64,000 nucleotides of DNA from Eubacterium limosum (GTDB lineage: Bacteria > Bacillota > Clostridia > Eubacteriales > Eubacteriaceae), in contig NZ_CP019962.1 of assembly GCF_000807675.2 (NCBI RefSeq), forward strand, positions 992,001 through 1,056,000. The letters are read 5' to 3'. The notes beneath the pieces are model-generated. The model had not been told where the DNA came from and made no database searches. It saw only the letters and a list, made by a program, of their open reading frames with translations. Both the position numbers and the translations under genes were made by a program. Each line of letters starts with the position of its first letter. Positions within the stretch are counted from its first letter, which is position 1. Shown piece by piece: positions 1 through 64,000 of the stretch.

Positions 1-9
1 GAGCGCAAA

Positions 10-291
10 ATGAGCTATAAGAAGGCAACACATATTCTGCCGCGGGAGCTTCTGGAAAAGATTCAGGAGTACATTGACGGGGAGTTTCTCTACATCCCAA
101 GAATTTCTGACAATAAAAAAGGCTGGGGCGCATCAACCTCGACCCGTCAGGAATTGAAGGAGCGTAATACCAATATCTACACAGACTATCTGGCCGGAGC
201 GTCTATGGAAGCTCTGGCGGAGAAATACTTTTTGAGCCTGAAGAGTATCCAGAGAATTGTCGGGCAGTTAAAAAAAGAGAATAACGGCTAA
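10..291 (+). CDS. CD3324-type helix-turn-helix protein
   Basis: A 93-residue basic protein. The N-terminal half is hydrophilic and carries the stretch FLYIPRISDNKKGWGAST. The C-terminal half (about residues 55-90, from DYLAGASMEALAEKY onward) looks like a helix-turn-helix of the Mor/resolvase kind, which matches small clostridial proteins annotated as CD3324 family. A role as a small DNA-binding regulator is inferred; no target is visible. The gene lies alone and ends just before a strong hairpin terminator. The ATG is near the window edge, but the reading frame is complete. Confidence 0.7.
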   Translation: MSYKKATHILPRELLEKIQEYIDGEFLYIPRISDNKKGWGASTSTRQELKERNTNIYTDYLAGASMEALAEKYFLSLKSIQRIVGQLKKENNG

Positions 292-295
292 TGAC

Positions 296-331
296 AGCTG
301 ATTCAGTTTTACAGACTGGGTCAGCTTTTTT
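296..331 (+). terminator. Intrinsic terminator after the HTH gene
   Basis: AGCTGA pairs with TCAGCT, with an inner AGT/ACT pair around a TTTACAG loop, followed by a T-rich run. It begins four bases after the stop codon. Confidence 0.8.
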
Positions 332-427
332 CTTATGTTTATTTATGAAAAGAGTATTAGGTAGGGTGCACAGAAGCATCATGCTACAATGGATTCATAA
401 AAGAAATATGAATCAGGGAGGCACAGG

Positions 428-460
428 ATGAAAAGAATTTGTGACAATCCACCTTATTAG
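428..460 (+). CDS. 10-residue leader peptide MKRICDNPPY
   Basis: A very short frame, ATG to TAG, with an excellent ribosome binding site (AGGGAGG at 415-421, six bases before ATG). The peptide has a consecutive proline pair before the last residue. The stop codon overlaps the first base of a 10-bp hairpin that buries the Shine-Dalgarno site of the next gene. The placement is that of a translational-attenuation leader; the inducing signal is unknown. Too short for protein-level proof. Confidence 0.5.
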   Translation: MKRICDNPPY

Positions 461-489
461 GCTTCTTTCTTATAATAGTGAAAGGAGCC
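460..489 (+). promoter_or_regulatory. SD-sequestering hairpin before the DUF1062 gene
   Basis: GGCTTCTTTC (460-469) pairs with GAAAGGAGCC (480-489) over 10 positions (one G-T wobble) around a 10-base loop. The 3' arm contains the AAAGGAG ribosome binding site used by the ATG at 495. Ribosomes on the upstream 10-codon frame would reach or open this hairpin. Confidence 0.55.
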
Positions 490-494
490 AGACA

Positions 495-1046
495 ATGAAA
501 AAAATTATCTGGAAAATAGAACCCCTTGGGCCGCCCTTGGTGTTAAGGCATTGCAAAAAATGCGGTAAAACGTCAGAGTTTAGCTGTTCGGGACAATTTC
601 GTGTCAATGCCCAGCGGAAATATCTGGATGTTTGGCTGATTTACAAATGCGCAAAATGTGATACGACCTGGAACGCGGCGGTTTATTCACGTGTTTCGCC
701 ACAGGCGTTGAACGCTGATTTGCTGGAAGGCTTTTACAGCAATGAAGAAGGGCTTGCCCGGCAGTATGCCATGGATTTTCAATTTCTGAAAGGAAACGGC
801 GCCGATGTCCTTCGGCCATCCTGCTCTGTTTTGGGCGATATTCCCGTATCCGGAGAAGTATCAGAGGTGGAGATACAAAGCGAATACCCATTTCCAGTCA
901 AGGTTTCCACATTGGTGCGGGATAAGCTGTGCCTGTCACAGAAGGATTATCTGGAACAGGTCACAGAGGGCAAGATCAGGAGCAGCGCAGGTCAGGATCT
1001 GCGGAAATGCAGGCTGAAAAATGGAATGGTCCTTATTTTTCAGTAA
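495..1046 (+). CDS. DUF1062 domain protein
   Basis: A 183-residue protein starting MKKIIWKIEPLGPP. The ATG at 495 is chosen because AAAGGAG lies at 481-487; a longer frame from 441 has no such site. Near the N-terminus two CxxC pairs (CKKCGKTSEF and CAKCDTTW) form a probable zinc ribbon, and the remainder contains an RDKLCLSQKDYLEQV segment that looks like a helical DNA- or RNA-binding tail. The family has no established function that I know of. The gene is monocistronic, ends in a strong terminator and sits behind a leader peptide with a hairpin hiding its ribosome binding site, suggesting induction at the level of translation. Confidence 0.75.
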   Translation: MKKIIWKIEPLGPPLVLRHCKKCGKTSEFSCSGQFRVNAQRKYLDVWLIYKCAKCDTTWNAAVYSRVSPQALNADLLEGFYSNEEGLARQYAMDFQFLKGNGADVLRPSCSVLGDIPVSGEVSEVEIQSEYPFPVKVSTLVRDKLCLSQKDYLEQVTEGKIRSSAGQDLRKCRLKNGMVLIFQ

Positions 1047-1096
1047 GACAATAAATTTCAATTCAACAGACATACGCTGGATAATACCATATGGAG

Positions 1097-1132
1097 AAGA
1101 ACCTCTTACATTGGGTAAGAGGTTCTTTTTTT
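1097..1132 (+). terminator. Intrinsic terminator
   Basis: AGAACCTCTTAC and GTAAGAGGTTCT form a 12-bp stem with a short loop, followed by seven T. It ends the DUF1062 transcript. Confidence 0.9.
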
Positions 1133-1181
1133 GTGAATTAGAGACAGTGCAGATCTGCCCGCTGAGAAAACAGTTGACGGT

Positions 1182-1685
1182 TTAAGTGCGATGATCTTTC
1201 AGGTACAGGCGTTCAAGGAGATATTTTCCGGTTTGTGTTTTAAAATATCGGCTGCCAAAGCTTTGGATTGACTCAGGAGACAGGCTGCGATCATAGGCGT
1301 TGACAAGAAAATCCGCTTCGATAAGAACCTGATAGTCTAAGCCTGCAATGGTGTTATAGGTATGGTGATGAGCAACAAGATAGCAGACACGATCAATGAT
1401 ATTCGATGGATAATCAAGGCTTTCAAGTACCTTTCGGGCTTCGGCGGGGCCTTCCTGCTCTTGCAGCTTGCCGTTACTTTGACCATATTTTGCTTCACTG
1501 ATCTTACTTCCGATATCGTGGACAATTGCAGCGGTTTCAAGGATAGTCGCCGTGCAAGGGTCAAGCTGCTCACAACTGCTGATAGCTTGGGCAAATCCCA
1601 GTACTTTGAGAAAATGATGGATTCGTCTTGGGTCATTTGCCAGGTAATCGCTCATCTCGAGAATCAATTGAGATTGGTTAAGCAT
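1182..1685 (-). CDS. HD domain phosphohydrolase
   Basis: A 167-residue protein with the HD superfamily metal-binding pattern: an upstream HHFLKV histidine, the paired HDIG in AAIVHDIGSKI, the HHHTY run about 50 residues later, and an acidic EADFL near the C-terminal third. This family hydrolyses phosphate esters of nucleotides or similar compounds; the substrate cannot be read from the sequence. It is a single-domain protein without sensor or output domains. It is transcribed alone toward the DUF1062 gene, with little between the two 3' ends except the terminator. Confidence 0.8.
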   Translation of the reverse strand: MLNQSQLILEMSDYLANDPRRIHHFLKVLGFAQAISSCEQLDPCTATILETAAIVHDIGSKISEAKYGQSNGKLQEQEGPAEARKVLESLDYPSNIIDRVCYLVAHHHTYNTIAGLDYQVLIEADFLVNAYDRSLSPESIQSFGSRYFKTQTGKYLLERLYLKDHRT

Positions 1686-1822
1686 TGTATATTCCTTTCT
1701 TTGTTTCGATAAAGATTATTGCAAGTATACATTGCAGTGCAGTAAAAAGACAGCGTATTTGCAACGGAATAGTGGAATTTGTTATAAAATGCGGTTTTAC
1801 ACAAAAAAGAAGGGAGTTTTGC

Positions 1823-1906
1823 GTGTATAAAAAGGTTTTAGATGGATTTGATGGGAAAATTCTCAAATTATTTTACAATAAAGGTCGTGGAAATCAATTT
1901 TTATGA
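1823..1906 (+). CDS. Possible 27-residue small protein
   Basis: In the 433-base gap between the HD gene and amt, a GTG-started frame (MYKKVLDGFDGKILKLFYNK...) is preceded by AAGGGAG at 1810-1816 with good spacing. It is basic and short, has no recognised family, and could be chance. The rest of the gap is AT-rich and holds only the amt promoter. Confidence 0.2.
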   Translation: MYKKVLDGFDGKILKLFYNKGRGNQFL

Positions 1907-2047
1907 CTTGAAAAATAATTTCACGAAAATCAAAAAATCATAATTTATGAGAAAAGATAATAAGCAGTTAGACTTTGCACTAGAAAAGTAAAAATTCGAC
2001 AAAAATAATTATAAGATTTATAAACATAAAATTTACAAAGGGTCTGT

Positions 2048-2076
2048 TTGACAGATAAAGTAAAAGCTGATAATCT
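2048..2076 (+). promoter_or_regulatory. Sigma-A promoter for amt
   Basis: TTGACA (2048-2053), a 17-base spacer and TAATCT (2071-2076) lie about 43 bases upstream of the amt start. The -35 box is a perfect consensus. Confidence 0.75.
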
Positions 2077-2118
2077 TGAATGTAAATTTTGTATGATTTA
2101 TGAGGAGAAAAGGGAAGT

Positions 2119-3324
2119 ATGATTAATTTTGCGGATACAGGGTTTATTCTTGTCTGTGCGGCAATGGTGTGCCTGATGACACCGGCGTTAGCTGTTTTTT
2201 ACGCTGGACTGCTGAGAAAAGGAAATATCGTTGATATTATGTTTCAGTGCTTTATTGCCATGGGTATTGTGACGGTTCTTTGGTTTATGGGTGGTTTCAG
2301 CCTGATTTTTGGCGATGATGTTTCGGGAATAATCGGTAATCTGGAATTTGCATTTTTACAGAATGTCAGTCTGGCGTCCTCAGCACTCTGGGCTCCGACG
2401 ATTCCGTTTATTGCGTTTTTTGTCTTTCAGCTGATGTTTGCACTGGTGACACCAGCGCTTATCTGCGGCGCGGTGGCAGAGCGTATGACGCTTAAAAGCT
2501 ACATGGTATTTCTGACGCTGTGGAGCTTTCTGGTTTATATTCCGGTAGCACATTGGGTATGGGGCGGAGGATTTTTGTCTCAGATGGGTCTGGCAGATTT
2601 TGCCGGTGGTACAGTGGTTCATATGAGCGCAGGATTCTCGGCTCTGGCGGCAGTGCTTGTAATCGGCGGCCGAAAAAAACGTGATTATACTCCGCATAAC
2701 ATGGTCTATGTCGCTATTGGCGCAGGGCTTTTATGGTTTGGATGGTTTGCCTTTAACGGAGGAAGCGCTCTGGCGGCCAATGAAATTGCAGCAATGACCA
2801 TCACCAATTCACAGATTTCGGCGGGCTTTGGACTTATGACCTGGGTGATTGCCAGCTGGATACAGGAAAAACATCCCAGTGTTCTCGGTGCAATGATGGG
2901 GGCTTTGGCAGGACTGGTATGTATAACGCCAGGGTCAGGATTTGTGGAACCGTGGGCGGCAGCGATAATTGGTGTCGTGGGCACGCTGTGCTGTTATGGG
3001 ATGATTCAGATGCGTATTAAAAAGAATCTGGATGATACACTGGATGTTTTTGGGCTGCATGGAGTCGGAGGCACCGTTGGAATTATTATGACGGGTCTTT
3101 TCGCGAGTCCTGCGATCAATGCTGTAACGGGTGCGGTTTATGGCAATCCGGGGCAGCTGCTGACACAGCTTGCCGGCGCGGTTATCGTCATGCTTTACAG
3201 CTTTGTGCTAACCATTGTCATGCTTAAAATAATCGGCCGTTTTACACCGCTGAGGGTTTCGGAGCAGATGGAATCAGCTGGGATTGACGAAGCGTACTAC
3301 AAGGAAAAAGGAATCGTGGAATAA
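2119..3324 (+). CDS. amt: Ammonium transporter, Amt family
   Basis: A 401-residue polytopic membrane protein with about 11 hydrophobic segments, usual for Amt/MEP/Rh channels. The family signature is clear: DFAGGTVVHMSAGFSAL around the first pore histidine and FGLHGVGGTVG around the second, which together form the twin-His pore. The substrate is ammonium/ammonia crossing the cytoplasmic membrane. The start has a GAGGAG-type ribosome site and a consensus promoter. No glnK/PII gene follows, unlike the common amtB-glnK arrangement; a terminator comes directly after the stop codon. Nitrogen regulation is likely but no binding site is evident. Confidence 0.93.
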   Translation: MINFADTGFILVCAAMVCLMTPALAVFYAGLLRKGNIVDIMFQCFIAMGIVTVLWFMGGFSLIFGDDVSGIIGNLEFAFLQNVSLASSALWAPTIPFIAFFVFQLMFALVTPALICGAVAERMTLKSYMVFLTLWSFLVYIPVAHWVWGGGFLSQMGLADFAGGTVVHMSAGFSALAAVLVIGGRKKRDYTPHNMVYVAIGAGLLWFGWFAFNGGSALAANEIAAMTITNSQISAGFGLMTWVIASWIQEKHPSVLGAMMGALAGLVCITPGSGFVEPWAAAIIGVVGTLCCYGMIQMRIKKNLDDTLDVFGLHGVGGTVGIIMTGLFASPAINAVTGAVYGNPGQLLTQLAGAVIVMLYSFVLTIVMLKIIGRFTPLRVSEQMESAGIDEAYYKEKGIVE

Positions 3325-3343
3325 AATCTGTCCATATTTTACT

Positions 3344-3377
3344 GCCCTGCCGTATTGGCAGGGCACATTGTTTTTTT
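3344..3377 (+). terminator. Intrinsic terminator between convergent genes
   Basis: GCCCTGCC/GGCAGGGC 8-bp stem with a five-base loop and a following T7 run; ends amt just before the end of the convergent M20 gene. Confidence 0.85.
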
Positions 3378-3387
3378 GGCAAGCAGC

Positions 3388-4536
3388 CTAAAAAAACAGA
3401 ATCCTGTTTGCCAGGTCGGTCAGTACATTTTCACATCGGGCGATATCTGCCAGGGGAACGTACTCATCGGGCTTGTGGGCCAGCTCAAGGTCACCGGGGC
3501 CGTAGGAAAGACAATTGTGATTATTCAGTTTTCCCGCGATAACGGCGGTATCGGTATAGCCGGGGAAAAAGCTGATTTGGGCTGGACTGCCGGTTACGGC
3601 TGCGCAGCTTTCTTTCAGCATTTTTAAAAGGTAGGAGTGCTCATCTTTTTCCACAAAAGGACGGTCACCGGTAATTTTATAATGGCCATGGACTCCAGGA
3701 ATCTGCTTTTCTGCCCGGCATATGGCTGATTTTACAATGGATTCCGCAGCAGCAGTGGTGGTAGGCGGCACGAGGCGCATATCAATGGTGACTGTGCAGT
3801 GATCCGGGACCACATATGGGCGGTAACCGCCGTTTATCTGCCCGAAGGTGACAGTAGAGTGGCCGAGGTCATGATGGGGCGCTGTTGCCTCAATTCCTTT
3901 CCGTACAGCAACAATCATTTCTGCCATGGCAGAAATGGCATCCGCCCCTTTCCAGGGTGTGCTGGCATGGGCGGTTACGCCGTCTGCCGTCAGTTCAAAC
4001 CAGGTGCGTCCTTTGTGGGCAACCTGAATTTGCCCGTTTGTGGGCTCGGTGTCCAATACCCAGCTTTTCTCAGTTACCCAGCCTGAGGCGATGGCCGCCT
4101 CCACACCGCGCATATAGTCTTCTTCATCGATTGTTCCGATGAAAACAAAGGAGTGGCGCGGCTGTTTTCTGGAAGCGGCGGCTTTAAGAAAAGCGGATAG
4201 GGCGCAGGCCAGACCGGATTTCATATCGCAGGCGCCTCTGCCGTAAAGCCGTCCGTCCTTTATCTCGGCAGAGAGCGGTGGGACACTCCAGCCCTCTCCC
4301 AATGTCACAGTATCCATATGGCAGATATAAATAAGTGCTGGATCGTCAATTTCTCCTTTGATTTTTCCCATGACATTAAAACGGCCGGGCAGAACCTCTT
4401 CTTTGACAACAGGAATGCCTGATGACTTCAGAAGCTCTGCGATTTTATGGCTGATGGCCCCCTCATATGCACCGGGATCTGAGCTGTCTATACGGACAAG
4501 CTCCTGGGTCAGTGTCTGTGCATTTATGGTATTCAT
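3388..4536 (-). CDS. M20 family metallopeptidase (ArgE/DapE-like)
   Basis: A 382-residue di-zinc hydrolase. Visible metal-site motifs in order are CHMDTV (His ligand), GRGACDMKSG (bridging Asp), TIDEEDYMRG (catalytic Glu and Glu ligand), DTEPTNG (Asp ligand) and a C-terminal ELAHKPDEYVP (His ligand). The central lid domain contains TAHASTPWKGADAI. Relatives deacylate acetylornithine or succinyl-diaminopimelate or cleave dipeptides; the substrate here is not determinable. Located alone, without arginine or lysine biosynthesis genes, so a scavenging or peptide-processing role is possible. Confidence 0.88.
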   Translation of the reverse strand: MNTINAQTLTQELVRIDSSDPGAYEGAISHKIAELLKSSGIPVVKEEVLPGRFNVMGKIKGEIDDPALIYICHMDTVTLGEGWSVPPLSAEIKDGRLYGRGACDMKSGLACALSAFLKAAASRKQPRHSFVFIGTIDEEDYMRGVEAAIASGWVTEKSWVLDTEPTNGQIQVAHKGRTWFELTADGVTAHASTPWKGADAISAMAEMIVAVRKGIEATAPHHDLGHSTVTFGQINGGYRPYVVPDHCTVTIDMRLVPPTTTAAAESIVKSAICRAEKQIPGVHGHYKITGDRPFVEKDEHSYLLKMLKESCAAVTGSPAQISFFPGYTDTAVIAGKLNNHNCLSYGPGDLELAHKPDEYVPLADIARCENVLTDLANRILFF

Positions 4537-4669
4537 AGAAACCTCCTGATTGTTCGATAAATTCTTTTTATATTATATAATAAATTTTCTAAAATGGAAA
4601 GAAAAACAATAAAAGATTCTTAAATCATTCCATGAAGGTTAATGTTATAATATTACAATAAAGGGAGGG

Positions 4670-6028
4670 ATGTCTGTGGAAAAACAGAATGACTTTACTC
4701 AAGGGAGCATATCCGGCAATATTATGCGCCTAGCATTTCCGATGATGGCGGCACAGCTGATTAATGTGCTGTACAGCGTGGTTGACCGCGTCTATATCGG
4801 CCATTTACCGGATGCTTCGACACTTGCTCTGACAGGTCTGGGTCTTACCTTTCCCATTATTATGATCATTACGGCTTTTGCCAACCTTTTTGGCATGGGC
4901 GGCGCGCCGCTCTGCTCCATTGCCAGGGGGAAAGGAGATGACCGAAGGGCAGAGCGCATTATGGGGAATTCCTTTGCCATGCTGCTCATCACCGGCGTTT
5001 TGCTCATGATCGTATGCCTGATTTTTAAGAGGCCGATTTTATACGCCTTTGGCGCCAGTGACCAAACCTTTCCATACGCTGACGATTATGTTGAAATATA
5101 TCTCTGCGGCAGTCTCTTTGTGATGATCGGCCTGGGAATGAACAGCTTCATCAATTCACAGGGATTTGCAAAAATTGGAATGATGACTGTAGCGCTCGGA
5201 GCAGTGGTTAATATTCTGCTGGACCCGGTATTTATTTTTATCTTTGGTTTAGGCGTCAAGGGTGCAGCCCTGGCGACAGTGCTGTCTCAGCTGCTTTCAG
5301 CCCTCTGGGTTTTACGCTTTCTGACAGGAAAAAAAGCCATCTACCGCCTCAGTCTGAAAAGTATGAAGCTGGATTTTTCGCTGATCGGTGAGATTTCAGG
5401 CCTTGGCCTGTCGGGGTTCATCATGTCGGTCACTAACAGTGCGGTGCAGATCGTATGTAATGCGAGTCTTCAGTTTTATGGCGGAGATATTTACGTGGGC
5501 GTTATGACTGTTTTAAACTCCATTCGTGAGGTGCTCACCATGCCTGTCCAGGGGATTACCAACGGAGCGCAGCCGGTGCTCGGTTTTAATTATGGGGCTG
5601 GGGCTTATGGAAGAGTTCGGAAGGGAATTCAGTTTACAGCCATTATCGGTGTAGCGTACACTTTTATTGCCTGGTTGATTCTGATGCTTACGCCCCAGGC
5701 CTTTATTCATATTTTTAACAGTGAGCCGGAGCTTATAAGGCTTGGTGTGCCGGCTTTGTATATTTATTTTTTCGGGTTTTTTATGATGGCGCTGCAATTT
5801 TCAGGCCAGACTGTTTTTATTGCCCTGGGCAAGTCGAAGCAGGCTATTTTCTTTTCGCTGCTTCGAAAAGCGATCATTGTTATCCCGCTTACCCTGTTCC
5901 TGCCAACAGTTTTCAACCTAGGCGTCAACGGCGTTTTTCTGGCAGAGCCCATCTCCAATTTCATTGGGGGAGCTGCCTGCTTTATCACCATGATGGTCAC
6001 CGTATGGTCAAAAATGAAAGAAGAATAG
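4670..6028 (+). CDS. MATE family efflux transporter
   Basis: A 452-residue protein with 12 predicted membrane segments arranged as two MatE repeats (N-terminal QLINVLYSVVDRVYIGHL and mid-protein GLSGFIMSVTNSAVQIVCN). The family exports drugs or metabolites in exchange for Na+ or H+. AAGGGAGGG directly precedes the ATG, and a TATAAT box lies at 4646-4651. It is closest in style to the DinF/MepA group of Firmicutes. One of three MATE genes in this window; the other two sit beside MarR and MerR regulators, whereas no regulator adjoins this one. Confidence 0.9.
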   Translation: MSVEKQNDFTQGSISGNIMRLAFPMMAAQLINVLYSVVDRVYIGHLPDASTLALTGLGLTFPIIMIITAFANLFGMGGAPLCSIARGKGDDRRAERIMGNSFAMLLITGVLLMIVCLIFKRPILYAFGASDQTFPYADDYVEIYLCGSLFVMIGLGMNSFINSQGFAKIGMMTVALGAVVNILLDPVFIFIFGLGVKGAALATVLSQLLSALWVLRFLTGKKAIYRLSLKSMKLDFSLIGEISGLGLSGFIMSVTNSAVQIVCNASLQFYGGDIYVGVMTVLNSIREVLTMPVQGITNGAQPVLGFNYGAGAYGRVRKGIQFTAIIGVAYTFIAWLILMLTPQAFIHIFNSEPELIRLGVPALYIYFFGFFMMALQFSGQTVFIALGKSKQAIFFSLLRKAIIVIPLTLFLPTVFNLGVNGVFLAEPISNFIGGAACFITMMVTVWSKMKEE

Positions 6029-6038
6029 CCGATTAATG

Positions 6039-6077
6039 GTCTCTGCAAAATGCGCGTTTATTTGCAGAGACTTTTTT
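6039..6077 (+). terminator. Intrinsic terminator after the MATE gene
   Basis: GTCTCTGCAAA pairs with TTTGCAGAGAC (11 bp), followed by T6. Confidence 0.9.
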
Positions 6078-6138
6078 AGTGGATAAAATACAAACAAATG
6101 GGTAAATATATTCATGTTATAAGTTAAATGCCTGACAA

Positions 6139-6161
6139 TTGTATTCGTTTGAGTTGTATTC
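6139..6161 (+). promoter_or_regulatory. Direct repeat TTGTATTC in the etf promoter region
   Basis: TTGTATTC occurs at 6139-6146 and 6154-6161, 15 bases start to start, just upstream of and overlapping a possible -35 (TTGAGT at 6149) and AT-rich -10. A regulator site is plausible; no regulator is adjacent. Confidence 0.35.
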
Positions 6162-6209
6162 AGGATATTATATTTTATTTGAAACCGATTGAGAAAAGGA
6201 GGTAATCAG

Positions 6210-6995
6210 ATGAATGTTGCTGTATGTATTAAGCAGGTTCCCGCTGTGTCAGAAATTAAGCTGGAAAAGGGTACAAACCGAATGCTGAGAGAGGATGTGC
6301 CCGCAGTTGTAAACCTTTGTGATAAAAATGCTTTGGAGGAGGCTCTCAGGCTTCGGGAAAAGCATGGCGGCAGGGTAACGGTCTTATCCATGGGGCCGGC
6401 TCAGGCCGAGGAAGCGCTCCGGGAATGTATCGCCATGGGGGCAGATGAAGCGGTTCTGCTCTATGACGCTGCGCTGCAGGGATCGGATACTCTTGCCACC
6501 AGCCGCGTATTGGCTGCGGCGATTGATAAGCTGGGCGGCTATGATCTGGTACTCTGCGGCAAGCAGGCCAGCGACGGCGATACAGGGCAGGTAGGCCCAG
6601 GAATTGCCGAACGGCTGGACTACGCTCAGGTCACTTATGTGAACCGGCTGAAGGTTGAAGATTATGTTTTGACAGCGGAACGTGAAAATAGAGATGGTGT
6701 TGAAATCCTGCAGGTGGTATTGCCGGCGGTCTGCACTATTACGGAAAAAGCCCATGCGCCGAGACACCCCTCGATAAAGGGCAAAATGAAATCAAAAAGT
6801 GCAGAGATCCGGACGTTATCGGCGGCAGACATTGGATTAACGCCTGATGATGTTGGTTTTAAAGGCTCAGCGACCCAGGTGGTCGGCACTTTTTCACCAG
6901 TAGTTCTGGATACTGGCGTTCGGATTGACGCGAAGGATGGCCAGGAAGGCGCAAAAGACCTGTTTGAAACCCTGGAAAGCCTGGGCGTGTGGTAA
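6210..6995 (+). CDS. etfB: Electron transfer flavoprotein beta subunit
   Basis: A 261-residue EtfB. The ATG at 6210 follows AAAGGAGG. The N-terminal MNVAVCIKQVP and the internal segment CGKQASDGDTGQVGPGIAE are typical; the DGDT-Q-VGP form of this loop is the one found in bifurcating (group 2) ETFs, which bind FAD rather than AMP here and oxidise NADH. EtfB pairs with EtfA, encoded 12 bases downstream as part of a fusion. Together with the acyl-CoA dehydrogenase this would form a complex coupling NADH oxidation to reduction of an enoyl-CoA and ferredoxin, the CarCDE/Bcd-EtfAB design; the bifurcating function is inferred from motif and context. Confidence 0.92.
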   Translation: MNVAVCIKQVPAVSEIKLEKGTNRMLREDVPAVVNLCDKNALEEALRLREKHGGRVTVLSMGPAQAEEALRECIAMGADEAVLLYDAALQGSDTLATSRVLAAAIDKLGGYDLVLCGKQASDGDTGQVGPGIAERLDYAQVTYVNRLKVEDYVLTAERENRDGVEILQVVLPAVCTITEKAHAPRHPSIKGKMKSKSAEIRTLSAADIGLTPDDVGFKGSATQVVGTFSPVVLDTGVRIDAKDGQEGAKDLFETLESLGVW

Positions 6996-7007
6996 GGAGG
7001 AAACATC

Positions 7008-9347
7008 ATGAAAGAAAATGCGATTTGGATCTTTATTGAAAAAGAGGAGGAACAGATCAGGCGCGTGAGCCTTGAGCTTTTGTCCAAGGGAAAAAAGCTT
7101 AAGCACGAGGACAGCGAGCTGGTTGCTGTGGTTTTTGGCTATCTTTCCTGTGATATGACCACCGAGCTTTCAGGTTATGGAGCGGATATTATTTTAAATG
7201 TCCCGGGCGATGGCTATGAAATCTATGGTACCGACGCTTATACCGACGCGATGGAAGCCCTGATCCGGCGTTACACGCCGAATCTCCTGCTGGTGGGAGC
7301 GACCCACAATGGCCGTGACCTCTGTGGACGTCTGGCAACGCGTCTGGAGCTTGGCCTTGCGGCGGACTGCACAGAAATTGAGCTGGAAGCAAATAACGCC
7401 GCGACCTTTATCCGTCCGGCCTACGACGGTAAGGCGTTTGCCAAAATTACCATGGCAACACGTCCCCAGGTTGGCAGTGTCCACTCCGGTATTTTTGCCA
7501 AGGGCCTGCCAGTGGAAGGTTTGAAAGCTGAGGTAATCGAGGAAGACATTCCGATAAAGGAAAGCGCGCTGCGGGTGAAACTGCTGGAATACATCGAGGC
7601 TGCCTCAAAGGTCGTGGATGATCTGGAGGAAGCAGATATTGTGGTGGCTGGCGGACGCGGCCTTGGAGGCCCGGAAGGCTTTGCGGTCATTCGGGAGCTG
7701 GCAGACGCTCTGGGCGCTGCGGTCGGCGCATCGAAGCCAACGGTAGAGGATGGCTGGATTGACATAGAAAATCAGGTAGGCGTTACAGGTAAGCGAATCC
7801 ACCCGAAGCTTTATATTGCCTGCGGGATTTCCGGTGCGGTACAGCATACGATGGGCATGAAGGACTCGGATATTATTGTCGCCATCAACAACGACCCAGA
7901 GGCTCCTATCTTTAAAATTGCCCACTACTGTGTGGTTGGAGATTTGTTTGAGGTAGTTCCGGCGCTGACCGATCTGATTCGTGAAAAGCGCCAGCTCAGA
8001 TCGCCGGCAGAGCGGAAGCAGAATCCAACCGATACTCGGACGGCTTATTTTGAAGAAAAGACAGCCAAAAACCAGGAGCGCCAGACGACTGAAATTGGGA
8101 AGAAAGAAGAAAAAGCGGCGGTGCCTTTAGAAGAAGGTCCAAAGCGTGAGATTAAAAAGATTAATAGTGTTGATAAAACCCATGCGGACGAGGAGGAAGA
8201 AACCATGAATTTTGAACTGTCCAAGGAACATCAGGAGCTGCGTGAAATGTTCCGTGAATTTGCCCAGATGGAAGTAAAGCCCATTGCCAAAGATTTGGAT
8301 GAAAAGGAACGTTTTCCGGAAGAGACCATCCCCAAGCTGGCCGAAGCCGGTATGCTGGGGATCCCCTTCCCGGAAGAATACGGCGGAGCGGGTATGGATA
8401 ATCTGGCCTACGCCATGTGCGTCGAGGAAATTTCAAAGGTATGCGGTTCTACCGGGGTTATTATTTCAGCCCACACCTCCCTGTGTGCCTGGCCTATTTT
8501 TGCCTTTGGAACAGAGGAACAAAAGCGTAAATATCTGGTGCCGCTGGCGAAAGGTGAACACCTTGGAGCCTTTGGTTTAACGGAGCCGGGAGCAGGAACA
8601 GACGCGGCGGGACAAAAGACGACCGCTGTTCTTGAAGGTGACCACTATGTTTTGAACGGCAGCAAAATATTCATTACCAATGGCGGAAAAGCCGATACCT
8701 ATGTTATTTTTGCCATGACGGATATCACAAAGGGCAACCATGGTATCACCGCTTTTATTGTAGAAAAGGATTTTCCGGGTTTCTCCATCGGCAAAAAGCT
8801 GGATAAAATGGGAATCCGCGGTTCCTCCACAACTGAGCTGATCTTCAAGGACTGTATTGTGCCAAAGGAAAACCTGCTCGGTGAAGTTGGAAAGGGCTTT
8901 AAGATCGCCATGAAAACCCTGGACGGCGGGCGGATTGGCATTGCCTCACAGGCTCTGGGGCTGGCGCAGGGAGCCATTGATGAAACCATCCCTTACATCA
9001 AGGGCAGAGAACAGTTTGGACAGCCTCTGTCGGCTTTCCAGAATACCCAGTTCCAGCTGGCCAACATGATTGCCAAGGTAGAGGGCGCGCGCCTGCTGGT
9101 CTATCAGGCAGCCTGCGCGAAAGATGCGGGAAAACCCTATAATCATCTTGCCGCTTTAGCCAAGCTCGTCGCGTCAGAAGCAGCGAGAGACGTTACCTGC
9201 GAGGCCGTCCAGTTATTCGGCGGCTACGGCTTTACAAGGGACTACCCGGTAGAGCGAATGATGCGTGACGCCAAAATTACCGAGATCTATGAAGGCACCT
9301 CCGAAGTCCAGCGCATGGTCATTTCCAGCTGGGCGGGAGTTAAATGA
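7008..9347 (+). CDS. EtfA-acyl-CoA dehydrogenase fusion protein
   Basis: One uninterrupted 779-codon frame. Residues 1-330 are EtfA, with the C-terminal FAD-binding part [23 protein letters not shown] and [10 protein letters not shown]. Residues 335-399 are a charged linker rich in Glu, Lys, Arg and Gln. Residues 400-779 are a complete 380-residue acyl-CoA dehydrogenase with [23 protein letters not shown] and the catalytic Glu in YEGTSEVQ (residue 762). ETF and dehydrogenase are normally separate chains. AGGAGG at 8191-8196 lies eight bases before ATG 8205 (Met400), so free dehydrogenase may also be made. Lys243 (GASK) stands where most EtfA proteins have the flavin-contacting Arg (GASR). EtfA lacks the extra N-terminal ferredoxin domain of CarE-type subunits. 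The likely reaction is reduction of a short enoyl-CoA with NADH, perhaps with ferredoxin reduction; the substrate is unknown. Confidence 0.9.
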
Positions 9348-9490
9348 AGCTGAGTCCAGTTTTGTAAAGCAAAACTGGCAGCGAGTAAGGAGAGAGCAGC
9401 AGCGAACGAACGAGCGTAACGAAGCAAATGCCTTGTTTTGAAAAATATCAAAGAGGGAATCGAGTTTTTCTCAATAAAGACGCTGCTGCA
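9345..9490 (+). repeat. Stop-codon-anchored repeat R1, copy a
   Basis: Begins with the TGA stop of the fusion gene: TGAAGCTGAGTCCAGTTTTG, loop, CAAAACTGG, then GCGAGTAAGGAGAGAGC, a GCGAACGAACGAGCG-type stretch and a weaker second hairpin (TTGAAAAA / TTTTTCTCAA). Compared with the other copies (CCAATTTTG/CAAAATTGG) the first stem reads CCAGTTTTG/CAAAACTGG, a compensated base change. Confidence 0.8.
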
Positions 9491-9493
9491 TAC

Positions 9494-9662
9494 GAAAATG
9501 GAAAATTATGGTGTACATCCACTGAAGCGGATGTGTATAAAACGCGGCCTTTGGCCGCGGCAGCTCCCTTTCAAAGGGAGCTTTTTATTTTGGCCGCAGG
9601 CCAAAATCTCATCAAATTTGCCGCAGGCAGATTTGTACCAGAATTTTCCATTCTCCATTTTC
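9494..9662. repeat. 169-bp palindromic intergenic element
   Basis: GAAAATGGAAAATTATGGT at 9494-9512 is the imperfect inverse of ACCAGAATTTTCC...CATTTTC at 9637-9662, making terminal inverted repeats. Inside are nested hairpins: GCGGCC/GGCCGC, AGCTCCCTTT/AAAGGGAGCT followed by TTTTATTTT (a working terminator, about 9560-9592), and GGCCGCAGGCC. No coding potential. The last bases form the stop codon and the final residues (IMEN) of the minus-strand amidohydrolase. MITE-like by shape; no target duplication was identified. Confidence 0.55.
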
Positions 9663-10548
9663 AATTTTCCATTATAACGCCTCCCGCCCTAAACCTTTCC
9701 TGCACCGTTGCCTCTGCTTCTGCAAGCCAGGCGTCCAGAAGAGCCTGGTCAGGTACGGCCTGCCTGAAATAGCCATACTCATCAAAAACCCCCTGTGGAT
9801 GCGGCACCCGGAAAGCTCCGGCGTCACTGCCAAGGGCAACGGTGGCCCCGAGGGTAAAGGCTCTCTGGATATTGGCGAGCTGCTGTTCATGGATGCTTGC
9901 CAGAACAGCGTCATTATATCGTCCGCTGCCAATGATATTACCGGTTATGGCAATGGTAGGACACCAGACTGCCCCGGTTTCCTTCAGAAGAGAAAGGCAT
10001 TCCGAATCCATGAAGTTGCCATGCTCAATGCTGTCCACACCGGCCTCCAGAGCCACTTTAATATGATCGGCACCATTGACATGGTTCATGACAGAATAGC
10101 CCTCAGAATGGGCGATATGGACCATTTCAGCCACCTCCTGCCCTGGCAGCCCCGGGCAGCTTAAACGTCCGGCATGGTCGAAATCCATGATGCCGGCAGT
10201 CATGATTTTTATAAAATCACACCGTTTTGCGCGGGCTTTCTGAACAAGCCGGGCATATTCCTTCAGGCTGTCATAGGCAAAGCCGACGATTCCGCCGTAG
10301 TATCCCCGACGGTGGATGGCAAATACCGGAGTCCGGTAGTCAATGCCGTATTCTGGCGCCAGGTCGGCGGCCAGTCGTGAAACGCCCAGGTTATCGCCGC
10401 CGTCACGGATAAAGAGGACATTCCGCTTTTGGTAGGCCGACAAGACCTGCCGGATCAGGGCTTCATCGGGGCTGTTTCTGTGTTTTGCCGCTGCTTCACG
10501 GAAACATACGCCATCCATGATCATGTGGGCATGACATTCTCCAAACAT
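9661..10548 (-). CDS. Amidohydrolase family protein
   Basis: A 295-residue metal-dependent hydrolase. The start at 10548 (MFGECHAHMIMDG) is chosen for its GAAGAAGGG site; a longer upstream frame encodes hydrophobic junk. The first metal motif HAH is followed by the lysine-containing DFIKIMTAGIMDFDH, then VMNHVNG and SIEHGNFMD histidines and GSDAGAF aspartate, the order of the amidohydrolase TIM-barrel. It is a paralog of the partial gene at 63266 (shared RDGGD, DFIKI..GIM.FDH, HVN and ADSIEHG-type blocks). Substrate unknown. Its final four codons and stop lie inside the palindromic element at 9494-9662, suggesting the element trimmed or replaced the 3' end. Confidence 0.82.
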   Translation of the reverse strand: MFGECHAHMIMDGVCFREAAAKHRNSPDEALIRQVLSAYQKRNVLFIRDGGDNLGVSRLAADLAPEYGIDYRTPVFAIHRRGYYGGIVGFAYDSLKEYARLVQKARAKRCDFIKIMTAGIMDFDHAGRLSCPGLPGQEVAEMVHIAHSEGYSVMNHVNGADHIKVALEAGVDSIEHGNFMDSECLSLLKETGAVWCPTIAITGNIIGSGRYNDAVLASIHEQQLANIQRAFTLGATVALGSDAGAFRVPHPQGVFDEYGYFRQAVPDQALLDAWLAEAEATVQERFRAGGVIMEN

Positions 10549-10676
10549 ACTGATCCCTTCTTCGTTTAAATTCTGAATTCTATTATACCTCCGGATTACC
10601 AGAAAACAAAGGGAAAGCTGTAAAAAAGACAGCGGAACTGCTATAATAAAGCTATTGCGATACCAGGAGGTAGAAA

Positions 10677-11315
10677 ATGGATTACAAAGCATATCTTTTT
10701 GATTTCGATTATACACTGGCAAATTCGGAAAAGGGCATCGTCATGTGTTTCCAGCATGTTTTTGAGCGCAATGGCTTTAAAGGGATTGAGGAAGACGCCA
10801 TCAAGAAAACCATCGGCTTAACCCTGGAGGAGGCATTTATGCTGCTGACGGGAATTAAGGACCGGGAAACCGTTGCGGGCTACCGGAAACAGTATGTCGA
10901 GAAATCCGACGAAGTGATGGTGGCAAACACTAAGCTGTTCCCCGAAACGCTGCCGATGCTTGGAAAATTGAAAGAGCAGGGGGTGAAAACAGGGATTATC
11001 TCCACGAAATACCGTTATCGGATCGAGAGCACCATCAGCCTTTATGGTATGGATGAGCTGATTGACCTGATTATCGGCGGCGAGGATGTGGAAGCAGCCA
11101 AACCAAGCCCAGAAGGGGTCTGGAAGGCATTGGACAGACTGGAATGTGGCAGAGAAGAAACGCTTTATATCGGTGACAGTCTGGTCGATGCCCGCACCGC
11201 TGAGAATGCAGGAGTATATTTTGCAGCTGTGACGACAGGCACAACCGCCGCTGCGGATTTTGAAACGATGCCTCACGTGAAAATTATGGAAAATTTGTCT
11301 GAGCTTGTAAAATGA
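10677..11315 (+). CDS. HAD hydrolase, phosphoglycolate phosphatase-like
   Basis: A 212-residue HAD phosphatase. Motif I FDFDYTLANS (nucleophile Asp and acid/base Asp), motif II IISTKYRYR, and motif IV GDSLVDARTAENAG are all present, with an alpha-helical cap at residues 15-80 as in the Gph/PpaX group. It removes phosphate from a small organic phosphate or pyrophosphate; exact substrate unknown. ATG 10677 follows AGGAGG, and a TATAAT box lies at 10642-10647. Divergent from the amidohydrolase gene and convergent with sdaA, with a shared terminator whose stem includes its stop codon. Confidence 0.88.
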   Translation: MDYKAYLFDFDYTLANSEKGIVMCFQHVFERNGFKGIEEDAIKKTIGLTLEEAFMLLTGIKDRETVAGYRKQYVEKSDEVMVANTKLFPETLPMLGKLKEQGVKTGIISTKYRYRIESTISLYGMDELIDLIIGGEDVEAAKPSPEGVWKALDRLECGREETLYIGDSLVDARTAENAGVYFAAVTTGTTAAADFETMPHVKIMENLSELVK

Positions 11316-11359
11316 ACCATTAAAAAAAACGGCGTACCACCGTTTTTTTTAATGGTTCA
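11313..11359. terminator. Bidirectional terminator
   Basis: A 20-bp perfect stem (TGAACCATT-A8-CGG with its complement) around CGTACCA; A and T runs on both sides serve the HAD and sdaA genes. The TGA is the HAD stop codon. Confidence 0.93.
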
Positions 11360-11384
11360 GCAAAACAGAAAAAAAGGGATAGCG

Positions 11385-12983
11385 TTATTCGTGCGGCTGC
11401 CCGGCATTTTTTGCCATCGCAAGGGCAGCGGGAGTAAGGCAGAGTCCGCCGTTTCCAGTGCAGCGCAGCTCAGGTGGGAGCTGGCGGCCGACGCGGTACA
11501 TTGTCTCAATGGTTTCGTCGAGAGGTATCTGGGAATCGTAGCCGCCGAGCGTCATTTCCGCGCTGGTCAGAGCATTGGAAACCGCCATGGCGTTTCGGCT
11601 GATGCAGGGAATTTCAACTCTGCAGGCAACCGGGTCACAGATAAGTCCAAGGACATTCTGGAGGGCGGTAGAGGCAGCACGCAGGGATGAGTCTGGGTCA
11701 TCGTTCACGAAAGAGACCGCCATCGCTGCGGCCATGGCACTGGCAGCACCATTCTCAGCCTGACAGCCGCAAAGCTCGGCGGCAAAGGTAGCCTGCTCTG
11801 CGATAAATATGCCGATGATGCCAGCACACAGTAAGGCCTTTGCAGCTTGTTCTAAATGCCTTTGAGGTAAAGCCGGAGGGAAATAAGCGGGCATCTCTGT
11901 TTCCTGGAGCAATGCGAAAAGCACCCCGGGAAGTACACCGCAGGAGCCTGCCGTAGGTCCGGCGACCACGACGCCCATGGCGTTGCTGGCCTCCATGACC
12001 GCGGTGCTGTAGACCACTCCGTTTTGATAAGGACTGGCGGAAAGAAGCCTGCCGGCAGAAGCGGCTGCGGCCATTGACCTGGCTGAGCGGTTTGTAAGGC
12101 TTTCGCCATTCGATGCGTTTTGCAAACCAAAGTTTATGGATTGATGCATGGTTTTTACAAGCATTTTGGAATAGCTCAACACTTTCTCCGCTGCCCACCC
12201 GCTTCTGGCGGCTTCGTATTCAACTGCAGCCTGCCAGAGAGGCATGGGCTTTTTTTCTAAAAAAGCGGTGAGCGCGCCAGCGGTGCCGAAAGGCAGCTCT
12301 GCTGGTTCGTGGGCGGGTACAGGAAGGATGGCGGGAGTATAACGCAGTGTTCCCGGCGCTGTTTTTATAAGCCTTTCAATTTCAGCTGGTGGAGCAGATG
12401 TTTTCAGCGGCAGCGCATAAAAACCGTTGCCGCAGATCAGGCCTTTAGTGTCAGCAATGGCTGGGGGCAGCGTCTCCAGAAAGATTTTGTGGGCGGCCTG
12501 TGATTCTGCGGTGTAAAAGCTTGTAAGTACGGGAGTATCACCGTTGAAGTCGACAGAGGTTCCGTTGAGGGCGGTTATGCAGAACATTCCGCCGCCTGTG
12601 GAGAGGGAGGTGACGCAGAGGCGGCCGGAAGGACCTGCAAGAACAAGATCGCAGGTGTTAGGGTGCTCGCAGGCTGTGTCGGTCAGGCGGATATCAAAGG
12701 CAATGTTTTTTTCTTTAAGGCGATGGAGACTGTTTTTAAAATCGGGATGATTTAACGGCAGACCAAGAAGGCCAGCGGCAAAGGCAATATCTGATTTTTG
12801 ACCTTTATAGGTGGTAGCGTACGAACTGTTTTTGGGAAAAATCAGCTGAACGGATTTATAATCCGGCATCAGACAGCCGGCAAAGTATCCGATACGTCCA
12901 GGACCGGCTGTGTGAGAGCTGGAAGGTCCAGTCATTACAGGCCCCAGTACATCATTGAAAATACTGGTTTTATAGTTTATCAT
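11385..12983 (-). CDS. sdaA: L-serine dehydratase, single-chain iron-sulfur type
   Basis: A 532-residue enzyme converting L-serine to pyruvate and ammonia. The start at 12983 (MINYKTSIFNDVLGPVMTGPSSSHTAGP) follows AAAGGAG. The N-terminal half is the beta domain, with the PSSSHTAGP signature; the C-terminal half, from about residue 265, is the alpha domain, containing NASNG, GPTAGSCGVLPG, GCQAE and CDPVACRVEIPC, which carry the cysteines of an oxygen-labile [4Fe-4S] cluster. Firmicutes often encode the two domains as separate subunits; here they are one chain. In an acetogen it supplies pyruvate from serine. Divergent from the aldo/keto reductase gene. Confidence 0.92.
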   Translation of the reverse strand: MINYKTSIFNDVLGPVMTGPSSSHTAGPGRIGYFAGCLMPDYKSVQLIFPKNSSYATTYKGQKSDIAFAAGLLGLPLNHPDFKNSLHRLKEKNIAFDIRLTDTACEHPNTCDLVLAGPSGRLCVTSLSTGGGMFCITALNGTSVDFNGDTPVLTSFYTAESQAAHKIFLETLPPAIADTKGLICGNGFYALPLKTSAPPAEIERLIKTAPGTLRYTPAILPVPAHEPAELPFGTAGALTAFLEKKPMPLWQAAVEYEAARSGWAAEKVLSYSKMLVKTMHQSINFGLQNASNGESLTNRSARSMAAAASAGRLLSASPYQNGVVYSTAVMEASNAMGVVVAGPTAGSCGVLPGVLFALLQETEMPAYFPPALPQRHLEQAAKALLCAGIIGIFIAEQATFAAELCGCQAENGAASAMAAAMAVSFVNDDPDSSLRAASTALQNVLGLICDPVACRVEIPCISRNAMAVSNALTSAEMTLGGYDSQIPLDETIETMYRVGRQLPPELRCTGNGGLCLTPAALAMAKNAGQPHE

Positions 12984-13133
12984 AAAGAACTCCTTTAGTG
13001 GGCTGCTTTTATTGTAAGTCTGAGGAGGGATCGGGGTCAAGGAAAAAAACGTTTTCGCCGACGCAATTTTACATCTGTTATGCGGAAGAAAAGGGTGATA
13101 TAATACGGTTAAACCGGGAAAGGAGCGGCTGCT

Positions 13134-14291
13134 ATGGAATATCGAAGAATAAAAGGTGTCGGGATACCAGTCAGCGTGATTGGTTTCGGAGGCGTTTATC
13201 TGGAGGGAATGCACGGGGAGAAAATCATTGAGATGGTCCACCATGCCATGGATCTTGGCATTAACCTGATGGATCTTTACATGCCCCAGCCGGAAATAAG
13301 AGATGCGATCGGCGAGGCGATAAGGACGCACCCCGGCAAAATGCTGATACAGGGGCATTTATGTACTGTGTGTGGTGCTGATGGGCAGTATATCCGCAGC
13401 AGGAACCTGGAAGAGGTGAAGCGTTCCTTTGAGGATATGCTGGACCGGCTGAAGCAAGATTATGTGGATTTTGGGATGATTCATTTCCTGGATTCGGAAA
13501 AGGATTGTGAATCGGTAGAAAAAAGCGGTATTTTGGAGTATGCCCTGGATTTAAAGCGCCAGGGTGTTATCCGAAAACTTGGGTTTAGCTCACACAATGC
13601 CGTTACTGCCATGAAACAGGTGGAGACCGGCTTGTACGAGATGCTCATGTTCAGCCTCAATCCAGCTTATGATCTGGACCACGGACAGAGGGCGGTTGAG
13701 GACATCATGGAATTTAGAGGTGTATCTGTGGATGAAAGGGCGCTGGGGATCGCTCCGGCCAGAAGCGCTCTGTATCAGCGCTGTGAGGCCCTTGGAATTG
13801 GCATTACTGTCATGAAAGCCCTGGCTGCCGGACGGCTGCTGTCAGTGGAAAGCTCACCCTTTGGCAAAGCCATGACACCGGCACAGTGCTATCACTACGC
13901 GCTGGACCGCCCCGGAGTTGTGTCTGTGCTGCCTGGCCTTTCTTCGCTTCATGAAATTGACGAGGCGGCAGCCTACTGCCAGAGCTCTGAGGCGGAAAGG
14001 GACTACAGCGCAATTGCCGAAGAGCCGAGCTTTCAGATGCAGGGGCAATGTATGTACTGCAATCACTGCCAGCCTTGCCCCTCGGGGATTGATGTGGCGG
14101 CGGTGACCAAATATCTGGATGTCGCGCGCCAGCATGGAGGCAGAATACCGGGGGGCACAACCGAGCATTATAAAGCCCTGGCGGCGCACGCGTCAGACTG
14201 TACCGAATGCGGAAGCTGTCTGAAACGCTGTCCTTTTGGTGTGGATGTCGTTGCCAATATGCAGGAAGCCCGCCGTGTTTTTGGATTGTAA
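13134..14291 (+). CDS. Aldo/keto reductase with C-terminal 4Fe-4S domain
   Basis: A 385-residue protein. Residues 1-290 form an AKR TIM barrel (SVIGFGG, INLMDLYMPQPEIRDAIGEA, RLKQDYVDFGMIHF, RKLGFSSHN). The C-terminal part has two cysteine sets, CMYCNHCQPCPSGID and CTECGSCLKRCPFGVD, which should bind two [4Fe-4S] clusters. The usual catalytic set looks altered: the expected lysine strand reads MLIQGHL and the Asp-Tyr spacing is unusual, so NADPH-aldehyde chemistry should not be assumed. Such fusions are widespread in anaerobes and act in unassigned electron transfer. GGAAAGGAG precedes ATG, and TATAAT lies about 40 bases upstream. Confidence 0.85.
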   Translation: MEYRRIKGVGIPVSVIGFGGVYLEGMHGEKIIEMVHHAMDLGINLMDLYMPQPEIRDAIGEAIRTHPGKMLIQGHLCTVCGADGQYIRSRNLEEVKRSFEDMLDRLKQDYVDFGMIHFLDSEKDCESVEKSGILEYALDLKRQGVIRKLGFSSHNAVTAMKQVETGLYEMLMFSLNPAYDLDHGQRAVEDIMEFRGVSVDERALGIAPARSALYQRCEALGIGITVMKALAAGRLLSVESSPFGKAMTPAQCYHYALDRPGVVSVLPGLSSLHEIDEAAAYCQSSEAERDYSAIAEEPSFQMQGQCMYCNHCQPCPSGIDVAAVTKYLDVARQHGGRIPGGTTEHYKALAAHASDCTECGSCLKRCPFGVDVVANMQEARRVFGL

Positions 14292-14295
14292 AATA

Positions 14296-14350
14296 AAAAA
14301 CCCCTGTCATCCCAACAAACGCAGCACTGCGGAGGGGACGACAGGGTTTA
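14296..14350. terminator. Bidirectional terminator
   Basis: AAAAACCCCTGTC pairs with GACAGGGTTT at the ends of a longer interrupted hairpin between two convergent genes; A-rich and T-rich flanks on either side. Confidence 0.75.
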
Positions 14351-14360
14351 AATTTATTTG

Positions 14361-15128
14361 TCAGACGATTGAAGTGCCACCGTCTACGACAATGTGCTGG
14401 CCAGTGACATAGCTGGAAGCATCACTGGAAAAGAAAAGTACTGGTCCGCTGACTTCGCCGCGTTTTCCAGGACGGCTCATAGGACATTGGGCGCTGTACC
14501 CCTGAAGGAAGGCCTCAGACTTAAAAAGTGTGTCTTTTGTCATTTCAGATTCAAAAAGCCCTGGGCATACGGCGTTGACGGTGATATTAAATTGCCCATA
14601 GGAGGCCGCCATCCCGATTGTCAGGCCAAGAACCGCGCTTTTAGAGGCGTTGTAGGAGTGGCGGATAAACATATCGGCTTTGTCCCCGATCAGCGCGTTG
14701 ACAGAGCTGATATTAACGATTTTTCCATAATTTTGTTCTTTCATATGCGGGACGACATATTTGCTCATAATAAACATCCCTTTAACATTGACATCCATGG
14801 CGCGGTCCCAGTCTTCTACGGTCAGGGTATCCACACCGCCGCGGACAGCGACGCCGGCATTGTTGAGTAAAATATCAATTCTGCCAAATTTTTCGATTAT
14901 TTCTTCAACGGCTTTTTTAACACATTCTTCGTCAGTCACATCGCAGAAAATGGCTAAAACTTTTCGGCCCATTCCGGAAATTTCGGCGGCTACCTGCTCC
15001 AGTTTTTCTTTTCTTCTGGCGAGCAGCACAACATTTGCTCCGTTTTGCGCATATGCTCTTGCGGAATCCGCGCCTAACCCGCTGGATGCGCCGGTGACGA
15101 CCGCTACTTTATCTGTTAAATCAAACAT
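14361..15128 (-). CDS. SDR family oxidoreductase
   Basis: A 255-residue classical short-chain dehydrogenase. TGASSGLG forms the nucleotide-binding loop, NNAG the structural motif, ISSVNAL gives the catalytic Ser, and YNASK the Tyr and Lys; the C-terminal CPGLFESEM and YVTGQHIVVDGG are typical. RR following the second strand (LLARRKEK) favours NADP(H). Relatives include 3-oxoacyl-ACP reductases and gluconate 5-dehydrogenases; there is no pathway context to decide. GGAGATAACTG before the ATG gives the ribosome site. Monocistronic. Confidence 0.88.
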   Translation of the reverse strand: MFDLTDKVAVVTGASSGLGADSARAYAQNGANVVLLARRKEKLEQVAAEISGMGRKVLAIFCDVTDEECVKKAVEEIIEKFGRIDILLNNAGVAVRGGVDTLTVEDWDRAMDVNVKGMFIMSKYVVPHMKEQNYGKIVNISSVNALIGDKADMFIRHSYNASKSAVLGLTIGMAASYGQFNITVNAVCPGLFESEMTKDTLFKSEAFLQGYSAQCPMSRPGKRGEVSGPVLFFSSDASSYVTGQHIVVDGGTSIV

Positions 15129-15214
15129 ATCAGTTATCTCCTTCTATTTTATAATGATTAGTAATTATTAAAATAGAAATACCCATTTTAAACAGCTTCA
15201 AACATCGACTGGCT

Positions 15215-17050
15215 TCATGGGTTTTGTTGGTCAATAACCTCACGGCCTACGGCGGGTTTATCTGTAATCAGGCCGAGCACTCCGAGGTCGAGATACTGCC
15301 GCATTGCCTTGGGGTCATCCACCGTCCAGACATAAACCGGAAGCCAGGCTTTTCGGGCTTTGCTGATCAGGCTTTTTGTGACCATATTCTCTTCAACCGT
15401 AAGGAAGTCGATATCCATATTGACCAGACGCCTTGTGTCTGCCTTGCCCAGATTGCCATAGACGCAGTAGCCAACGGTATATTCGGGGTGCAGGGTTTTT
15501 AGCTGTTCCACCAGGCTGTAGTCCAAGGACATGAACATACAATTTTTTTCATCATTCTGCGCTTCAACGACCCTGGCGGTTTCAGCGGCAACATCAGCGG
15601 TTTCGTGTCCATGAGTTTTCAATTCAATGAGAAGCTTGATCTGTCCTTTTGTGGCCTTGAGCACTTCTTCAAGGGTTGAGATCTTTCCCTCAGCGTTATT
15701 TTGAGACAAGGTCAGTTCACCGAGCTCCCTGGCGGTGAGATCATAGACGTTGACATTTTCGCCGGAAAGGCGCTGGAGATTACTGTCGTGTATGACCATT
15801 GGCACATTGTCCTTGGATAAAAGAATGTCGATCTCCGCGTAGTCAGCGCCCTGGTCGATACCGCCCTGGATAGAGCCAAGGGTGTTCTCCACACCCTCTG
15901 AGCTTCCGCGGTGTCCGATGACGATAGGGCTGTGTAAAGCCGGTGGATTGTAAAAAAGGCTGAACATACCTACGGCAGCCAGAATAACAATTCCCAGAGC
16001 GATGGGTTTCTGATGCCTGATGAAAAAGGGATGGGCTTTGATACGTGTCCAAGCGCTTTTTGCCGTATGGCGTGAAATATGAAAGAAGCTCATGGCCTTT
16101 TCCTTCGTGTGACCAAGCCTTTCATCAATAAAGGGAAGAGCTCCGGCATCAATATTTACCCGGCCATCGAGCCCACTGTAACCCGCGGTCAGGATCGTTA
16201 GCAGCAAAAGCATAAGTGTGATGCGCAGCAGGCCTACCAGCAGAAAGCCCATAAGCGGCGCAAACGTATTTCCTGAAAAGAGGCTCAGGAAAACAGTGAG
16301 AGGGCCATTGCCGGAGATGCCAGGGAAGTAGGTAGGTACAAACCCCGGAAAGTTGAAAAGAATAATCCATAAAACCAAGTAAACGCCAAGCACTAAAGCG
16401 ACAGGCAGACGCCCTCTTTTTAAAATCCCGAAGCTTCGCCGTGAAGCCTTCATGAACGAAACGCGGTCCAGAACCATGGCAGGCAGTACGAAAAGCAGAA
16501 TAACAAAAAGTACAAATATAACCGCGTAAAACAGGTAAACACCAATATTTCCCATCAGAGTTTTTGAAAGCTCACCGGTAATAAAATTGGGAATCCGGGT
16601 CTGCGGCAGCAGCGACGGGCGTAAGCCGATATGGATCAGCGGCAGAAGCCCCAGAGCGTAAGCTGTAAAACCAACCGAGCCAAAATTTTTAAGGCTTTTA
16701 TAAGTCGTCAAAGCCATCTTCATGGCAGTGCCAAGGCTGATTGGATTTTTATGAAGCCTGTGGTAGAGCATTAAGATGATGACAGAAAACTCATAATAGA
16801 CCATAAGTGCACCCAGCGCCAGCATGATGATGAGGGTAATGACCCCGGGAATATTGGTGAAAAAATTAAGAATTCGCTCGTTAAATGCCAGACTATAGCC
16901 GCTGAGGTTCAAAAAAATCTGCATGATAAATGACAGCAGCGGCTTCAGCAGAACGGAGCAAAGCATCTTATAGACAACCTCAAAAGCCAATAGTGCCGGA
17001 AAGGTCTGAATAAAGGCAATGAGGGTATTTTGAATGTTTTTTGATTTCAT
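15215..17050 (-). CDS. Membrane glycerophosphodiester phosphodiesterase
   Basis: A 611-residue protein in two parts. Residues 1-360 contain about eight hydrophobic segments matching the membrane domain found before GDPD enzymes. Residues 370-611 form the catalytic barrel: IGHRGSSEGVENT (His, Arg), ADYAEIDILLSKDNVPMVIHD (Glu, Asp, His) and TDKPAVGREV near the end. The family hydrolyses glycerophosphodiesters to glycerol 3-phosphate and an alcohol; the membrane domain suggests action on membrane lipids or lipoteichoic acid, with the catalytic domain probably outside. The gene stands alone. Confidence 0.9.
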   Translation of the reverse strand: MKSKNIQNTLIAFIQTFPALLAFEVVYKMLCSVLLKPLLSFIMQIFLNLSGYSLAFNERILNFFTNIPGVITLIIMLALGALMVYYEFSVIILMLYHRLHKNPISLGTAMKMALTTYKSLKNFGSVGFTAYALGLLPLIHIGLRPSLLPQTRIPNFITGELSKTLMGNIGVYLFYAVIFVLFVILLFVLPAMVLDRVSFMKASRRSFGILKRGRLPVALVLGVYLVLWIILFNFPGFVPTYFPGISGNGPLTVFLSLFSGNTFAPLMGFLLVGLLRITLMLLLLTILTAGYSGLDGRVNIDAGALPFIDERLGHTKEKAMSFFHISRHTAKSAWTRIKAHPFFIRHQKPIALGIVILAAVGMFSLFYNPPALHSPIVIGHRGSSEGVENTLGSIQGGIDQGADYAEIDILLSKDNVPMVIHDSNLQRLSGENVNVYDLTARELGELTLSQNNAEGKISTLEEVLKATKGQIKLLIELKTHGHETADVAAETARVVEAQNDEKNCMFMSLDYSLVEQLKTLHPEYTVGYCVYGNLGKADTRRLVNMDIDFLTVEENMVTKSLISKARKAWLPVYVWTVDDPKAMRQYLDLGVLGLITDKPAVGREVIDQQNP

Positions 17051-17165
17051 GTCAGAGACTCCAAAGTTTTTTTATAGTTTACCATAAAACCAGACAGCGG
17101 ACATGAAAAACAGAAATTTTGTTATAAGAAAAACAGTTGCCGGCAGATTTGCGTGAGGTCTGTTA

Positions 17166-17519
17166 CTATCTTGAGGATATAGATGAAAAACAATGGGAAA
17201 AGTCTTCAGCACGCTCCCAGAGACAGCACCGCATATTGACCTTGCCGTTTGGCAGAAAAGCCACGCCTTCTTTTTTCAAAAGCTGTTCCTGAATACCAGG
17301 ACCGCCGAAGATAAGTCCCTTGCAAAGGGAGCCGTCACTGAAGACAACCCGGTGACAGGGGAGTTCCAGATGAGCGGGAACATGGCGGAGGGCAGCGCCC
17401 ACGGCTCTTGCAGCCCGGGGACGGCCAGCCAGAAGAGCGACCTGCCCATAAGAGGCGACCCGGCCTTCTGGGATATTTGCGATAACACGATAGAATTTTT
17501 CGTTGAGTGATACAGACAT
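17166..17519 (-). CDS. MGMT family protein (alkylguanine repair fold)
   Basis: A 117-residue protein comprising only the C-terminal domain of O6-methylguanine-DNA methyltransferase. IPEGRVASYGQVALLAGRP carries the helix-turn-helix and RAVGAALRHVP the arginine finger. The active-site motif is PCHRVV with cysteine, not the PWHRV of inactive alkyltransferase-like proteins, although the length matches the latter. Transfer of an alkyl group to the cysteine is therefore possible. The C-terminus has an extra cysteine-containing tail (MRCCLWERAEDFSHC). GGAGGTAACG precedes the ATG. Confidence 0.83.
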   Translation of the reverse strand: MSVSLNEKFYRVIANIPEGRVASYGQVALLAGRPRAARAVGAALRHVPAHLELPCHRVVFSDGSLCKGLIFGGPGIQEQLLKKEGVAFLPNGKVNMRCCLWERAEDFSHCFSSISSR

Positions 17520-17583
17520 ATTGGGCGTTACCTCCTGATTATGGTTTTATTATAGAAGATTATTCTGTGAAAAACAACGGATA

Positions 17584-17612
17584 AAAAGCCTCCAGTGTTT
17601 CAGGAGGCTTTT
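17584..17612. terminator. Terminator of the sulfite-reductase-like gene
   Basis: AAGCCTCC/GGAGGCTT stem, nine-base loop, T-rich on the plus and A-rich on the minus exit; serves mainly the minus-strand gene ending at 17619. Confidence 0.75.
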
Positions 17613-17618
17613 AAAAAA

Positions 17619-18554
17619 TCAGCAGGTAGCGCCGGATACGGTGGCAATACCCAAAATACTGTCCTTTTCGTCCAGCAGATCATTGGTGGTCAGGGCACGT
17701 TCTACAGCTTCCGCGCCCAGGCGTTCAACAGTAGAGCCAAAACGTTCGCTGTTCTGTCCTTCTTTTTTGTATAAGAGAATGGCTTTTTCCACAACATCCA
17801 TGATTTCGTCGCGGGTAAATAATGTTTTTAGTTCAGTGCCGCGGCGGATGGATTTCCCCCAACGGCCGCCAACATAAACTTTATAGCGGACTTCACCGTC
17901 AGGAATCGCATCAAAACGGCAGTTGTCAACACATAAACCGCAGTTGTTGCATTTATCCTCGTCAATGACGAGTTTTCCGTCTGTTACAGTGGCAGCGTCC
18001 ATTGGGCAGCGGTCCTCAACAGAGCACTTGCTGCATCCCTTGCACAGCTCATCATTATAATTGGGAATTTTTTGGCCGACGATACCTAAGTCATTGAGGT
18101 CAGGCTTTACGCAGTTATTTGGGCAGCCGCCGACAGCAATTTTAAATTTGTGAGGCAGTGTAACGTCCCGATAGCCCTCGTAAAAACGCTCGTGTATTTC
18201 GCGGGCAAGACCCTGTGTATCAATCAGGCCATAGGTGCAGACCGTTCCCTTACAGGCAACAACAGGGCGGACTTTTGGGCCAGTACCGCCGGTTACCATG
18301 CCCTCTTTAGCGATAAATTCCTGAAAAGGTACAATATCATCCCAGGTTAATCCCTGTACTTCTACGGTAAGACGAGTGGTAAAGGCAATGTTGCCATTCC
18401 CAAATTTCTCAGCCGCTTCACTCAGGCAGGCAAACTGAGCGGCGTTTAAAACGCCGTCCTCTGTGATAACACGGGCAGCAAAATGTTCGTGGTCATTGTT
18501 GAACAGGAAGCCCTGTCCCTTGACGCGTTTAATTTCTTCAGGTGCGATGTTCAT
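17619..18554 (-). CDS. Siroheme/Fe-S sulfite reductase-like protein (AsrC type)
   Basis: A 311-residue protein. The N-terminal ferredoxin-like half-domain (residues 5-75) precedes a nitrite/sulfite reductase 4Fe-4S domain with ACKGTVCTYG and AVGGCPNNC, the cysteines for a coupled [4Fe-4S]-siroheme centre. Two further ferredoxin clusters follow, CKGCSKCSVEDRCP and CNNCGLCVDNC. This is the layout of the anaerobic sulfite reductase catalytic subunit AsrC and short dissimilatory relatives. The AsrA and AsrB electron-input subunits are not next to it, so electrons must come from another donor and the true substrate may differ. Divergent from a LysR regulator that probably controls it. Confidence 0.85.
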   Translation of the reverse strand: MNIAPEEIKRVKGQGFLFNNDHEHFAARVITEDGVLNAAQFACLSEAAEKFGNGNIAFTTRLTVEVQGLTWDDIVPFQEFIAKEGMVTGGTGPKVRPVVACKGTVCTYGLIDTQGLAREIHERFYEGYRDVTLPHKFKIAVGGCPNNCVKPDLNDLGIVGQKIPNYNDELCKGCSKCSVEDRCPMDAATVTDGKLVIDEDKCNNCGLCVDNCRFDAIPDGEVRYKVYVGGRWGKSIRRGTELKTLFTRDEIMDVVEKAILLYKKEGQNSERFGSTVERLGAEAVERALTTNDLLDEKDSILGIATVSGATC

Positions 18555-18626
18555 AAGCTTGTAAATCTCCTTCTCCGTTTAGGTGAAAATATTCTTTATT
18601 CTTCAGTCTATAGATTAACGGATTTC

Positions 18627-18655
18627 TTGACGATTGTAAAATAGTATTTTATAAT
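18627..18655 (+). promoter_or_regulatory. Promoter of the lysR gene
   Basis: TTGACG (18627-18632), 17-base spacer, TATAAT (18650-18655). It lies in the 146-base divergent region; the AT-rich dyads around it (TATTTTATAATCAG, CTATAG repeats) are likely LysR contacts. Confidence 0.75.
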
Positions 18656-18700
18656 CAGTTTAATAGCTAAATACCTATAGAAGAACAATGGGGGATAATT

Positions 18701-19579
18701 ATGACTATCAGGCATCTGAAAGTATTTCTGGCAGTTGCGGAGACAGGCAAGATGAGCGCTGCTGCCGACCAGCTGTTTATTGCCCAGCCATCTGTCAGCC
18801 AGGCCATCGCAGATATTGAAAAATACTATAATGTGCGTCTTTTTGAAAGGCTTTCCCGCAAGCTTTACATCACACCGGCAGGCGAAAGGCTTTTAGATTA
18901 CGCCAGGCATATCGTGGCGCTGTTTGATGAAATGGAACTGGAGATGAAATATTCCGCTGAGCATACAACCCTTAAGATCGGCGGAACAGTGACCGTCGGA
19001 ACCACCATACTCAGCGATCTGGTGAGCCGGTTTGAGGCAGAAAATCCGCCGGTTACCCTGACAGTTCTGGTGGACAACACACCAGTCATCGAATCCATGA
19101 TTTTAAAGAGTGATCTGGACCTCGGGCTTGTTGAGGGCGAGGTAAGCAGCGAGGACCTTATCCAGATACCGGCAGTGGAGGACGAAATGGTTTTAATCTG
19201 TGGCACGGGGCATCCTTTTGCTGGCCGAAAGACCATCAGTCTTGACGAACTGCAGGGACAATATTTTGTGATTCGTGAAAAAGGCAGCAGAGCCCGCAGC
19301 TTTTTTGAGAAGATCCTGGACAGGGAGGGCGTGGAAATTGTGGAAAAATGGACGTGCACAAATACAGAGGCCATTAAGAACGCAGTGATGGATGGCCAGG
19401 GGCTGGCGGTGCTCTCCAAACGCCTGGTGGAACGGGATTTTGAACAGGGGCGGCTTTGCATACTCTCGATTCAGGGAATTCGTTTGCTGCGGAGCTTTAC
19501 GTTGATTTACCACAAAAATAAGTTTTTATCACCTCCTCTTAAGGCTTTTGTGCAAGCCTGCGAGGAATATAAAGATTAG
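18701..19579 (+). CDS. LysR family transcriptional regulator
   Basis: A 292-residue regulator. Residues 1-60 form the winged helix-turn-helix (RHLKVFLAVAETGKMSAAADQLFIAQPSVSQAI); residues 90-290 form the two-lobed effector-binding domain. The divergent position next to the siroheme protein gene fits the usual LysR arrangement in which it autoregulates and activates its neighbour. CysL/CbbR-like by overall sequence; the effector could be a sulfur or one-carbon compound, which is inference only. Confidence 0.9.
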   Translation: MTIRHLKVFLAVAETGKMSAAADQLFIAQPSVSQAIADIEKYYNVRLFERLSRKLYITPAGERLLDYARHIVALFDEMELEMKYSAEHTTLKIGGTVTVGTTILSDLVSRFEAENPPVTLTVLVDNTPVIESMILKSDLDLGLVEGEVSSEDLIQIPAVEDEMVLICGTGHPFAGRKTISLDELQGQYFVIREKGSRARSFFEKILDREGVEIVEKWTCTNTEAIKNAVMDGQGLAVLSKRLVERDFEQGRLCILSIQGIRLLRSFTLIYHKNKFLSPPLKAFVQACEEYKD

Positions 19580-19601
19580 TTTTCCACTTTTTGTTCACTT
19601 T

Positions 19602-19710
19602 TTGTCCACATTTTAACGTGGATAGTGTGGATAAGTTTTGGGATAAAAAACGGCTTTTAACGAAAATTACAGGGATTGCGTCCACAGGTTGTGCATAACT
19701 ATGTGGATAA
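19602..19710. promoter_or_regulatory. Cluster of DnaA boxes
   Basis: The 298-base gap before the shell-protein gene holds TGTGGATAA at 19626-19634 and 19702-19710 (exact DnaA boxes, TTATCCACA on the other strand), TTGTCCACA at 19602-19610 and TGTGCATAA at 19690-19698 (each one mismatch), plus partial CCACA/TGTGG sites to about 19750. No dnaA, dnaN or AT-rich unwinding element adjoins it, so it is more likely a DnaA-binding or titration site than oriC. Confidence 0.6.
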
Positions 19711-19877
19711 GCTGTGTTTTTTCACGATAAAAGTGTGAATAGCCTGTGGAAATGGGGTATATATCATTTTTGGTGCAAATTTTTCCATGACTCGGGCAGA
19801 GTTTCTTCTTTACTAACAAAATAACAGATGGTATGATTATAAACAATACAGAAATCTTAAAAAAGGGAGTTCAAAAA

Positions 19878-20522
19878 ATGACCGGGGATTTATTGAAAGC
19901 ACATGTTCTGTCCAGCAAACTGATGACAGACATTGAAGATATCATGATTGAAGAATTCGGCCTGCCTGAAGGCCACATTGACATCGGCCTTTTTACCACC
20001 GATAATGAGGATATTGGCTATGTGGCCGCGGATGAAGCGACCAAAAAGGCCAATGTGCAGGTCTGCTATGCCAAATCGACCTACGGGGGACTTGGCTGTG
20101 CCTACGGCGGAGAAATGATCGGTATTATCTCAGGGCCATCCATCAGCGATGTTGAGAGCGGTCTGCGGACCATTACGCATTTCACCGAGCACAATGCTTG
20201 CCTGTTCAGCGCCCGTGAAGATGACGGTGTACAATTTTATGCACAGGTTATCTCAAAAATCGGCACTTACCTCGCAGAAGTTTGTGATCTGCCTGTTGGT
20301 TCATCTGTCGCCTATCTTGTCGGCCCTCCGCTGGAATCTATGATGGGCGTCGATGAAGCTCTGACAGCTGCTGACGTAGAGGTCGTAAAATTCTTTGGAC
20401 CGCCAACCGTCTCCAACCGCGGTGGCGCCATCGTGACCGGGACACAGTCTGCCTGTAAAACCGCCTGCATGGCCTTCGCCAAAATGGTCATGGACTGCGT
20501 CGAAGAACCCGTGGACTACTGA
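19878..20522 (+). CDS. EutL-like bacterial microcompartment shell protein
   Basis: A 214-residue protein starting MTGDLLKAHVLSSKLM; ATG 19878 has AAAAGGGAG upstream. Two tandem BMC-type halves can be traced (about residues 20-110 and 120-210), the second with SVAYLVGPPLESMMGVDEAL and PPTVSNRGGAIVTG. This is the pattern of EutL/PduB-type trimeric shell proteins whose central gated pore passes cofactors or substrates. No other shell proteins, ethanolamine or propanediol enzymes are nearby, so it is an orphan; the rest of a compartment may be elsewhere. Its stop codon is the first base triplet of the R1 repeat array. Confidence 0.82.
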   Translation: MTGDLLKAHVLSSKLMTDIEDIMIEEFGLPEGHIDIGLFTTDNEDIGYVAADEATKKANVQVCYAKSTYGGLGCAYGGEMIGIISGPSISDVESGLRTITHFTEHNACLFSAREDDGVQFYAQVISKIGTYLAEVCDLPVGSSVAYLVGPPLESMMGVDEALTAADVEVVKFFGPPTVSNRGGAIVTGTQSACKTACMAFAKMVMDCVEEPVDY

Positions 20523-20875
20523 AGCTGAGTCCAATTTTGAAAAACAAAATTGGCAGCGAGTAAGGAGAGAGCGACAGCGAACGGACGAGCGCAACGAAGC
20601 AAACGTCTTGTTTGAAAAAACTCTCCGAAGGAGGAATAAAGGTTTTTTCAAATAAAGACGAAGCCGTCCAATTTTGGAAAACAAAATTGGCAGCGAGTAA
20701 GGAGAGAGCGACAGCGAACGGACGAGCGCAACGAAGCAAACGTCTTGTTTGAAAAAACTCTCCGAAGGAGGAATAAAGGTTTTTTCAAATAAAGACGAAG
20801 CCGTCCAATTTTGGAAAACAAAATTGGCAGCGAGTAAGAAGAGAGCGACAGCGAACGGACGAGCGCAGCAACGTC
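20520..20875 (+). repeat. R1 repeat array: two full and one partial 137-bp units
   Basis: Starts at the shell-protein TGA with TGAAGCTGAGTCC. The TCCAATTTTG element recurs at 20530, 20667 and 20804, an exact 137-base period with near-identical sequence. Each unit holds hairpin 1 (CCAATTTTG/CAAAATTGG), a purine-rich GCGAGTAAGGAGAGAGCG tract, and hairpin 2 (CGTCTTGTTTGAAAAAAC pairing with GTTTTTTCAAATAAAGACG). The third unit stops before hairpin 2. No protein is encoded. Confidence 0.9.
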
Positions 20876-20907
20876 ATTCCTGTAATAAAAAATTCAAACG
20901 AACAAGA

Positions 20908-20936
20908 GACTCTGAGTTTTTATCAGAGTCTTTTTT
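20908..20936 (+). terminator. Intrinsic terminator after the R1 array
   Basis: GACTCTGA/TCAGAGTC 8-bp stem followed by T6; closes the shell-protein transcript, placing the array in its 3' untranslated region. Confidence 0.88.
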
Positions 20937-21000
20937 GTTCCCCAAATTCACAGAAAACCTGTTATAATAAAGATAATAAACAAGGAAGCGAGGGATAAAG

Positions 21001-21420
21001 ATGGCCTATACCATTACAGAAAAATGTATCGGATGCACGATCTGTGCGAGAAACTGTCCGGTGATGGCCATCACCGGTGAAAAGAAAAAGCAGCATGTGG
21101 TGAATGACAAGCGCTGTATCGACTGCGGCGTTTGCGGAAGATCCTGTCCACAGGCTGCCATTTTGGACAACAGAGGAGAGATCGCGAATAGAGTCCCAAA
21201 GGATCAATGGAAAAAACCAATGGTAGAACCAGCCGTGTGCAGTGCCTGCTCAATGTGCGTGGAAGGCTGCCGCTTTGAATGTCTGGCAATTTCGATGCCG
21301 GCTTTTAAAGGCGACATCCGCGTATACGCGGAACTGGTCAAACCAAGGGCCTGTGTGGGCTGCGGCCTGTGCGAAAGCCTGTGTCCTCTTTCAGCAATCC
21401 GCATGGAGGTGATTCAATGA
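21001..21420 (+). CDS. Polyferredoxin-type 4Fe-4S protein
   Basis: A 139-residue protein with four CxxCxxCxxxC sets: CIGCTICARNCP, CIDCGVCGRSCP, CSACSMCVEGC and CVGCGLCESLCP, so four [4Fe-4S] clusters are expected. It is the likely electron partner of the aldehyde oxidoreductase, whose ATG overlaps this stop codon (ATGA at 21417-21420), indicating translational coupling. A TATAAT box at 20963-20968 gives the probable operon promoter. A separate iron-sulfur subunit encoded just before aor resembles other multi-subunit AOR systems in acetogens. Confidence 0.9.
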   Translation: MAYTITEKCIGCTICARNCPVMAITGEKKKQHVVNDKRCIDCGVCGRSCPQAAILDNRGEIANRVPKDQWKKPMVEPAVCSACSMCVEGCRFECLAISMPAFKGDIRVYAELVKPRACVGCGLCESLCPLSAIRMEVIQ

Positions 21421-23309
21421 AGCCTTTGAATTATTTGCATATTAACCTGAGCACAGGTAAAATACGTCCGCTGCCCATCAAAGAAGGGGTTGTGAGGGCA
21501 TATCTTGGCGGTAAAACACTGGCAGCCAAGCTGCTTTATGATTTGCTGCCAAAGGGTGTGGAACCTTTGGCAAAAGAAAATATTCTGATCATCAACACAG
21601 GAATTATGACGGACACTGGCGCGCCCTCCTCCAGCCGTTTTAACATGACCTTTAAAAATGTGATGACTGGGGGCATCGCCTCATCCAACTGCGGAGGAAG
21701 CTTTGGGATGATGATGCGGCGCGCCGGAGTGGACGGGATTATTCTGGCAGGCGGAGCAGAAAAACCGGTATATCTGGAAATTCTGGACGGCGTGGTAACG
21801 ATCCGCGACGCAGAAAACCTGTGGGGGATGGATGCCGAGGCTGTTCAGGAACGCTTCCCCAAGGTTTATGGGAAAGTGGTCATCGGGCCAGCAGGGGAAA
21901 ATAAGGTGCGTTATGCCTGCGCTGTTTCAGGCGAACGGGTAGCCGGCCGGTGCGGCTGCGGCGCGGTAATGGGCGTTAAAAATTTGAAGGGGATTGTGGC
22001 TTATGGAACCAAACGGCCAGAGCTTTACAACAAACCAGCTTTTGACGCCTATGTAAAAAAGTGGGTGAAATTCATTCAGAATCATCCCATGACGGGTGAC
22101 AGCCTGCCCCATTACGGTACTGCAGGTCTTGTAAATAACGCCAATGCCTCACATGCGCTTCCAACCCATAATTTTAAACGGGGCCAGTTTGAGGCAGCGG
22201 AGGAAATCTGCGGGGAGACCCTTGCGGATAAGTACCTGACCCGAAACGGTGGCTGTGTGAGCTGTCCCATACGGTGTGAGCGGCGTGTGATGGTTGGCGG
22301 ACGCGAGGTAAAAGGGCCGGAGTTTGAAACCGTGGGTCTTTTTGGTTCAAATATTGAAAACAGCAATCTGGAATTGATCAATGAGATTAATTATAGAGCC
22401 GATATTCTGGGGATAGATACGATTTCGCTGGCGGGCACACTGGCCTTTGCCATGGAACTTCAGGAAAGGGGAATGGCAGACTTTGGACTCCACTTTGGGG
22501 AAACCGGCAACCTGCTGGAGATCATCGAAAAAATTGCGTATCGCCAGGACATCGGTGACGAGCTGGCAGAAGGCAGCGCCCGGCTGGCAAAAGAATACGG
22601 CGGGACTGATTTTGCCATCAACGCCAAGGGCATGGAACTGGCATCTTATGAGCCGCGGCGTTCAGTTGGCATGGGGCTTGGCTATGCGACCTCCAACCGC
22701 GGTGGCTGTCATCTGAATGGCGGCTATCTGGCGCTGATGGAATCAGTGGGTGTCATGAGCGTCGGTGCACAGGGAACAAAGGGAAAGCCTGAGCTCACCG
22801 CTTTTATGCAAAACGGCATGGAAGCCGGTTCGGCGGCAGGTTTCTGCCTGTTCACCATGCAGACCATGATCCCGTCGATTTTGTATCATATGGGGCCAGT
22901 CAGCCCGGTAACCCATACTGCGGGCAAGGCCATGATCATGGCCCGGGGGATTCTTGGAAATATGTGGCCTTTGATGCCGGGACTGCTGCCCGTTAAAACC
23001 ATGTATCTGATGCCGCACTGCAAGGCCATTGAACTGGCTACCGGCATGCGCATGACGACCGGAGAGTTCCTTCAGGTTGGTGAGCGTGGTTTTACCATTG
23101 AACGGCTCTTTAATCTGCGGGAAGGTTTGACTGCTGAGGATGACAGTCTGCCGGGCCGGCTGACGGACGAACTTCAGGAACCAGGTGATCCCAGCACCAG
23201 GGTAGATCTTGAAGCAATGCTTCCGGTATACTATAAGGTGAGGGGCTGGGATGAGCGCGGTGTGCCAACAGCCGCAACCCTCAAGCGTCTGGGGCTTGGA
23301 AGCTTATGA
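21417..23309 (+). CDS. aor: Tungsten aldehyde:ferredoxin oxidoreductase
   Basis: A 630-residue AOR family enzyme starting MKPLNYLHINLSTGKIRPLP. The N-terminal domain carries the pterin-binding region (SSRFNMTFKN, GIASSNCGGSFG). The cluster motif GGCVSCPIRC and later MGLGYATSNRGGCHLNGG follow the family pattern; length is normal. It interconverts aldehydes and carboxylic acids with ferredoxin, e.g. acetate to acetaldehyde in acetogens. The gene is coupled by 4-base overlaps to the ferredoxin gene before it and to a MoaD-like gene after it, consistent with dedicated electron transfer and cofactor supply. Substrate range is not evident. Confidence 0.92.
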   Translation: MKPLNYLHINLSTGKIRPLPIKEGVVRAYLGGKTLAAKLLYDLLPKGVEPLAKENILIINTGIMTDTGAPSSSRFNMTFKNVMTGGIASSNCGGSFGMMMRRAGVDGIILAGGAEKPVYLEILDGVVTIRDAENLWGMDAEAVQERFPKVYGKVVIGPAGENKVRYACAVSGERVAGRCGCGAVMGVKNLKGIVAYGTKRPELYNKPAFDAYVKKWVKFIQNHPMTGDSLPHYGTAGLVNNANASHALPTHNFKRGQFEAAEEICGETLADKYLTRNGGCVSCPIRCERRVMVGGREVKGPEFETVGLFGSNIENSNLELINEINYRADILGIDTISLAGTLAFAMELQERGMADFGLHFGETGNLLEIIEKIAYRQDIGDELAEGSARLAKEYGGTDFAINAKGMELASYEPRRSVGMGLGYATSNRGGCHLNGGYLALMESVGVMSVGAQGTKGKPELTAFMQNGMEAGSAAGFCLFTMQTMIPSILYHMGPVSPVTHTAGKAMIMARGILGNMWPLMPGLLPVKTMYLMPHCKAIELATGMRMTTGEFLQVGERGFTIERLFNLREGLTAEDDSLPGRLTDELQEPGDPSTRVDLEAMLPVYYKVRGWDERGVPTAATLKRLGLGSL

Positions 23310-23554
23310 TTACGGTGAAATATTTCGGAGCGCTGAGGGCATTAACCGGCACAGCGCAGGAGAGTCTTGAGGCGGCAGATATTAAAGAGGTGCTGGTAAA
23401 AATAAAAGCCGCCCATGGGAAAGAGGCGGCAGCGAAAGCCAGGCGGTGTCTGATCCTGCTGAACAGCGATAATGTCAATCTGCACAACGGCATGCGGACA
23501 AGCCTGAAAATTGGCGATGTCGTCAGTTTCGTCCCCGTCTGCGCGGGAGGCTGA
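23306..23554 (+). CDS. MoaD/ThiS family sulfur carrier
   Basis: An 82-residue ubiquitin-fold protein ending in the Gly-Gly required for thiocarboxylate formation (CAGG). It begins MITVKYFGALRALTG, and overlaps the aor stop by four bases. MoaD-like proteins bring sulfur into the dithiolene of molybdopterin, the tungsten ligand in AOR, so the placement makes biochemical sense. The TGA stop is the first triplet of R1 copy e; a second in-frame TGA follows two codons later. Confidence 0.9.
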   Translation: MITVKYFGALRALTGTAQESLEAADIKEVLVKIKAAHGKEAAAKARRCLILLNSDNVNLHNGMRTSLKIGDVVSFVPVCAGG

Positions 23555-23642
23555 AGCTGAGTCCAATTTTGAAAAACAAAATTGGCAGCGAGTAAGGAGG
23601 AGCGACAGCGAACGGACGAGCGCAACGAAGCAAACGTCAGCT
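23552..23642. repeat. R1 repeat, copy e, between convergent stops
   Basis: Spans exactly from the moaD TGA to the stop region of the minus-strand Fe-S gene: TGAAGCTGAGTCC, hairpin CCAATTTTG/CAAAATTGG, GAGTAAGGAGGAGCG, CGAGCGCAACGAAGC, ACGTCAGCT. AGCTGA at 23555-23560 and TCAGCT at 23637-23642 are terminal inverted repeats, and the TCA is the reverse complement of the neighbour's TGA stop. The second hairpin seen in other copies is absent. Confidence 0.88.
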
Positions 23643-23831
23643 ATTCAGCAGTTTTTCCACCGCTTTCCGGTTCTTCTCCTGTTCAGGAAGCCGGAGCGGG
23701 GCGCAGCTGCTGAGATTGGCTTCATTTTTAGACAGCTTGTCGGCAAAAGCCATGCAGTTGTCTTCCCCGCAGCGTTTGCAGTTGCTGTGAGGAAGGTATT
23801 CATAAATATCGGTAGGGTAGATAGGTTCCAT
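23637..23831 (-). CDS. Small Fe-S domain protein (CoFeSP-type cysteine motif)
   Basis: A 64-residue protein whose core is CKRCGEDNCMAFADKLSK with a fourth Cys in SSCAPL, the C-x2-C-x4-C-x16-C pattern of the four-cysteine iron-sulfur domain found at the start of the corrinoid Fe-S protein large subunit and related proteins. It would hold one [4Fe-4S] cluster. The free-standing version is small and its role unknown. It is convergent with the aor operon, and its stop codon lies in the terminal repeat of R1 copy e. Confidence 0.75.
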   Translation of the reverse strand: MEPIYPTDIYEYLPHSNCKRCGEDNCMAFADKLSKNEANLSSCAPLRLPEQEKNRKAVEKLLNS

Positions 23832-23933
23832 GTTTATCCTCGCTTGTAATCAGAATGAATTTATTGTACGCTTGTTATGGAGGCCTGTCAAGGCGGGATA
23901 AAGGATGTGAATCGACAGAAAGGGGGGATGGAA

Positions 23934-24605
23934 ATGAAAAGATGGACAACCTCAGGCGGGATTGCCATTGAGCGGTTAAATACATTAAGGTGCAATTGCT
24001 ATGTGGTTCAGTGTGCCGGCGCTGTCTATCTGGTGGATACCGGCGTGGTGATGGAGCGCCAAAGTATTGAACGGCAGCTTAAAAAGCTTGGAATCAGCGG
24101 GCTTGACGGCATTATTTTAACCCACGTCCATACCGATCATGTGGGAAATGCCGCCTGTTTTCAGAAGAAATTCAATTGCCTGGTCTACGTACATGCCCAT
24201 GAGCGGACAGCCCTTCGGGACGGCTGCTGCCCGCTGCCCCGGGGAACAATTCCCATTACCCGGAAAATTGTGAGGGCAGCGGGAGTCCTTGGGCTTTGGA
24301 CCTGCTTTGAGCCCTGCAGAAACGTCATGGCGGTTGAAAATGGACAGTACATTGGACCAGGAATGCGCGTGCTGCACACACCAGGCCATACAAAGGGCTC
24401 CATGAGTCTGATTTTGAATGAAGATATTGCATTGGTTGGCGATGCTATTATCCATAGAAGCAAGCAGGTCTATCCACCCTTTGCCAACGATGAGACACAG
24501 GTAAAAAATTCTTTGCAAAAGCTGCTCGAAACCAATTGTCAGCAGTTTTTGCCGGGACATGGCATGGCGGCAGGCCGGGAGGATATTCTGGGCGCGCTGC
24601 TCTAA
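23934..24605 (+). CDS. MBL fold metallo-hydrolase
   Basis: A 223-residue metallo-beta-lactamase fold protein. HVHTDHVGNA is the canonical HxHxDH zinc motif, with downstream LHTPGHTKGS (His) and LVGDAII (Asp) and a terminal LPGHGM histidine. ATG 23934 (MKRWTTSGG) is preferred because AAAGGGGGG ends seven bases earlier; the ATG at 23928 is too close. Members hydrolyse thioesters, lactones or other esters; the substrate is not predictable. Monocistronic with a strong terminator. Confidence 0.88.
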   Translation: MKRWTTSGGIAIERLNTLRCNCYVVQCAGAVYLVDTGVVMERQSIERQLKKLGISGLDGIILTHVHTDHVGNAACFQKKFNCLVYVHAHERTALRDGCCPLPRGTIPITRKIVRAAGVLGLWTCFEPCRNVMAVENGQYIGPGMRVLHTPGHTKGSMSLILNEDIALVGDAIIHRSKQVYPPFANDETQVKNSLQKLLETNCQQFLPGHGMAAGREDILGALL

Positions 24606-24615
24606 AGCGGTAGAA

Positions 24616-24651
24616 AAACAGCCTTGAAAATGATGGAAGGGCTGTTTTTTT
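24616..24651 (+). terminator. Intrinsic terminator
   Basis: AAACAGCC and GGCTGTTT form the stem with a 17-base loop, followed by T7 in total. Confidence 0.82.
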
Positions 24652-24739
24652 GTGGTCTGGATAGGATATCTTTACTTTTAACTGAATTTATTAAGATTTC
24701 AGTGTTACAATGAGATCATTATAAACTGGGAGGATTCGA

Positions 24740-25102
24740 ATGAAAGTATTAGAGCTTTTCGAGCCGGCGGCCATTGACGTGTCGGATGAAGACGCGCGGG
24801 TGGACGCGGTGATTCAGGCACTTGTTAACGCCGGGGAAACGGTGAAGCGCTATGATATAATCGGAATGAAAAAGGATTTTGCCGAAAACGAAATGGTTGA
24901 AAACCTGCTGGACGCCGAAGGACCCGAGGTTCTGCCCATTACCCTGATCGATGGTGTGCTGGTAAAGCAGGGCGGTTACCCGTCCAATACGGAGATCGCT
25001 AACTGGTTTGGCATTACAGAAGACACAATCGCTGCGTGCTGCAGAGCTTCAGGAAAGGGCTGCGGCAGCTGTGGGGGCTGCGGAGGAAAACATGAAAGTT
25101 AA
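24740..25102 (+). CDS. ArsD-like protein with cysteine-rich tail
   Basis: A 120-residue protein with the ArsD thioredoxin-like fold, recognisable from MKVLELFEPAAID, RYDIIGMKKDFAEN, and LPITLIDGVLVKQGGYPSNTEIANW. The metal-binding pair CC that follows the first strand in true ArsD arsenite chaperones is replaced by AID here, while the C-terminus has CCRASGKGCGSCGGCGG, a new cysteine cluster. No arsA, arsB or arsR adjoins. A metallochaperone or repressor role is possible, but arsenic function is doubtful. The lipoprotein gene overlaps its end by 11 bases. Confidence 0.75.
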   Translation: MKVLELFEPAAIDVSDEDARVDAVIQALVNAGETVKRYDIIGMKKDFAENEMVENLLDAEGPEVLPITLIDGVLVKQGGYPSNTEIANWFGITEDTIAACCRASGKGCGSCGGCGGKHES

Positions 25103-25577
25103 AAAGAAGCTTTTTATGTCTACTGTGGCGGTCCTGGTAACCTCATTGGTATTGGCCGGCTGCGGCAGTAAGGACGGGCCGGCAGGAAAGGCTGAGTACC
25201 TTGGATTTCTGGGCAGCCAGTTTACTTCGATGACCACCACTGTACAGAATATTCAGGATAAACTGTCAGGCTTTACAGAGGACTCCCTGTCTGACAGCGC
25301 GTGGGTATCGGATATGGATAAGCAGCTGGATCAGGTTGATAAAGCCTGTGACGCTGTTATCAGTTATGATAAGGTGCCGCAGGATTACGTGGATCTCCAC
25401 AGTAAGCTTACCGATGTGGCAAATCAGCTTAAACCAGCGGTGGCAAAATATAAAACCGGTATCGAAAACAAAGATTATGACGCACTGTCCTCAGCTAACG
25501 AACAGGTAAAAACCGCGGCGGTTTCACTGGAATCATATATCCCAGAGCTTAAAAATCTGCTGGGCAGTCAAAATTAG
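25092..25577 (+). CDS. Lipoprotein of unknown function
   Basis: A 161-residue protein starting MKVKKKLFMSTVAVLVTSLVL with lipobox LAGC: positively charged n-region, hydrophobic core, then Cys for lipid attachment, so it is anchored outside the membrane. The mature part is helical and polar (FTSMTTTVQNIQDKLSGF, YKTGIENKDYDALSSANEQVKTAAVSLE), probably a small helical bundle. No family recognised. GGAGG lies before ATG 25092 within the end of the ArsD-like gene, so the two are co-transcribed. Confidence 0.8.
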   Translation: MKVKKKLFMSTVAVLVTSLVLAGCGSKDGPAGKAEYLGFLGSQFTSMTTTVQNIQDKLSGFTEDSLSDSAWVSDMDKQLDQVDKACDAVISYDKVPQDYVDLHSKLTDVANQLKPAVAKYKTGIENKDYDALSSANEQVKTAAVSLESYIPELKNLLGSQN

Positions 25578-25583
25578 AAAACG

Positions 25584-25611
25584 AAAAACAGGCGATCTGC
25601 CTGTTTTTTTT
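25584..25611 (+). terminator. Intrinsic terminator
   Basis: AAAAACAGGC/GCCTGTTTTT stem around GATCT, then T run. Confidence 0.92.
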
Positions 25612-25613
25612 GA

Positions 25614-25642
25614 TTGACAAAAAACAAAATTAAATTTAAAAT
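25614..25642 (+). promoter_or_regulatory. Promoter of the marR-MATE operon
   Basis: TTGACA (25614-25619), 17 bases, TAAAAT (25637-25642). Confidence 0.8.
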
Positions 25643-25644
25643 AG

Positions 25645-25686
25645 TTTATAGGTAAACTGTTTAGCTAGAAACTGTTTACGGCCAAA
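25645..25686 (+). promoter_or_regulatory. Probable MarR operator
   Basis: Just downstream of the -10, AAACTGTTTA occurs at 25654-25663 and again at 25669-25678, and GTTTATAGGTAAAC is an imperfect palindrome overlapping the first copy. The position over the transcript start suits repression by the adjacent MarR protein. Confidence 0.5.
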
Positions 25687-25702
25687 CGATATGGAGGAAA
25701 CG

Positions 25703-26131
25703 ATGTTTTTTAAAAATATCTCAATCATTTACCGCCACAGCGAAATCTTATTTCAAAAGCGGCTGGGCGGTATGCAGCTCAATAATACAGAGCAGTCCAT
25801 TCTTTTGTATTTAAAACACAATGACGGTGTTAACCAGCACGCCATTGCCCGTTTTTTTCAGTTTAACAAAACCACTGTGGCAAAAACGCTGTCCGCGCTG
25901 GAAGATATGGGGCTCATTAAACGTGAAACCAACTGTGAAAGCAAAAGAGAAAAGCGCGTTTATCTGACCGAGGCCGGCAATAAGGCGGTAGTTCTTATCA
26001 AGGAAAGCAGAAGGCAGCTGGAAGAAGAAGTGATGGCAGAATTTACAGAAGAGGAAAAGGCCTTGTTTGATGAGCTGTCAGAAAGGATAGCAGTAAAAGT
26101 TTGGAAGCTTAATCAGGAAAGTGACGGCTGA
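25703..26131 (+). CDS. MarR family transcriptional regulator
   Basis: A 142-residue regulator with the MarR winged helix: NNTEQSILLYLKHNDGVNQHAIARFFQFNKTTVAKTLSALEDMGLIKRE is the DNA-binding core. ATG 25703 is preferred; GGAGG ends five bases upstream, inside the alternative start at 25691. Followed after 46 bases by a MATE pump, so it most likely represses the pump and itself and releases on drug binding. Confidence 0.9.
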   Translation: MFFKNISIIYRHSEILFQKRLGGMQLNNTEQSILLYLKHNDGVNQHAIARFFQFNKTTVAKTLSALEDMGLIKRETNCESKREKRVYLTEAGNKAVVLIKESRRQLEEEVMAEFTEEEKALFDELSERIAVKVWKLNQESDG

Positions 26132-26177
26132 GGCAGGCCGTCTTAAAAATGAGAATTTTGGAGGAGAGTGAAAATTT

Positions 26178-27536
26178 ATGGTTAATGATATGACCCGGGG
26201 CAAACCGGCGAAAATTTTAATGGTTTTTATGCTGCCCATGCTGCTCGGAAACATTTTTCAGCAGCTTTACAATATTGTTGATACCGTTATTGTTGGAAAT
26301 TATGTCGGCGCAGATGCGCTGGCAGCGGTGGGCTCGACGGCGGCAATGGTATTTTTACTGGTGGCGGTCGCCATGGGGCTGAGTATGGGCTGTTCTGTAC
26401 TTATTTCCCAGTATTTTGGTGCGGGGGACAAGAAAAATATGCGCCGTGCGGTGTTTACCAGCATGGTTTTTATTTTGGCGGTCGGAGCTGTGGTTTGTGT
26501 GCTGGGCCTTGCGATTTCGGACTGGCTGCTGCATTTGATCCAGACGCCGGCCAATATTTTTGAAGGCGCGTCCACCTACATAAACATCTATTACATGGGC
26601 TGCATTTTTTTGTTTACCTATAACGGCCTGGCCGCAATATGCCGTGCAGTCGGCGATTCAAAAACCCCACTGTATTTTTTGATTGTCGCGGCTCTTTTGA
26701 ATATTGTGCTGGATTTGGTATTTGTTATTTATTTTAACATGGGTGTGGCTGGTGTGGCCTGGGCTACGCTGATCGCCCAGGGCGTATCGGCAGTTACCTG
26801 CCTGATCTATGTTTATTTTAAAGTGCCGGTGCTCAAGCTCCACAGGGAAGACTGTGTTTTTGATTTTAAAATGCTGAAAGATCTGCTGGCCTATGCCATT
26901 CCCTCAACGGTGCAGCAGTGTATTGTATCGTTCTCGATGATGGCAATCCAGGGCCTGGTAAACAGCTTTGGCTCGGTCTTTATCGCAGGGTATACCGCAG
27001 CGACTAAGATCGACTCCATCGCGATTCAGCCATTGCTCAGCGTCACCATGTCGCTGTCCACCTTTACGGCGCAGAATATCGGCGCTGGCCGTACAGAGCG
27101 TGTTTACGAGGGTTTTAAGGTAACAATTCTAATTGTTGTAATCATGTGCCTTGCGATTTCCGGGCTGATCTTTTTATTCGGGGATGTCTTTATCGGCGCT
27201 TTTGTGGATTCTGTGGCAGACGCGGGTGTTATTCAGGTTGGCGTTGAGTATATCCGTATCGTTTCAGTGTTTTATGTGGTCATGGGACTCATGTTTTCAG
27301 CCGGCAGTGTGCTGCGCGGTGCAGGAGATGCCACAGCCTTTATGATGGGCTCTCTTTCAAACTTTGTTGTCCGTATCGCAGCAGCGTATATTCTGGCAGG
27401 AATGATCGGTTCCAGCGCAATCTGGTGGTCTATCCCCATGGGATGGGGCGTCGGTCTTTTGGTCAATTATATCCGCTACCGCAGTAAAAAGTGGGAAGAC
27501 AAAGCCATCATCAGTAAAAAGCAGGTTGAAGCTTAA
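26178..27536 (+). CDS. MATE efflux transporter (MepA-like)
   Basis: A 452-residue, 12-segment MATE protein: MVNDMTRGKPAKILMVFMLPM and YNIVDTVIVGNYVGADALAAVG mark the first repeat and IPSTVQQCIVSFSMMAIQGLVNSFG the second. It exports cationic drugs or metabolites using an ion gradient. The second gene of a MarR-MATE operon, as in the mepRA locus of staphylococci. GGAGGAGAG before the ATG; a terminator follows. Confidence 0.92.
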   Translation: MVNDMTRGKPAKILMVFMLPMLLGNIFQQLYNIVDTVIVGNYVGADALAAVGSTAAMVFLLVAVAMGLSMGCSVLISQYFGAGDKKNMRRAVFTSMVFILAVGAVVCVLGLAISDWLLHLIQTPANIFEGASTYINIYYMGCIFLFTYNGLAAICRAVGDSKTPLYFLIVAALLNIVLDLVFVIYFNMGVAGVAWATLIAQGVSAVTCLIYVYFKVPVLKLHREDCVFDFKMLKDLLAYAIPSTVQQCIVSFSMMAIQGLVNSFGSVFIAGYTAATKIDSIAIQPLLSVTMSLSTFTAQNIGAGRTERVYEGFKVTILIVVIMCLAISGLIFLFGDVFIGAFVDSVADAGVIQVGVEYIRIVSVFYVVMGLMFSAGSVLRGAGDATAFMMGSLSNFVVRIAAAYILAGMIGSSAIWWSIPMGWGVGLLVNYIRYRSKKWEDKAIISKKQVEA

Positions 27537-27561
27537 AGGATGCCTCAGGGCATTCTTTTTT
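27537..27561 (+). terminator. Intrinsic terminator
   Basis: GGATGCC/GGGCATTC stem with a three-base loop and T6. Confidence 0.8.
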
Positions 27562-27652
27562 AATGCAACCAGAACAAACATATTTTGTTAATAATGGTTG
27601 GTAGACAATCCGGCAGATTCTGTTAAAATTGGTATCAGGAGGTATGAAAAAT

Positions 27653-28105
27653 ATGAAAAATCATTTAAGTATGAATCTGACAGCACTCCGGAAAATGAAC
27701 CAGTATACGCAGGAGGAGGTAGCATCCAGAATCGGCGTCAGCCGTCAGGCTGTGGCAAAATGGGAAAGCGGTGAGAGCGCACCGGATGTCATTAACTGTA
27801 ACGCGTTGGCCGAAATGTACAATGTGAGCCTGGATGACCTTGTGAATTATAATGAAACAGAAAGAGACGGGCTGGCCATCCCGCCAAAGGATAAGCATAT
27901 GTTCGGCTGTGTAAGCGTGGGAGAGCGCGGGCAGATTGTTATCCCCAAAAAAGCACGCGAAATTTTTGATATAAAACCCGGTGACCGACTGATGGTTCTC
28001 GGCGATGAAGACCCTGAGAGAGCCGGTATTGCCATTGTAAAGGAAGATGTTTTTATGGAGCTTGCCGCCCAGATCATGGACGCAGTGAAAAGAGGCGAGG
28101 AATAG
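27653..28105 (+). CDS. XRE helix-turn-helix/AbrB fusion regulator
   Basis: A 150-residue protein. Residues 5-60 form a Cro/XRE helix-turn-helix (YTQEEVASRIGVSRQAVAKWESG); residues 80-125 form a SpoVT/AbrB swapped-hairpin domain (GCVSVGERGQIVIPKKAREIFDIKPGDRLMVLGD). ATG 27653 is chosen because AGGAGG at 27636-27641 lies too close to the ATG at 27644. The stop is immediately followed by the ABC transporter ATG, so it should control that transporter. The double DNA-binding architecture is known in Clostridia as a local regulator of ABC exporters. Confidence 0.88.
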   Translation: MKNHLSMNLTALRKMNQYTQEEVASRIGVSRQAVAKWESGESAPDVINCNALAEMYNVSLDDLVNYNETERDGLAIPPKDKHMFGCVSVGERGQIVIPKKAREIFDIKPGDRLMVLGDEDPERAGIAIVKEDVFMELAAQIMDAVKRGEE

Positions 28106-28864
28106 ATGAATCTGTTATCTGTCAAAAATCTCAGCAAAAAATATCCGGCTTTTGAGTTAAAGGAGGTTTCCTTTGACGTGAAGCAGGGAAGCATTATGGG
28201 TTTTATTGGAAAAAACGGGGCAGGAAAGAGCACCACCCTCAAGGCCATGCTGAATATGGTCCATCCCAACAGCGGCACCATTGAAATGATGGGAAAAGAT
28301 TTTAATCAAAACGAAGCATGGTGTAAGCAGAATATCGGTGTCGTGCTGGGAGGAATTGATTACTATCCCAAAAAGAAGCTAAAGACCATCACCAAAGTGA
28401 CCAGCCGGTTTTATGAAAAATGGGATGACGAAAAGTATCAGCAGGCTTTAAAGCTTTTTGAGCTTGATGAGCGTAAAACTGTGGACCAGCTGTCAGCTGG
28501 TATGCGGGTTAAATATCTCATAGCACTGGCGCTTTCACACCATGCCAGCCTTTTGATTTTTGACGAGCCGACCAGCGGCCTGGACCCTGTATCGAGAGAT
28601 GATCTTCTGGTTTTGTTTGAAAAACTGGTGCAGGCAGGTGACCGCAGCATCCTGTTTTCTACGCACATCACATCAGACCTGGAAAAATGTGCAGATACGA
28701 TTACCTATATTAAGGACGGCGCCGTTCTCGCCAGTGAAGATCGGGAAGTATTTATCCGCCATTTCCAGTATCTTAAAGATAACGAAAGCGCCCCGGCATT
28801 GTCATTGGAAGATATTATGGTTCATATGGAAAGGAAAAAATATGATGAGAGCATTGCTTTATAA
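28106..28864 (+). CDS. ABC transporter ATP-binding protein
   Basis: A 252-residue ATPase. Walker A GKNGAGKST, a Q-loop region (KQNIGVVLGG), signature LSAGMRVK (variant of LSGGQ), Walker B LLIFDEPTSGLD and a switch histidine STHI are all present. Its start abuts the preceding regulator's stop and its end overlaps the permease start by 23 bases. Similar to EcsA/YtrB-type exporters. Confidence 0.93.
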   Translation: MNLLSVKNLSKKYPAFELKEVSFDVKQGSIMGFIGKNGAGKSTTLKAMLNMVHPNSGTIEMMGKDFNQNEAWCKQNIGVVLGGIDYYPKKKLKTITKVTSRFYEKWDDEKYQQALKLFELDERKTVDQLSAGMRVKYLIALALSHHASLLIFDEPTSGLDPVSRDDLLVLFEKLVQAGDRSILFSTHITSDLEKCADTITYIKDGAVLASEDREVFIRHFQYLKDNESAPALSLEDIMVHMERKKYDESIAL

Positions 28865-29486
28865 AGAACTGCTTTTAACCAGTCTGCCGCCGATGTTTAT
28901 TTTTATGTTCTTTGGCGCCATGCTGATGATTCCTGGATATCCCTATTATGTTCCGTTTTTCTTTGGCTGCCTTGGGCTTTTCTTTACCTTTCAAAACGGG
29001 CGCGAAAACAAGGATACCTTTTATACCGCAGCGCTGCCCATCTCAAAGGGAGATGTTGTCAGGGCAAGATGCCTTCTGGTAGTGCTGGTGGAGCTTGGCG
29101 AGGTGCTTATCTCTGTTCCCTTCGCGGTTCTGCGGGCGTATGTGCTGCCGCCGAATCCGGTAGGGATTGAGCCGAATCCTGCATTTTATGGCTTTGTATT
29201 GATCATGTTTACCATTTTTAACGTGATATTCCTGACACAGTTTTATAAAACAGCCTACAATGTTGGAAAAGCTTTTGTCATAGCGCAGATCCCTCTGTGG
29301 CTGTATATTATTGTGATGGAAGCCCTGGTGCATTTTCCGGTGCCCGGTACATATCTGGATACTACCAACCCATCTATGATGCTGAGACAGCTGCCGATTC
29401 TGGCAGCCGGAGTCGTAATTTACATATTGGGAATGTTGGTGGCCTGCCGTGTTTCCATTCGGCGGTTTGAAAAAGTTGATTTGTAG
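28842..29486 (+). CDS. ABC-2 type transporter permease
   Basis: A 214-residue membrane protein with six hydrophobic segments: MMRALLYKELLLTSLPP leads into the first helix, and the motif NGRENKDTFYTAALPISKGDVVRAR is the cytoplasmic loop typical of ABC-2 permeases. It partners the upstream ATPase. Start taken at 28842, with AAAGGAAAAAA upstream and overlap with the ATPase gene; ATG 28845 is equally possible. Substrate unknown. Confidence 0.85.
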   Translation: MMRALLYKELLLTSLPPMFIFMFFGAMLMIPGYPYYVPFFFGCLGLFFTFQNGRENKDTFYTAALPISKGDVVRARCLLVVLVELGEVLISVPFAVLRAYVLPPNPVGIEPNPAFYGFVLIMFTIFNVIFLTQFYKTAYNVGKAFVIAQIPLWLYIIVMEALVHFPVPGTYLDTTNPSMMLRQLPILAAGVVIYILGMLVACRVSIRRFEKVDL

Positions 29487-29526
29487 AATAATGGGTAATG
29501 AACGAAAGGCACGAGCCCTTCGTTTC

Positions 29527-29762
29527 AAACTGCCAAAAGTGCCGCGGCTTGAGACTGCGCCTTTTATCCAGATAAGAAAAAAAGTTCAGGCGCTTTGAAT
29601 AACGGCCAGAAATCGTGTAAAATTATCCGCCCAGCCGGACACTGGCGAGATGAAGTATCAACTTTAGTGAAACAGATATCGGTGTGAGGGCAGTGCCCGC
29701 AGAACGTTTTTTTCTTTCTTAGGTAAAAGGCTTCGTCTCTCAAGTTTTTTATACAGACTGTA
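29527..29762 (+). ncRNA. Candidate structured RNA R2, copy A
   Basis: The 359-base gap before the DUF3795 gene contains a segment highly similar to 62524-62757: shared blocks GAGACTGCGCC, CTTTTATCCAGATAAG, AACGGCCAG, GCCGGACACTGG, GAGATGAAG, ACTTTAGT, GAGGGC-GTGCCCGCAG, and TTAGGTAAAAGGCTTCGTC. Hairpins TTATC-CA-GATAA and GGGC-AGT-GCCC are conserved. No conserved frame is evident, so an RNA or a mobile repeat is more likely than a gene. Strand chosen from hairpins ending in T-rich runs; it is not proven. Confidence 0.5.
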
Positions 29763-29845
29763 AAAAGATTGACAGAAGCCTTTAGTTCCGTTATGCTGGG
29801 TTTAAAGAAGCCATTTGTTCCACGAATCCTTAAGGAGGGAATATC

Positions 29846-30139
29846 ATGAAAGAAATCATCAGTTGCTGCGGCGTTGTCTGTACAAGCTGTGAGTATTACC
29901 CTGAAACCTGTCCGGGCTGTCCAGCCATTGAGGGGAAAGCTTTCTGGCTTGAGTATACCGGAGGAGATATCTGCGGTATTTATGAATGCTGTATTCTTGA
30001 GAGGAAAAAGCCTCATTGTGGAAAATGCGGAGAGCTGCCCTGCCACCGCTATTTCGATACACCAGATCCTACCAAGACCCCAGAGGAAAACAAAGCGGAC
30101 TTCAGAAGACAGATGGAACAGCTCAAAAGGATGGGATAG
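29846..30139 (+). CDS. DUF3795 cysteine-rich protein
   Basis: A 97-residue protein with 13 cysteines: CCGVVCTSCEYYPETCPGCP, then CGIYECC, and CGKCGELPCHRY. This is the DUF3795 pattern, probably binding zinc or iron-sulfur; function unknown. AAGGAGGG before ATG. The GNAT gene begins two bases after its stop, implying an operon. Confidence 0.85.
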   Translation: MKEIISCCGVVCTSCEYYPETCPGCPAIEGKAFWLEYTGGDICGIYECCILERKKPHCGKCGELPCHRYFDTPDPTKTPEENKADFRRQMEQLKRMG

Positions 30140-30141
30140 CT

Positions 30142-30570
30142 GTGAAAATAAGAAAAATGCAGTTTTCCGACATGCCAGAGCTTGCCAGGCTTTATTACCA
30201 GTTCTGGAGAGAGCCCTCAGACGTCGGAGCAATGGAGCGCCAATTCAGGCGCCTTGAAAAAACAGATAACCACATTCTTCTATGTGCAGAACAAGACAGC
30301 TGCCTTGTTGGGTCGGTGATGGGCATAATCTGTGAGGACCTCTATGGGAACTACTGCCCTTTTATGGTGCTTGAAAATATGATTGTAGATAAATCCTGCC
30401 GTCAGAGCGGCATTGGTAAGGCTCTGCTTGGCGCTCTGGAAAAGCAGGCAAAAGAACGAAGATGTACCCAGATCATTCTAGTAACAGAAGAGAATCGGAA
30501 AGATGCCTGCCGTTTTTACGAAACGAATGGCTTCCAGGCAGATAATGCAGGTTATAAGAAAAAATTATGA
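30142..30570 (+). CDS. GNAT family N-acetyltransferase
   Basis: A 142-residue acetyltransferase: LENMIVDKSCRQSGIGKALLGALEKQAKE contains the acetyl-CoA-binding R/Q-x-x-G-x-G/A loop, and DACRFYETNGF is the usual C-terminal motif. A GTG start at 30142 is chosen for coupling to the preceding stop and because it gives the complete first strand (VKIRKMQFSDMPEL). The acceptor substrate is unknown. The last codons lie in the terminator stem. Confidence 0.82.
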   Translation: MKIRKMQFSDMPELARLYYQFWREPSDVGAMERQFRRLEKTDNHILLCAEQDSCLVGSVMGIICEDLYGNYCPFMVLENMIVDKSCRQSGIGKALLGALEKQAKERRCTQIILVTEENRKDACRFYETNGFQADNAGYKKKL

Positions 30571-30599
30571 AGGGTAAATCTACCCTTCATAATTTTTTT
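30564..30599. terminator. Bidirectional terminator inside two coding ends
   Basis: ATTATGAAGGGTA/TACCCTTCATAAT, 13-bp stem, loop AATC, T7 on exit. The stem contains the stop codon of the GNAT gene and the last codons and stop of the opposing sigma-54 activator. Confidence 0.9.
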
Positions 30600-31989
30600 G
30601 TAAATCTCCGCAGTACTCCTTAATCAGCCGTTGTGCTTTGGAGGCGGTAATGCCAAGTGCGGCGGCAGCCCTGCGGACGGTCTGGTTTTTTCTATAGGCA
30701 TCGCGGACGATGTCCTTTTTTAATGCCTCCACACGTTCGTCAAGGGTAAGAGCGCTGTTGTCTGGGGTATTGCGGTTTTCTCTAAACATGGTTTCCGGGA
30801 GCTTTTGGAGGTCGATGATATTGCCCATGGTGACGACCACCAGGCGCTCGATCATATTTTTGAGTTGGCGCACATTGCCGGGCCAGTTGTAGCGCATAAA
30901 GGCGCTGAGGACCTCCTGCGAGAAGGTCTTATTTTTTTCGTATTTTTCATTAAACAGCTTGAGGAAAAAGTTAGACAGGGGGAGAATATCATCTCTCCGT
31001 TTTCTCAGCGGCGGCAAAATGGTATTAAAGGTACTGATACGCCAGTAAAGGTCCTCGCGAAATTTCCCCTCTTTTACCAGTGTGTCAATATCTTTGTTGG
31101 TGGCAGTGATGATGCGGATGTTTACGTGCTTCATTTTTGTGCCGCCGACGGGAATATACCGCTGGTTTTCAAGCACATCCAGAAGCTTGGCCTGAAGGTA
31201 GAGGGGCAGGTCGCCGATTTCATCCAAAAACAATGTGCCGTTGTTGGCCATTTCGATCAGGCCTATTTTCCCCTTGCTGCTGGCGCCTGTAAAGGCTCCG
31301 GGCGCGTAGCCGAAAAGCTCGGATTCCAACAGGGATTCAGGAATGGCGGTACAGTTGAGGGTGATGAACAGCCCTTCGCGTCCGCTGTTCTCATGGATAT
31401 ATTCAGCCACATAGGTTTTCCCTGTGCCGGATTCGCCCAGCAGGAGAACAGGAATGGTGGAGTCTGAGATCTGCTTGAGCTCGGTGATGATTTTCCAATA
31501 GTTAAAGGAACGGCTGATGATGGGCGTTTCGTTGGAGTTAAAATGACTGCTCTTATGCCGCCGGCCGGTTTTCAGGTCGTCATCCTTATAGGAAACGTCC
31601 CAGTGAGTAATTTCATTTTCCTGAACATTGCCGATAACGAGCTCCACACTGCCTTTATCGTCCAGAACCGGGGTCAAAATGGTAACCAGCTCTTCGTCGG
31701 CGGGGATAAAGCGCTGCTTGGCAAAGATAATGCGCTTTTCATCCATGGCGTAGTCCAGAGCCATGGGCGTCCAGTTCCCCTGAAAAACATCAGTGTTTTT
31801 AGCGTGGACCAGGTCCTCAGGTTTCAGGCCATAATGGCGGATACAGGCTGGGTTTACATAGACGATCCTGCCATCTCGGTCATTGACAAAAATTTCATTA
31901 TAACAATGCTCCAATATAGACAACAGCATTTCCCTGGGCAGGCTGTCCAGATAAGCGCTGTATTCAGGATCATGGTCAAATTTTTTCAT
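30580..31989 (-). CDS. PAS-containing sigma-54-dependent activator
   Basis: A 469-residue regulator. Residues 20-130 form a PAS sensor domain (NEIFVNDRDGRIVYVNPACIRHYG). Residues 155-390 are the AAA+ domain, with Walker A GESGTGKT, the sigma-54 contact loop GAFTGAS, Walker B LFLDEIGDLP and RKRRDDILPL. A C-terminal FIS-type helix-turn-helix (QTVRRAAAALGITASKAQRLI) ends the protein. It activates sigma-54 RNA polymerase when its PAS ligand is bound. It is divergent from an mttB-like gene that has a consensus -24/-12 promoter, so that operon is the obvious target; the ligand may be the methylated substrate. Confidence 0.93.
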   Translation of the reverse strand: MKKFDHDPEYSAYLDSLPREMLLSILEHCYNEIFVNDRDGRIVYVNPACIRHYGLKPEDLVHAKNTDVFQGNWTPMALDYAMDEKRIIFAKQRFIPADEELVTILTPVLDDKGSVELVIGNVQENEITHWDVSYKDDDLKTGRRHKSSHFNSNETPIISRSFNYWKIITELKQISDSTIPVLLLGESGTGKTYVAEYIHENSGREGLFITLNCTAIPESLLESELFGYAPGAFTGASSKGKIGLIEMANNGTLFLDEIGDLPLYLQAKLLDVLENQRYIPVGGTKMKHVNIRIITATNKDIDTLVKEGKFREDLYWRISTFNTILPPLRKRRDDILPLSNFFLKLFNEKYEKNKTFSQEVLSAFMRYNWPGNVRQLKNMIERLVVVTMGNIIDLQKLPETMFRENRNTPDNSALTLDERVEALKKDIVRDAYRKNQTVRRAAAALGITASKAQRLIKEYCGDLQKNYEG

Positions 31990-32175
31990 TTTCAGCCCTC
32001 TCTGCTTCGTAAAAATAAGTTTGTTTTGCTTTTGTTTTATTTTTAGGTCAATTGTATCATTTGTGAGTCAAACTGGCAATTCCCCTTAATGAGCTTTTTA
32101 TAAAGGAAATAGAAAAGGAAATATATGATGGGTGTATTAAAAATAAACGATTTTCTAAACATAAAAATCAAAAAA

Positions 32176-32188
32176 CTGTGAGAAACAG
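32176..32188. promoter_or_regulatory. Dyad near the sigma-54 promoter
   Basis: CTGT-GAGAA-ACAG lies 12 bases upstream of the -24 element in the 285-base divergent region. It is close for an activator site; AT-rich sequence further upstream shows no clearer dyad. Confidence 0.3.
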
Positions 32189-32200
32189 AGAAAGCTGTTT

Positions 32201-32216
32201 TGGCACAAACCTTGCA
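32201..32216 (+). promoter_or_regulatory. Sigma-54 (-24/-12) promoter
   Basis: TGGCAC-AAACC-TTGCA matches the sigma-54 consensus at all key bases (GG at -24 and GC at -12, correct spacing) 59 bases before the mttB-like start. Confidence 0.92.
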
Positions 32217-32274
32217 TTAATATACAGCATCAACTAGCTAGAAAAGATTTTGAGATATTTAAGGAGAGAGACAA

Positions 32275-33735
32275 ATGATTCGTAACAGTTTAACAGATGT
32301 GTTTTTTGCAAAGGATGACGTTGAAAATCTGCATGAGGGTGTTTTACGCGTTTTAAGCAAAGTTGGGGTTAAGATCGAGAATGACGAAGCGCTTGGAATT
32401 TTTGAACAGCATGGCGCGAGGGTAGAAAACGGTACAGTTTATATTGGAGAGGTTCTTTTGAACAAAGCACTCCAGACCGTTCCGGCAAACTTTGAACTGC
32501 AGGGCTTTGACCGCACAGTACAGGTCGGTCTCGACCACGATCCAGTGGTTATCCCAACAAACGGCACGCCGATGGTACTCAATTTTGACGGTTCTTATTC
32601 AGATACCAATACTGATGATTTGGTCAACTTTTACAAGCTTATTGATACCTCAGATGTAATGCAGGTTACCAGTGAAATTGCGGTGGACGTACCGGGTCTT
32701 GATAAAACTAAGGATTCGCTGCTGGCGCAGACGGCGCTGCTGATGAAATACAGCCATAAGCCCATCTACAATATTTTGGGCGCGACCATCCACAATTACA
32801 AAAAAGGCAGCGTGGCTCAGGGGGTGCGTGAAAATATCCAGTTTGCCAAAAAATATTATGGCTATGATGACAAGTATGTTATTTACAGCGGCACCTGCGT
32901 TATTTCACCGCTGGGTGTTGGCTGGGAGGCCATGGATCATTTTATGGGCTTTATTAAGGAAAACCAGCCCATCAGCATTACGGCCTGCTCCATGACGAAC
33001 CTGACCGCACCGGGCTCTCTGTATGGATCGGTTGTAGAGGATGCGGCGGCAATTTTATCCATCGTGGTTTTATCCCAGCTCATGAATCCGGGCCTTCCGG
33101 TATTATATACCAGTCTTTCCTCCATGTCGGATATGCGCTATGTGCAGCTGTGCATGGGCGCGCCGGAATTTGCTTTGATCACACTGGGACACATTGCCCT
33201 GGCAAATTTCTATAAAATTCCGGTACGTGTCGGCGGCGCTCTGGGGGATGCCTTTAAGGCCGATTACCAGGCGGGCGTTGAATCCTTTGTGGGGCTGATG
33301 GCCCCGATGCTGAGCCAGTCAGCAATGATTCCTCACGGCTGCGGCACTATGGGCAGTTTTAATCTGACCAGCTATGAAAAATTTATTATGGACGAAGAAA
33401 CCATCCGCTATCTCATGCGTCTGCGCAGGGGCTTTGAAGTGTCAGATAAGCGAAAGGAAAAAGCGCTGAAGGATATCACGAAGGTAGGGCCAAGAGGAAA
33501 CTTCCTGGGAGGACGTACCCCTAAGGAATACCGGGAAGATAACTATCTGGCCTCCGAGGTGTTTAACCGTAAGGGCTGTAAGGAGAACACCCGTGAAGAA
33601 CAGGGCGATATCCGGGATCGCGCCAGGAAGGTCTATGACGCCCGCATGGAGGCCTATGAGCTGCCAGATACCACGCTGGAACAGAAAAAGCTGTTGAACA
33701 CTGAGCTGCCGGAACAATATAAATTTGATATTTAA
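32275..33735 (+). CDS. MttB superfamily methyltransferase, non-pyrrolysine
   Basis: A 486-residue protein of the trimethylamine methyltransferase (MttB) superfamily, e.g. HEGVLRVLSKVGVKIEN at the start, GTCVISPLGVGWEAMDHF and the C-terminal ending RARKVYDARMEAYE. The frame has no in-frame amber codon, so it is the pyrrolysine-free type. Characterised members of this group act on quaternary amines: MtgB on glycine betaine, MtpB on proline betaine and MtcB on carnitine in E. limosum. They transfer a methyl group to a corrinoid protein. No corrinoid protein gene is adjacent. Sigma-54 control and a co-directional MFS transporter suggest substrate-induced uptake and demethylation. The exact substrate is unassigned. 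Confidence 0.9.
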   Translation: MIRNSLTDVFFAKDDVENLHEGVLRVLSKVGVKIENDEALGIFEQHGARVENGTVYIGEVLLNKALQTVPANFELQGFDRTVQVGLDHDPVVIPTNGTPMVLNFDGSYSDTNTDDLVNFYKLIDTSDVMQVTSEIAVDVPGLDKTKDSLLAQTALLMKYSHKPIYNILGATIHNYKKGSVAQGVRENIQFAKKYYGYDDKYVIYSGTCVISPLGVGWEAMDHFMGFIKENQPISITACSMTNLTAPGSLYGSVVEDAAAILSIVVLSQLMNPGLPVLYTSLSSMSDMRYVQLCMGAPEFALITLGHIALANFYKIPVRVGGALGDAFKADYQAGVESFVGLMAPMLSQSAMIPHGCGTMGSFNLTSYEKFIMDEETIRYLMRLRRGFEVSDKRKEKALKDITKVGPRGNFLGGRTPKEYREDNYLASEVFNRKGCKENTREEQGDIRDRARKVYDARMEAYELPDTTLEQKKLLNTELPEQYKFDI

Positions 33736-33784
33736 GCTCAATGGGGATCGGTGATCCTTATGTAAATAAAAAGTGAGGTAATCA

Positions 33785-35095
33785 ATGAATTTTTTAAAGG
33801 GTGAAAAAAAGCTGAGTGACTTGACCAGATTTCACAAAATGTTTCTCATTGTGCTTATCAGTATGGGAAGCTCTATAATCTATATGCCGGTTTATTTAAA
33901 AAACGTCTTTTATGAACCGCTGATGGTGGGCCTTGGCGTGTCCAATGAGCAGCTCGGCGCGCTGGTGGGAATGTATGGCATTATGGCGACGATTCTATAT
34001 ATACCTTCTGGTATTGTAGCAGATAAGGTCAGGGTGCGGACTCTGGCCTGGGTAGGCTTTGCTGCGACGGCCCTGGCCGTATTCTGGTACGCTGCCATGC
34101 CGTCTTACGGCGTACTGCTCTTTATTTTTGGGCTGATGGCAGTCACTACCATTCTAATCTGGTGGGGCACCCGTTTCAAGCTGGTCCGTCTGGTATCCTC
34201 TGAGGAGGAATACCCTAAGAATATTGGCTTCAGCTACGGCCTTTACGGTGTGGCAGGACTTATCTTCAACATGATCGCCCTCGGTGTTTTCGGGATGATC
34301 GCTGACCAGACCAGGGGAGTGACTACGGTGCTGATCATTATGGGCGCCATTATCCTGCTGTTTGGCATCCTCTCCTTTTTCTTTATCCCTAAATTTGAAG
34401 GAGAAATTAAAACCGACGGCAAGTCCTTTAACCTGTCAGAGTTTGCCGAAGCACTGAAGCATCCGGGTGTGTGGCTGGCCTCCATTTCCATGTTTTTTAT
34501 CTGTTTTGTCTATCAGGGCATGAATTACACCACGCCGTTTTTGACAAATGTTTTCGGTGCGTCCCTGGGCCTGGTATCTGTAGTGGGAATGATACGGACT
34601 TACGGCATCACTCTGATCTCATCGCCGATTCTTGGAAAGGTGGCGGAAAAAATAAATTCACCGGCCAAGGTTATTATGGTTATTTCCGCAGTGGCTGCGC
34701 TCTGCTACGGCTCTTTCCTGATCCTGCCGAAAACAGCGGCCATGGCCATTGTCGTTGCGGTGATCATGGTGGTTCTGGGCTTTGTGGGAAACGGTGCCTT
34801 TGGCATTGCGTCGTCACAGCTCACAGAAACCAGGGTGCCCATTCATATATTCGGCGCGGCAACCGGAATGGTCTCTGTCATTGGCTTTTTACCGGAAAGC
34901 TTTATGCACCAGTGGTTTGGCGGTATGATCGACAGACAGGGCAACGCGGCCTTTACCACTATTTTCCTGATCCTTATCGTGTGCGCTGTGCTGAGTATTG
35001 GTGCTTCGCTGCTGGTGCGCCGTTATGCTAAAAAGCATGTGGGTACAGGGGAAGATAAGAAGATCGTAAAAGAAACGGATACCGCAGTGGAATAA
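33785..35095 (+). CDS. MFS transporter
   Basis: A 436-residue protein with 12 hydrophobic segments and the MFS inter-helix loop GIVADKVRVRTLAW between segments 2 and 3. It lies 49 bases after the mttB-like gene in the same direction, with GTGAGGTAATC upstream, and is probably transcribed from the sigma-54 promoter. A likely role is import of the quaternary amine or export of the demethylated product; a betaine/carnitine-type BCCT carrier would be more usual, so the direction is uncertain. Confidence 0.88.
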   Translation: MNFLKGEKKLSDLTRFHKMFLIVLISMGSSIIYMPVYLKNVFYEPLMVGLGVSNEQLGALVGMYGIMATILYIPSGIVADKVRVRTLAWVGFAATALAVFWYAAMPSYGVLLFIFGLMAVTTILIWWGTRFKLVRLVSSEEEYPKNIGFSYGLYGVAGLIFNMIALGVFGMIADQTRGVTTVLIIMGAIILLFGILSFFFIPKFEGEIKTDGKSFNLSEFAEALKHPGVWLASISMFFICFVYQGMNYTTPFLTNVFGASLGLVSVVGMIRTYGITLISSPILGKVAEKINSPAKVIMVISAVAALCYGSFLILPKTAAMAIVVAVIMVVLGFVGNGAFGIASSQLTETRVPIHIFGAATGMVSVIGFLPESFMHQWFGGMIDRQGNAAFTTIFLILIVCAVLSIGASLLVRRYAKKHVGTGEDKKIVKETDTAVE

Positions 35096-35102
35096 AGGTT
35101 GA

Positions 35103-35120
35103 TTTAGGGAATTCCCTAAA
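35103..35120. promoter_or_regulatory. 18-bp perfect palindrome upstream of PPTase promoter
   Basis: TTTAGGGAATTCCCTAAA, exactly self-complementary, lies eight bases after the MFS stop and seven before the -35 box. It lacks a T run, so it looks more like a dimer-binding operator than a terminator. Confidence 0.5.
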
Positions 35121-35127
35121 AATAAAA

Positions 35128-35156
35128 TTGAGTTACAGTAAAAAAATGCGTATAAT
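35128..35156 (+). promoter_or_regulatory. Promoter of the PPTase-azlCD operon
   Basis: TTGAGT (35128-35133), 17 bases, TATAAT (35151-35156). Confidence 0.75.
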
Positions 35157-35187
35157 AGTAGTGTTATCACCTTTTGGAGGAAAATCC

Positions 35188-35775
35188 ATGATTGATGTGT
35201 ACACACTGGATACGCATTTTTTTTCGGTTACAGGAAAAACAGTGCATGTCGAGGTGCTCTTAAATAAAATATTTGAGAAAAAGGGGCTGCCAGTTCCGGT
35301 GAAAGTGGAAAAGAACCGCTATGGAAAGCCTTTTTTGAAAGAATACCCCAGTCTGCACTTTAACGGTTCACACTCGGGAGATTATCTGGTGTGCGCGGTG
35401 TCCCAAAACCCGGTGGGAGTGGACGTGCAGCTCATTGACCGGACAAAACGGCTGATGCCCCTGGCAAAGCGCTTTATGTCGCCCGGAGAGGTCCGCAGGC
35501 TGGAATCTCTGGACGATGAAAAACGGACGCAGGCATTTTACAGGCTGTGGGCGCAGAAGGAAAGCTATATGAAATACCGGGGCCTGGGCTTTGCCTTGCC
35601 GCTGAGTGCCTTTGAGATACAGCAAAGAGGGGAAGAATACCAAATCCTTGACGAGGGCTGCCAGGCCGGAGGCGTCTTTTTAAGACGTCTGGAGCTGGCT
35701 CCGGATTACGAACTCTGGGTCTGCGGTGAGGAGCCAAAGGTACGAAAAATTGAATTTGAAGTTTATGAGGAGTAG
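35188..35775 (+). CDS. 4'-phosphopantetheinyl transferase (Sfp type)
   Basis: A 195-residue enzyme that transfers phosphopantetheine from CoA to carrier-protein serines. Motifs: RYGKPFL, FNGSHSGDYLVCA, VGVDVQLID (Mg-binding Asp) and FYRLWAQKESYMKYRG (catalytic Glu and Lys). ATG 35188 follows TTTTGGAGG. Somewhat shorter than Sfp. No polyketide or peptide synthetase is nearby; it may serve a remote one or act on ACP. Two bases separate it from azlC. Confidence 0.88.
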   Translation: MIDVYTLDTHFFSVTGKTVHVEVLLNKIFEKKGLPVPVKVEKNRYGKPFLKEYPSLHFNGSHSGDYLVCAVSQNPVGVDVQLIDRTKRLMPLAKRFMSPGEVRRLESLDDEKRTQAFYRLWAQKESYMKYRGLGFALPLSAFEIQQRGEEYQILDEGCQAGGVFLRRLELAPDYELWVCGEEPKVRKIEFEVYEE

Positions 35776-35777
35776 GA

Positions 35778-36509
35778 ATGGAAACGACAGAAGAGAAGAT
35801 CATCATTAACAACAGCTTCGCAAAGGGATTGCAGGATGGGATTCCCATAGGTCTGGGCTACCTGTCAGTGGCTTTTACCTTTGGAATGATGGCCGTCACC
35901 CAGGGGCTTCCTGCCTGGTCTGCGGTACTTATTTCCATGACAAACCTGACTTCAGCGGGGCAGTTTGCCGGGCTGGATTTGATTGTACTTGGCGCTCCCT
36001 TTGTGGAGATGGCGCTTACTCAGCTGATCATCAATCTGCGGTATGCGCTCATGTCTTTGTCCTTGTCGCAAAAACTGGAAGACTCTGTGACGACCCTGGA
36101 GCGCTGCCTGATCGCCTTTGGAAACACCGATGAAATCTTTGCCGTGAGCAGCGGGCAGCCTGGAAAGCTGGGAAAATGGTACATGTTTGGCCTGATGGTG
36201 ATGCCTTATATTGGCTGGTCGGGCGGAACCCTCATTGGCGCGGCGGCCAGCACTATTCTTCCGGAGTTCATACGTTCCGCTCTGGGAATCGCCATTTACG
36301 GTATGTTTATCGCCATTATCATACCGCCGGCAAGAAAGAAAAAATCGGTCAGAGCCGTGTTGATCTTTGCAGTGGCACTAAGCTGTATTTTTACCTTTGC
36401 GCCAATCCTGAGCCAGGTATCAACGGGTTTTACCATTATCATCTGCACTATTGCCGCGTCGGCCTTTGGCGCCTGGTTCTTTCCCATCAGTGAGGAGGAG
36501 GAAATATGA
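35778..36509 (+). CDS. azlC: Branched-chain amino acid exporter, AzlC family
   Basis: A 243-residue membrane protein. AKGLQDGIPIGLGYLSVAFTFGMMA and NLTSAGQFAGLDL are AzlC signatures, and the positions of hydrophobic segments fit. With AzlD it forms the BrnFE-type exporter of leucine/isoleucine/valine and analogues. Its stop overlaps the azlD ATG by four bases. Confidence 0.9.
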   Translation: METTEEKIIINNSFAKGLQDGIPIGLGYLSVAFTFGMMAVTQGLPAWSAVLISMTNLTSAGQFAGLDLIVLGAPFVEMALTQLIINLRYALMSLSLSQKLEDSVTTLERCLIAFGNTDEIFAVSSGQPGKLGKWYMFGLMVMPYIGWSGGTLIGAAASTILPEFIRSALGIAIYGMFIAIIIPPARKKKSVRAVLIFAVALSCIFTFAPILSQVSTGFTIIICTIAASAFGAWFFPISEEEEI

Positions 36510-36820
36510 CGACGACTTTGCTAATATACATCCTGGTTATGGCGGGCGTTACTTACCTGATACGCGTGCTGCCGCTGGCTCTGTTTAAAAAGAAAATAGA
36601 AAGCAAGTTTGTGAAATCCTTTCTCTATTATGTGCCTTACGCGGTATTGGGAACCATGACTTTTCCGGCTATTTTCTATTCGACTGGAAGCCTGTACTCT
36701 GCCACTGCGGGGCTGATCGTCGCCATTCTTCTGGCCATGAAGGAAAAAGGGCTGGTTACAGTGGCTGTGTTTGCCTGTGCGGCGGTGCTTCTGGTGGAAA
36801 CGGTGCTGGGGTATCTGTAG
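36506..36820 (+). CDS. azlD: Branched-chain amino acid transport protein AzlD
   Basis: A 104-residue protein with three to four membrane segments, VTYLIRVLPLALFKKKIESKFVKSFLYYVPYAVLG being typical of AzlD/BrnE. Translationally coupled to azlC (ATGA overlap) after GAGGAGGAG. Confidence 0.9.
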   Translation: MTTTLLIYILVMAGVTYLIRVLPLALFKKKIESKFVKSFLYYVPYAVLGTMTFPAIFYSTGSLYSATAGLIVAILLAMKEKGLVTVAVFACAAVLLVETVLGYL

Positions 36821-36827
36821 AAAGGGA

Positions 36828-36859
36828 TTGACCTTCCCCTGCGGGGCAGGCTGTATGAT
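36828..36859 (+). promoter_or_regulatory. MerR-type promoter with 20-base spacer
   Basis: TTGACC (36828-36833) and TATGAT (36854-36859) are 20 bases apart, the long spacing activated by MerR proteins through DNA twisting. The spacer holds the dyad CCTTCCCC-TG-CGGGGCAGG. Confidence 0.7.
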
Positions 36860-36877
36860 AAATATGAGGTGAGAATC

Positions 36878-37675
36878 ATGTACAGAATCAGTGAATTTTC
36901 CAAAATAACCAATTTAACGGTCAAGGCTCTGCGCTATTATGACGAGCAGGGAATCCTGGTGCCATCCCATCGGGACAGTCAGAATGGCTACCGTTACTAC
37001 AGCGAAGAGGATTTCAAACGGGCACAGCTGGTTGCGCTGCTGCGGTCCTTTGAATTTTCCATCTCCGAACTGCGGGATGTTATGGAAAACTTTGACGAGG
37101 ACACCGATCTGGCCTATTTTCTGGAAGAAAAGAAAGCCATGATCGAGCATAAAATTGAAAAGGAAAAGAAACTGCTGAAAAAAATCTCCCTCTATATCGA
37201 ACCAACCGGTCAGGAGGAAAGCCCTATGCAGTATAAAATTGAGGTAAAACGTCTGGAACCCGTAATTGTCGCATCTATTCGCTATCAGGGTCTTTACAGT
37301 GAGGTGGGGAAATATATCGCCAGGATCTATAAGGCGGTGAAGGGGAACGCTGGTGGTATCCCCTTTAACCTGTACTACAATGAAGCCTACCAGGAAAAAG
37401 CGGATATCGAAATCTGTGTGCCTGTCAAGCGCTATATTGAAGCCGCTGGAATTGAGTGCAGAACGCTCCCGGCAGTGGAACGTGCTGTTTCGACCATACA
37501 TCAGGGCAGCTACAGCCAGTTTAATCACGCTTACAAGGCCTTGCTGGATTACTCCAGGGCACAGGACCTGAAGCTGTTGATTCCATCACGGGAAAAATAC
37601 ATAAAAGGACCGGGCGCCATTTTCAGGGGAAACGAAAATAAATATATGACGGAAATTGTCATTCCCTTTGAGTAA
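36878..37675 (+). CDS. MerR regulator with GyrI-like effector domain
   Basis: A 265-residue protein. Residues 1-70 form the MerR winged helix (MYRISEFSKITNLTVKALRYYDEQGIL), 75-110 a dimerising coiled coil (EEKKAMIEHKIEKEKKLLKK), and 120-265 a GyrI/BmrR-like ligand-binding domain (KIEVKRLEPVIVASIRYQG). BmrR-type members sense cationic drugs. ATG 36878 follows GAGGTGA. It autoregulates from the long-spacer promoter and probably activates the MATE gene downstream. Confidence 0.9.
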   Translation: MYRISEFSKITNLTVKALRYYDEQGILVPSHRDSQNGYRYYSEEDFKRAQLVALLRSFEFSISELRDVMENFDEDTDLAYFLEEKKAMIEHKIEKEKKLLKKISLYIEPTGQEESPMQYKIEVKRLEPVIVASIRYQGLYSEVGKYIARIYKAVKGNAGGIPFNLYYNEAYQEKADIEICVPVKRYIEAAGIECRTLPAVERAVSTIHQGSYSQFNHAYKALLDYSRAQDLKLLIPSREKYIKGPGAIFRGNENKYMTEIVIPFE

Positions 37676-37690
37676 ACCGCTTGTTATATA

Positions 37691-37719
37691 TTGACATTCT
37701 AAATACCTTTTGCTAAAAT
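37691..37719 (+). promoter_or_regulatory. Promoter of the leader-MATE transcript
   Basis: TTGACA (37691-37696), 17 bases, TAAAAT (37714-37719). Confidence 0.78.
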
Positions 37720-37748
37720 AGAGGCGTTCATCGGAGGGTGTACAGTCT

Positions 37749-37820
37749 ATGAGATTGATATGCTGGATAAGATGGTTGATACCATTTTATCCGGCTTTTT
37801 TTCGTTTCTGGGAATATTAG
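37749..37820 (+). CDS. 23-residue hydrophobic leader peptide
   Basis: ATG to TAG, with GGAGGGTG upstream at 37735-37742. The peptide (MRLICWIRWLIPFYP..., ending FFRFWEY) has three Trp, four Phe, several Arg and Pro, unlike an ordinary protein and like stalling leaders of resistance genes. Its codons 5-18 encode a strong intrinsic terminator, and it ends 19 bases before the MATE ATG. The combination is that of an attenuator in which ribosome position decides whether the pump is transcribed. Confidence 0.6.
   Translation: MRLICWIRWLIPFYPAFFRFWEY
37762..37802 (+). terminator. Attenuator terminator inside the leader ORF
   Basis: GCTGGATAAGATGGT and ACCATTTTATCCGGC form a 15-bp stem (two G-T wobbles) around TGAT, followed directly by T7. 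It lies between promoter and MATE gene, so it must be overcome for expression. Confidence 0.85.
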
Positions 37821-37839
37821 AAAATAGAGGAGCAGTACA

Positions 37840-39165
37840 ATGGACTTACTAAAAGGAAATCTGAAAAAGATATACTTTAAATATCTGTTCGCGTCCTTTG
37901 GCAGCGCGCTGATCGTATCCGTCTACTCACTGGTGGACTGCGTAATGGTGGGGCAGTATGAAGGGCCAGACGGTGTGGCCGCGTTGGCGACCGTGGCGCC
38001 TGTCTGGAATATTATCTACAGTCTGGGCCTGCTGTTTGGTATCGGCGGTTCAGTTTTGATGAGCGCGGCAAAGGGCGCGGGAGATGAGCGCCGGGGAAAC
38101 AGCTTTTATACAATGGCATTCATCGGAGTCACTGCCGCTGCTGTTCTTTCATGGCTGGGCATTATTTTCTTCCAGGATGCATTGCTGCGCCTGTTCGGTG
38201 CGGATGATCTGCTTTTAGGGCTGGCGGGAAAATATCTTTTTTGGATAAAATTTGTGGCGCCGCTGTTTGTGTTCGGGCAGTTTTTGGCCGCCTTTATACG
38301 AAATGACAATGCGCCGGCAACGGCGACGATGGCTGTCATGGCCGGGGGTGTTTTTAACATTATCGGAGATTATATTTTTGTCTTTGTATGTGACATGGGG
38401 ATCAGCGGTGCAGGTCTGGCGACAGCTCTGGGACAGGTGCTGTCAATCTGTATTTTGTGCAGTCATTTTCTGAGAAAAAAATGCCGTCTCAGGTTTGAAA
38501 GGCCCGTGGGCTTTGGTCATATGACCCGTCAGATTGTGCTCACAGGGTTTTCAACTTTTTTCATTGATATCGCCATGGGGATCTTATCCATGATGTTTAA
38601 TAATCAGATTATGAAATACAGCGGCAGCTCGGCACTGGCGGTTTACGGTGTTATCATCAATGTCAATACCCTGGTGCAGGCCTGTGCATACGGTGTGGGA
38701 CAGGCAGCCCAGCCCATCATTTCCATGAACTATGGTGCGGGGAAGGGAGATCGTATCCGGAAAACACTGCGGCTGAGCCTGATCACGGTTGCGGTGCTGA
38801 GTATTGTATGGACGACCCTGACCATGGCTCTGCCAGAGCCGCTCATCCGCCTCTTTATGAACCCGACGCCAGAGGTACTGGCCATAGCGCCGGATATCAT
38901 GCGGAAATATTTTATTTCCTTCCTGCTGCTAAGCTATAATATTTATTCGACCTATTATTTCCAGGCCATCATGAGACCGAAGGCCTCCCTCGCAGTGTCT
39001 GTCCTGCGCGGAATGGTGGTAAGCGGACTGCTTATTTATACGCTGCCCGCCCTGTTCGGCGCACAAGCGCTGTGGTTTGCAATGCCCATAACAGAGATGA
39101 TCATCGCTGTTATGGTCGCAGTTTTGATGCGGCATTATAATAAAAATCTTAAAATGTTATCTTAA
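37840..39165 (+). CDS. MATE efflux transporter
   Basis: A 441-residue MATE protein (YKYLFASFGSALIVSVYSLVDCVMVGQ region in the first repeat; VLTGFSTFFIDIAMGIL in the second), with 12 membrane segments. Third pump of this class in the window and different from the others in its early sequence. AGAGGAGC before the ATG. Preceded by MerR gene and a leader peptide/attenuator, so both drug-sensing activation and ribosome-mediated control are likely. Confidence 0.9.
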   Translation: MDLLKGNLKKIYFKYLFASFGSALIVSVYSLVDCVMVGQYEGPDGVAALATVAPVWNIIYSLGLLFGIGGSVLMSAAKGAGDERRGNSFYTMAFIGVTAAAVLSWLGIIFFQDALLRLFGADDLLLGLAGKYLFWIKFVAPLFVFGQFLAAFIRNDNAPATATMAVMAGGVFNIIGDYIFVFVCDMGISGAGLATALGQVLSICILCSHFLRKKCRLRFERPVGFGHMTRQIVLTGFSTFFIDIAMGILSMMFNNQIMKYSGSSALAVYGVIINVNTLVQACAYGVGQAAQPIISMNYGAGKGDRIRKTLRLSLITVAVLSIVWTTLTMALPEPLIRLFMNPTPEVLAIAPDIMRKYFISFLLLSYNIYSTYYFQAIMRPKASLAVSVLRGMVVSGLLIYTLPALFGAQALWFAMPITEMIIAVMVAVLMRHYNKNLKMLS

Positions 39166-39180
39166 ACAAAAAATCAAAAT

Positions 39181-39219
39181 AAAAAAGAACCTGAAAATTT
39201 AATTTCAGGTTCTTTTTTT
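39181..39219. terminator. Bidirectional terminator
   Basis: AAAAAAGAACCTGAAATT-type arm with ATTTCAGGTTCTTTTTTT; serves the MATE gene and the convergent histidine operon. Confidence 0.93.
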
Positions 39220-39227
39220 AATAAGGC

Positions 39228-39851
39228 TTATTTATGCCGTTTAGTTAGTTCGACAAACAAATCGTCAAAAGTCACACCCTGGTTATTTAAGAGCACAGTC
39301 AGATGATAAAGCAGGTCAGATGCCTCGTAGGTGAGCTCTTCCTTTGAATCGTTTTTAGCGGCGATGATGGTTTCTGCGGATTCTTCACCAATCTTTTTAC
39401 AGATTTTGTCAACGCCCTCCCGGAAGAGGTAGTTGGTGTAGGAACCTTCTACAGGATTTTCCCGGCGGTCCTGTACCTGGTCGGCCAGCTTATGGATGAT
39501 ATCCATGTTTCCTGTGGCTTTTTCTTCATTGGTGTACAGATTACGGTAGAAGCAGGAAGTTTCGCCTGTGTGGCAGGCAGGGCCTTTTGGGAGTACCTGT
39601 ACCAGCAGGGTGTCGGCGTCGCAGTCATAGTCGATGGCGACGACTTCCTGGTAGTTGCCGGAGGTCTCGCCCTTTGTCCATAATTCTTTGCGGCTGCGGC
39701 TCCAGAAGGTGGCTTTGCCGGTTTCCAGTGTTTTGTCCAGGGCTTCCCTGTTCATATAAGCCACCATGAGTACCTGACGGGTGTAATAGTCCTGAAGGAC
39801 TGCCGGGATCAGGCCATGGTGGTTAAATTTCAGTTCGATATCATTATTCAT
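39228..39851 (-). CDS. hisIE: Phosphoribosyl-AMP cyclohydrolase/phosphoribosyl-ATP pyrophosphatase
   Basis: A 207-residue bifunctional enzyme for steps 2 and 3 of histidine synthesis. Residues 1-110 are HisI, with the zinc/Mg residues in [13 protein letters not shown] and [11 protein letters not shown]; residues 115-207 are HisE, with [32 protein letters not shown]. Last gene of the histidine operon, 17 bases after hisF. Confidence 0.96.
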
Positions 39852-39868
39852 TTCGTTTCTCCTAAATT

Positions 39869-40624
39869 TTATTTTCTTACTGCGATGCCCTCGCTGTCCA
39901 GATAGGCCTTTAGCTCAGGGATTGGTATTTCTTTATAATGGAAGACAGATGCGGCTAAGGCCGCATCTGCCCCGGCCTTTAAAACCTCTGAAAAGTGGGC
40001 CTTTTCGCCCGCGCCGCCGGAGGCAATAACGGGAATCGTCAGAATTTCAGACAGCTTGCGGTTGAGCTCAAGGTCATAGCCGCGCTTAACACCGTCGGTG
40101 TCAATGGAGTTGATGCAGATTTCACCAGCGCCCAGCTCCTGACCGCGTTTGGCCCATTCGATGGCGTCAGTGCCAGTGTTTTCACGGCCGCCTTTTACAT
40201 AAACATCCCAGGAACCGCTGTCATTGCGCTTGGCGTCGATGGAGAGCACCACGCACTGGTTGCCGAATTTAAGCGCCGCGTCGCGGATCAGCTGGGGATT
40301 TTTAACCGCGGAGGAATTGACCGAAACCTTGTCAGCCCCGGCCATGAGAACTTTACGGAAATCCTCCACCCGGCTGATGCCTCCTCCGATGGTAAAGGGA
40401 ATTCGGATAGCCTCAGCCACCTTCTCTACGATATTGATAAAGATATCGCGCTCCTCGTAGGAGGCGGTAATATCGTAGAAAACCAGCTCGTCTGCACCCT
40501 GCTCGGAGTAATAGCGCCCCAGCTCTACCGGGTCCGCCACATCCTGTATATCTTTAAATTTCTTTCCTTTGACAACCCGTCCGTGGTCCACGTCCAGGCA
40601 GGGAATAATACGTTTGGTCAGCAT
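39869..40624 (-). CDS. hisF: Imidazole glycerol phosphate synthase, cyclase subunit
   Basis: A 251-residue TIM barrel starting [20 protein letters not shown]; start set at 40624 because family members begin there. Catalytic Asp residues lie in CLDVD and SIDTDGV; phosphate loops are GGGIS and SGGAG. With HisH it forms IGP and AICAR from PRFAR and glutamine-derived ammonia. One base separates it from hisA. Confidence 0.96.
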
Positions 40625-40625
40625 T

Positions 40626-41339
40626 TTAGCATTCTCCTTTGAGATAGGCGGCCAGATCGATGGTGCCCTCATACAGGGCTTTGCCGGTAATTGCGCCGTA
40701 AAGGTTCATTTCCTCCAGTTTTTTGAGATGATCAGCAGAGGCGATGCCGCCAGAGGCGATAATATCCATGTTCAGATGCAGGTTGAGGACATTTAACATG
40801 TCAAAATTAGGACCGCTCATCATGCCGTCCTTGGAAATATCGGTGTACACCAGAGTGGACAGGCCGAGTCGCTCCAGCTTTGCCGCAAGTTCCAGCGCTT
40901 CGATATTGCTGCTTTCCACCCAGCCCTCTGTACAGACAATGCCGTCCTTGGCGTCGATGGAGACACAGACCTTTTCATCATACAGGGCCAGAAGCTTTTC
41001 GATAAAGCTAAGATCCTTTACTGCCTGCGTGCCGATGATAATACGGCTGACGCCGATATCCACATACATTTTTGCAATTTCTTCGTCGCGGATACCGCCG
41101 CCCAACTCAACCGGGATGTCGAGCGCTTTGACAATATCTTTGACGACTTCCAGATTCTGGGGCTTTCCGTCAAAAGCGCCGTCAAGGTCTACGAGATGCA
41201 GATATTCAGCGCCTTCGGATTCCCAGCGCTTAGCGACCTCCACAGGGTTGTCGAAATAAATGGTCTCATCGTCCTTAACTCCCTGCTTCAGGCGGACACA
41301 TTTTCCGTTTTTAATATCAATGGCGGGGAATATGATCAT
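40626..41339 (-). CDS. hisA: ProFAR isomerase
   Basis: A 237-residue TIM barrel starting [20 protein letters not shown], with the catalytic Asp in PAIDI and in [10 protein letters not shown] and phosphate loops GGGIR and SGGI. It isomerises ProFAR to PRFAR in histidine synthesis. Its start overlaps the hisH stop by four bases. Confidence 0.96.
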
Positions 41340-41944
41340 TTGAGATTCTCCTTAAAATTCATAAGTAATTGAGTTCCGACCCTCGAGCTTTTTTCAGGGT
41401 GGAACTGCATGCCGATGACGTTTTCTTTCCGGACAATGCCGGGTACCTTAACAGAATAGTCGGCATAGGCGACAACGTCATCAAAGCTTTTTGGCTGTGC
41501 GTAATAGGAATGGACAAAATAAACGTAATCCTCGCTGCCGATGCCTTTGACCAGCGAATCATCACGATTGATGATAAGGTTATTCCAGCCCATGTGCGGA
41601 ATTTTGAGCCCCGGCGCGTCAAATTTGACGATCTCTCCGGGAATATAGCCGAGGCCTGTCCACTCACCATCCTCGGTGCTTTTATCAAACAGAACCTGCA
41701 TGCCCAGGCAGATACCCATAAGGGTTTTTCCGGACTGCACATTTTTGTCCAGACAGTTGATAAGGTCAAACTGTCTGAGATGCTCCATGGCGTCGCTGAA
41801 AGCACCGACTCCAGGAAGGATAATGGCTTCGGCGTTGTCCACGACCTTTGGGTCACGGGTGATCACGCCTTCCAGATCCACATCCTTTAATGCGGTGTAG
41901 ACATTTTTTAAATTGCCCACGTCATAATCAATGATTGCGATCAT
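41336..41944 (-). CDS. hisH: Imidazole glycerol phosphate synthase, glutaminase subunit
   Basis: A 202-residue class I glutamine amidotransferase: PGVGAF, nucleophile Cys in GICLGMQ and the His/Glu pair in QFHPEKS. It delivers ammonia to HisF. Overlaps hisB by four bases. Confidence 0.96.
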   Translation of the reverse strand: MIAIIDYDVGNLKNVYTALKDVDLEGVITRDPKVVDNAEAIILPGVGAFSDAMEHLRQFDLINCLDKNVQSGKTLMGICLGMQVLFDKSTEDGEWTGLGYIPGEIVKFDAPGLKIPHMGWNNLIINRDDSLVKGIGSEDYVYFVHSYYAQPKSFDDVVAYADYSVKVPGIVRKENVIGMQFHPEKSSRVGTQLLMNFKENLK

Positions 41945-42528
41945 TCCAAAACTCCTTTTGTGCTTGGCACGCCCTTAACATTGGGGTCAATGGTGACTGC
42001 CTGTTTCAGGGTACGGCCAAAGCATTTAAATATCCCCTCCACAATATGGTGGTTGTTACGGCCATAAAGAGAGGCTACGTGGATGGTCATTTTGCTGTTA
42101 TTTGTAAATGCGATGAAAAACTCTTCCAGCATTTCGGTTTCAAATTCCCCGATATACTCTCGCGTCAGTGGAACGTCGTAAACCAGATAAGACCGTCCGC
42201 TGATGTCAATACAGATACGGCACAGAGCCTCATCCATTGGGGTAAGCTGGAAAGCATAGCGGGTGATACCGGCTTTATCGCCAAGGGCTTCGGCAAAGGC
42301 CTTGCCGAGAAGAATGCCGATATCCTCCAGCACATGGTGGTTATCTGCAGCATCGCCTGTTGCTTTCAGGGTTAGATCAAAGCGGCCGTGCTTGGTGAAC
42401 AGGGTCATCATGTGATCAAAAAAGCCAACACCGGTAGAGACGTCGCACTGGCCGGTGCCGTCAAGATTCAGGCTCAACTCAATGTCGGTTTCAAAGGTTT
42501 TTCTTGTTAATGTGATTTTTCTTTCCAT
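41941..42528 (-). CDS. hisB: Imidazoleglycerol-phosphate dehydratase
   Basis: A 195-residue Mn-dependent dehydratase with the histidine-rich motifs GFFDHMM, DNHHVLED and the C-terminal GRNNHHIVEGIFK. It is the single-function form without the histidinol phosphatase domain, so a separate HisJ/HisN must exist elsewhere; none is in this operon. Confidence 0.96.
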   Translation of the reverse strand: MERKITLTRKTFETDIELSLNLDGTGQCDVSTGVGFFDHMMTLFTKHGRFDLTLKATGDAADNHHVLEDIGILLGKAFAEALGDKAGITRYAFQLTPMDEALCRICIDISGRSYLVYDVPLTREYIGEFETEMLEEFFIAFTNNSKMTIHVASLYGRNNHHIVEGIFKCFGRTLKQAVTIDPNVKGVPSTKGVLE

Positions 42529-42529
42529 C

Positions 42530-43582
42530 TTATAATACCTTTTTCAATATTTCAAGTACTTTCCGGTTTTCCTCGGGGGTGCCGATGGACAGCCGGATAC
42601 TGGCAGGCATGGTTTCGTTTCCTTTAAAAAATTTAATGAGGATGCCGTTTTCCTTCATGGCTTCATAGATTGCTTCGCCTTTGCCGGTTTCAAAGTAAAT
42701 GAAGTTGGAGGCAGTAGGATAAAGCGAATCCAGGGGCATATCCCGCAGTGCCTTGTACATTTTATGGCGTTCAGCATTCAGGGTTTTCAGTCGGTCAAGA
42801 AGCTTTTCACGGTTTTTAAGGGCGATGACAGCTGCCTTCTGGGTGAGTACGTTGATATTATAGGGCGATTTGACCTTGTACATCACGTCAATAAGCGCTT
42901 TGTTACCCAGACAGTAACCACAGCGGATGCCTGCCATGCCGAAAGCTTTGGAAAGTGTTCTTAAAACCAGAAGGTTTGGATAATTTTCGATCAGATCCGC
43001 ATGTGTACTGCCCTTAAATTCCATATAGGCTTCATCCAGGATAACCAGAGCATTGGTTTCCTCAAGAATCTGGACAATGTCATAGCGCGGGAAGAGATAG
43101 CCGGTGGGGTTGTTGGGATTACAGAGGTAGATGAGCTTGGCGTCATTTACCTTGGCGGCGGAGATAATTCCTTCCACATCAGGGATGTGCCCGTTTTTAT
43201 CAGGTACGCCCACAAACTGTCCATCGGCAATGGCTGTCCAGATATGGTACATGGCAAAGGACGGGGTGTGGGTGACCGCTGTATCACCAGGATTCATAAA
43301 GGACTGGTTGATCATGGCGATAAGCTCGTCTGAGCCGGAACCGCAGATAATCTGGTCTTCCGGTACGCCAGTGTAGTCTGAAAGTTCAGCCAGAAGCTCT
43401 GGAAAACAGGCCTCCGGATAGCGGTTCAGCGGCGTTTTCATGATTTCGTCGCAGAGTTCTTTTTTCAGCGCCTCAGGAAAATCCCAGGGGTTCTCGTTGG
43501 CATTGAGGATAATGTCATACTGTGGGGCCTCGACCTTATAAGCTTCGAGGTCTTTAACACATTTACGCGCAAAGTTTTTCAT
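42530..43582 (-). CDS. hisC: Histidinol-phosphate aminotransferase
   Basis: A 350-residue fold-type I PLP enzyme: NANENPWDFP near the start, CGSGSDELI, LCNPNNPTGYLF, LDEAYMEF and the PLP lysine in TLSKAFGMAGIRCGY. Converts imidazole-acetol phosphate to histidinol phosphate. Eleven bases downstream of hisD. Confidence 0.96.
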   Translation of the reverse strand: MKNFARKCVKDLEAYKVEAPQYDIILNANENPWDFPEALKKELCDEIMKTPLNRYPEACFPELLAELSDYTGVPEDQIICGSGSDELIAMINQSFMNPGDTAVTHTPSFAMYHIWTAIADGQFVGVPDKNGHIPDVEGIISAAKVNDAKLIYLCNPNNPTGYLFPRYDIVQILEETNALVILDEAYMEFKGSTHADLIENYPNLLVLRTLSKAFGMAGIRCGYCLGNKALIDVMYKVKSPYNINVLTQKAAVIALKNREKLLDRLKTLNAERHKMYKALRDMPLDSLYPTASNFIYFETGKGEAIYEAMKENGILIKFFKGNETMPASIRLSIGTPEENRKVLEILKKVL

Positions 43583-43593
43583 GGCGGACTCCT

Positions 43594-44880
43594 TTACTTA
43601 TTTTCATAGCGGCGCTCCACGGATTTTGCGTGGGCGTCAAGCCCTTCGGAGCGGGCAAAGGCAGCGATCTTTGTATAAACCTTTTCCAGAGCATCCTCAG
43701 AGTAGGAGAGAATGCTGGATTTTTTCATAAAGTCGTAAACACCAAGCGGTGAAGAGAATTTGGCGGTGCCAGAGGTCGGCAGCGTATGGTTTGGTCCTGC
43801 GAAATAATCTCCCAGCGGCTCTGGGGTATAACTTCCGAGGAAAATAGCGCCGGCGTTGCGGACGCGTTCCAGATACTGCATTGGCTCAGGCAGGAGAATT
43901 TCCATATGCTCAGGCGCGATGGCGTTGGAGAGCTCAAAGGCCTGCTCCAGGTTTTCTGCCACAAAGACAAAGCCGTAATTATCCACCGATTTTCGGGCAA
44001 TTTCCTTGCGCCCGAGGTCAGCCTCGATCTGGCGGTAAACCTCGGCGATGACTTTTTCGCCAAAATCGGCGTCGGTGGTGACCAGAATTGGCATGGCCAT
44101 TTCATCGTGCTCAGCCTGAGAAAGCAGATCAGCGGCGGCGTAAACAGGATTGGCGGTTCCGTCAGCCAGGATCAATACCTCGCTGGGGCCGGCGATCATA
44201 TCAATGGCGACTTTGCCAAAAACCTCTTTCTTGGCCGTGGCCACATAGATATTGCCAGGCCCTACAATTTTATTGACGGGAACAACACTCTCGGTTCCGT
44301 AGGCCAGTGCGGCGACAGCCTGTGCGCCGCCTACCTTATAAATTTCATGAACACCTGCAATCCTGGCAGCAGCCAGAATATTTGGATTGATCTTTCCGTC
44401 TTTTCCCGGTGGGGTTACCATGACCAGGGAATCTACACCGGCGACAAGGGCCGGAATACTGTCCATAAGCACTGTGGAGGGATACGCGGCCTTACCGCCA
44501 GGTACATAGAGGCCGACCCTCTCCAGCGGCGTAATGTGCTGCCCCAAGGTAATGCCCGGACCGGGATTATACATCCAGGTTTCTTCCTTTTGCTTTTCGT
44601 GAAAAGCGCGGATGTTGTCTGCGGCTTCTTCAATAATAGCGGCCATTTTCGGTCCTGCGAGTTCAAAAGCCTCCTGAATTTCATCGTCGGTAACACGCAG
44701 GGTATCCAGACGGCAGCCGTCAAATTTTTCAGTATAGTTTATAAGCGCCGCGTCGCCCTGGGATTTGACAGTGTCGATGATTTCCAGAACACGGCCGCGG
44801 ATTTCCTGATTTTCGCCCTCATCACGTTTGAGAAGTGTGTCGAGCTTGTTAATGCTTTCTTTGTAGGTGTAAGTTTTCAT
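43594..44880 (-). CDS. hisD: Histidinol dehydrogenase
   Basis: A 428-residue zinc enzyme making the last two oxidations to histidine with NAD. Signatures: YVPGGKAAYPSTVLM, the IDMIAGPSEVLILAD strand, LLSQAEHDEMA (zinc ligands) and the terminal LGDYFAGPNHTLPTSG. Normal length. Confidence 0.96.
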   Translation of the reverse strand: MKTYTYKESINKLDTLLKRDEGENQEIRGRVLEIIDTVKSQGDAALINYTEKFDGCRLDTLRVTDDEIQEAFELAGPKMAAIIEEAADNIRAFHEKQKEETWMYNPGPGITLGQHITPLERVGLYVPGGKAAYPSTVLMDSIPALVAGVDSLVMVTPPGKDGKINPNILAAARIAGVHEIYKVGGAQAVAALAYGTESVVPVNKIVGPGNIYVATAKKEVFGKVAIDMIAGPSEVLILADGTANPVYAAADLLSQAEHDEMAMPILVTTDADFGEKVIAEVYRQIEADLGRKEIARKSVDNYGFVFVAENLEQAFELSNAIAPEHMEILLPEPMQYLERVRNAGAIFLGSYTPEPLGDYFAGPNHTLPTSGTAKFSSPLGVYDFMKKSSILSYSEDALEKVYTKIAAFARSEGLDAHAKSVERRYENK

Positions 44881-44891
44881 GGGAGTTCTCC

Positions 44892-45521
44892 TTAATTGAT
44901 CGAAAGGTTAGCTTCAAACCTTTCAATAATCGGGTCAATCATGGCGCCTTTGGTTTTAAGGCTGACCTTGTTGACAATGAGCCGTGAGCTGATATCGCAG
45001 ATTTCTTCCAGCACCACCAGGCCGTTTTCGCGCAGGGTACTGCCGCTTTCCACAATATCGACAATACAGTCTGACAGGCCTAAAAGAGGGGCCAGCTCCA
45101 CAGAACCATTGATTTTGATCAGGTCCACAGGCTCGTCCTTGCTGTTAAAATAATCTTTGGCGATGGCTGGATACTTTGTTCCCACCACCAGTTTTTTACC
45201 GAACTGGGGCTTGGAATCCTTAAAGCCGGCAACGCACATTTTGCACTGGCCGATATCCAGGTTTAAAAGCTCATAGACATTGGCGGGGTGCTCCATTAAA
45301 ACATCCCGGCCGACAATACCGATGTCCGCCGCTCCTTTTTCCACATAGGTGGGAACATCAGGAGATTTTACAAGAAAGAATTCAATGGCGCCGGTAGTAT
45401 CCTGAAAAATGAGCTTCCGGCTTTTTTCATCATAATCTTCAAAAATATATCCGATTTTCTGTAAGAGCTCGATGGCTTTTCTGGCCACCCGGCCCTTGGC
45501 TAAAGCTAAACGTATCTGCAT
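44892..45521 (-). CDS. hisG: ATP phosphoribosyltransferase, short form
   Basis: A 209-residue catalytic subunit (RLALAKGRV at the start; ESGSTLRENGL for PRPP binding). It lacks the C-terminal regulatory domain of long HisG and therefore needs HisZ, encoded just upstream. First committed step of the pathway. Confidence 0.96.
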   Translation of the reverse strand: MQIRLALAKGRVARKAIELLQKIGYIFEDYDEKSRKLIFQDTTGAIEFFLVKSPDVPTYVEKGAADIGIVGRDVLMEHPANVYELLNLDIGQCKMCVAGFKDSKPQFGKKLVVGTKYPAIAKDYFNSKDEPVDLIKINGSVELAPLLGLSDCIVDIVESGSTLRENGLVVLEEICDISSRLIVNKVSLKTKGAMIDPIIERFEANLSIN

Positions 45522-45522
45522 C

Positions 45523-46776
45523 TTAGTTCACCTCTGCTTTGACAATGCTGTCAATGGCCTGAAAGCCCTGACCTGTAAAACGATAATTCTTCTGACCACG
45601 GATCAGATAATAATGGGCACCCTGATAGAGAACATTTTGTGAAAGGGTAGCTACGCATTCCTCAGGAGAGTTTTTTAAGACGAATAGTTCTGTGGGCTGT
45701 CCCTTTTGACGCAGGATACCCGCGCTTTTATATCCTTCACATTTGTCCTCTGGAGAATAGAAGATAACTGCTTTTCTCTTTTCGGTTTGGGGCAGAAGGT
45801 GGTACTGCTCCATATATTCCATCATTTTCAGCAGATCAATCCCAAATCCGCAGGCTGGACGAGAAATGCCAAATTTCTCCGATAAATGGTTGTAACGGCC
45901 GCCGTTGATCACAGGCTCTCCCCAGTTATTGATATAACCTTTAAAAATAAGGTCAGAATAGTAATTCATCTGATTGGTAAAGCCTAAATCAAAGGAGATG
46001 TATTTTGCGTAGCCCGTAACTTCCAGATGACGGTAGATAGCCTTTAGCTTATCCACAACACATTTCATGGCGTCGTTTATGCAGAGCGCTTCCATTTTTT
46101 TGAAAACCTGCTGTGGTTCTCCATAGAGTTTGGGTAATTTTAAAATAATTGCTGTGACTTTATCGTCGAGGTTTTTGCGATTTAAAAATTCACCAATGTC
46201 ACCGATGTTTTTGTTTTCAATATATTTGAACAGCTGCGCTTTTTCCTTAACGCTGAAGGCCAGCTCATCCATCAGGTGATTGATAAAACCGACGTGTCCT
46301 AGGTCGATATGAACGTCCTCGATGCCATTTGACAAAAGGGATTCAATGGCCAGTGCGATGATCTCGCCATCGCATTCAGGGCTATTGTTTCCAAAGTATT
46401 CAACACCCATCTGAGTCATTTCCTTCTTAACGCTTTCCGGTGATGCGAAGCTGCGGTAAATATTGGTTAAATATGAAAATTTAATTATTTCGTCGGGATC
46501 GTGGTGATTGATGGCAGCCATGCGGGTGACGGCCAGAGTGGCATCAGGCTTAAGGGCCAGCACCTTCCCCTGATGGTTGACAAGTTTAAAAAGATCATCG
46601 CTGGCGATGGAATCCTCGGCAGCGTACAGGTCATAGGCCTCAAAAGTTGGTGTTGATATGGGATGATAACCATACAGCTCGAAAAGCTGTCCCAGGTTAT
46701 TCTCTATTTTCTGTAGTGCGGGATAGCCTTGATATTGGATGTTCTCAAAACCATCGATCGTATAGTTTTCTAGCAT
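45523..46776 (-). CDS. hisZ: ATP phosphoribosyltransferase regulatory subunit
   Basis: A 417-residue histidyl-tRNA synthetase paralog: PTFEAYDLYA, LKPDATLAVTRMAA and GGRYNHLSEKFG correspond to class II motifs, but the tRNA-binding domain is lost. It forms the hetero-octamer with short HisG and supplies histidine feedback. First gene of the operon; GGAGGAAAGC precedes the ATG. Confidence 0.94.
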   Translation of the reverse strand: MLENYTIDGFENIQYQGYPALQKIENNLGQLFELYGYHPISTPTFEAYDLYAAEDSIASDDLFKLVNHQGKVLALKPDATLAVTRMAAINHHDPDEIIKFSYLTNIYRSFASPESVKKEMTQMGVEYFGNNSPECDGEIIALAIESLLSNGIEDVHIDLGHVGFINHLMDELAFSVKEKAQLFKYIENKNIGDIGEFLNRKNLDDKVTAIILKLPKLYGEPQQVFKKMEALCINDAMKCVVDKLKAIYRHLEVTGYAKYISFDLGFTNQMNYYSDLIFKGYINNWGEPVINGGRYNHLSEKFGISRPACGFGIDLLKMMEYMEQYHLLPQTEKRKAVIFYSPEDKCEGYKSAGILRQKGQPTELFVLKNSPEECVATLSQNVLYQGAHYYLIRGQKNYRFTGQGFQAIDSIVKAEVN

Positions 46777-46792
46777 TGCTTTCCTCCGGTGA

Positions 46793-46814
46793 TTTATTGC
46801 GTTAGTGCAATAAA
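46793..46814. promoter_or_regulatory. Palindrome in the his leader
   Basis: TTTATTGC-GTTAGT-GCAATAAA, an 8-bp perfect dyad between the his transcription start and hisZ. The position suits repression by a histidine-responsive repressor; the leader (~45 nt) is too short for a T-box. Confidence 0.55.
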
Positions 46815-46827
46815 GTGATGTGGTGAT

Positions 46828-46856
46828 ATAATAACATTTATTTTATAAAAGGTCAA
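46828..46856 (-). promoter_or_regulatory. Promoter of the histidine operon
   Basis: On the minus strand TTGACC (46851-46856), 17 bases, TATTAT (46828-46833), upstream of hisZ. Confidence 0.75.
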
Positions 46857-46882
46857 TATTCTTAGGAAAATTTAATCTTTTT

Positions 46883-46899
46883 TGAGTATGGTATACTCA
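46883..46899. promoter_or_regulatory. Perfect dyad in his/GGDEF divergent region
   Basis: TGAGTAT-GGT-ATACTCA, 7-bp arms, in an AT-rich tract between the his promoter and the PAS protein gene. An operator is possible; owner unknown. Confidence 0.35.
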
Positions 46900-47029
46900 G
46901 GATATTATTATTTTATCATAAAATCTCTAAGGCAACTCAGTTTTATATTGAAAAATAGTGAATGATGGTGCAAAATAGATAAAGAGAGTTTGGATTAGCG
47001 CATGAGTACAGAAAATCGAGGAAGATTTT

Positions 47030-48835
47030 ATGGATACATTTTTAATATTCAATCTGATTGGCAATATCAGTCTTTGGCTGTTGATTATTGCCTTGATTAT
47101 AACCGGCTTTTTCTATTATAATTATCGTTTGAAAAGGGAAAACCTTGAGCAAAAGGAACAGTACCGCCTGGACGTAGACCTGATCAGGACAATGCTCAAT
47201 ATGGTATCGGATTGTGTTATTCTTTTGGATGAAAACGGCACGATCCTGCGTGTCAATAAAAAGCTGGAAGAATACTATGGGCGCTCGGCTGATAAGATTG
47301 TCGGAAAGAACTATCAGCGGTTTCATACAGATTTTGATTATGAAGAACATAAATCGAATATGCGGCTCAATTTTGATTTGGGAAGCACTTATACACTTTC
47401 AGTAAAATACTATATGCCGGACCGGTCTGTCATCCCTTTTTCAGTTGAAATTCATCGCTTTATTTTCAGCGAAAAGGTATATTACGGCATTGTGGCCAGA
47501 GATGAAAAGAACCTTCAAGAACGTGAGACTTACATTGAAGAGCAGGCAAGCAAACTGGTAGAGATCGAGCATATAGCCCGCATGGGCTACTGGGAGCTGA
47601 ACCACCAGAACAAGGAAATTGTCTGGTCCAGAGAGCTTTATCATATTTTGGGCTATGAAATCAATACGGTTAAGCCTAATCTGGATATTCTGTTTAAAAT
47701 GGTTTATCCGGCCGATCAGGAACGTGTAACTAAGGCCTTTCTGGACGCTTTTCAGAATCAGGAGACCGTGGATATCCATCACCGCATTATCACGACTAAA
47801 AATGAAGTCGTGGATGTGCTCATCCGTATCCGGCATACCTTTTCCAGTAAAAATGAGCATCTTTCAACTATCGGGATCGTCCAGAATATTACAGAAGAAA
47901 AAGAACTCAGGGATAATCTTGATTTTCAAAGTCAGTTTTCAAAGGCAGTTGTGGATAACTCCGATATGCTGGTATTAACAACAGACGAAAACAATAATAT
48001 TTTGGAGGTAAACCCCTTTATTGAAGAGCTGACCGGCCAGTCAAGAGAAGCTCTTATCGGCCAGCCGGCAGAAGAAATCTTTGGTCGTGTCGCCCAGCGC
48101 CGCACCAACAGAGACAGGAATTATCGTAAGCCTCTTGATCTCCGTGACAAGGAAGGCAGAACCCGATGGATCTACTGGAATACGAGAGAACTGCCGTATT
48201 TTGATAACCGGCGCGTTTGTGTCAGTGTTGGACTGGATGTTTCAGAAGGCGTGGAATATCGTAATAAGTTTGAATACCTGGCCTACCATGAACCCATTAC
48301 CGGCCTCGCAAGCCGCTTGAAACTCCGCCAGGTACTCAGTCGCTATTTTGCCAAAAACGCCGGAAAGCCCGGGAAGCATATGGCGCTGCTCAACATATCC
48401 TTGACCAACTATCACGAAATTAATGATCTGTATGGCTATGAGGTTGGGGATCAGGTTGTTAAACAGGTATGTGAGCAGTTGGGTGACCGTGTAGGGCATT
48501 ACGGTCTTCTGGCCCGTCACAGCGATGATTTGGTGGTGCTCTTTCTTCCAAACCGTAATGCCAGAGAAAAGATTGAACCGATCTGTATAGAAATTATTGA
48601 ATGCCTCAACGAGCCCTGTGTTGTGGAGGGAATGACCTTTACGATAGGCGGCCAGATTGGCGTGGCAAAATATCCGGAAAACGCGCAGAACAAAGAGGAT
48701 CTTCAACGATTTGCCGACGCGGCTATGAACTGCGCCCGGCTGGATACCTCCATCGATTATTACTTTTTTGACGACAAGCTCAGAAGAAAAATGGTTGATG
48801 ATAAAATGATGTACAGAAAGAACTACAAAAAATGA
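47030..48835 (+). CDS. Membrane PAS-PAS-PAS protein with degenerate GGDEF
   Basis: A 601-residue signalling protein. Residues 10-32 form one membrane segment, followed by a short coiled coil. Three PAS domains follow (about 50-165, 185-290 with GYWELNHQNKEIVWSRELYHILGYE, and 300-410 with LTTDENNNILEVNPFIEELTG). The C-terminal 415-590 has the diguanylate cyclase fold (DQVVKQVCEQLGDRV, IGGQIGVAKYP), but the GGDEF signature reads HSDDL, and the substrate-binding residues are not conserved. It therefore probably binds rather than makes c-di-GMP, or acts through protein contacts. No EAL domain. Confidence 0.88.
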   Translation: MDTFLIFNLIGNISLWLLIIALIITGFFYYNYRLKRENLEQKEQYRLDVDLIRTMLNMVSDCVILLDENGTILRVNKKLEEYYGRSADKIVGKNYQRFHTDFDYEEHKSNMRLNFDLGSTYTLSVKYYMPDRSVIPFSVEIHRFIFSEKVYYGIVARDEKNLQERETYIEEQASKLVEIEHIARMGYWELNHQNKEIVWSRELYHILGYEINTVKPNLDILFKMVYPADQERVTKAFLDAFQNQETVDIHHRIITTKNEVVDVLIRIRHTFSSKNEHLSTIGIVQNITEEKELRDNLDFQSQFSKAVVDNSDMLVLTTDENNNILEVNPFIEELTGQSREALIGQPAEEIFGRVAQRRTNRDRNYRKPLDLRDKEGRTRWIYWNTRELPYFDNRRVCVSVGLDVSEGVEYRNKFEYLAYHEPITGLASRLKLRQVLSRYFAKNAGKPGKHMALLNISLTNYHEINDLYGYEVGDQVVKQVCEQLGDRVGHYGLLARHSDDLVVLFLPNRNAREKIEPICIEIIECLNEPCVVEGMTFTIGGQIGVAKYPENAQNKEDLQRFADAAMNCARLDTSIDYYFFDDKLRRKMVDDKMMYRKNYKK

Positions 48836-48870
48836 GGTAGATAAGGCCAGATAAACATAAGGAGAACAGA

Positions 48871-49509
48871 ATGGCTTATAAATGTGTGGTTTTTGATTTT
48901 GACGGTACTTTGGCCGATACAGAGGAAAAAACCTTTAATATATACAACGATATGGCTGAAAAGTACAAATATCGAAAAATCACAAAAGAAGAGCTGCAGC
49001 ATATAAAAAATCTGCATATAAAAGAAATTATGGAAATTGTGGATATCCCTTTTTACAAACTGCCCAGAGTTCTCAGCGAGGGACAGAAGAGAATGCGGGC
49101 AACCATGGAAGATATACGGGCATTTTATCCGGAAATAAAAACTTTCATGGACGACCTTACCCAGATTACTGAATACCGTGGGATACTGACTTCCAATATT
49201 GAAAAAACCGTCCAGTCCTTTTTAAGACATTACCGGTTAGAGGACGATATTGACTTTATTATGTGCTCGGCGCTTCTATCAAAGGAAAAGAAAATAAAAA
49301 AAGTTCTTAAGAAATATGATCTTAAGAAGGAGGAACTGCTTTACGTTGGCGATGAAACCAGAGATATCGAATCCTGCCTCCGGGCAGGTGTGGACGTGGT
49401 GGCAGTAAAATGGGGCTATAACACGCCCAAAGCCCTGGAACGCTGCAACCCCACTTACATGGTGGATCATACCACGGATATCCTGACCATTGTAAAGAAT
49501 AAAATGTAA
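48871..49509 (+). CDS. HAD family hydrolase
   Basis: A 212-residue HAD phosphatase: FDFDGTLADT (motif I), ILTSNIEKT (motif II), Lys in SKEKK (motif III) and VGDETRDIESCLRAG (motif IV). The cap resembles phosphoglycolate phosphatase. Natural substrate unknown. The stop codon shares a base with the ATG of cca, so they are co-translated. Confidence 0.88.
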   Translation: MAYKCVVFDFDGTLADTEEKTFNIYNDMAEKYKYRKITKEELQHIKNLHIKEIMEIVDIPFYKLPRVLSEGQKRMRATMEDIRAFYPEIKTFMDDLTQITEYRGILTSNIEKTVQSFLRHYRLEDDIDFIMCSALLSKEKKIKKVLKKYDLKKEELLYVGDETRDIESCLRAGVDVVAVKWGYNTPKALERCNPTYMVDHTTDILTIVKNKM

Positions 49510-50756
49510 TGGAAAAAGCAATCGAAACCTTATTTCAAGTTTTCAGAAAACATCATAAGCAGCTTTTTATCGTGGGAGGAGCCGTCCGTGATATGCTTCT
49601 GGGCCAAATCCCGAGCGATTATGATTTTACGACCGATGCCCTGCCAGACGAGGTCGAAAGCTGGTTTGAGCATACCATCATCGTCGGTAAGCATTTTGGA
49701 ACGATTGGCGTTATTATAGACAAAAAAGTTTATGAAATCACGACTTTTCGTAAGGAGGCCAGCTATGCTGACGGCCGCCACCCCGACGAAGTGTTATTCA
49801 CCGATGATGTAAGAGAAGATGTCAGCCGCCGTGACTTTACCATTAATGGATTGTTAATGGATGAGCACGGTTGTATTTTCGATTATGTCGGCGGACTTGA
49901 GGACATCAAAAACGGCATGGTCCGTTGTATTGGCGACCCTAAAAGGCGCTTTGAGGAGGACCGTCTGAGAAAATGGCGCTGTATTCGCCTTGCGGCCGAA
50001 AAGCGCATGGAGTTAGATGAGCAAACCCGCAGCGCTATTCGTGATGATCCGGATACAACGGGTGTCAGCATTGAGCGTATTCGCGAAGAGCTTACCCGGA
50101 TCATGCTATGTGAGAAGGTAGCATGGGGCGGGTATCTCCTTATAAAAACGGAACTTCTGGGCGATCTGTTAAACCGTATGGTTCCGGAGTATTGGAAGCG
50201 GTGTGAAGGCTATCTTATCGATGGTTTTGAAATTATGGGTTATTTGCCCAAAAAACTGCCGCTCAGGCTGGCGGCGCTTCTGTTAAATATGTTTCCGGAA
50301 GAGCGGAAAGTCTTTCTCAGAGAAATGCGCTATTCTAATAAAGAAAAGCAGCTGGCCTATGGCTATTGTCACCATGTAGTAGCTGATAGTCGGGATATTG
50401 TTGTTTTTAAGGAAGCTCTGGCAGATATCGGAATGGAAAATGCAGAGGATTTTCTGTCTTTTCAGGACGGACTGGCTTATTGGGATGGAGACCCTTCAAT
50501 CAAACGAGCAGCTGAACAGAATCAACGGGCTTACCGTCGGATAGTCGCAAACCGAGAGCCCATGACCTTAAGAGAACTGGCCGTTAATGGAAAAGACTTG
50601 ACAGACAGAGGCTATCAGGGAGAAGCCATTAAGGAAAGTCTGACCCGGCTTCTGAAAAGAGTTTATGAATACCCCTTAGAAAATAAGAGAGACAGGCTTT
50701 TGGCCTGGCTGGAAAGAGAAACACATGGAGAAACTGACCTCCCCGAAAGTAATTGA
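49509..50756 (+). CDS. cca: CCA tRNA nucleotidyltransferase
   Basis: A 415-residue class II enzyme adding or repairing the 3' CCA of tRNA. GGAVRDMLLG and DYDFTTDA hold the catalytic carboxylates; RRDFTINGLLMD and the amino-acid template region EDRLRKWRCIRLAAE follow. No HD domain at the C-terminus, as in other Gram-positives. Overlaps the rsmA start by 32 bases. Confidence 0.93.
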   Translation: MEKAIETLFQVFRKHHKQLFIVGGAVRDMLLGQIPSDYDFTTDALPDEVESWFEHTIIVGKHFGTIGVIIDKKVYEITTFRKEASYADGRHPDEVLFTDDVREDVSRRDFTINGLLMDEHGCIFDYVGGLEDIKNGMVRCIGDPKRRFEEDRLRKWRCIRLAAEKRMELDEQTRSAIRDDPDTTGVSIERIREELTRIMLCEKVAWGGYLLIKTELLGDLLNRMVPEYWKRCEGYLIDGFEIMGYLPKKLPLRLAALLLNMFPEERKVFLREMRYSNKEKQLAYGYCHHVVADSRDIVVFKEALADIGMENAEDFLSFQDGLAYWDGDPSIKRAAEQNQRAYRRIVANREPMTLRELAVNGKDLTDRGYQGEAIKESLTRLLKRVYEYPLENKRDRLLAWLERETHGETDLPESN

Positions 50757-51582
50757 GGGGATCTTAAATAAATACGACCTGCATTTTAACAAGCGTTATG
50801 GACAGAATTTTTTGATTGATGAAAATATCGTGCGAAAAATTGTAGAAGCCGGCAATGTGCATAAAAACGATACCGTATTAGAGGTAGGGCCGGGGATTGG
50901 AACCATGACTCAGGTGCTGGCTGAAGCTGCCGGAAAAGTCTATTCTGTGGAAATAGACAAGAAATTAATTCCCGTTTTAGCCGAAACCCTGGAGGAGTGC
51001 AGTAATGTTGAGATTATTCAGGGCGATATTTTAAAAACAGATATCCCGGAGCTGCTCAAGACAAATCTGCCGGAAAATCCCTTGAAAATTGTCGCGAACC
51101 TGCCTTACTATGTTACAACGCCCATTATTATGGGCTTTCTGGAATCAGAACTGCCCATTGAACAGATGACTTTTATGATCCAGAAGGAAGTAGGAGAACG
51201 GCTTTGTGCGGAGCCCGGGACAAAAGCTTATGGTTCACTGACCATTGCGGCGCAGTTTTATGCCGAAACAGAAATTAGCTTTTATGTGCCCGCGGCGGTG
51301 TTTATGCCGAGGCCAAAGGTTGATTCCATCGTTGTTACGCTTAAAAAAAGAATAGAACCGGCAATCCATGTATCTGATAAAAAGCTTTTTTTCCAGATCG
51401 TAAAGGCTTCGTTTTTGAACCGCAGAAAAACATTGATCAATGGCCTGCAAATGAACACCGATTATTCGAAAGAGCGTCTGTTGGATGCTCTGGAAAAATG
51501 TGGAATAGCTCCGGGTGTACGGGGAGAAACCTTGACAGGCGAAGATTTTGCCCGTCTGGCGAATACTCTGTCAGCAGAATAG
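50725..51582 (+). CDS. rsmA: 16S rRNA dimethyladenosine transferase
   Basis: A 285-residue KsgA-type enzyme dimethylating A1518/A1519 of 16S rRNA. QNFLIDENIV, the SAM loop EVGPGIGTMTQVL, VEIDKKLI, and the catalytic NLPYYVTTPI are present, with a C-terminal helical domain (LNRRKTLINGL). Its coding start lies within the cca 3' end. Confidence 0.95.
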   Translation: MEKLTSPKVIEGILNKYDLHFNKRYGQNFLIDENIVRKIVEAGNVHKNDTVLEVGPGIGTMTQVLAEAAGKVYSVEIDKKLIPVLAETLEECSNVEIIQGDILKTDIPELLKTNLPENPLKIVANLPYYVTTPIIMGFLESELPIEQMTFMIQKEVGERLCAEPGTKAYGSLTIAAQFYAETEISFYVPAAVFMPRPKVDSIVVTLKKRIEPAIHVSDKKLFFQIVKASFLNRRKTLINGLQMNTDYSKERLLDALEKCGIAPGVRGETLTGEDFARLANTLSAE

Positions 51583-51652
51583 ATAAATACCCTCTGTGAA
51601 TAAAATCGATCATTTTGGATATATACTTTAATGATTGAAAGGGGGGCATTTT

Positions 51653-51934
51653 ATGGAAACGAAACCCGCAAGAAAGACACGTCCGTTTTACGTAACACTG
51701 GCTCTGGTAGCCATTATCATGTTTAGTCTTTTTGGTTTCCTGTTCTTTAGAGAGATGGGAAGGCTAAGCAGCCTGACCGGTGTCAGTATGCTGCCTGAAC
51801 AAAAATTGACAATATCAAAAATTGACAAACAGGAACTAAGAGAAAAACAATTGGAAAACCAGTACACACAGACGCTGGTTATTACGACAGATGCAGTGGC
51901 ATCCTATATTATGGATAATAAGGCCGTTAATTGA
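51653..51934 (+). CDS. Small membrane-anchored protein
   Basis: A 93-residue protein with basic N-terminus (METKPARKTR), one membrane segment at residues 13-32 (YVTLALVAIIMFSLFGFLFF) and a polar C-terminal region with a helical stretch (KIDKQELREKQLENQY), probably outside. AAAGGGGGG precedes the ATG. No family recognised. A terminator follows. Confidence 0.7.
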   Translation: METKPARKTRPFYVTLALVAIIMFSLFGFLFFREMGRLSSLTGVSMLPEQKLTISKIDKQELREKQLENQYTQTLVITTDAVASYIMDNKAVN

Positions 51935-51940
51935 TTTTAC

Positions 51941-51970
51941 AAAAGCCCCGGGATTACCTGGGCTTTTTTG
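51941..51970 (+). terminator. Intrinsic terminator
   Basis: AAAAGCCCCGG/CCTGGGCTTTTTT hairpin with a short loop. Confidence 0.85.
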
Positions 51971-51982
51971 ATTGTATGGATC

Positions 51983-52011
51983 TTTACAAAAAATTAGAAA
52001 TGGCGTATACT
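51983..52011 (+). promoter_or_regulatory. Promoter of padR
   Basis: TTTACA (51983-51988), 17 bases, TATACT (52006-52011). Confidence 0.65.
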
Positions 52012-52055
52012 CTTATTAATAAACATAAGACTTAATCCAATAATGGAGGAATTGA

Positions 52056-52442
52056 ATGAAAAGTATTAAAAGAGTGTGTGCCTGTAAAGGCGGAACCCTG
52101 ACCCGTTTTATACAGCCTGTGATCCTGACCATTCTTTCAGAACAGGACGACCATGGCTATAGCATCTTATCAAAACTGGCTGACACTTATCTGTGGAAGG
52201 ATAAAAAACCGGATGCCTCGGGTCTTTACAGAACGCTTAAAAATATGGAACAGCAGGGACTTATCATTTCGCATATCGACATTGCGGACAATGAGAACAT
52301 GGGGAAACGGGTCTTTTCCATAACATCCGCTGGGCTGGAGTGTATGATGCACTGGAAGGAAACATTGGAAGACTATCAGAAGGGCATTGATGAGATTATT
52401 GCGGGAATTGAGGAAGCCGCCGAGAAAAGAGAATTGAACTAA
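52056..52442 (+). CDS. PadR family transcriptional regulator
   Basis: A 128-residue regulator: FIQPVILTILSEQDDHGYSILSKL and the wing ASGLYRTLKNMEQQGLI are PadR/winged-helix signatures, with a C-terminal dimerisation helix (WKETLEDYQKGIDEIIAGIEEAAEK). An unusual CACKGG precedes the first helix and could sense redox or metal. It is convergent with the RACo-like gene, so it is a candidate for controlling the neighbouring one-carbon genes; not shown. Confidence 0.88.
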   Translation: MKSIKRVCACKGGTLTRFIQPVILTILSEQDDHGYSILSKLADTYLWKDKKPDASGLYRTLKNMEQQGLIISHIDIADNENMGKRVFSITSAGLECMMHWKETLEDYQKGIDEIIAGIEEAAEKRELN

Positions 52443-52446
52443 AATA

Positions 52447-52479
52447 AAAAGACGAAGCTAAGCGCGCTTCGTCTTTTTT
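52447..52479. terminator. Bidirectional terminator
   Basis: AAAGACGAAGC/GCTTCGTCTTTTTT stem between padR and the convergent RACo-like gene. Confidence 0.9.
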
Positions 52480-52489
52480 GTATTTAGGA

Positions 52490-54271
52490 TTAAATCATCA
52501 CATTATCCCCGAACATGGTATTCATCATATAGGTTTCGACAAATTTGGGGTCAGTTGCCAGCTCGATATGGGTAGTGATGCGTGGAATAGCATTACAGAT
52601 ACCGGCCTCTTCCTTTGACAGCAAATACAGCTGTGCCCCAGTGCCTGCCCCGTTGCCGATGGAGCGTACAGGAACACCTTCAATCTTTGGAAGTAATCCA
52701 ATAAATTGTGCATTGTGAACGTCGATGTAGTTTCCGAAAGCGCCGGCAATGACAATTTCTTCAAGATCACTGCCTTTGATGCCGTAATTTTCAGAGAGCA
52801 GGCAGCAGCCCGTGTAAATAGCAGCCTTTGCAAGCTGGACAGCGCGGACGTCTTTTTGTGTGATAATGATGTCTTTACCCTCAGGATTTTCACCGGCGGT
52901 TACAATTTTAAAATACCGCTGATTGTTTTCATCTACGCCAAAACGATTTTTCATGGGATGGGCATCTAAAGCATCGCCCTTAATGAAGTTGCCCCGTTTG
53001 GCGATGAGTCCCTCACGAAACAGCATGGCAATAGCATCAACAATACCAGAGCCGCAGAAGCCTTGGGGAGCTGTTTTGCCGATGACGGAATAGGTGATTT
53101 TTCCATTTTCACAGCCAACCTTTTCAATAGCTCCGGTGGTACCGCGCATTCCCATGGTCAAACCTGCGCCTTCCAAGGCGGGTCCGCATGCGGTGGAAGC
53201 GACATAGTACTTATCACAGTTTCCGACGGCGATCTCGCCATTTGTACCGAGGTCAATCATTAGCCGCATTTTTTTATCGCGTGGCAGGCCCAAAAGAACT
53301 GCTGTGGTATCTGCCCCTACGAAACCACCGAGCAGTGGCATAAAGGTAACCGTACCCTTAGGGTTAATCGGAAGCGGTGTGTCCATACCCTTGAGCGATA
53401 TGGCATCCTTGCAGAATCCGAGGAATGGTGCCAGGCCAAGATGCTTTGGATTGAGTTCCAGAAACAAGTGAGCCATGGTGCTGTTTCCACAATAAACAGT
53501 CTGATATATATCCTTCGTGTCGATAGATGCTTTTTTACATACCTGAGTGATAATCTCAGCCAGAGTTTCCATGATGGCTTCGTAGATTTTATGTAGGCTT
53601 TCCGGCCCTTCGCCAGCATAGTCAATGCGGCTGATAACATCTCCCCCAAAAGCAATCTGCTTATTTAGCATGGAATGCTGGTTTAGCAGGCATCCGCTTG
53701 TTATATCATAGAGATATCCGACAACAGAGGTGGTGCCAATGTCAAAGGCAATGCCATAAATGGGTTTTTCCTTTTCATTAGAAGGGATAAAATCGATAAT
53801 CCTGTTGCCAGAGACGATGACATGCAGCCTTTCATAACCTTCCAGAAAGTAAACCTCTGAAAAATGCTTTAAAACAGAATAGTCCGGTGTGTCAATGGTT
53901 TGCGGTATGAGCTTGCGCAGGACGTCCAGATCATAAGTACACATAGGCGTAACAAGATCGGTATAGTTTAATGAGTAGCATTTTACGATAGGATCAAAAG
54001 GCAGGTCGCTGTTGGATGAGGTTTCAAGGATTTGGCTGGCAGCCTGTTCACGAGAAGCATAAATCTCCATTCCATCAGAAACAGAATACTGGCATGCTAG
54101 GACCTCTTTCATTTCTCCGTTTTCCTTAACGTTGACCAAACATTTTTTACAGCGTCCCTTTCCGCCGCATACAAGGTTTAAAGGCAGGCCAATGGAAGCA
54201 CAGACATCAGAAACCAAACTTTCCTGAGACACATCTATTTCTTCCTCAAGTAATGGGAACAATACGCGCAT
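52490..54271 (-). CDS. Corrinoid activation protein, RACo-like ASKHA ATPase
   Basis: A 593-residue protein. Residues 1-85 form a [2Fe-2S] ferredoxin-like domain (CGGKGRCKKC and a later Cys in LACQYS). Residues 170-593 form an ASKHA ATPase domain with AFDIGTTSVVGYL, DLGTNGEIAVG and IAGAFGNYID. This is the layout of RACo, which uses ATP hydrolysis to return inactive Co(II) corrinoid to Co(I), and of its E. limosum relatives. It lies divergent from a methyltetrahydrofolate:corrinoid methyltransferase gene, whose corrinoid partner is its likely client. Confidence 0.92.
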   Translation of the reverse strand: MRVLFPLLEEEIDVSQESLVSDVCASIGLPLNLVCGGKGRCKKCLVNVKENGEMKEVLACQYSVSDGMEIYASREQAASQILETSSNSDLPFDPIVKCYSLNYTDLVTPMCTYDLDVLRKLIPQTIDTPDYSVLKHFSEVYFLEGYERLHVIVSGNRIIDFIPSNEKEKPIYGIAFDIGTTSVVGYLYDITSGCLLNQHSMLNKQIAFGGDVISRIDYAGEGPESLHKIYEAIMETLAEIITQVCKKASIDTKDIYQTVYCGNSTMAHLFLELNPKHLGLAPFLGFCKDAISLKGMDTPLPINPKGTVTFMPLLGGFVGADTTAVLLGLPRDKKMRLMIDLGTNGEIAVGNCDKYYVASTACGPALEGAGLTMGMRGTTGAIEKVGCENGKITYSVIGKTAPQGFCGSGIVDAIAMLFREGLIAKRGNFIKGDALDAHPMKNRFGVDENNQRYFKIVTAGENPEGKDIIITQKDVRAVQLAKAAIYTGCCLLSENYGIKGSDLEEIVIAGAFGNYIDVHNAQFIGLLPKIEGVPVRSIGNGAGTGAQLYLLSKEEAGICNAIPRITTHIELATDPKFVETYMMNTMFGDNVMI

Positions 54272-54302
54272 GATAAATCTCCTTTATTAATATTGAAAAT
54301 TA

Positions 54303-54317
54303 TGTATATACAGGTAA
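54303..54317. promoter_or_regulatory. TGTATATACAGGTAA operator, RACo side
   Basis: Palindrome TGTATATACA followed by GGTAA, 22 bases downstream of the -10 of the minus-strand RACo promoter. The identical 15-mer occurs at 54495. Confidence 0.6.
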
Positions 54318-54338
54318 ACATCATCTTTAATCGTTTTA

Positions 54339-54367
54339 ATTATACGCTTTCATAGCTGATTTTACAA
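54339..54367 (-). promoter_or_regulatory. Promoter of the RACo-like gene
   Basis: Minus strand TTGTAA (54362-54367), 17 bases, TATAAT (54339-54344). Confidence 0.75.
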
Positions 54368-54449
54368 TACAGATTCCTTAAATTTGCAATAAGAAAAATC
54401 AGGGGTTCAGGAAGAAAGGGTAAAATTTTAAACAATTTGTGAAAAAATA

Positions 54450-54478
54450 TTGACAACGGTTTCTGAACGTGGTACCCT
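54450..54478 (+). promoter_or_regulatory. Promoter of the methyltransferase gene
   Basis: TTGACA (54450-54455), 17 bases, TACCCT (54473-54478). The run ACGTGGTA overlapping the -10 is also found at the 55609 promoter. Confidence 0.65.
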
Positions 54479-54494
54479 ATGTATATGATATATC

Positions 54495-54509
54495 TGTATA
54501 TACAGGTAA
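54495..54509. promoter_or_regulatory. TGTATATACAGGTAA operator, methyltransferase side
   Basis: Same 15-mer as at 54303; starts 16 bases after the -10, i.e. over the early transcript, followed by a related TTGTATGTACA. Confidence 0.6.
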
Positions 54510-54569
54510 GACTTGTATGTACATTTATTTGAGTAGCGGCGAAGTAAACGCTGTCAGAGGAGGATTATG

Positions 54570-55385
54570 ATGATTATTATTGGAGAAAAACTGAACGGTG
54601 CGATTCCAGTGGTTAAAAAAGCCATTGAAGAAAAAGACGAAGCATTCATTAGAGACAGAGCAATTGCTCAGGCAGAAGCTGGTGCTACCTACATCGACGT
54701 ATGTGCTGGTACAGCTCCTGAAATTGAACTGGAATCCTTAAAATGGATGATGGACATTGTGCAGGAAGCCGTTGAAACACCACTGTGTATCGACAGCCCG
54801 GACCCTGAAATTTTAAAAGCTGTTTTCCCATTATGTAAAAAACCAGGTCTGGTAAACTCTGTTTCCGGCGAAGGTAACAAAATGGATGTTCTCTTACCAT
54901 TGTTTGACGATGCAGATCCAACATGGGAACTGGTTGCTATGACTTGTGATAATGCCGGTATTCCAAACACCGTTGAAAAAAAAGTTGAGTTAACAAAAAT
55001 GATGGTTGAAGAAGCTAAAAAGCATAATCTGACACCAAACAGAATTCACATTGACCCATGTGTAATGGCTTTATCAACAGAAAACCATTCTTTCTTAAAC
55101 TTCAAAGCAGAAATCGAAGGAATCAGAGAAATTTATCCTGACATTCATATTACCTCAGGCTTAAGTAACATTTCTTTCGGCTTACCAGCCAGAAAATTAA
55201 TGAATCAGAATTTTATGACCTTATCTATGTTCGTAGGTATGGACTCCGCTGTTATGGATCCGACAAGCCGCGACATGATGGGCGCAATTTTCGCAACAGA
55301 CGCTTTATTAGGAAATGACCGACTTTGCAGAAAATACAGCAAGGCTTTCAGACAGGGCAAGATTGGACCAGTTCAGGCGAAATAA
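54570..55385 (+). CDS. Methyltetrahydrofolate:corrinoid methyltransferase (AcsE/MtqA-like)
   Basis: A 271-residue pterin-binding TIM barrel. ATG 54570 (MIIIGEKLNG) is seven bases after AGGAGG and matches the AcsE N-terminus; ATG 54567 is too close. IDVCAGTAPEIE, CIDSPDPE, NSVSGEGNK and HITSGLSNISFGLP are the pterin-binding motifs. It moves a methyl group between methyl-THF and a corrinoid protein. Position between the RACo-like gene and fhs suits the acetyl-CoA pathway (AcsE); relatives in E. limosum (MtqA) work in the reverse direction for methylamine-type substrates, and sequence reading alone cannot separate the two. Confidence 0.9.
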   Translation: MIIIGEKLNGAIPVVKKAIEEKDEAFIRDRAIAQAEAGATYIDVCAGTAPEIELESLKWMMDIVQEAVETPLCIDSPDPEILKAVFPLCKKPGLVNSVSGEGNKMDVLLPLFDDADPTWELVAMTCDNAGIPNTVEKKVELTKMMVEEAKKHNLTPNRIHIDPCVMALSTENHSFLNFKAEIEGIREIYPDIHITSGLSNISFGLPARKLMNQNFMTLSMFVGMDSAVMDPTSRDMMGAIFATDALLGNDRLCRKYSKAFRQGKIGPVQAK

Positions 55386-55456
55386 TCTTTAACCCATCCT
55401 ACTTTTAATTGTGCTAATACTTGATGAATTTTAAGTATATAACATTTCTTAGTTAA

Positions 55457-55510
55457 GAGAGACAACATTGGCGGGCTGTGATTTGTCGATTTGTCTCTTT
55501 TAATTTTTTT
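55457..55510 (+). terminator. Terminator after the methyltransferase gene
   Basis: AGAGAGACAA pairs with TTGTCTCTTT across a long loop, then T-rich sequence. Confidence 0.65.
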
Positions 55511-55608
55511 CATTCAAAATCGTTTTCATGAAAATTTTACGATAAGTTTGTTTGATATTTATCTATCAATCTGATGGCAGTTTATTTTAAAATATTGCTA
55601 TAAAAGCA

Positions 55609-55637
55609 TTGACAAGCCTTTTTTTACGTGGTATGAT
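55609..55637 (+). promoter_or_regulatory. Distal promoter upstream of fhs
   Basis: TTGACA, 17 bases, TATGAT (55632-55637), 450 bases before fhs. Between it and fhs (about 55644-56000) no open frame is found; the first 170 bases contain short hairpins and end in T7 at 55811-55817, so this could make a small RNA or a long leader. Confidence 0.7.
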
Positions 55638-55826
55638 TTAACCATAAGCAAGAAGTGGCATATTATATATAATAGTACCCAGACATAATCGGCGGGCAGA
55701 TTGTAAACGTCAAGTCTTTATACTAAGGGAAATGGTGAGAGGCTCTGACGGGAATGTGAATATGGAAATGAGATTAAGTGTATCTAAAAATATGGTTAGT
55801 CGAAGAGTTCTTTTTTTAGCCAAATC

Positions 55827-55942
55827 TGTATATACAACTATTTACATATAAATACATGAATATACAATGTAAAACTTTGTGTAAATATATGAAAATAAAC
55901 GTATTTCGTGACAAGTTTGTATATATAAGCATATACAGGTAA
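55827..55942. promoter_or_regulatory. TGTATATACA-type sites upstream of fhs
   Basis: TGTATATACA at 55827-55836 and ATATACAGGTAA at 55931-55942, with related AATATACAA and CATATAAATACATG sequences between and after. They match the sites at 54303 and 54495. Confidence 0.5.
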
Positions 55943-56008
55943 TACAGGAATATACAAGTGTAAACGCTAAACAGCCTTAAAAAAAACAAAATTTATCTTA
56001 CTTTGTAT

Positions 56009-56037
56009 TTGATTTTTTTCGTAAAATGCTTTAGAAT
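56009..56037 (+). promoter_or_regulatory. Proximal promoter of the fhs operon
   Basis: TTGATT (56009-56014), 17 bases, TAGAAT (56032-56037), 50 bases before the fhs start. Confidence 0.6.
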
Positions 56038-56086
56038 ATGAAGTAAGAAATGTTAAAAATTTATCAAAGTATTGGAGGATTTAAAA

Positions 56087-57766
56087 ATGGGTTTCAAATC
56101 AGACATCGAAATTGCACAGGAAGCTAAACCACAAGACATTCGTGAGATTGCTGCCAAGTTGGGTTTAACAGAGGATGACTTAGAATTATATGGTAAATAT
56201 AAAGCTAAAGTCGATTATAATTTGTTAAAACGGGAAACCGGAAAAAAAGCAAGATTAATCTTAACAACTGCAATTAATCCGACTCCTGCCGGTGAAGGAA
56301 AAACGACAACAACCATTGGTGTTGCAGACGCGCTTTCTAAATTGGGCAAAAACACACTCGTTGCTTTAAGAGAACCTTCTTTAGGACCAGTTTTTGGTGT
56401 TAAAGGCGGCGCTGCTGGCGGCGGTTATGCTCAGGTTGTTCCGATGGAAGACATTAACCTGCATTTTACAGGCGATTTCCATGCGATTGGTGCAGCAAAC
56501 AACCTTTTAGCTGCAATGCTTGATAATCACATTCATCAGGGAAATGAATTAAACATTGATCCTAAGAGAATTACCTGGAGACGTTGCGTCGACATGAATG
56601 ACCGTCAGTTACGTAACATCATCGATGGTCTTGGTAAAAAAGGTGATGGTGCTGTCCGTCAGGATGGTTTTGACATTACTGTTGCTTCTGAAATTATGGC
56701 AGCCTTCTGTCTGGCAAGTGACATTGTTGATCTGAAAGATAGAATGGGCCGTATCATTGTCGGTTATACTTACGATGATGAACCGGTTACCGCTGGCCAG
56801 TTAAAAGCTAACGGTGCAATGGCTGCTTTATTAAAAGATGCTTTGAAACCAAATTTGGTACAGACACTGGAAGGAACGCCTTCTTTTGTACATGGTGGAC
56901 CATTCGCAAACATTGCTCATGGATGTAACTCTGTAATCGCTACAAAGATGGCAATGCATTTTGCTTCGGATTATGTAGTCACAGAAGCAGGTTTTGGTGC
57001 AGACTTAGGCGCAGAAAAATTCCTGGACATCAAATGCCGTATGGCTGGTTTGAAACCAGACGCTGTTATTATCGTAGCAACTGTAAGAGCACTGAAATAC
57101 AACGGCGGTGTTCCAAAAGACGAATTAAATAACGAAAACTTGGAAGCTTTGGAAGCTGGTCTTCCAAACTTATTGAAGCATGTTGAAAATATTACTCAGG
57201 TTTACAAATTACCTGCAGTTGTTGCGATCAACCGCTTCCCATTAGATACTGAAGCAGAATTAAAATTAGTAGAAGACAAATGTAGAGAGCTTGGCGTTAA
57301 CGTTGCTCTGTCCGAAGTATGGGCAAAAGGCGGCGAAGGCGGCATCGCAGTTGCCAATGAAGTTATCCGCCTCTGCGAAGAAGGTGAAAATAGCTTCCAG
57401 TTCTCTTATGAAGATGACATGAGCATCAAAGATAAGATCAACGCCATTGCAACTAAGATCTACGGTGCTGATGGTGTGGATTATACGCCGGAAGCGGATG
57501 CTGAAATTGCAAAATTAACAAAATTGGGCTTTGATAAAGTTCCGGTATGTATGGCTAAGACACAGTACTCCTTAACCGATGACCAGACTAAACTGGGCCG
57601 TCCGACTGGCTTCAGAATCACCGTTCGTCAGGCAAGCATCTCCGCAGGTGCAGGGTTCATCGTATGCTTAACCGGTGAAATTATGAAAATGCCTGGTTTA
57701 CCAAAAGAACCGGCAGCGGAACGTATTGATGTTGATGAAAACGGCGTAATCTCCGGCTTATTCTAG
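56087..57766 (+). CDS. fhs: Formate-tetrahydrofolate ligase
   Basis: A 559-residue enzyme making 10-formyl-THF from formate and ATP, the first THF step of the Wood-Ljungdahl methyl branch. The P-loop [13 protein letters not shown], the [18 protein letters not shown] strand and HFTGDFHAI are diagnostic. ATG 56087 is preceded by TTGGAGGA. Codon use is strongly shifted to TTA, AAA and GAA compared with genes before 52 kb, a sign of high expression. First gene of the operon. Confidence 0.97.
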
Positions 57767-57798
57767 GAAACCGAAATACAAAATTAAATAACAAATTT

Positions 57799-57848
57799 GA
57801 CTGCTTTTGCTATATCGGCAGTCTGGGGGAGGGGTTCGACTCCTCCCC
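57799..57848 (+). other. Tandem hairpins between fhs and fchA, one T-arm-like
   Basis: GACTGC/GCAGTC (57799-57823) is followed by GGGGAGG-GGTTCGACT-CCTCCCC (57826-57848). The second loop carries the GTTCGA-type sequence of a tRNA T arm, but no acceptor or anticodon arms can be placed. It has no T run; mRNA processing or stability is more likely than termination. Confidence 0.6.
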
Positions 57849-57924
57849 ATTCGCATTTTCAGACAAAATTATTCATGAAAAATGTGAACCTTAATGAAGA
57901 ACATAAATTTTGAGAGGAAACACT

Positions 57925-58554
57925 ATGGGAATCGCAGACAAAAAATGTACAGAATTTGTCGAAGTACTTTACAGTAAAAGTGCTGTTCCTGGCGGTGGCG
58001 GTGCAGCGGCACTGGTAGGCGCCATTGGTACAGCATTGGCAGGAATGGTCGGCAATCTGACAACCGGTAAGAAAAAATACGCTGAATATGAAGAAGATAT
58101 CCAGAGAATTCTTGGCGAAGCTCAGGCATTACAGGATCAGCTGATGGCGATGATTGATCAGGATGCCGAAAATTTCGCGCCTCTGGCCAAGGCTTACAGC
58201 CTTCCAACAGAAACGGAAGAGCAGAAGGCATATAAGGCAGAAGTAATGGAAGAATGTACAAAGGTAGCCTGCGGCGTACCCATTGAGATTGTTCGTGTAT
58301 GCTATAAAAGCATCAAGCTTCACGAAGAACTTGTTCATAAGGGGTCCGCTTTGGCTATTTCTGACGTTGGCGTTGGGGTACAATGCCTGCGCGCAGCAAT
58401 GATCAGCGGCTGGCTTAATGTTTTAATCAACATTAAGACCATGAAGGACAGAGACTATGTGGCTTCTGTTGAAAATGAGCTGAAGCCTATGCTGGAAGAT
58501 GGTATTGCAATTTGTGACACTGTTTATGCCGAAGTGGAAAAACAGTTGTCTTAA
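57925..58554 (+). CDS. fchA: Methenyltetrahydrofolate cyclohydrolase
   Basis: A 209-residue FTCD_C-type cyclodeaminase/cyclohydrolase (MGIADKKCTEFVEVL, AVPGGGGAAALVGAIG, KGSALAISDVGVGVQCL). It converts 10-formyl-THF to methenyl-THF. ATG 57925 follows GAGAGGAAA. Redundant with the cyclohydrolase activity of FolD, as in other acetogens. Confidence 0.95.
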   Translation: MGIADKKCTEFVEVLYSKSAVPGGGGAAALVGAIGTALAGMVGNLTTGKKKYAEYEEDIQRILGEAQALQDQLMAMIDQDAENFAPLAKAYSLPTETEEQKAYKAEVMEECTKVACGVPIEIVRVCYKSIKLHEELVHKGSALAISDVGVGVQCLRAAMISGWLNVLINIKTMKDRDYVASVENELKPMLEDGIAICDTVYAEVEKQLS

Positions 58555-58589
58555 AACTTAAATTCAAAAAATAAATTCAGGAGAAAATT

Positions 58590-59492
58590 ATGGCAGCAAA
58601 ATTATTAAGTGGTAAAGAAGTAAGTGAGTCCATGTTAGCAAAGGTTCTGGAGGATGCAAAATCCCTGATTGCGGGAGGCGTTCAGCCTAAATTGGCAATT
58701 ATGCGTGTTGGCGCAGATCCGGGGTCTATCTCTTATGAAAAAAGTATTATTACCAGAATGGGCAAATCAAGCATTGAAGTGGAATCTGTAGAATTCCCTG
58801 AAGATGTAACACAGGCTGATTTTGTAGCAAAATTAAAAACGCTTAATGATGATAAAAACATCCATGCAGTTTTAATTTTTAAACCGCTTCCAGAACAGCT
58901 GGATGAAGAAGAAATCAAATATATCTTAAGCCCGGAAAAAGACCCGGATGCTCTAAACCCAACAAACCTTGGTAAATTGATGATTGCGGATGAAAGAGGT
59001 TTCTTCCCATGTACAGCAGAAGGTGTTATGGAACTGCTGAAGCACTATGAAATTGATGTTAAGGGCAAAGATGTTGTCATTATCAACAACTCAAACGTTC
59101 TTGGAAAACCGCTGGCAATTATGCTGACCAATGAATTCGCAACAGTGACCATGTGTCATGTGTTCACAAAAGACACACCGTCTTATACAAAAAAAGCAGA
59201 TATTGTTGTTACAGCTGCTGGTATCTATGGCCTGGTTAAACCGGATATGTTAAGCGAAAACTGTATTCTCGTTGACGTTGCAATGTCTCAGATGAAAGAT
59301 GAAAACGGCGAATTCGTATTAAACGAAGAAGGCAAAAAGATCCGTACGGGTGATGCCCACGTTGACTGCCTGGATAAGGTTGCGATGATCACCTCTGCTA
59401 CACCTGGCTGCGGCGGCGGAACTGGCCCGATCACCACCGCTCTTCTGGCACAGCATGTTATCAAAGCCTGCAAACAGCAGAATAATTTATAG
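58590..59492 (+). CDS. folD: Methylenetetrahydrofolate dehydrogenase/cyclohydrolase
   Basis: A 300-residue FolD. Residues 1-120 hold the catalytic Lys (SYEKSIITRMGK); 150-290 form the Rossmann domain (INNSNVLGKPLAIML, where the usual SxxVGxP is NSNVLGKP). It reduces methenyl- to methylene-THF. Whether NAD or NADP is used cannot be read. GGAGAAAAT before the ATG. Confidence 0.95.
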   Translation: MAAKLLSGKEVSESMLAKVLEDAKSLIAGGVQPKLAIMRVGADPGSISYEKSIITRMGKSSIEVESVEFPEDVTQADFVAKLKTLNDDKNIHAVLIFKPLPEQLDEEEIKYILSPEKDPDALNPTNLGKLMIADERGFFPCTAEGVMELLKHYEIDVKGKDVVIINNSNVLGKPLAIMLTNEFATVTMCHVFTKDTPSYTKKADIVVTAAGIYGLVKPDMLSENCILVDVAMSQMKDENGEFVLNEEGKKIRTGDAHVDCLDKVAMITSATPGCGGGTGPITTALLAQHVIKACKQQNNL

Positions 59493-59505
59493 GAATGGGA
59501 ATTAA

Positions 59506-59529
59506 GCCCGGGAGAGTCTCTCCCCGGGC
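59506..59529 (+). other. GC-rich hairpin between folD and metV
   Basis: GCCCGGG-AGAG/CTC-CCCGGGC stem without a T run, inside the operon. Likely an mRNA stability or processing element. Confidence 0.6.
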
Positions 59530-59557
59530 GGATTAAATATAGACGGAGGAAGTAAAA

Positions 59558-60223
59558 ATGATTATTTCTCAAAAGAAATCTTTTGAAGATGTATTAGAAT
59601 ATTTAAAGGACGCAAAGAAAGTGGTCATCACTGGTTGTTCTGAATGTGCGACAGTTTGTAAAACCGGTGGAGAAGAAGAAGTTGAAGCCATGAAAGCTGC
59701 GTTGGAAGCCGAAGGTAAAGAAGTTCTGGCAACCAAGGTTTTAACAACTTCCTGTAATGTGCTTTTAAACAAAAAAGAATTAAAAGAAATCAAAGGCGAG
59801 CTGGGCGAAGCAGATGCTGTACTGTGCATGGCGTGCGGCGATGGTGTTCAGACTGTTGCAAAGGGCGTTAAAAAAGAAACTTACCCAGCAAATGACACCA
59901 TGTTTGTTGGCGAAACCGTCCGCAATGGTATCTTTGAGGAAATGTGTAAAACCTGCGGTGACTGCGTGCTTGGCAGAACTGCTGCAATCTGCCCGATTAC
60001 CCGCTGTGGCAAGTCCTTATTAAACGGTGCCTGCGGCGGCTCCAGAGATGGCAAATGCGAAGTTATTCCTGAAAATGACTGCGCGTGGATTGAAATTTAT
60101 AAAAAACTGAAAGAACAGGGTAAAGAAGAATTACTTGAAGAAATTCAGCCATTACGCGGCTACAAAAAGGTTGCTTACCCAAGAACAATTAATTTAAGAG
60201 ATCAGGAAAAGGATGGTGAATAA
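59558..60223 (+). CDS. metV: MetV, methylenetetrahydrofolate reductase partner
   Basis: A 221-residue MTHFR_C protein. Cysteines lie in CSECATVCKTGG, TTSCNV, CKTCGDCVLGRTAAICPITRCGKSLLNGACGG, binding [4Fe-4S] clusters and helping flavin transfer. With MetF it forms the MetVF methylene-THF reductase of acetogens. No RnfC2 gene is present between folD and metV, unlike Acetobacterium; this agrees with the two-subunit enzyme known in E. callanderi. Confidence 0.94.
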   Translation: MIISQKKSFEDVLEYLKDAKKVVITGCSECATVCKTGGEEEVEAMKAALEAEGKEVLATKVLTTSCNVLLNKKELKEIKGELGEADAVLCMACGDGVQTVAKGVKKETYPANDTMFVGETVRNGIFEEMCKTCGDCVLGRTAAICPITRCGKSLLNGACGGSRDGKCEVIPENDCAWIEIYKKLKEQGKEELLEEIQPLRGYKKVAYPRTINLRDQEKDGE

Positions 60224-60224
60224 G

Positions 60225-61103
60225 ATGAGCAGTTTATTACAACAGACATTAGAAGCCGGTAAATTTGCGATTACTGCAGAAATGGCACCACCAAAAGGGA
60301 CTGATTTCAGCCACATTTTAGAAATTGCCGACCTGTTAAAGGGTCGTGTGCAGGGCGTTAACGTTACAGACTTCCAGTCTGCCGCTGTCAAGGCTTCCTC
60401 ACTGGCTATGTGTGTTGAGCTTGAAAGAAAAGGGCTTGAACCGATCTTACAGATGACTGGCCGTGACCGCAACCGTATTGCCATCCAGGGTGAAATGTTA
60501 TCCGCAGGTCATTTCGGCATTAAAAACATGCTGGCACTGACGGGTGACCATACCACTACTGGCGACAATCCTGAAGCTAAACCGGTATTTGAAATGGACT
60601 CTGTATCCATCCTTCAGACAGCTGAAGTACTAATGAGCGGCCAGGATTTAGCCGGCAATGAACTACAGGGCTCTCCGGATTTCTATCTGGGCGCTTGTGT
60701 TACCCCTGTTTTTGATCCGGTTGAAGTACAGCTGATCAAAATGCGCAATAAGATCAAAGCTGGCGCCAAATTCTTCCAGACACAGGGTGTATTTGATATT
60801 GAAGTTATGCGCGAATTTAAAGAACTGACCAAGGACATGGACTGCTATGTTCTGGCTGGTATCATTCCACTTAAATCTGCCGGTATGGCAAAATTCATGA
60901 ACCGCAGCGTGCCTGGAATCTCTGTACCAGACGCTTTAATTGAACGTTTGACCGAAGCTGAAGACAAAGCTGCTGAGGGTATCAAGATTGCCGGAGAATT
61001 TGTAGCTCAGCTGAAGGAAGAAGGCGTATGTGACGGCGCTCATATTATGGCGATCGGCGCAGAAGAAAACGTACCGAAGATTCTGGATATAGCTGGTTTA
61101 TAG
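60225..61103 (+). CDS. metF: Methylenetetrahydrofolate reductase, flavin subunit
   Basis: A 292-residue MTHFR TIM barrel (FAITAEMAPPKG, ALTGDHTTTGDNPEAKPVFEMDSV, GAKFFQTQGVFD). ATG 60225 is chosen because GGTGA ends just before; ATG 60213 sits inside the ribosome site. It reduces methylene-THF to methyl-THF; the electron donor is not encoded here. Confidence 0.95.
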   Translation: MSSLLQQTLEAGKFAITAEMAPPKGTDFSHILEIADLLKGRVQGVNVTDFQSAAVKASSLAMCVELERKGLEPILQMTGRDRNRIAIQGEMLSAGHFGIKNMLALTGDHTTTGDNPEAKPVFEMDSVSILQTAEVLMSGQDLAGNELQGSPDFYLGACVTPVFDPVEVQLIKMRNKIKAGAKFFQTQGVFDIEVMREFKELTKDMDCYVLAGIIPLKSAGMAKFMNRSVPGISVPDALIERLTEAEDKAAEGIKIAGEFVAQLKEEGVCDGAHIMAIGAEENVPKILDIAGL

Positions 61104-61116
61104 GAGTAGTGAACTA

Positions 61117-62490
61117 ATGAGAATTACTGTAATAGGTGCAGGCCCGGGCGGCTATGAAGCTGCTATTATGGCTGCAAAACTGGGTGCAGAAGTCACCTGT
61201 ATTGAAAAAGATGAAGTCGGCGGTACCTGTTTAAACCGTGGCTGTATTCCGACAAAAGCTTTTCTGGCAGCCTCCGATGTTCTGGAAACTGTTGAAAGCG
61301 CTAAGGATTTTGGCATTAACATTGACGGCACTGTCAGCGTTGATTACAAAGCCGTTGTAGACCGCAAAAATAAAGTAAAAGACGGCCTGATCAAAGGGAT
61401 CCATTTCCTGTTTGAAGAAAACAAGGTAAACCTGATCAAAGGTACGGGCAAAATCGTTGATAAAAATACCGTTGAAGTTACCAAAGAAGATGGTTCAACC
61501 GAAACTGTTGAAACAGACAAAATTATCCTGGCCACCGGTTCTGTTCCGGTAAGCCCAGGAATGTTCAAATATGACGGAAAAAAGGTCATCACCTCTGACG
61601 AAGTGCTGGATCTGGAAAGAGCTCCGGAATCCATTATTATCGTTGGCGGCGGCGTTATCGGCTGTGAAATCGGCCAGTTCCTGAGCCGCATGGGCACAAA
61701 GGTAACCATTGTGGAAGCGCTGGAACAGATCCTTCCAAACGAAGACAAGGATGTTTCCAAACAGCTTCTGCGTCAGTTTAAAAAGGATAAAATCAAGGTG
61801 CACACCGGCGTAGGTGTGGCTGAAGTTGAAGTTTCTGACGATGGTGTTAAAGCTTCTTTAGCTAACGGCAAGTCCGTTGAGGCTGAAATTATGCTGGTTG
61901 CCATTGGCCGCCGCAGTTTTGTGGACAATCTTGGTGCACAGGATGCCGGTGTTGAAGTGGATGAACGTGGCCGTATTGTTGTCAATGACAAGATGGAAAC
62001 CTCCGTCCCCGGCGTTTACGCCATTGGGGACATCGTTGCGACAGCTCAACTGGCGCACGTTGCCTCAAAAGAAGGGATCGTCGCTGTTGAAAACGCCATG
62101 GGTGCAGACAAGCATGTGGCTTATGCCGCGGTACCGCGCTGTGTATACACCGAGCCAGAAGTCGCTGGCGTTGGCTTAACTGAAAAGGACTGTGAAAAGA
62201 AGGGCGTCGAATATAAACTTGGAACCTTTGATTTCAGAGCTTTAGGTAAGGCACAGGCCATTGGCAAAATCCAGGGTTTTGTAAAGGTCATTGTGGATAA
62301 CAATGACGTGATCGTTGGCGCTTCCATTGTCGGACCACACGCAACCGACCTGTTGGCTGAGCTGAGTCTGGCAGTACATTTAGGCTTGACCGCTGAACAG
62401 GTTGGCGATGTTATTCATCCGCATCCGTCACTGTCCGAAGCACTGATGGAAGCACTGCACGACGTACACGGAAAATCCGTTCATAAATAA
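61117..62490 (+). CDS. lpdA: Dihydrolipoyl dehydrogenase
   Basis: A 457-residue flavoprotein disulfide reductase: GAGPGGYEAA (FAD), redox pair in GGTCLNRGCIPTKAF, IVGGGVIGCEIGQF (NAD), and the C-terminal HPHPSLSEAL with the catalytic His-Glu. It reoxidises lipoyl groups on GcvH or other carriers. Position in the methyl-branch operon, 13 bases after metF, links glycine cleavage/synthesis to the THF pool. Confidence 0.95.
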   Translation: MRITVIGAGPGGYEAAIMAAKLGAEVTCIEKDEVGGTCLNRGCIPTKAFLAASDVLETVESAKDFGINIDGTVSVDYKAVVDRKNKVKDGLIKGIHFLFEENKVNLIKGTGKIVDKNTVEVTKEDGSTETVETDKIILATGSVPVSPGMFKYDGKKVITSDEVLDLERAPESIIIVGGGVIGCEIGQFLSRMGTKVTIVEALEQILPNEDKDVSKQLLRQFKKDKIKVHTGVGVAEVEVSDDGVKASLANGKSVEAEIMLVAIGRRSFVDNLGAQDAGVEVDERGRIVVNDKMETSVPGVYAIGDIVATAQLAHVASKEGIVAVENAMGADKHVAYAAVPRCVYTEPEVAGVGLTEKDCEKKGVEYKLGTFDFRALGKAQAIGKIQGFVKVIVDNNDVIVGASIVGPHATDLLAELSLAVHLGLTAEQVGDVIHPHPSLSEALMEALHDVHGKSVHK

Positions 62491-62497
62491 TTAAATG

Positions 62498-62520
62498 AGG
62501 CTCTCTCAAGATGAGAGCCT
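62498..62520 (+). terminator. Hairpin after lpdA
   Basis: AGGCTCTC/GAGAGCCT stem, weak T tract; probable partial terminator or processing site. Confidence 0.5.
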
Positions 62521-62523
62521 TCA

Positions 62524-62757
62524 GGCTGTCAAAGAAGTGGCGCAGCCCGAGACTGCGCCTTTTATCCAGATAAGCAAAAAGGTCCAGGCACTGCGGTAAA
62601 CGGCCAGGAACCGTGTCGCACGACTGGAATAGCCGGACACTGGTGAGATGAAGCGTCCACTTTAGTAAAAAAGCTGTCCCTGTGAGGGCGGTGCCCGCAG
62701 GACGCTTTTTCTTCCTTAGGTAAAAGGCTTCGTCGCTCTGGTTTTTTGACACGCTGG
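62524..62757 (+). ncRNA. Candidate structured RNA R2, copy B
   Basis: Second copy of the segment at 29527-29762. It closes with TGTCAAA (62527-62533) pairing TTTGACA (62745-62751). Inside: GGCGCAG/CTGCGCC, TTATC/GATAA, CGTG/CACG, AAGCGTCC (62651) with GGACGCTT (62700), and GGGC/GCCC. Fills most of the lpdA-gcvH gap. No protein frame is shared by the copies beyond about 10 residues. Confidence 0.55.
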
Positions 62758-62785
62758 AGGCTCTCTCAAAAAGAGAGTCTTTTTT
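62758..62785 (+). terminator. Intrinsic terminator before gcvH
   Basis: AGGCTCTCTC/GAGAGTCT stem around AAAAA then T6. Confidence 0.85.
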
Positions 62786-62806
62786 AAAAGAGAGTTCTTT
62801 TTTAAC

Positions 62807-62835
62807 TTGAACTCATGGCGTTATCGTGATATATT
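62807..62835 (+). promoter_or_regulatory. Promoter of gcvH
   Basis: TTGAAC (62807-62812), 17 bases, TATATT (62830-62835). Confidence 0.65.
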
Positions 62836-62871
62836 AAAGTCAAAATATACAATATTTAAGGAGAAAAAACC

Positions 62872-63252
62872 ATGAACGTACCACAGGAATTAAAATACGA
62901 CAAGGAACAACATCTTTGGGTTGCAGTCGATGATAATGTAGCAACCATTGGTATTACGGATTTCGCACAGGATAAAATGGGCGATATTTTATTCGTAGAG
63001 CTGGCAGATGAAGACGACGAATTTGAACGCGGGGATGAATTCTCAGTTGTTGAATCCGGTAAGAAAGCTTCTCCGTTGGAAGCACCATTTGCCTTTAAAG
63101 TTCTTGAATCCAATCAGGATTTAGATGACGAACCAGAAGCGATTAATGAGGACGCTTATGCAAACTGGATCGTTAAGGTTCAGATCACAGATGATGAAGG
63201 TATTGAAGACTTGGTAGACGCAGCTGAATACGAAGCGGCAATTGCTGAATAA
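62872..63252 (+). CDS. gcvH: Glycine cleavage system H protein
   Basis: A 126-residue lipoyl carrier: KYDKEQHLWVAVDDNVATIGITDFAQDKMGDI and the lipoyl lysine in VVESGKKASP (Lys64). It shuttles the aminomethyl group between the P, T and L proteins; LpdA upstream is the L protein. P and T proteins are not in the window. AAGGAG before the ATG and its own promoter. Confidence 0.95.
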   Translation: MNVPQELKYDKEQHLWVAVDDNVATIGITDFAQDKMGDILFVELADEDDEFERGDEFSVVESGKKASPLEAPFAFKVLESNQDLDDEPEAINEDAYANWIVKVQITDDEGIEDLVDAAEYEAAIAE

Positions 63253-63265
63253 GGTTTTTCTTTAA

Positions 63266-64000
63266 ATGGTCATTGATTGTCATATCCATTGCGCTTTAAG
63301 CGGTTTTGGTAAACTGAAAAAAGGATTGATGTCTGAGGATACACCGGAGCGGGAGGGCTGGTTTTCGTCACTGGCAACGCGGTACCGCAAGCACAATGTC
63401 AAAGCGCTGCGTGACGGCGGTGACGCCTATGGTGCGGGCACTGCTTTTAAGCCCATCGCTGAGGATGCTGGTATTATTTTCAGAACACCGCTGGTGGCCC
63501 TGTATAAAACAGGTCACTACGGAGATTTTTTGGGAGAGGCCATTACCGATTTTGACTCCTGCCGTAAAAAGATGGATCAGCTGCTCAAACGCAGGCCTGA
63601 TTTTATTAAGATTATCCAGTCAGGAATTATGAGTTTTGACCATTTTGGGGAGGCTGGCAGTCTGGAATTTACAGATGCGGAGCTTTGCTATCTGATTGAC
63701 CGGGCCCATGACGCCGGACTGCGGACGATGGTGCATGTCAATACGCCAAAGGGCATTATGATGGCCATTGAAGCCGGGGCAGACAGCATTGAACATGGAT
63801 ATTGCATTGATGCAGACTGCATCGCGGCGATGAAAGAAAAAGATATTGTCTGGGTACCGACACTGGCGCCTTTTGCCAATATCGCAAGCTGCGATGAAAG
63901 CCATCCGCTTTCCCGGTACCGGGAGGTTTCACAGCGCTATTTTACCGGGCATAAGCTTCAGGTGAGAAAGGCCCACGTGGCAGGTGTGACCATTGCCCTG
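63266..64000 (+). CDS. Amidohydrolase family protein, 3' end cut by window
   Basis: At least 245 residues, starting MVIDCHIHCALSGFGK, open to the window edge. HIH, RPDFIKIIQSGIMSFDH, MVHVNTPKG and ADSIEHGYCID are amidohydrolase metal and barrel motifs. It is a paralog of the protein at 9661-10548, which has the same blocks in the same order. It starts 13 bases after the gcvH stop without a clear ribosome site, so it may be coupled to gcvH. Substrate unknown. Confidence 0.82.
   Translation, partial: MVIDCHIHCALSGFGKLKKGLMSEDTPEREGWFSSLATRYRKHNVKALRDGGDAYGAGTAFKPIAEDAGIIFRTPLVALYKTGHYGDFLGEAITDFDSCRKKMDQLLKRRPDFIKIIQSGIMSFDHFGEAGSLEFTDAELCYLIDRAHDAGLRTMVHVNTPKGIMMAIEAGADSIEHGYCIDADCIAAMKEKDIVWVPTLAPFANIASCDESHPLSRYREVSQRYFTGHKLQVRKAHVAGVTIAL

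Follow-up and report, generated by a model that had tools for sequence, protein, structure and literature searches.

Three copies of a short repeat in the 64,000-nt stretch of the Eubacterium limosum genome analyzed here (the window) begin exactly at gene stop codons. Is this position a property of the repeat, and does the repeat target stops or serve as a standard 3' untranslated region module? A mismatch-free search of the whole window located TGAAGCTGAGTCC at 9345, 20520, and 23552 only. At each copy the first TGA serves as stop codon for a different ORF, just as the original prediction had it: an EtfA/acyl-CoA dehydrogenase fusion (779 aa), EutL (229 aa), and a MoaD family protein (82 aa). 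In all three, TGA-AGC-TGA also provides a second in-frame stop. The copies proved to be members of a family of structured elements of about 130 to 145 nt (Table 1); at the EutL site they form a tandem array with a period of 137 nt. Many bacteria carry dispersed structured repeats. We know of none with a base-exact start at the stops of more than 20 unrelated genes and at tRNA ends, nor of any such homing to transcription-unit ends.

Table 1. Element copies in the window, their parts, and the gene ends that they adjoin
Feature	Position	Strand	Basis or remark
TGA stop, EtfA/acyl-CoA dehydrogenase fusion ORF (7008-9347)	9345..9347	+	Last A is element position 1
Single full-length copy (P0, P1, P2, P3)	9347..9482	+	Covariance model, G000:C1:1001347-1001482, E 2.3e-19
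TGA stop, EutL shell-protein ORF (19833-20522)	20520..20522	+	ORF listing and sequence
Unit 1 of ~2.5-unit tandem array, flush with EutL stop	20522..20660	+	Covariance model, E 1.7e-22
P0 5' strand GCT	20524..20526	+	Pairs with AGC 20598-20600; consensus structure and compensatory changes
P0 inner part	GT 20529-20530 x AC 20594-20595	+	GA/GA sits between GCT/AGC and GT/AC pairings
P1 hairpin, CCAATTTTG / CAAAATTGG	20531..20553	+	Consensus structure, compensatory changes
P2	20556..20590	+	GC 20556-20557 x GC 20589-20590 and GT 20560-20561 x AC 20585-20586, around GA/GA
P3, long imperfect 3' hairpin	20605..20659	+	Fold of EutL-site copy (L004)
Unit 2, P0 5' strand shortened (AAGCCGTCC)	20661..20797	+	Sequence listing
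Unit 3, truncated	20798..20867	+	Covariance model, E 3.4e-8
Intrinsic-terminator-like hairpin downstream of unit 3	~20908-20937		Sequence
TGA stop, MoaD-family ORF (23306-23554)	23552..23554	+	ORF listing and sequence
Copy without P3 (P0, P1, P2 only)	23554..23638	+	Fills interval between two convergent stops
TGA stop of opposing 64-aa ORF (TCA on + strand)	23637..23639	-	Sequence

A covariance model search (E<=0.01) returned 45 matches in 31 places in the E. limosum genome. We then compared first or single copies with mechanically called ORFs of at least 80 aa, leaving four weak or fragmentary matches (627198, 2631471, 3255478, and 3846904) out of the flush count. Twenty-one of 31 start exactly at an ORF stop and in frame, where the stop density at the same loci predicts 0.067; across four species the flush count is 48 of 84 (0.18 expected). 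A chance junction is thus improbable, as had been argued from the window copies, and copies lying off stops or out of frame are the minority. Every flush copy reads in the same direction as the gene before it; the stops at the 21 flush copies are TGA (16), TAA (4), and TAG (1). Of the distances measured in the four species, 48 are 0 or 1; within 60 nt there is one each at -7, -18, and -27, and further copies lie at -60 (three), +6 (four), and +20 (two). The copy at 4119087, 23 nt behind a stop, is missing from this count because its ORF encodes 75 aa. Among the genes with a flush copy are rpsG, fusA, tuf, rplJ, a second EF-G gene, a pgk-like gene, dnaA, gyrB, and the gene for RNase Y, and the flush copies at 4400171, 2505752, and 1244751 come last in the operon, directly before the terminator. 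This genome-wide placement supports the core of the original prediction, targeting of stops or a standard 3' module.

Perhaps no special targeting is needed? Bacterial intergenic gaps are short, and random insertion into them might, once disruptive copies had been selected against and spare spacer deleted, leave repeats at stop codons. The site at 1213922, where the element-free gap is a single base before the next start codon, fits such a course. However, flush positions dominate the distances and the 3' side of the element is not flush. A different repeat in this genome, with 43 copies and no established 5' boundary (an ORF stop falls within its copy L278, 4 nt from the start), was flush in 0 of 22 cases; in 12 of the 22 a stop lies 34 to 63 nt upstream. 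We therefore consider random insertion improbable.

Stop codons are the majority anchor but not the sole one. Among the ten non-flush copies, some follow tRNA-Tyr CCA ends, terminator T-runs, or a -10 box. In most cases the element starts directly where the functional unit before it ends, be that a stop codon, a tRNA CCA, a T-run, or a -10 box. Not all copies fit: that at 4146955 begins two codons ahead of the ancestral stop, 4119087 is offset as noted above, no recognized unit ends at the junctions of 1124534 and 1317760, and the tRNA-Asp copies leave a gap of 1 to 4 nt. Copies in genus g2 are found in antisense, 3 nt ahead of the 5' end of 23S genes; antisense copies were seen nowhere else.

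The element has a three-way core, consisting of a closing stem (P0), a hairpin (P1), and a stem with tandem G-A steps (P2), and a 3' hairpin (P3). In alignment A2, which was fitted to the R1 structure and so leans towards it, 96.9% of cells were paired, compared to 79.0% in shuffles and 23-49% when the structure was slid; double changes numbered 422 against 123 in shuffles, and 17 of 17 pairs had changed on both sides. An unfitted alignment of 13 copies (A1) already showed change on both sides in 11 of 17 pairs. Compensatory base changes beyond chance place the element among structured RNAs as a class. P0 occurs as GCTGAGT/ACGAAGC, GTTTTGT/ACAAAAC, and GTTTTTGT/ACAAAAAC, and for P3 the fold of the last 66 nt gave a median z of -4.4 in 131 distinct copies. 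First or single copies and trailing tandem copies alike retain intact P1 and P2. The flush stem, P0a, is complete in 101 of 114 first or single copies but in only 9 of 25 trailing ones; hence, it is the stem beside the gene end that is kept.

These data also bear on the second in-frame stop. Present in all three window copies, it does not extend to a rule: 15 of 21 flush copies carry it here and 32 of 48 in the four species. It is absent from variants such as GCCGAG and GTTTTTG, in which that strand still pairs. We reject the second stop as the function of the element, since 6 of the 21 flush copies lack it. The copy at 23552 does reach the opposing TGA stop, as proposed, but its AGCTGA/TCAGCT inverted repeat is not a property of the family: no other copy among the listed element ends was seen to end in this way, and Eubacterium callanderi reads TCAGCC there. 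The terminal inverted repeat at 23552-23642 is a local coincidence in a copy that simply has no 3' hairpin. In sum, the exact stop-codon placement originally proposed stands, while the role of the second stop, the terminal repeat, and the restriction to stop codons do not.

An element carrying its own TGA might truncate or re-end genes wherever it lands, so that the coincidence with stops would be self-made. Element-bearing genes indeed end in TGA in 16 of 21 cases, compared to 11 of 35 orthologues (TAA 20, TAG 4), and in the copy at 4146955, as in that of a 501-aa gene of genera g4 and g6, the stop falls within the element. However, in the comparison with relatives that the original prediction had called for, 17 of 18 genes tested shared their last codon with every orthologue compared, whether this had a reduced copy or none. 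The element does not, therefore, create new gene ends; the end is ancestral, and only the letters of the stop codon change. We reject element-made ends as a general explanation, as 17 of 18 genes keep the ancestral C terminus, and consider this origin very unlikely. Bacterial SECIS elements, hairpins that follow an in-frame UGA subject to readthrough, were rejected on similar grounds: TAA and TAG occur among the stops as well, and the gene end is shared with orthologues.

How did the copies come to these sites? Those at the same site in different species have a mean identity of 0.84, compared to 0.55 between sites (23 site groups, set by hand), which suggests that movement is rare. In genome G003, the EutL-site copy is only 0.48 to 0.49 identical to its orthologous copies and the pgk-like-site copy 0.53 to 0.55, no more than unrelated copies (0.55); in G002, the EutL-site and MoaD-site copies are 0.89 identical. 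Within the genus, the sequences thus indicate mostly vertical inheritance with losses, some sites being reoccupied by a different subtype. Between genera, the EF-Tu gene carries a copy that is flush in g1 and g2 and, in g4, starts 2 nt past the stop, with differing sequences. The tRNA-Tyr position is common to g1 and g2 although the sequences differ, and the element-free tRNA-Tyr genes compared also encode CCA. Many orthologues have lost or never had a copy; hence, the element is dispensable.

Empty sites revealed exact 5' junctions and variable 3' junctions. Identity resumes, for example, 6 nt behind the nominal element end at 4400171 (109/113), 8 nt at 2505752 (60/62), 18 nt at 1240925 (102/102), and 53 nt at 1213922 (67/67). 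Such junctions are consistent with a small non-autonomous mobile RNA or DNA joined to gene ends on insertion. Its insertion step would recognize the ends of functional RNAs (mRNA stop, tRNA CCA, terminator U-tract), and its structure would serve mobility, not the host. The replaced subtypes and the similar neighboring copies in G002 point the same way. So does 1240925, where three congeners share one element-free version, suggesting a recent gain in E. limosum. Of the 10 non-flush copies, 6 also have TG before position 1; hence, the TGA probably belongs to the element and takes the place of the ancestral stop. Against mobility stand the high same-site identity and the copies behind a -10 box or antisense before 23S 5' ends, which are not RNA 3' ends; at most sites, moreover, gain and loss look the same. 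No reverse transcriptase (PF00078, E<=1e-5) was found in the E. limosum genome, although a group II intron, retron, or DGR would call for one; 3 of 14 in a control set were positive. One query each against plasmids, phages, and viral contigs returned no match to the element. By eye, neither inverted terminal repeats nor target-site duplications were noticed in the listed ends and 21 filled/empty pairs, and MITEs scatter in both orientations, whereas 48 of 84 copies here occupy one exact sense position. We regard such a mobile element as a close rival that is plausible but falls short of likely. It is similarly conceivable, though doubtful, that a propagating RNA or DNA homes to transcription-unit ends (stops, CCA, T-runs), base-exact whatever the local sequence, its own TGA replacing the ancestral stop. 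If the element finds stop codons, this would be a new targeting principle.

We tentatively favor a different reading: that the element is a Eubacteriaceae-specific cis-acting structured RNA module with its first helix directly behind the gene end. It would act in the RNA as a boundary element between the upstream coding RNA and the sequence behind it, either by steering RNase cleavage or by stopping exonucleases. P0 starts about two bases behind the stop, probably within the stretch covered by a terminating ribosome, so the fold could report translation of the upstream gene. Ribosome sensing cannot be a general role, since copies at T-runs, the -10 box, tRNAs, and rRNAs have no stop codon. The copies that break the placement rule, the antisense copies of g2, the dispensability of the element, and the flush copies that close their operon also speak against the module. 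The exact 5' junction may be kept by selection for P0 right behind the gene end together with some way of spreading. Such a module would add a new layer of posttranscriptional control at rpsG-fusA-tuf, rplJ, dnaA, and gyrB in gas-fermentation acetogens. The many filled, reduced, and empty sites among congeners make both the module and the homing element testable.

Known systems resemble the element in part. HDV-like and hatchet ribozymes are compact multistem RNAs that self-cleave at their own 5' boundary, which is the end of the upstream RNA. The 5' boundary geometry of the element appears similar by analogy, but ten loci gave no Rfam ribozyme match at E<=5, and an upstream RNA ending in a stop codon or CCA would be a novelty for such a ribozyme. 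The bcr1-type repeats of the Bacillus cereus group, BOX/RUP of pneumococcus, and RU/ERIC of enterobacteria are 100 to 170 nt long with RNA-like secondary structure; they are described as MITE-like, with terminal repeats and/or target duplications, neither of which was noticed here, and we are not aware of an exact stop-codon rule among them. For RU elements, the MITE-like character is stated in PMC2759123. REP/BIME and RAYT-linked repeats of Gammaproteobacteria are likewise short, structured, dispersed between genes, often 3', and clustered (cf. PMC2817692). Unlike them, the present element is a 130- to 145-nt multistem RNA whose closing stem covaries; it keeps a single orientation to the gene upstream and has an exact stop-codon 5' junction. 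The TAACTGA direct repeats of Beggiatoaceae are also intergenic with stop codons inside; in the published account they differ as heptamer tandems, mostly toward the downstream start codon, with no particular RNA structure predicted.

The family is best read as a structured RNA specific to Eubacteriaceae, with matches in 23 of 40 genomes of that family. Genera g1, g2, g4, and g6 have the element, whereas g3, g5, and g7-g9 lack it. Models R1 and R2 were made mostly from Eubacterium copies, so distant forms may be missed, and one later search scored 11 candidates per genome. Rfam 15 gave no match in the window at the gathering threshold; at E<=5, no family fell on the element at the ten loci, where only chance snoRNA-type hits far below the gathering score appeared. 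A literature search found no account of this repeat family. A pattern scan of genome contigs matched four E. callanderi stretches; one match in a MAG (L121) was rejected as chance. At one locus (L023), a T-box (Rfam, E<=5) adjoins the copy.

Copies of a structured element, a repeat of about 130-145 nt, mostly start at the stop codon of a gene in Eubacterium limosum. The sequence TGAAGCTGAGTCC occurs at window positions 9345, 20520 and 23552, and in all three cases its first TGA is indeed the stop of an ORF, as the original prediction had it. The source genome is a single contig of 4,422,837 bases, on which the window spans G000:C1:992001-1056000; in it, the exact 10-mer AGCTGAGTCC occurs 16 times, ten of them in family members. 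An initial alignment of 13 copies gave a consensus with a closing stem, P0 (GCT and GT, with GA between them, paired with AC-GA-AGC), a hairpin, P1, and a P2 that repeats the GA/GA pattern of P0; double changes were found in 11 of 17 pairs. A covariance model search of the genome returned 50 matches at E<=10; with the threshold set at E<=0.01, 45 remained. A larger alignment drew 139 copies, of which 135 were distinct, from 94 loci in this genome and its relatives; here 96.9% of cells were paired, versus 79.0% when shuffled and 23-49% when slid, and 422 cells had changed on both sides versus 123 when shuffled. Folding of the 3' 66 nt gave z below -2 relative to shuffles in 117/131 copies. Tandem units are frequent, and units within one array are alike.

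With 627198, 2631471, 3255478 and 3846904 set aside as weak or fragmentary, the genome held 31 first or single copies. Of these, 21 were flush with the stop codon of an ORF encoding 80 aa or more (0.067 expected); the element-to-stop distance d was 1 in 20 and 0 in one, whose stop is TAG. Pooling four species gave 48/84 flush copies, non-independent since many are orthologues, and other genera gave 8/37. When genes are told apart by the length of the ORF and its C-terminus, flush copies occur at 24 or more distinct protein genes. The 20 in the window's genome encode RlmH, DnaA, GyrB, RpsG, two EF-Gs, EF-Tu, PyrI, RplJ, RNase Y, EutL, a MoaD-family protein, GlpK and a related FGGY kinase, an EtfA/acyl-CoA dehydrogenase fusion, a HAD hydrolase and, under curated cut-offs, phosphoglycerate kinase-like, YjbM-like GTP diphosphokinase, glutamate-synthase-like and MacB-like proteins; four further genes, with products of 446, 259, 321 and 160 aa, lie elsewhere. 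Both EF-Tu genes of this genome carry seemingly identical copies (L078 5698 and 7252, L080 7968), probably through gene conversion of the entire 3' end.

As a control, we handled alike a second repeat family of about 214 nt with 43 matches in the genome; the stretch at window positions 29400-29900, which holds one copy, had no Rfam match at E<=1. None of 22 copies was flush, the closest stops lying 34 to 335 nt upstream or inside. Hence, with a 5' end that is provisional for the control family, exact flushness is not a general habit of this genome's repeats. In the 2630853 array, the 3' hairpin (P3) of unit three harbours one control copy; the second family has thus inserted into the element family.

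Element matches occurred in 4/5 genomes of the genus and 23/40 of the family, and in 0/27 of the order outside it. Three of 291 genomes in a class sample had matches, all three Eubacteriaceae, the element's own family. Searches of plasmids, phages and viral contigs, and of Rfam, gave no match to the element. Across 23 locus groups set by hand, same-site copies from different species had a mean identity of 0.84 (51 pairs); for copies at different sites the mean was 0.55, over 458 within-genome and 1202 between-genome pairs. Exceptions were the EutL and pgk-like sites of one relative (G003), where the identical base is occupied by an unrelated subtype, and the MoaD site (0.60 identity between the window's genome and G002, another relative). 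The EF-Tu gene end has a flush copy in the window's genus (g1) and a second genus (g2), and a copy 2 nt behind the stop in a third (g4). P0a, the part of P0 nearest the gene end, was wholly paired in 101/114 first or single copies versus 9/25 trailing copies, which are few and related. Several features argue for a cis-acting RNA function: the fold, the sense orientation of the copies, their retention at an unchanged base from one genus to another, and the better preservation of P0a. Our tentative reading is that a functional gene-end module is the main reason for the flush pattern.

Could the element move to gene ends? Orthologous gene ends were located for 18 of the 31 places, with up to three congeners each, and 35 regions were compared. 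The gene ended at the identical codon in all compared orthologues for 17/18 genes. Visual inspection showed remnants in roughly nine of these regions, including one with an internal deletion (L225) and two (L215, L229) in which the element's TAACGAAGC now serves as stop; the others appear empty. TGA is the stop of 16/21 filled genes; compared orthologues use TAA (20), TGA (11) and TAG (4). Between filled and empty sites the 5' junction is exact and the 3' junction variable; together with reoccupied sites, this argues that the element has some means of becoming joined to gene ends. We rate end-directed mobility as a close rival, somewhat less likely than the gene-end module to be what chiefly causes flushness; a cis-acting function and joining to gene ends are not mutually exclusive. 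At most sites gain and loss are indistinguishable. The best candidate for a gain is 1240925 (rpsG), where three congeners are empty and of identical type. Four element-free gene ends (L196, L202, L226, L230) carry another repeat, of the form GAGAATTGAGAATTG...CAATTCTCCATT or GTTGATAGTTGATAG, shortly after the stop codon.

The other ten of the 31 copies in the window's genome are not flush with such a stop.

Copies not flush with a stop codon, a tandem array and the control repeat
Feature	Position	Description
Element copy	1369846	gapless behind tRNA-Tyr CCA
Element copies	1441060, 3309764	behind terminator hairpins with T-runs
Element copy	2630853	behind TGGTATAATG, conserved in 4/4 species
Element copy	1369631	within leader of tRNA operon
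Element copy	2766804	gene's stop is element positions 4-6
Element copy	4146955	starts two codons upstream of ancestral stop; ORF terminates within element
Element copy	4119087	23 nt behind TAG
Element copies	1124534, 1317760	no recognised unit at junction
Four-unit array	4397296-4397811	example of tandem units
Second repeat	window 29537-29750; window 62535-62747; G000:C1:2631295-2631493	core GAGACTGCGCCTTTTATCCAGATAAG

At L085 3354 (G000:C1:2630853-2631289), a three-unit array stands behind an extended -10 promoter-like sequence conserved in four species; it is possibly a free-standing RNA gene made of element units. Seven tRNA-Tyr junctions identified with ARAGORN, two in g1 and the rest in g2, were gapless, and tRNA-Asp junctions of g2 had a gap of 1-4 nt. 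Copies in G002 occupy the spacer between 23S and 5S; at the two loci checked they lie 50 nt past the 23S gene. Antisense copies were seen 3 nt upstream of the 23S 5' end in g2 (L176, L177, L181, L182); by pairing with sense sequences that follow 23S, they might give rise to a processing stem. Behind tRNA-Tyr of g2 (L251, L261, L263), we also observed a tRNA-like sequence, GACCCATTAGCTCAGTTGGTA..., apparently interrupted by other sequence.
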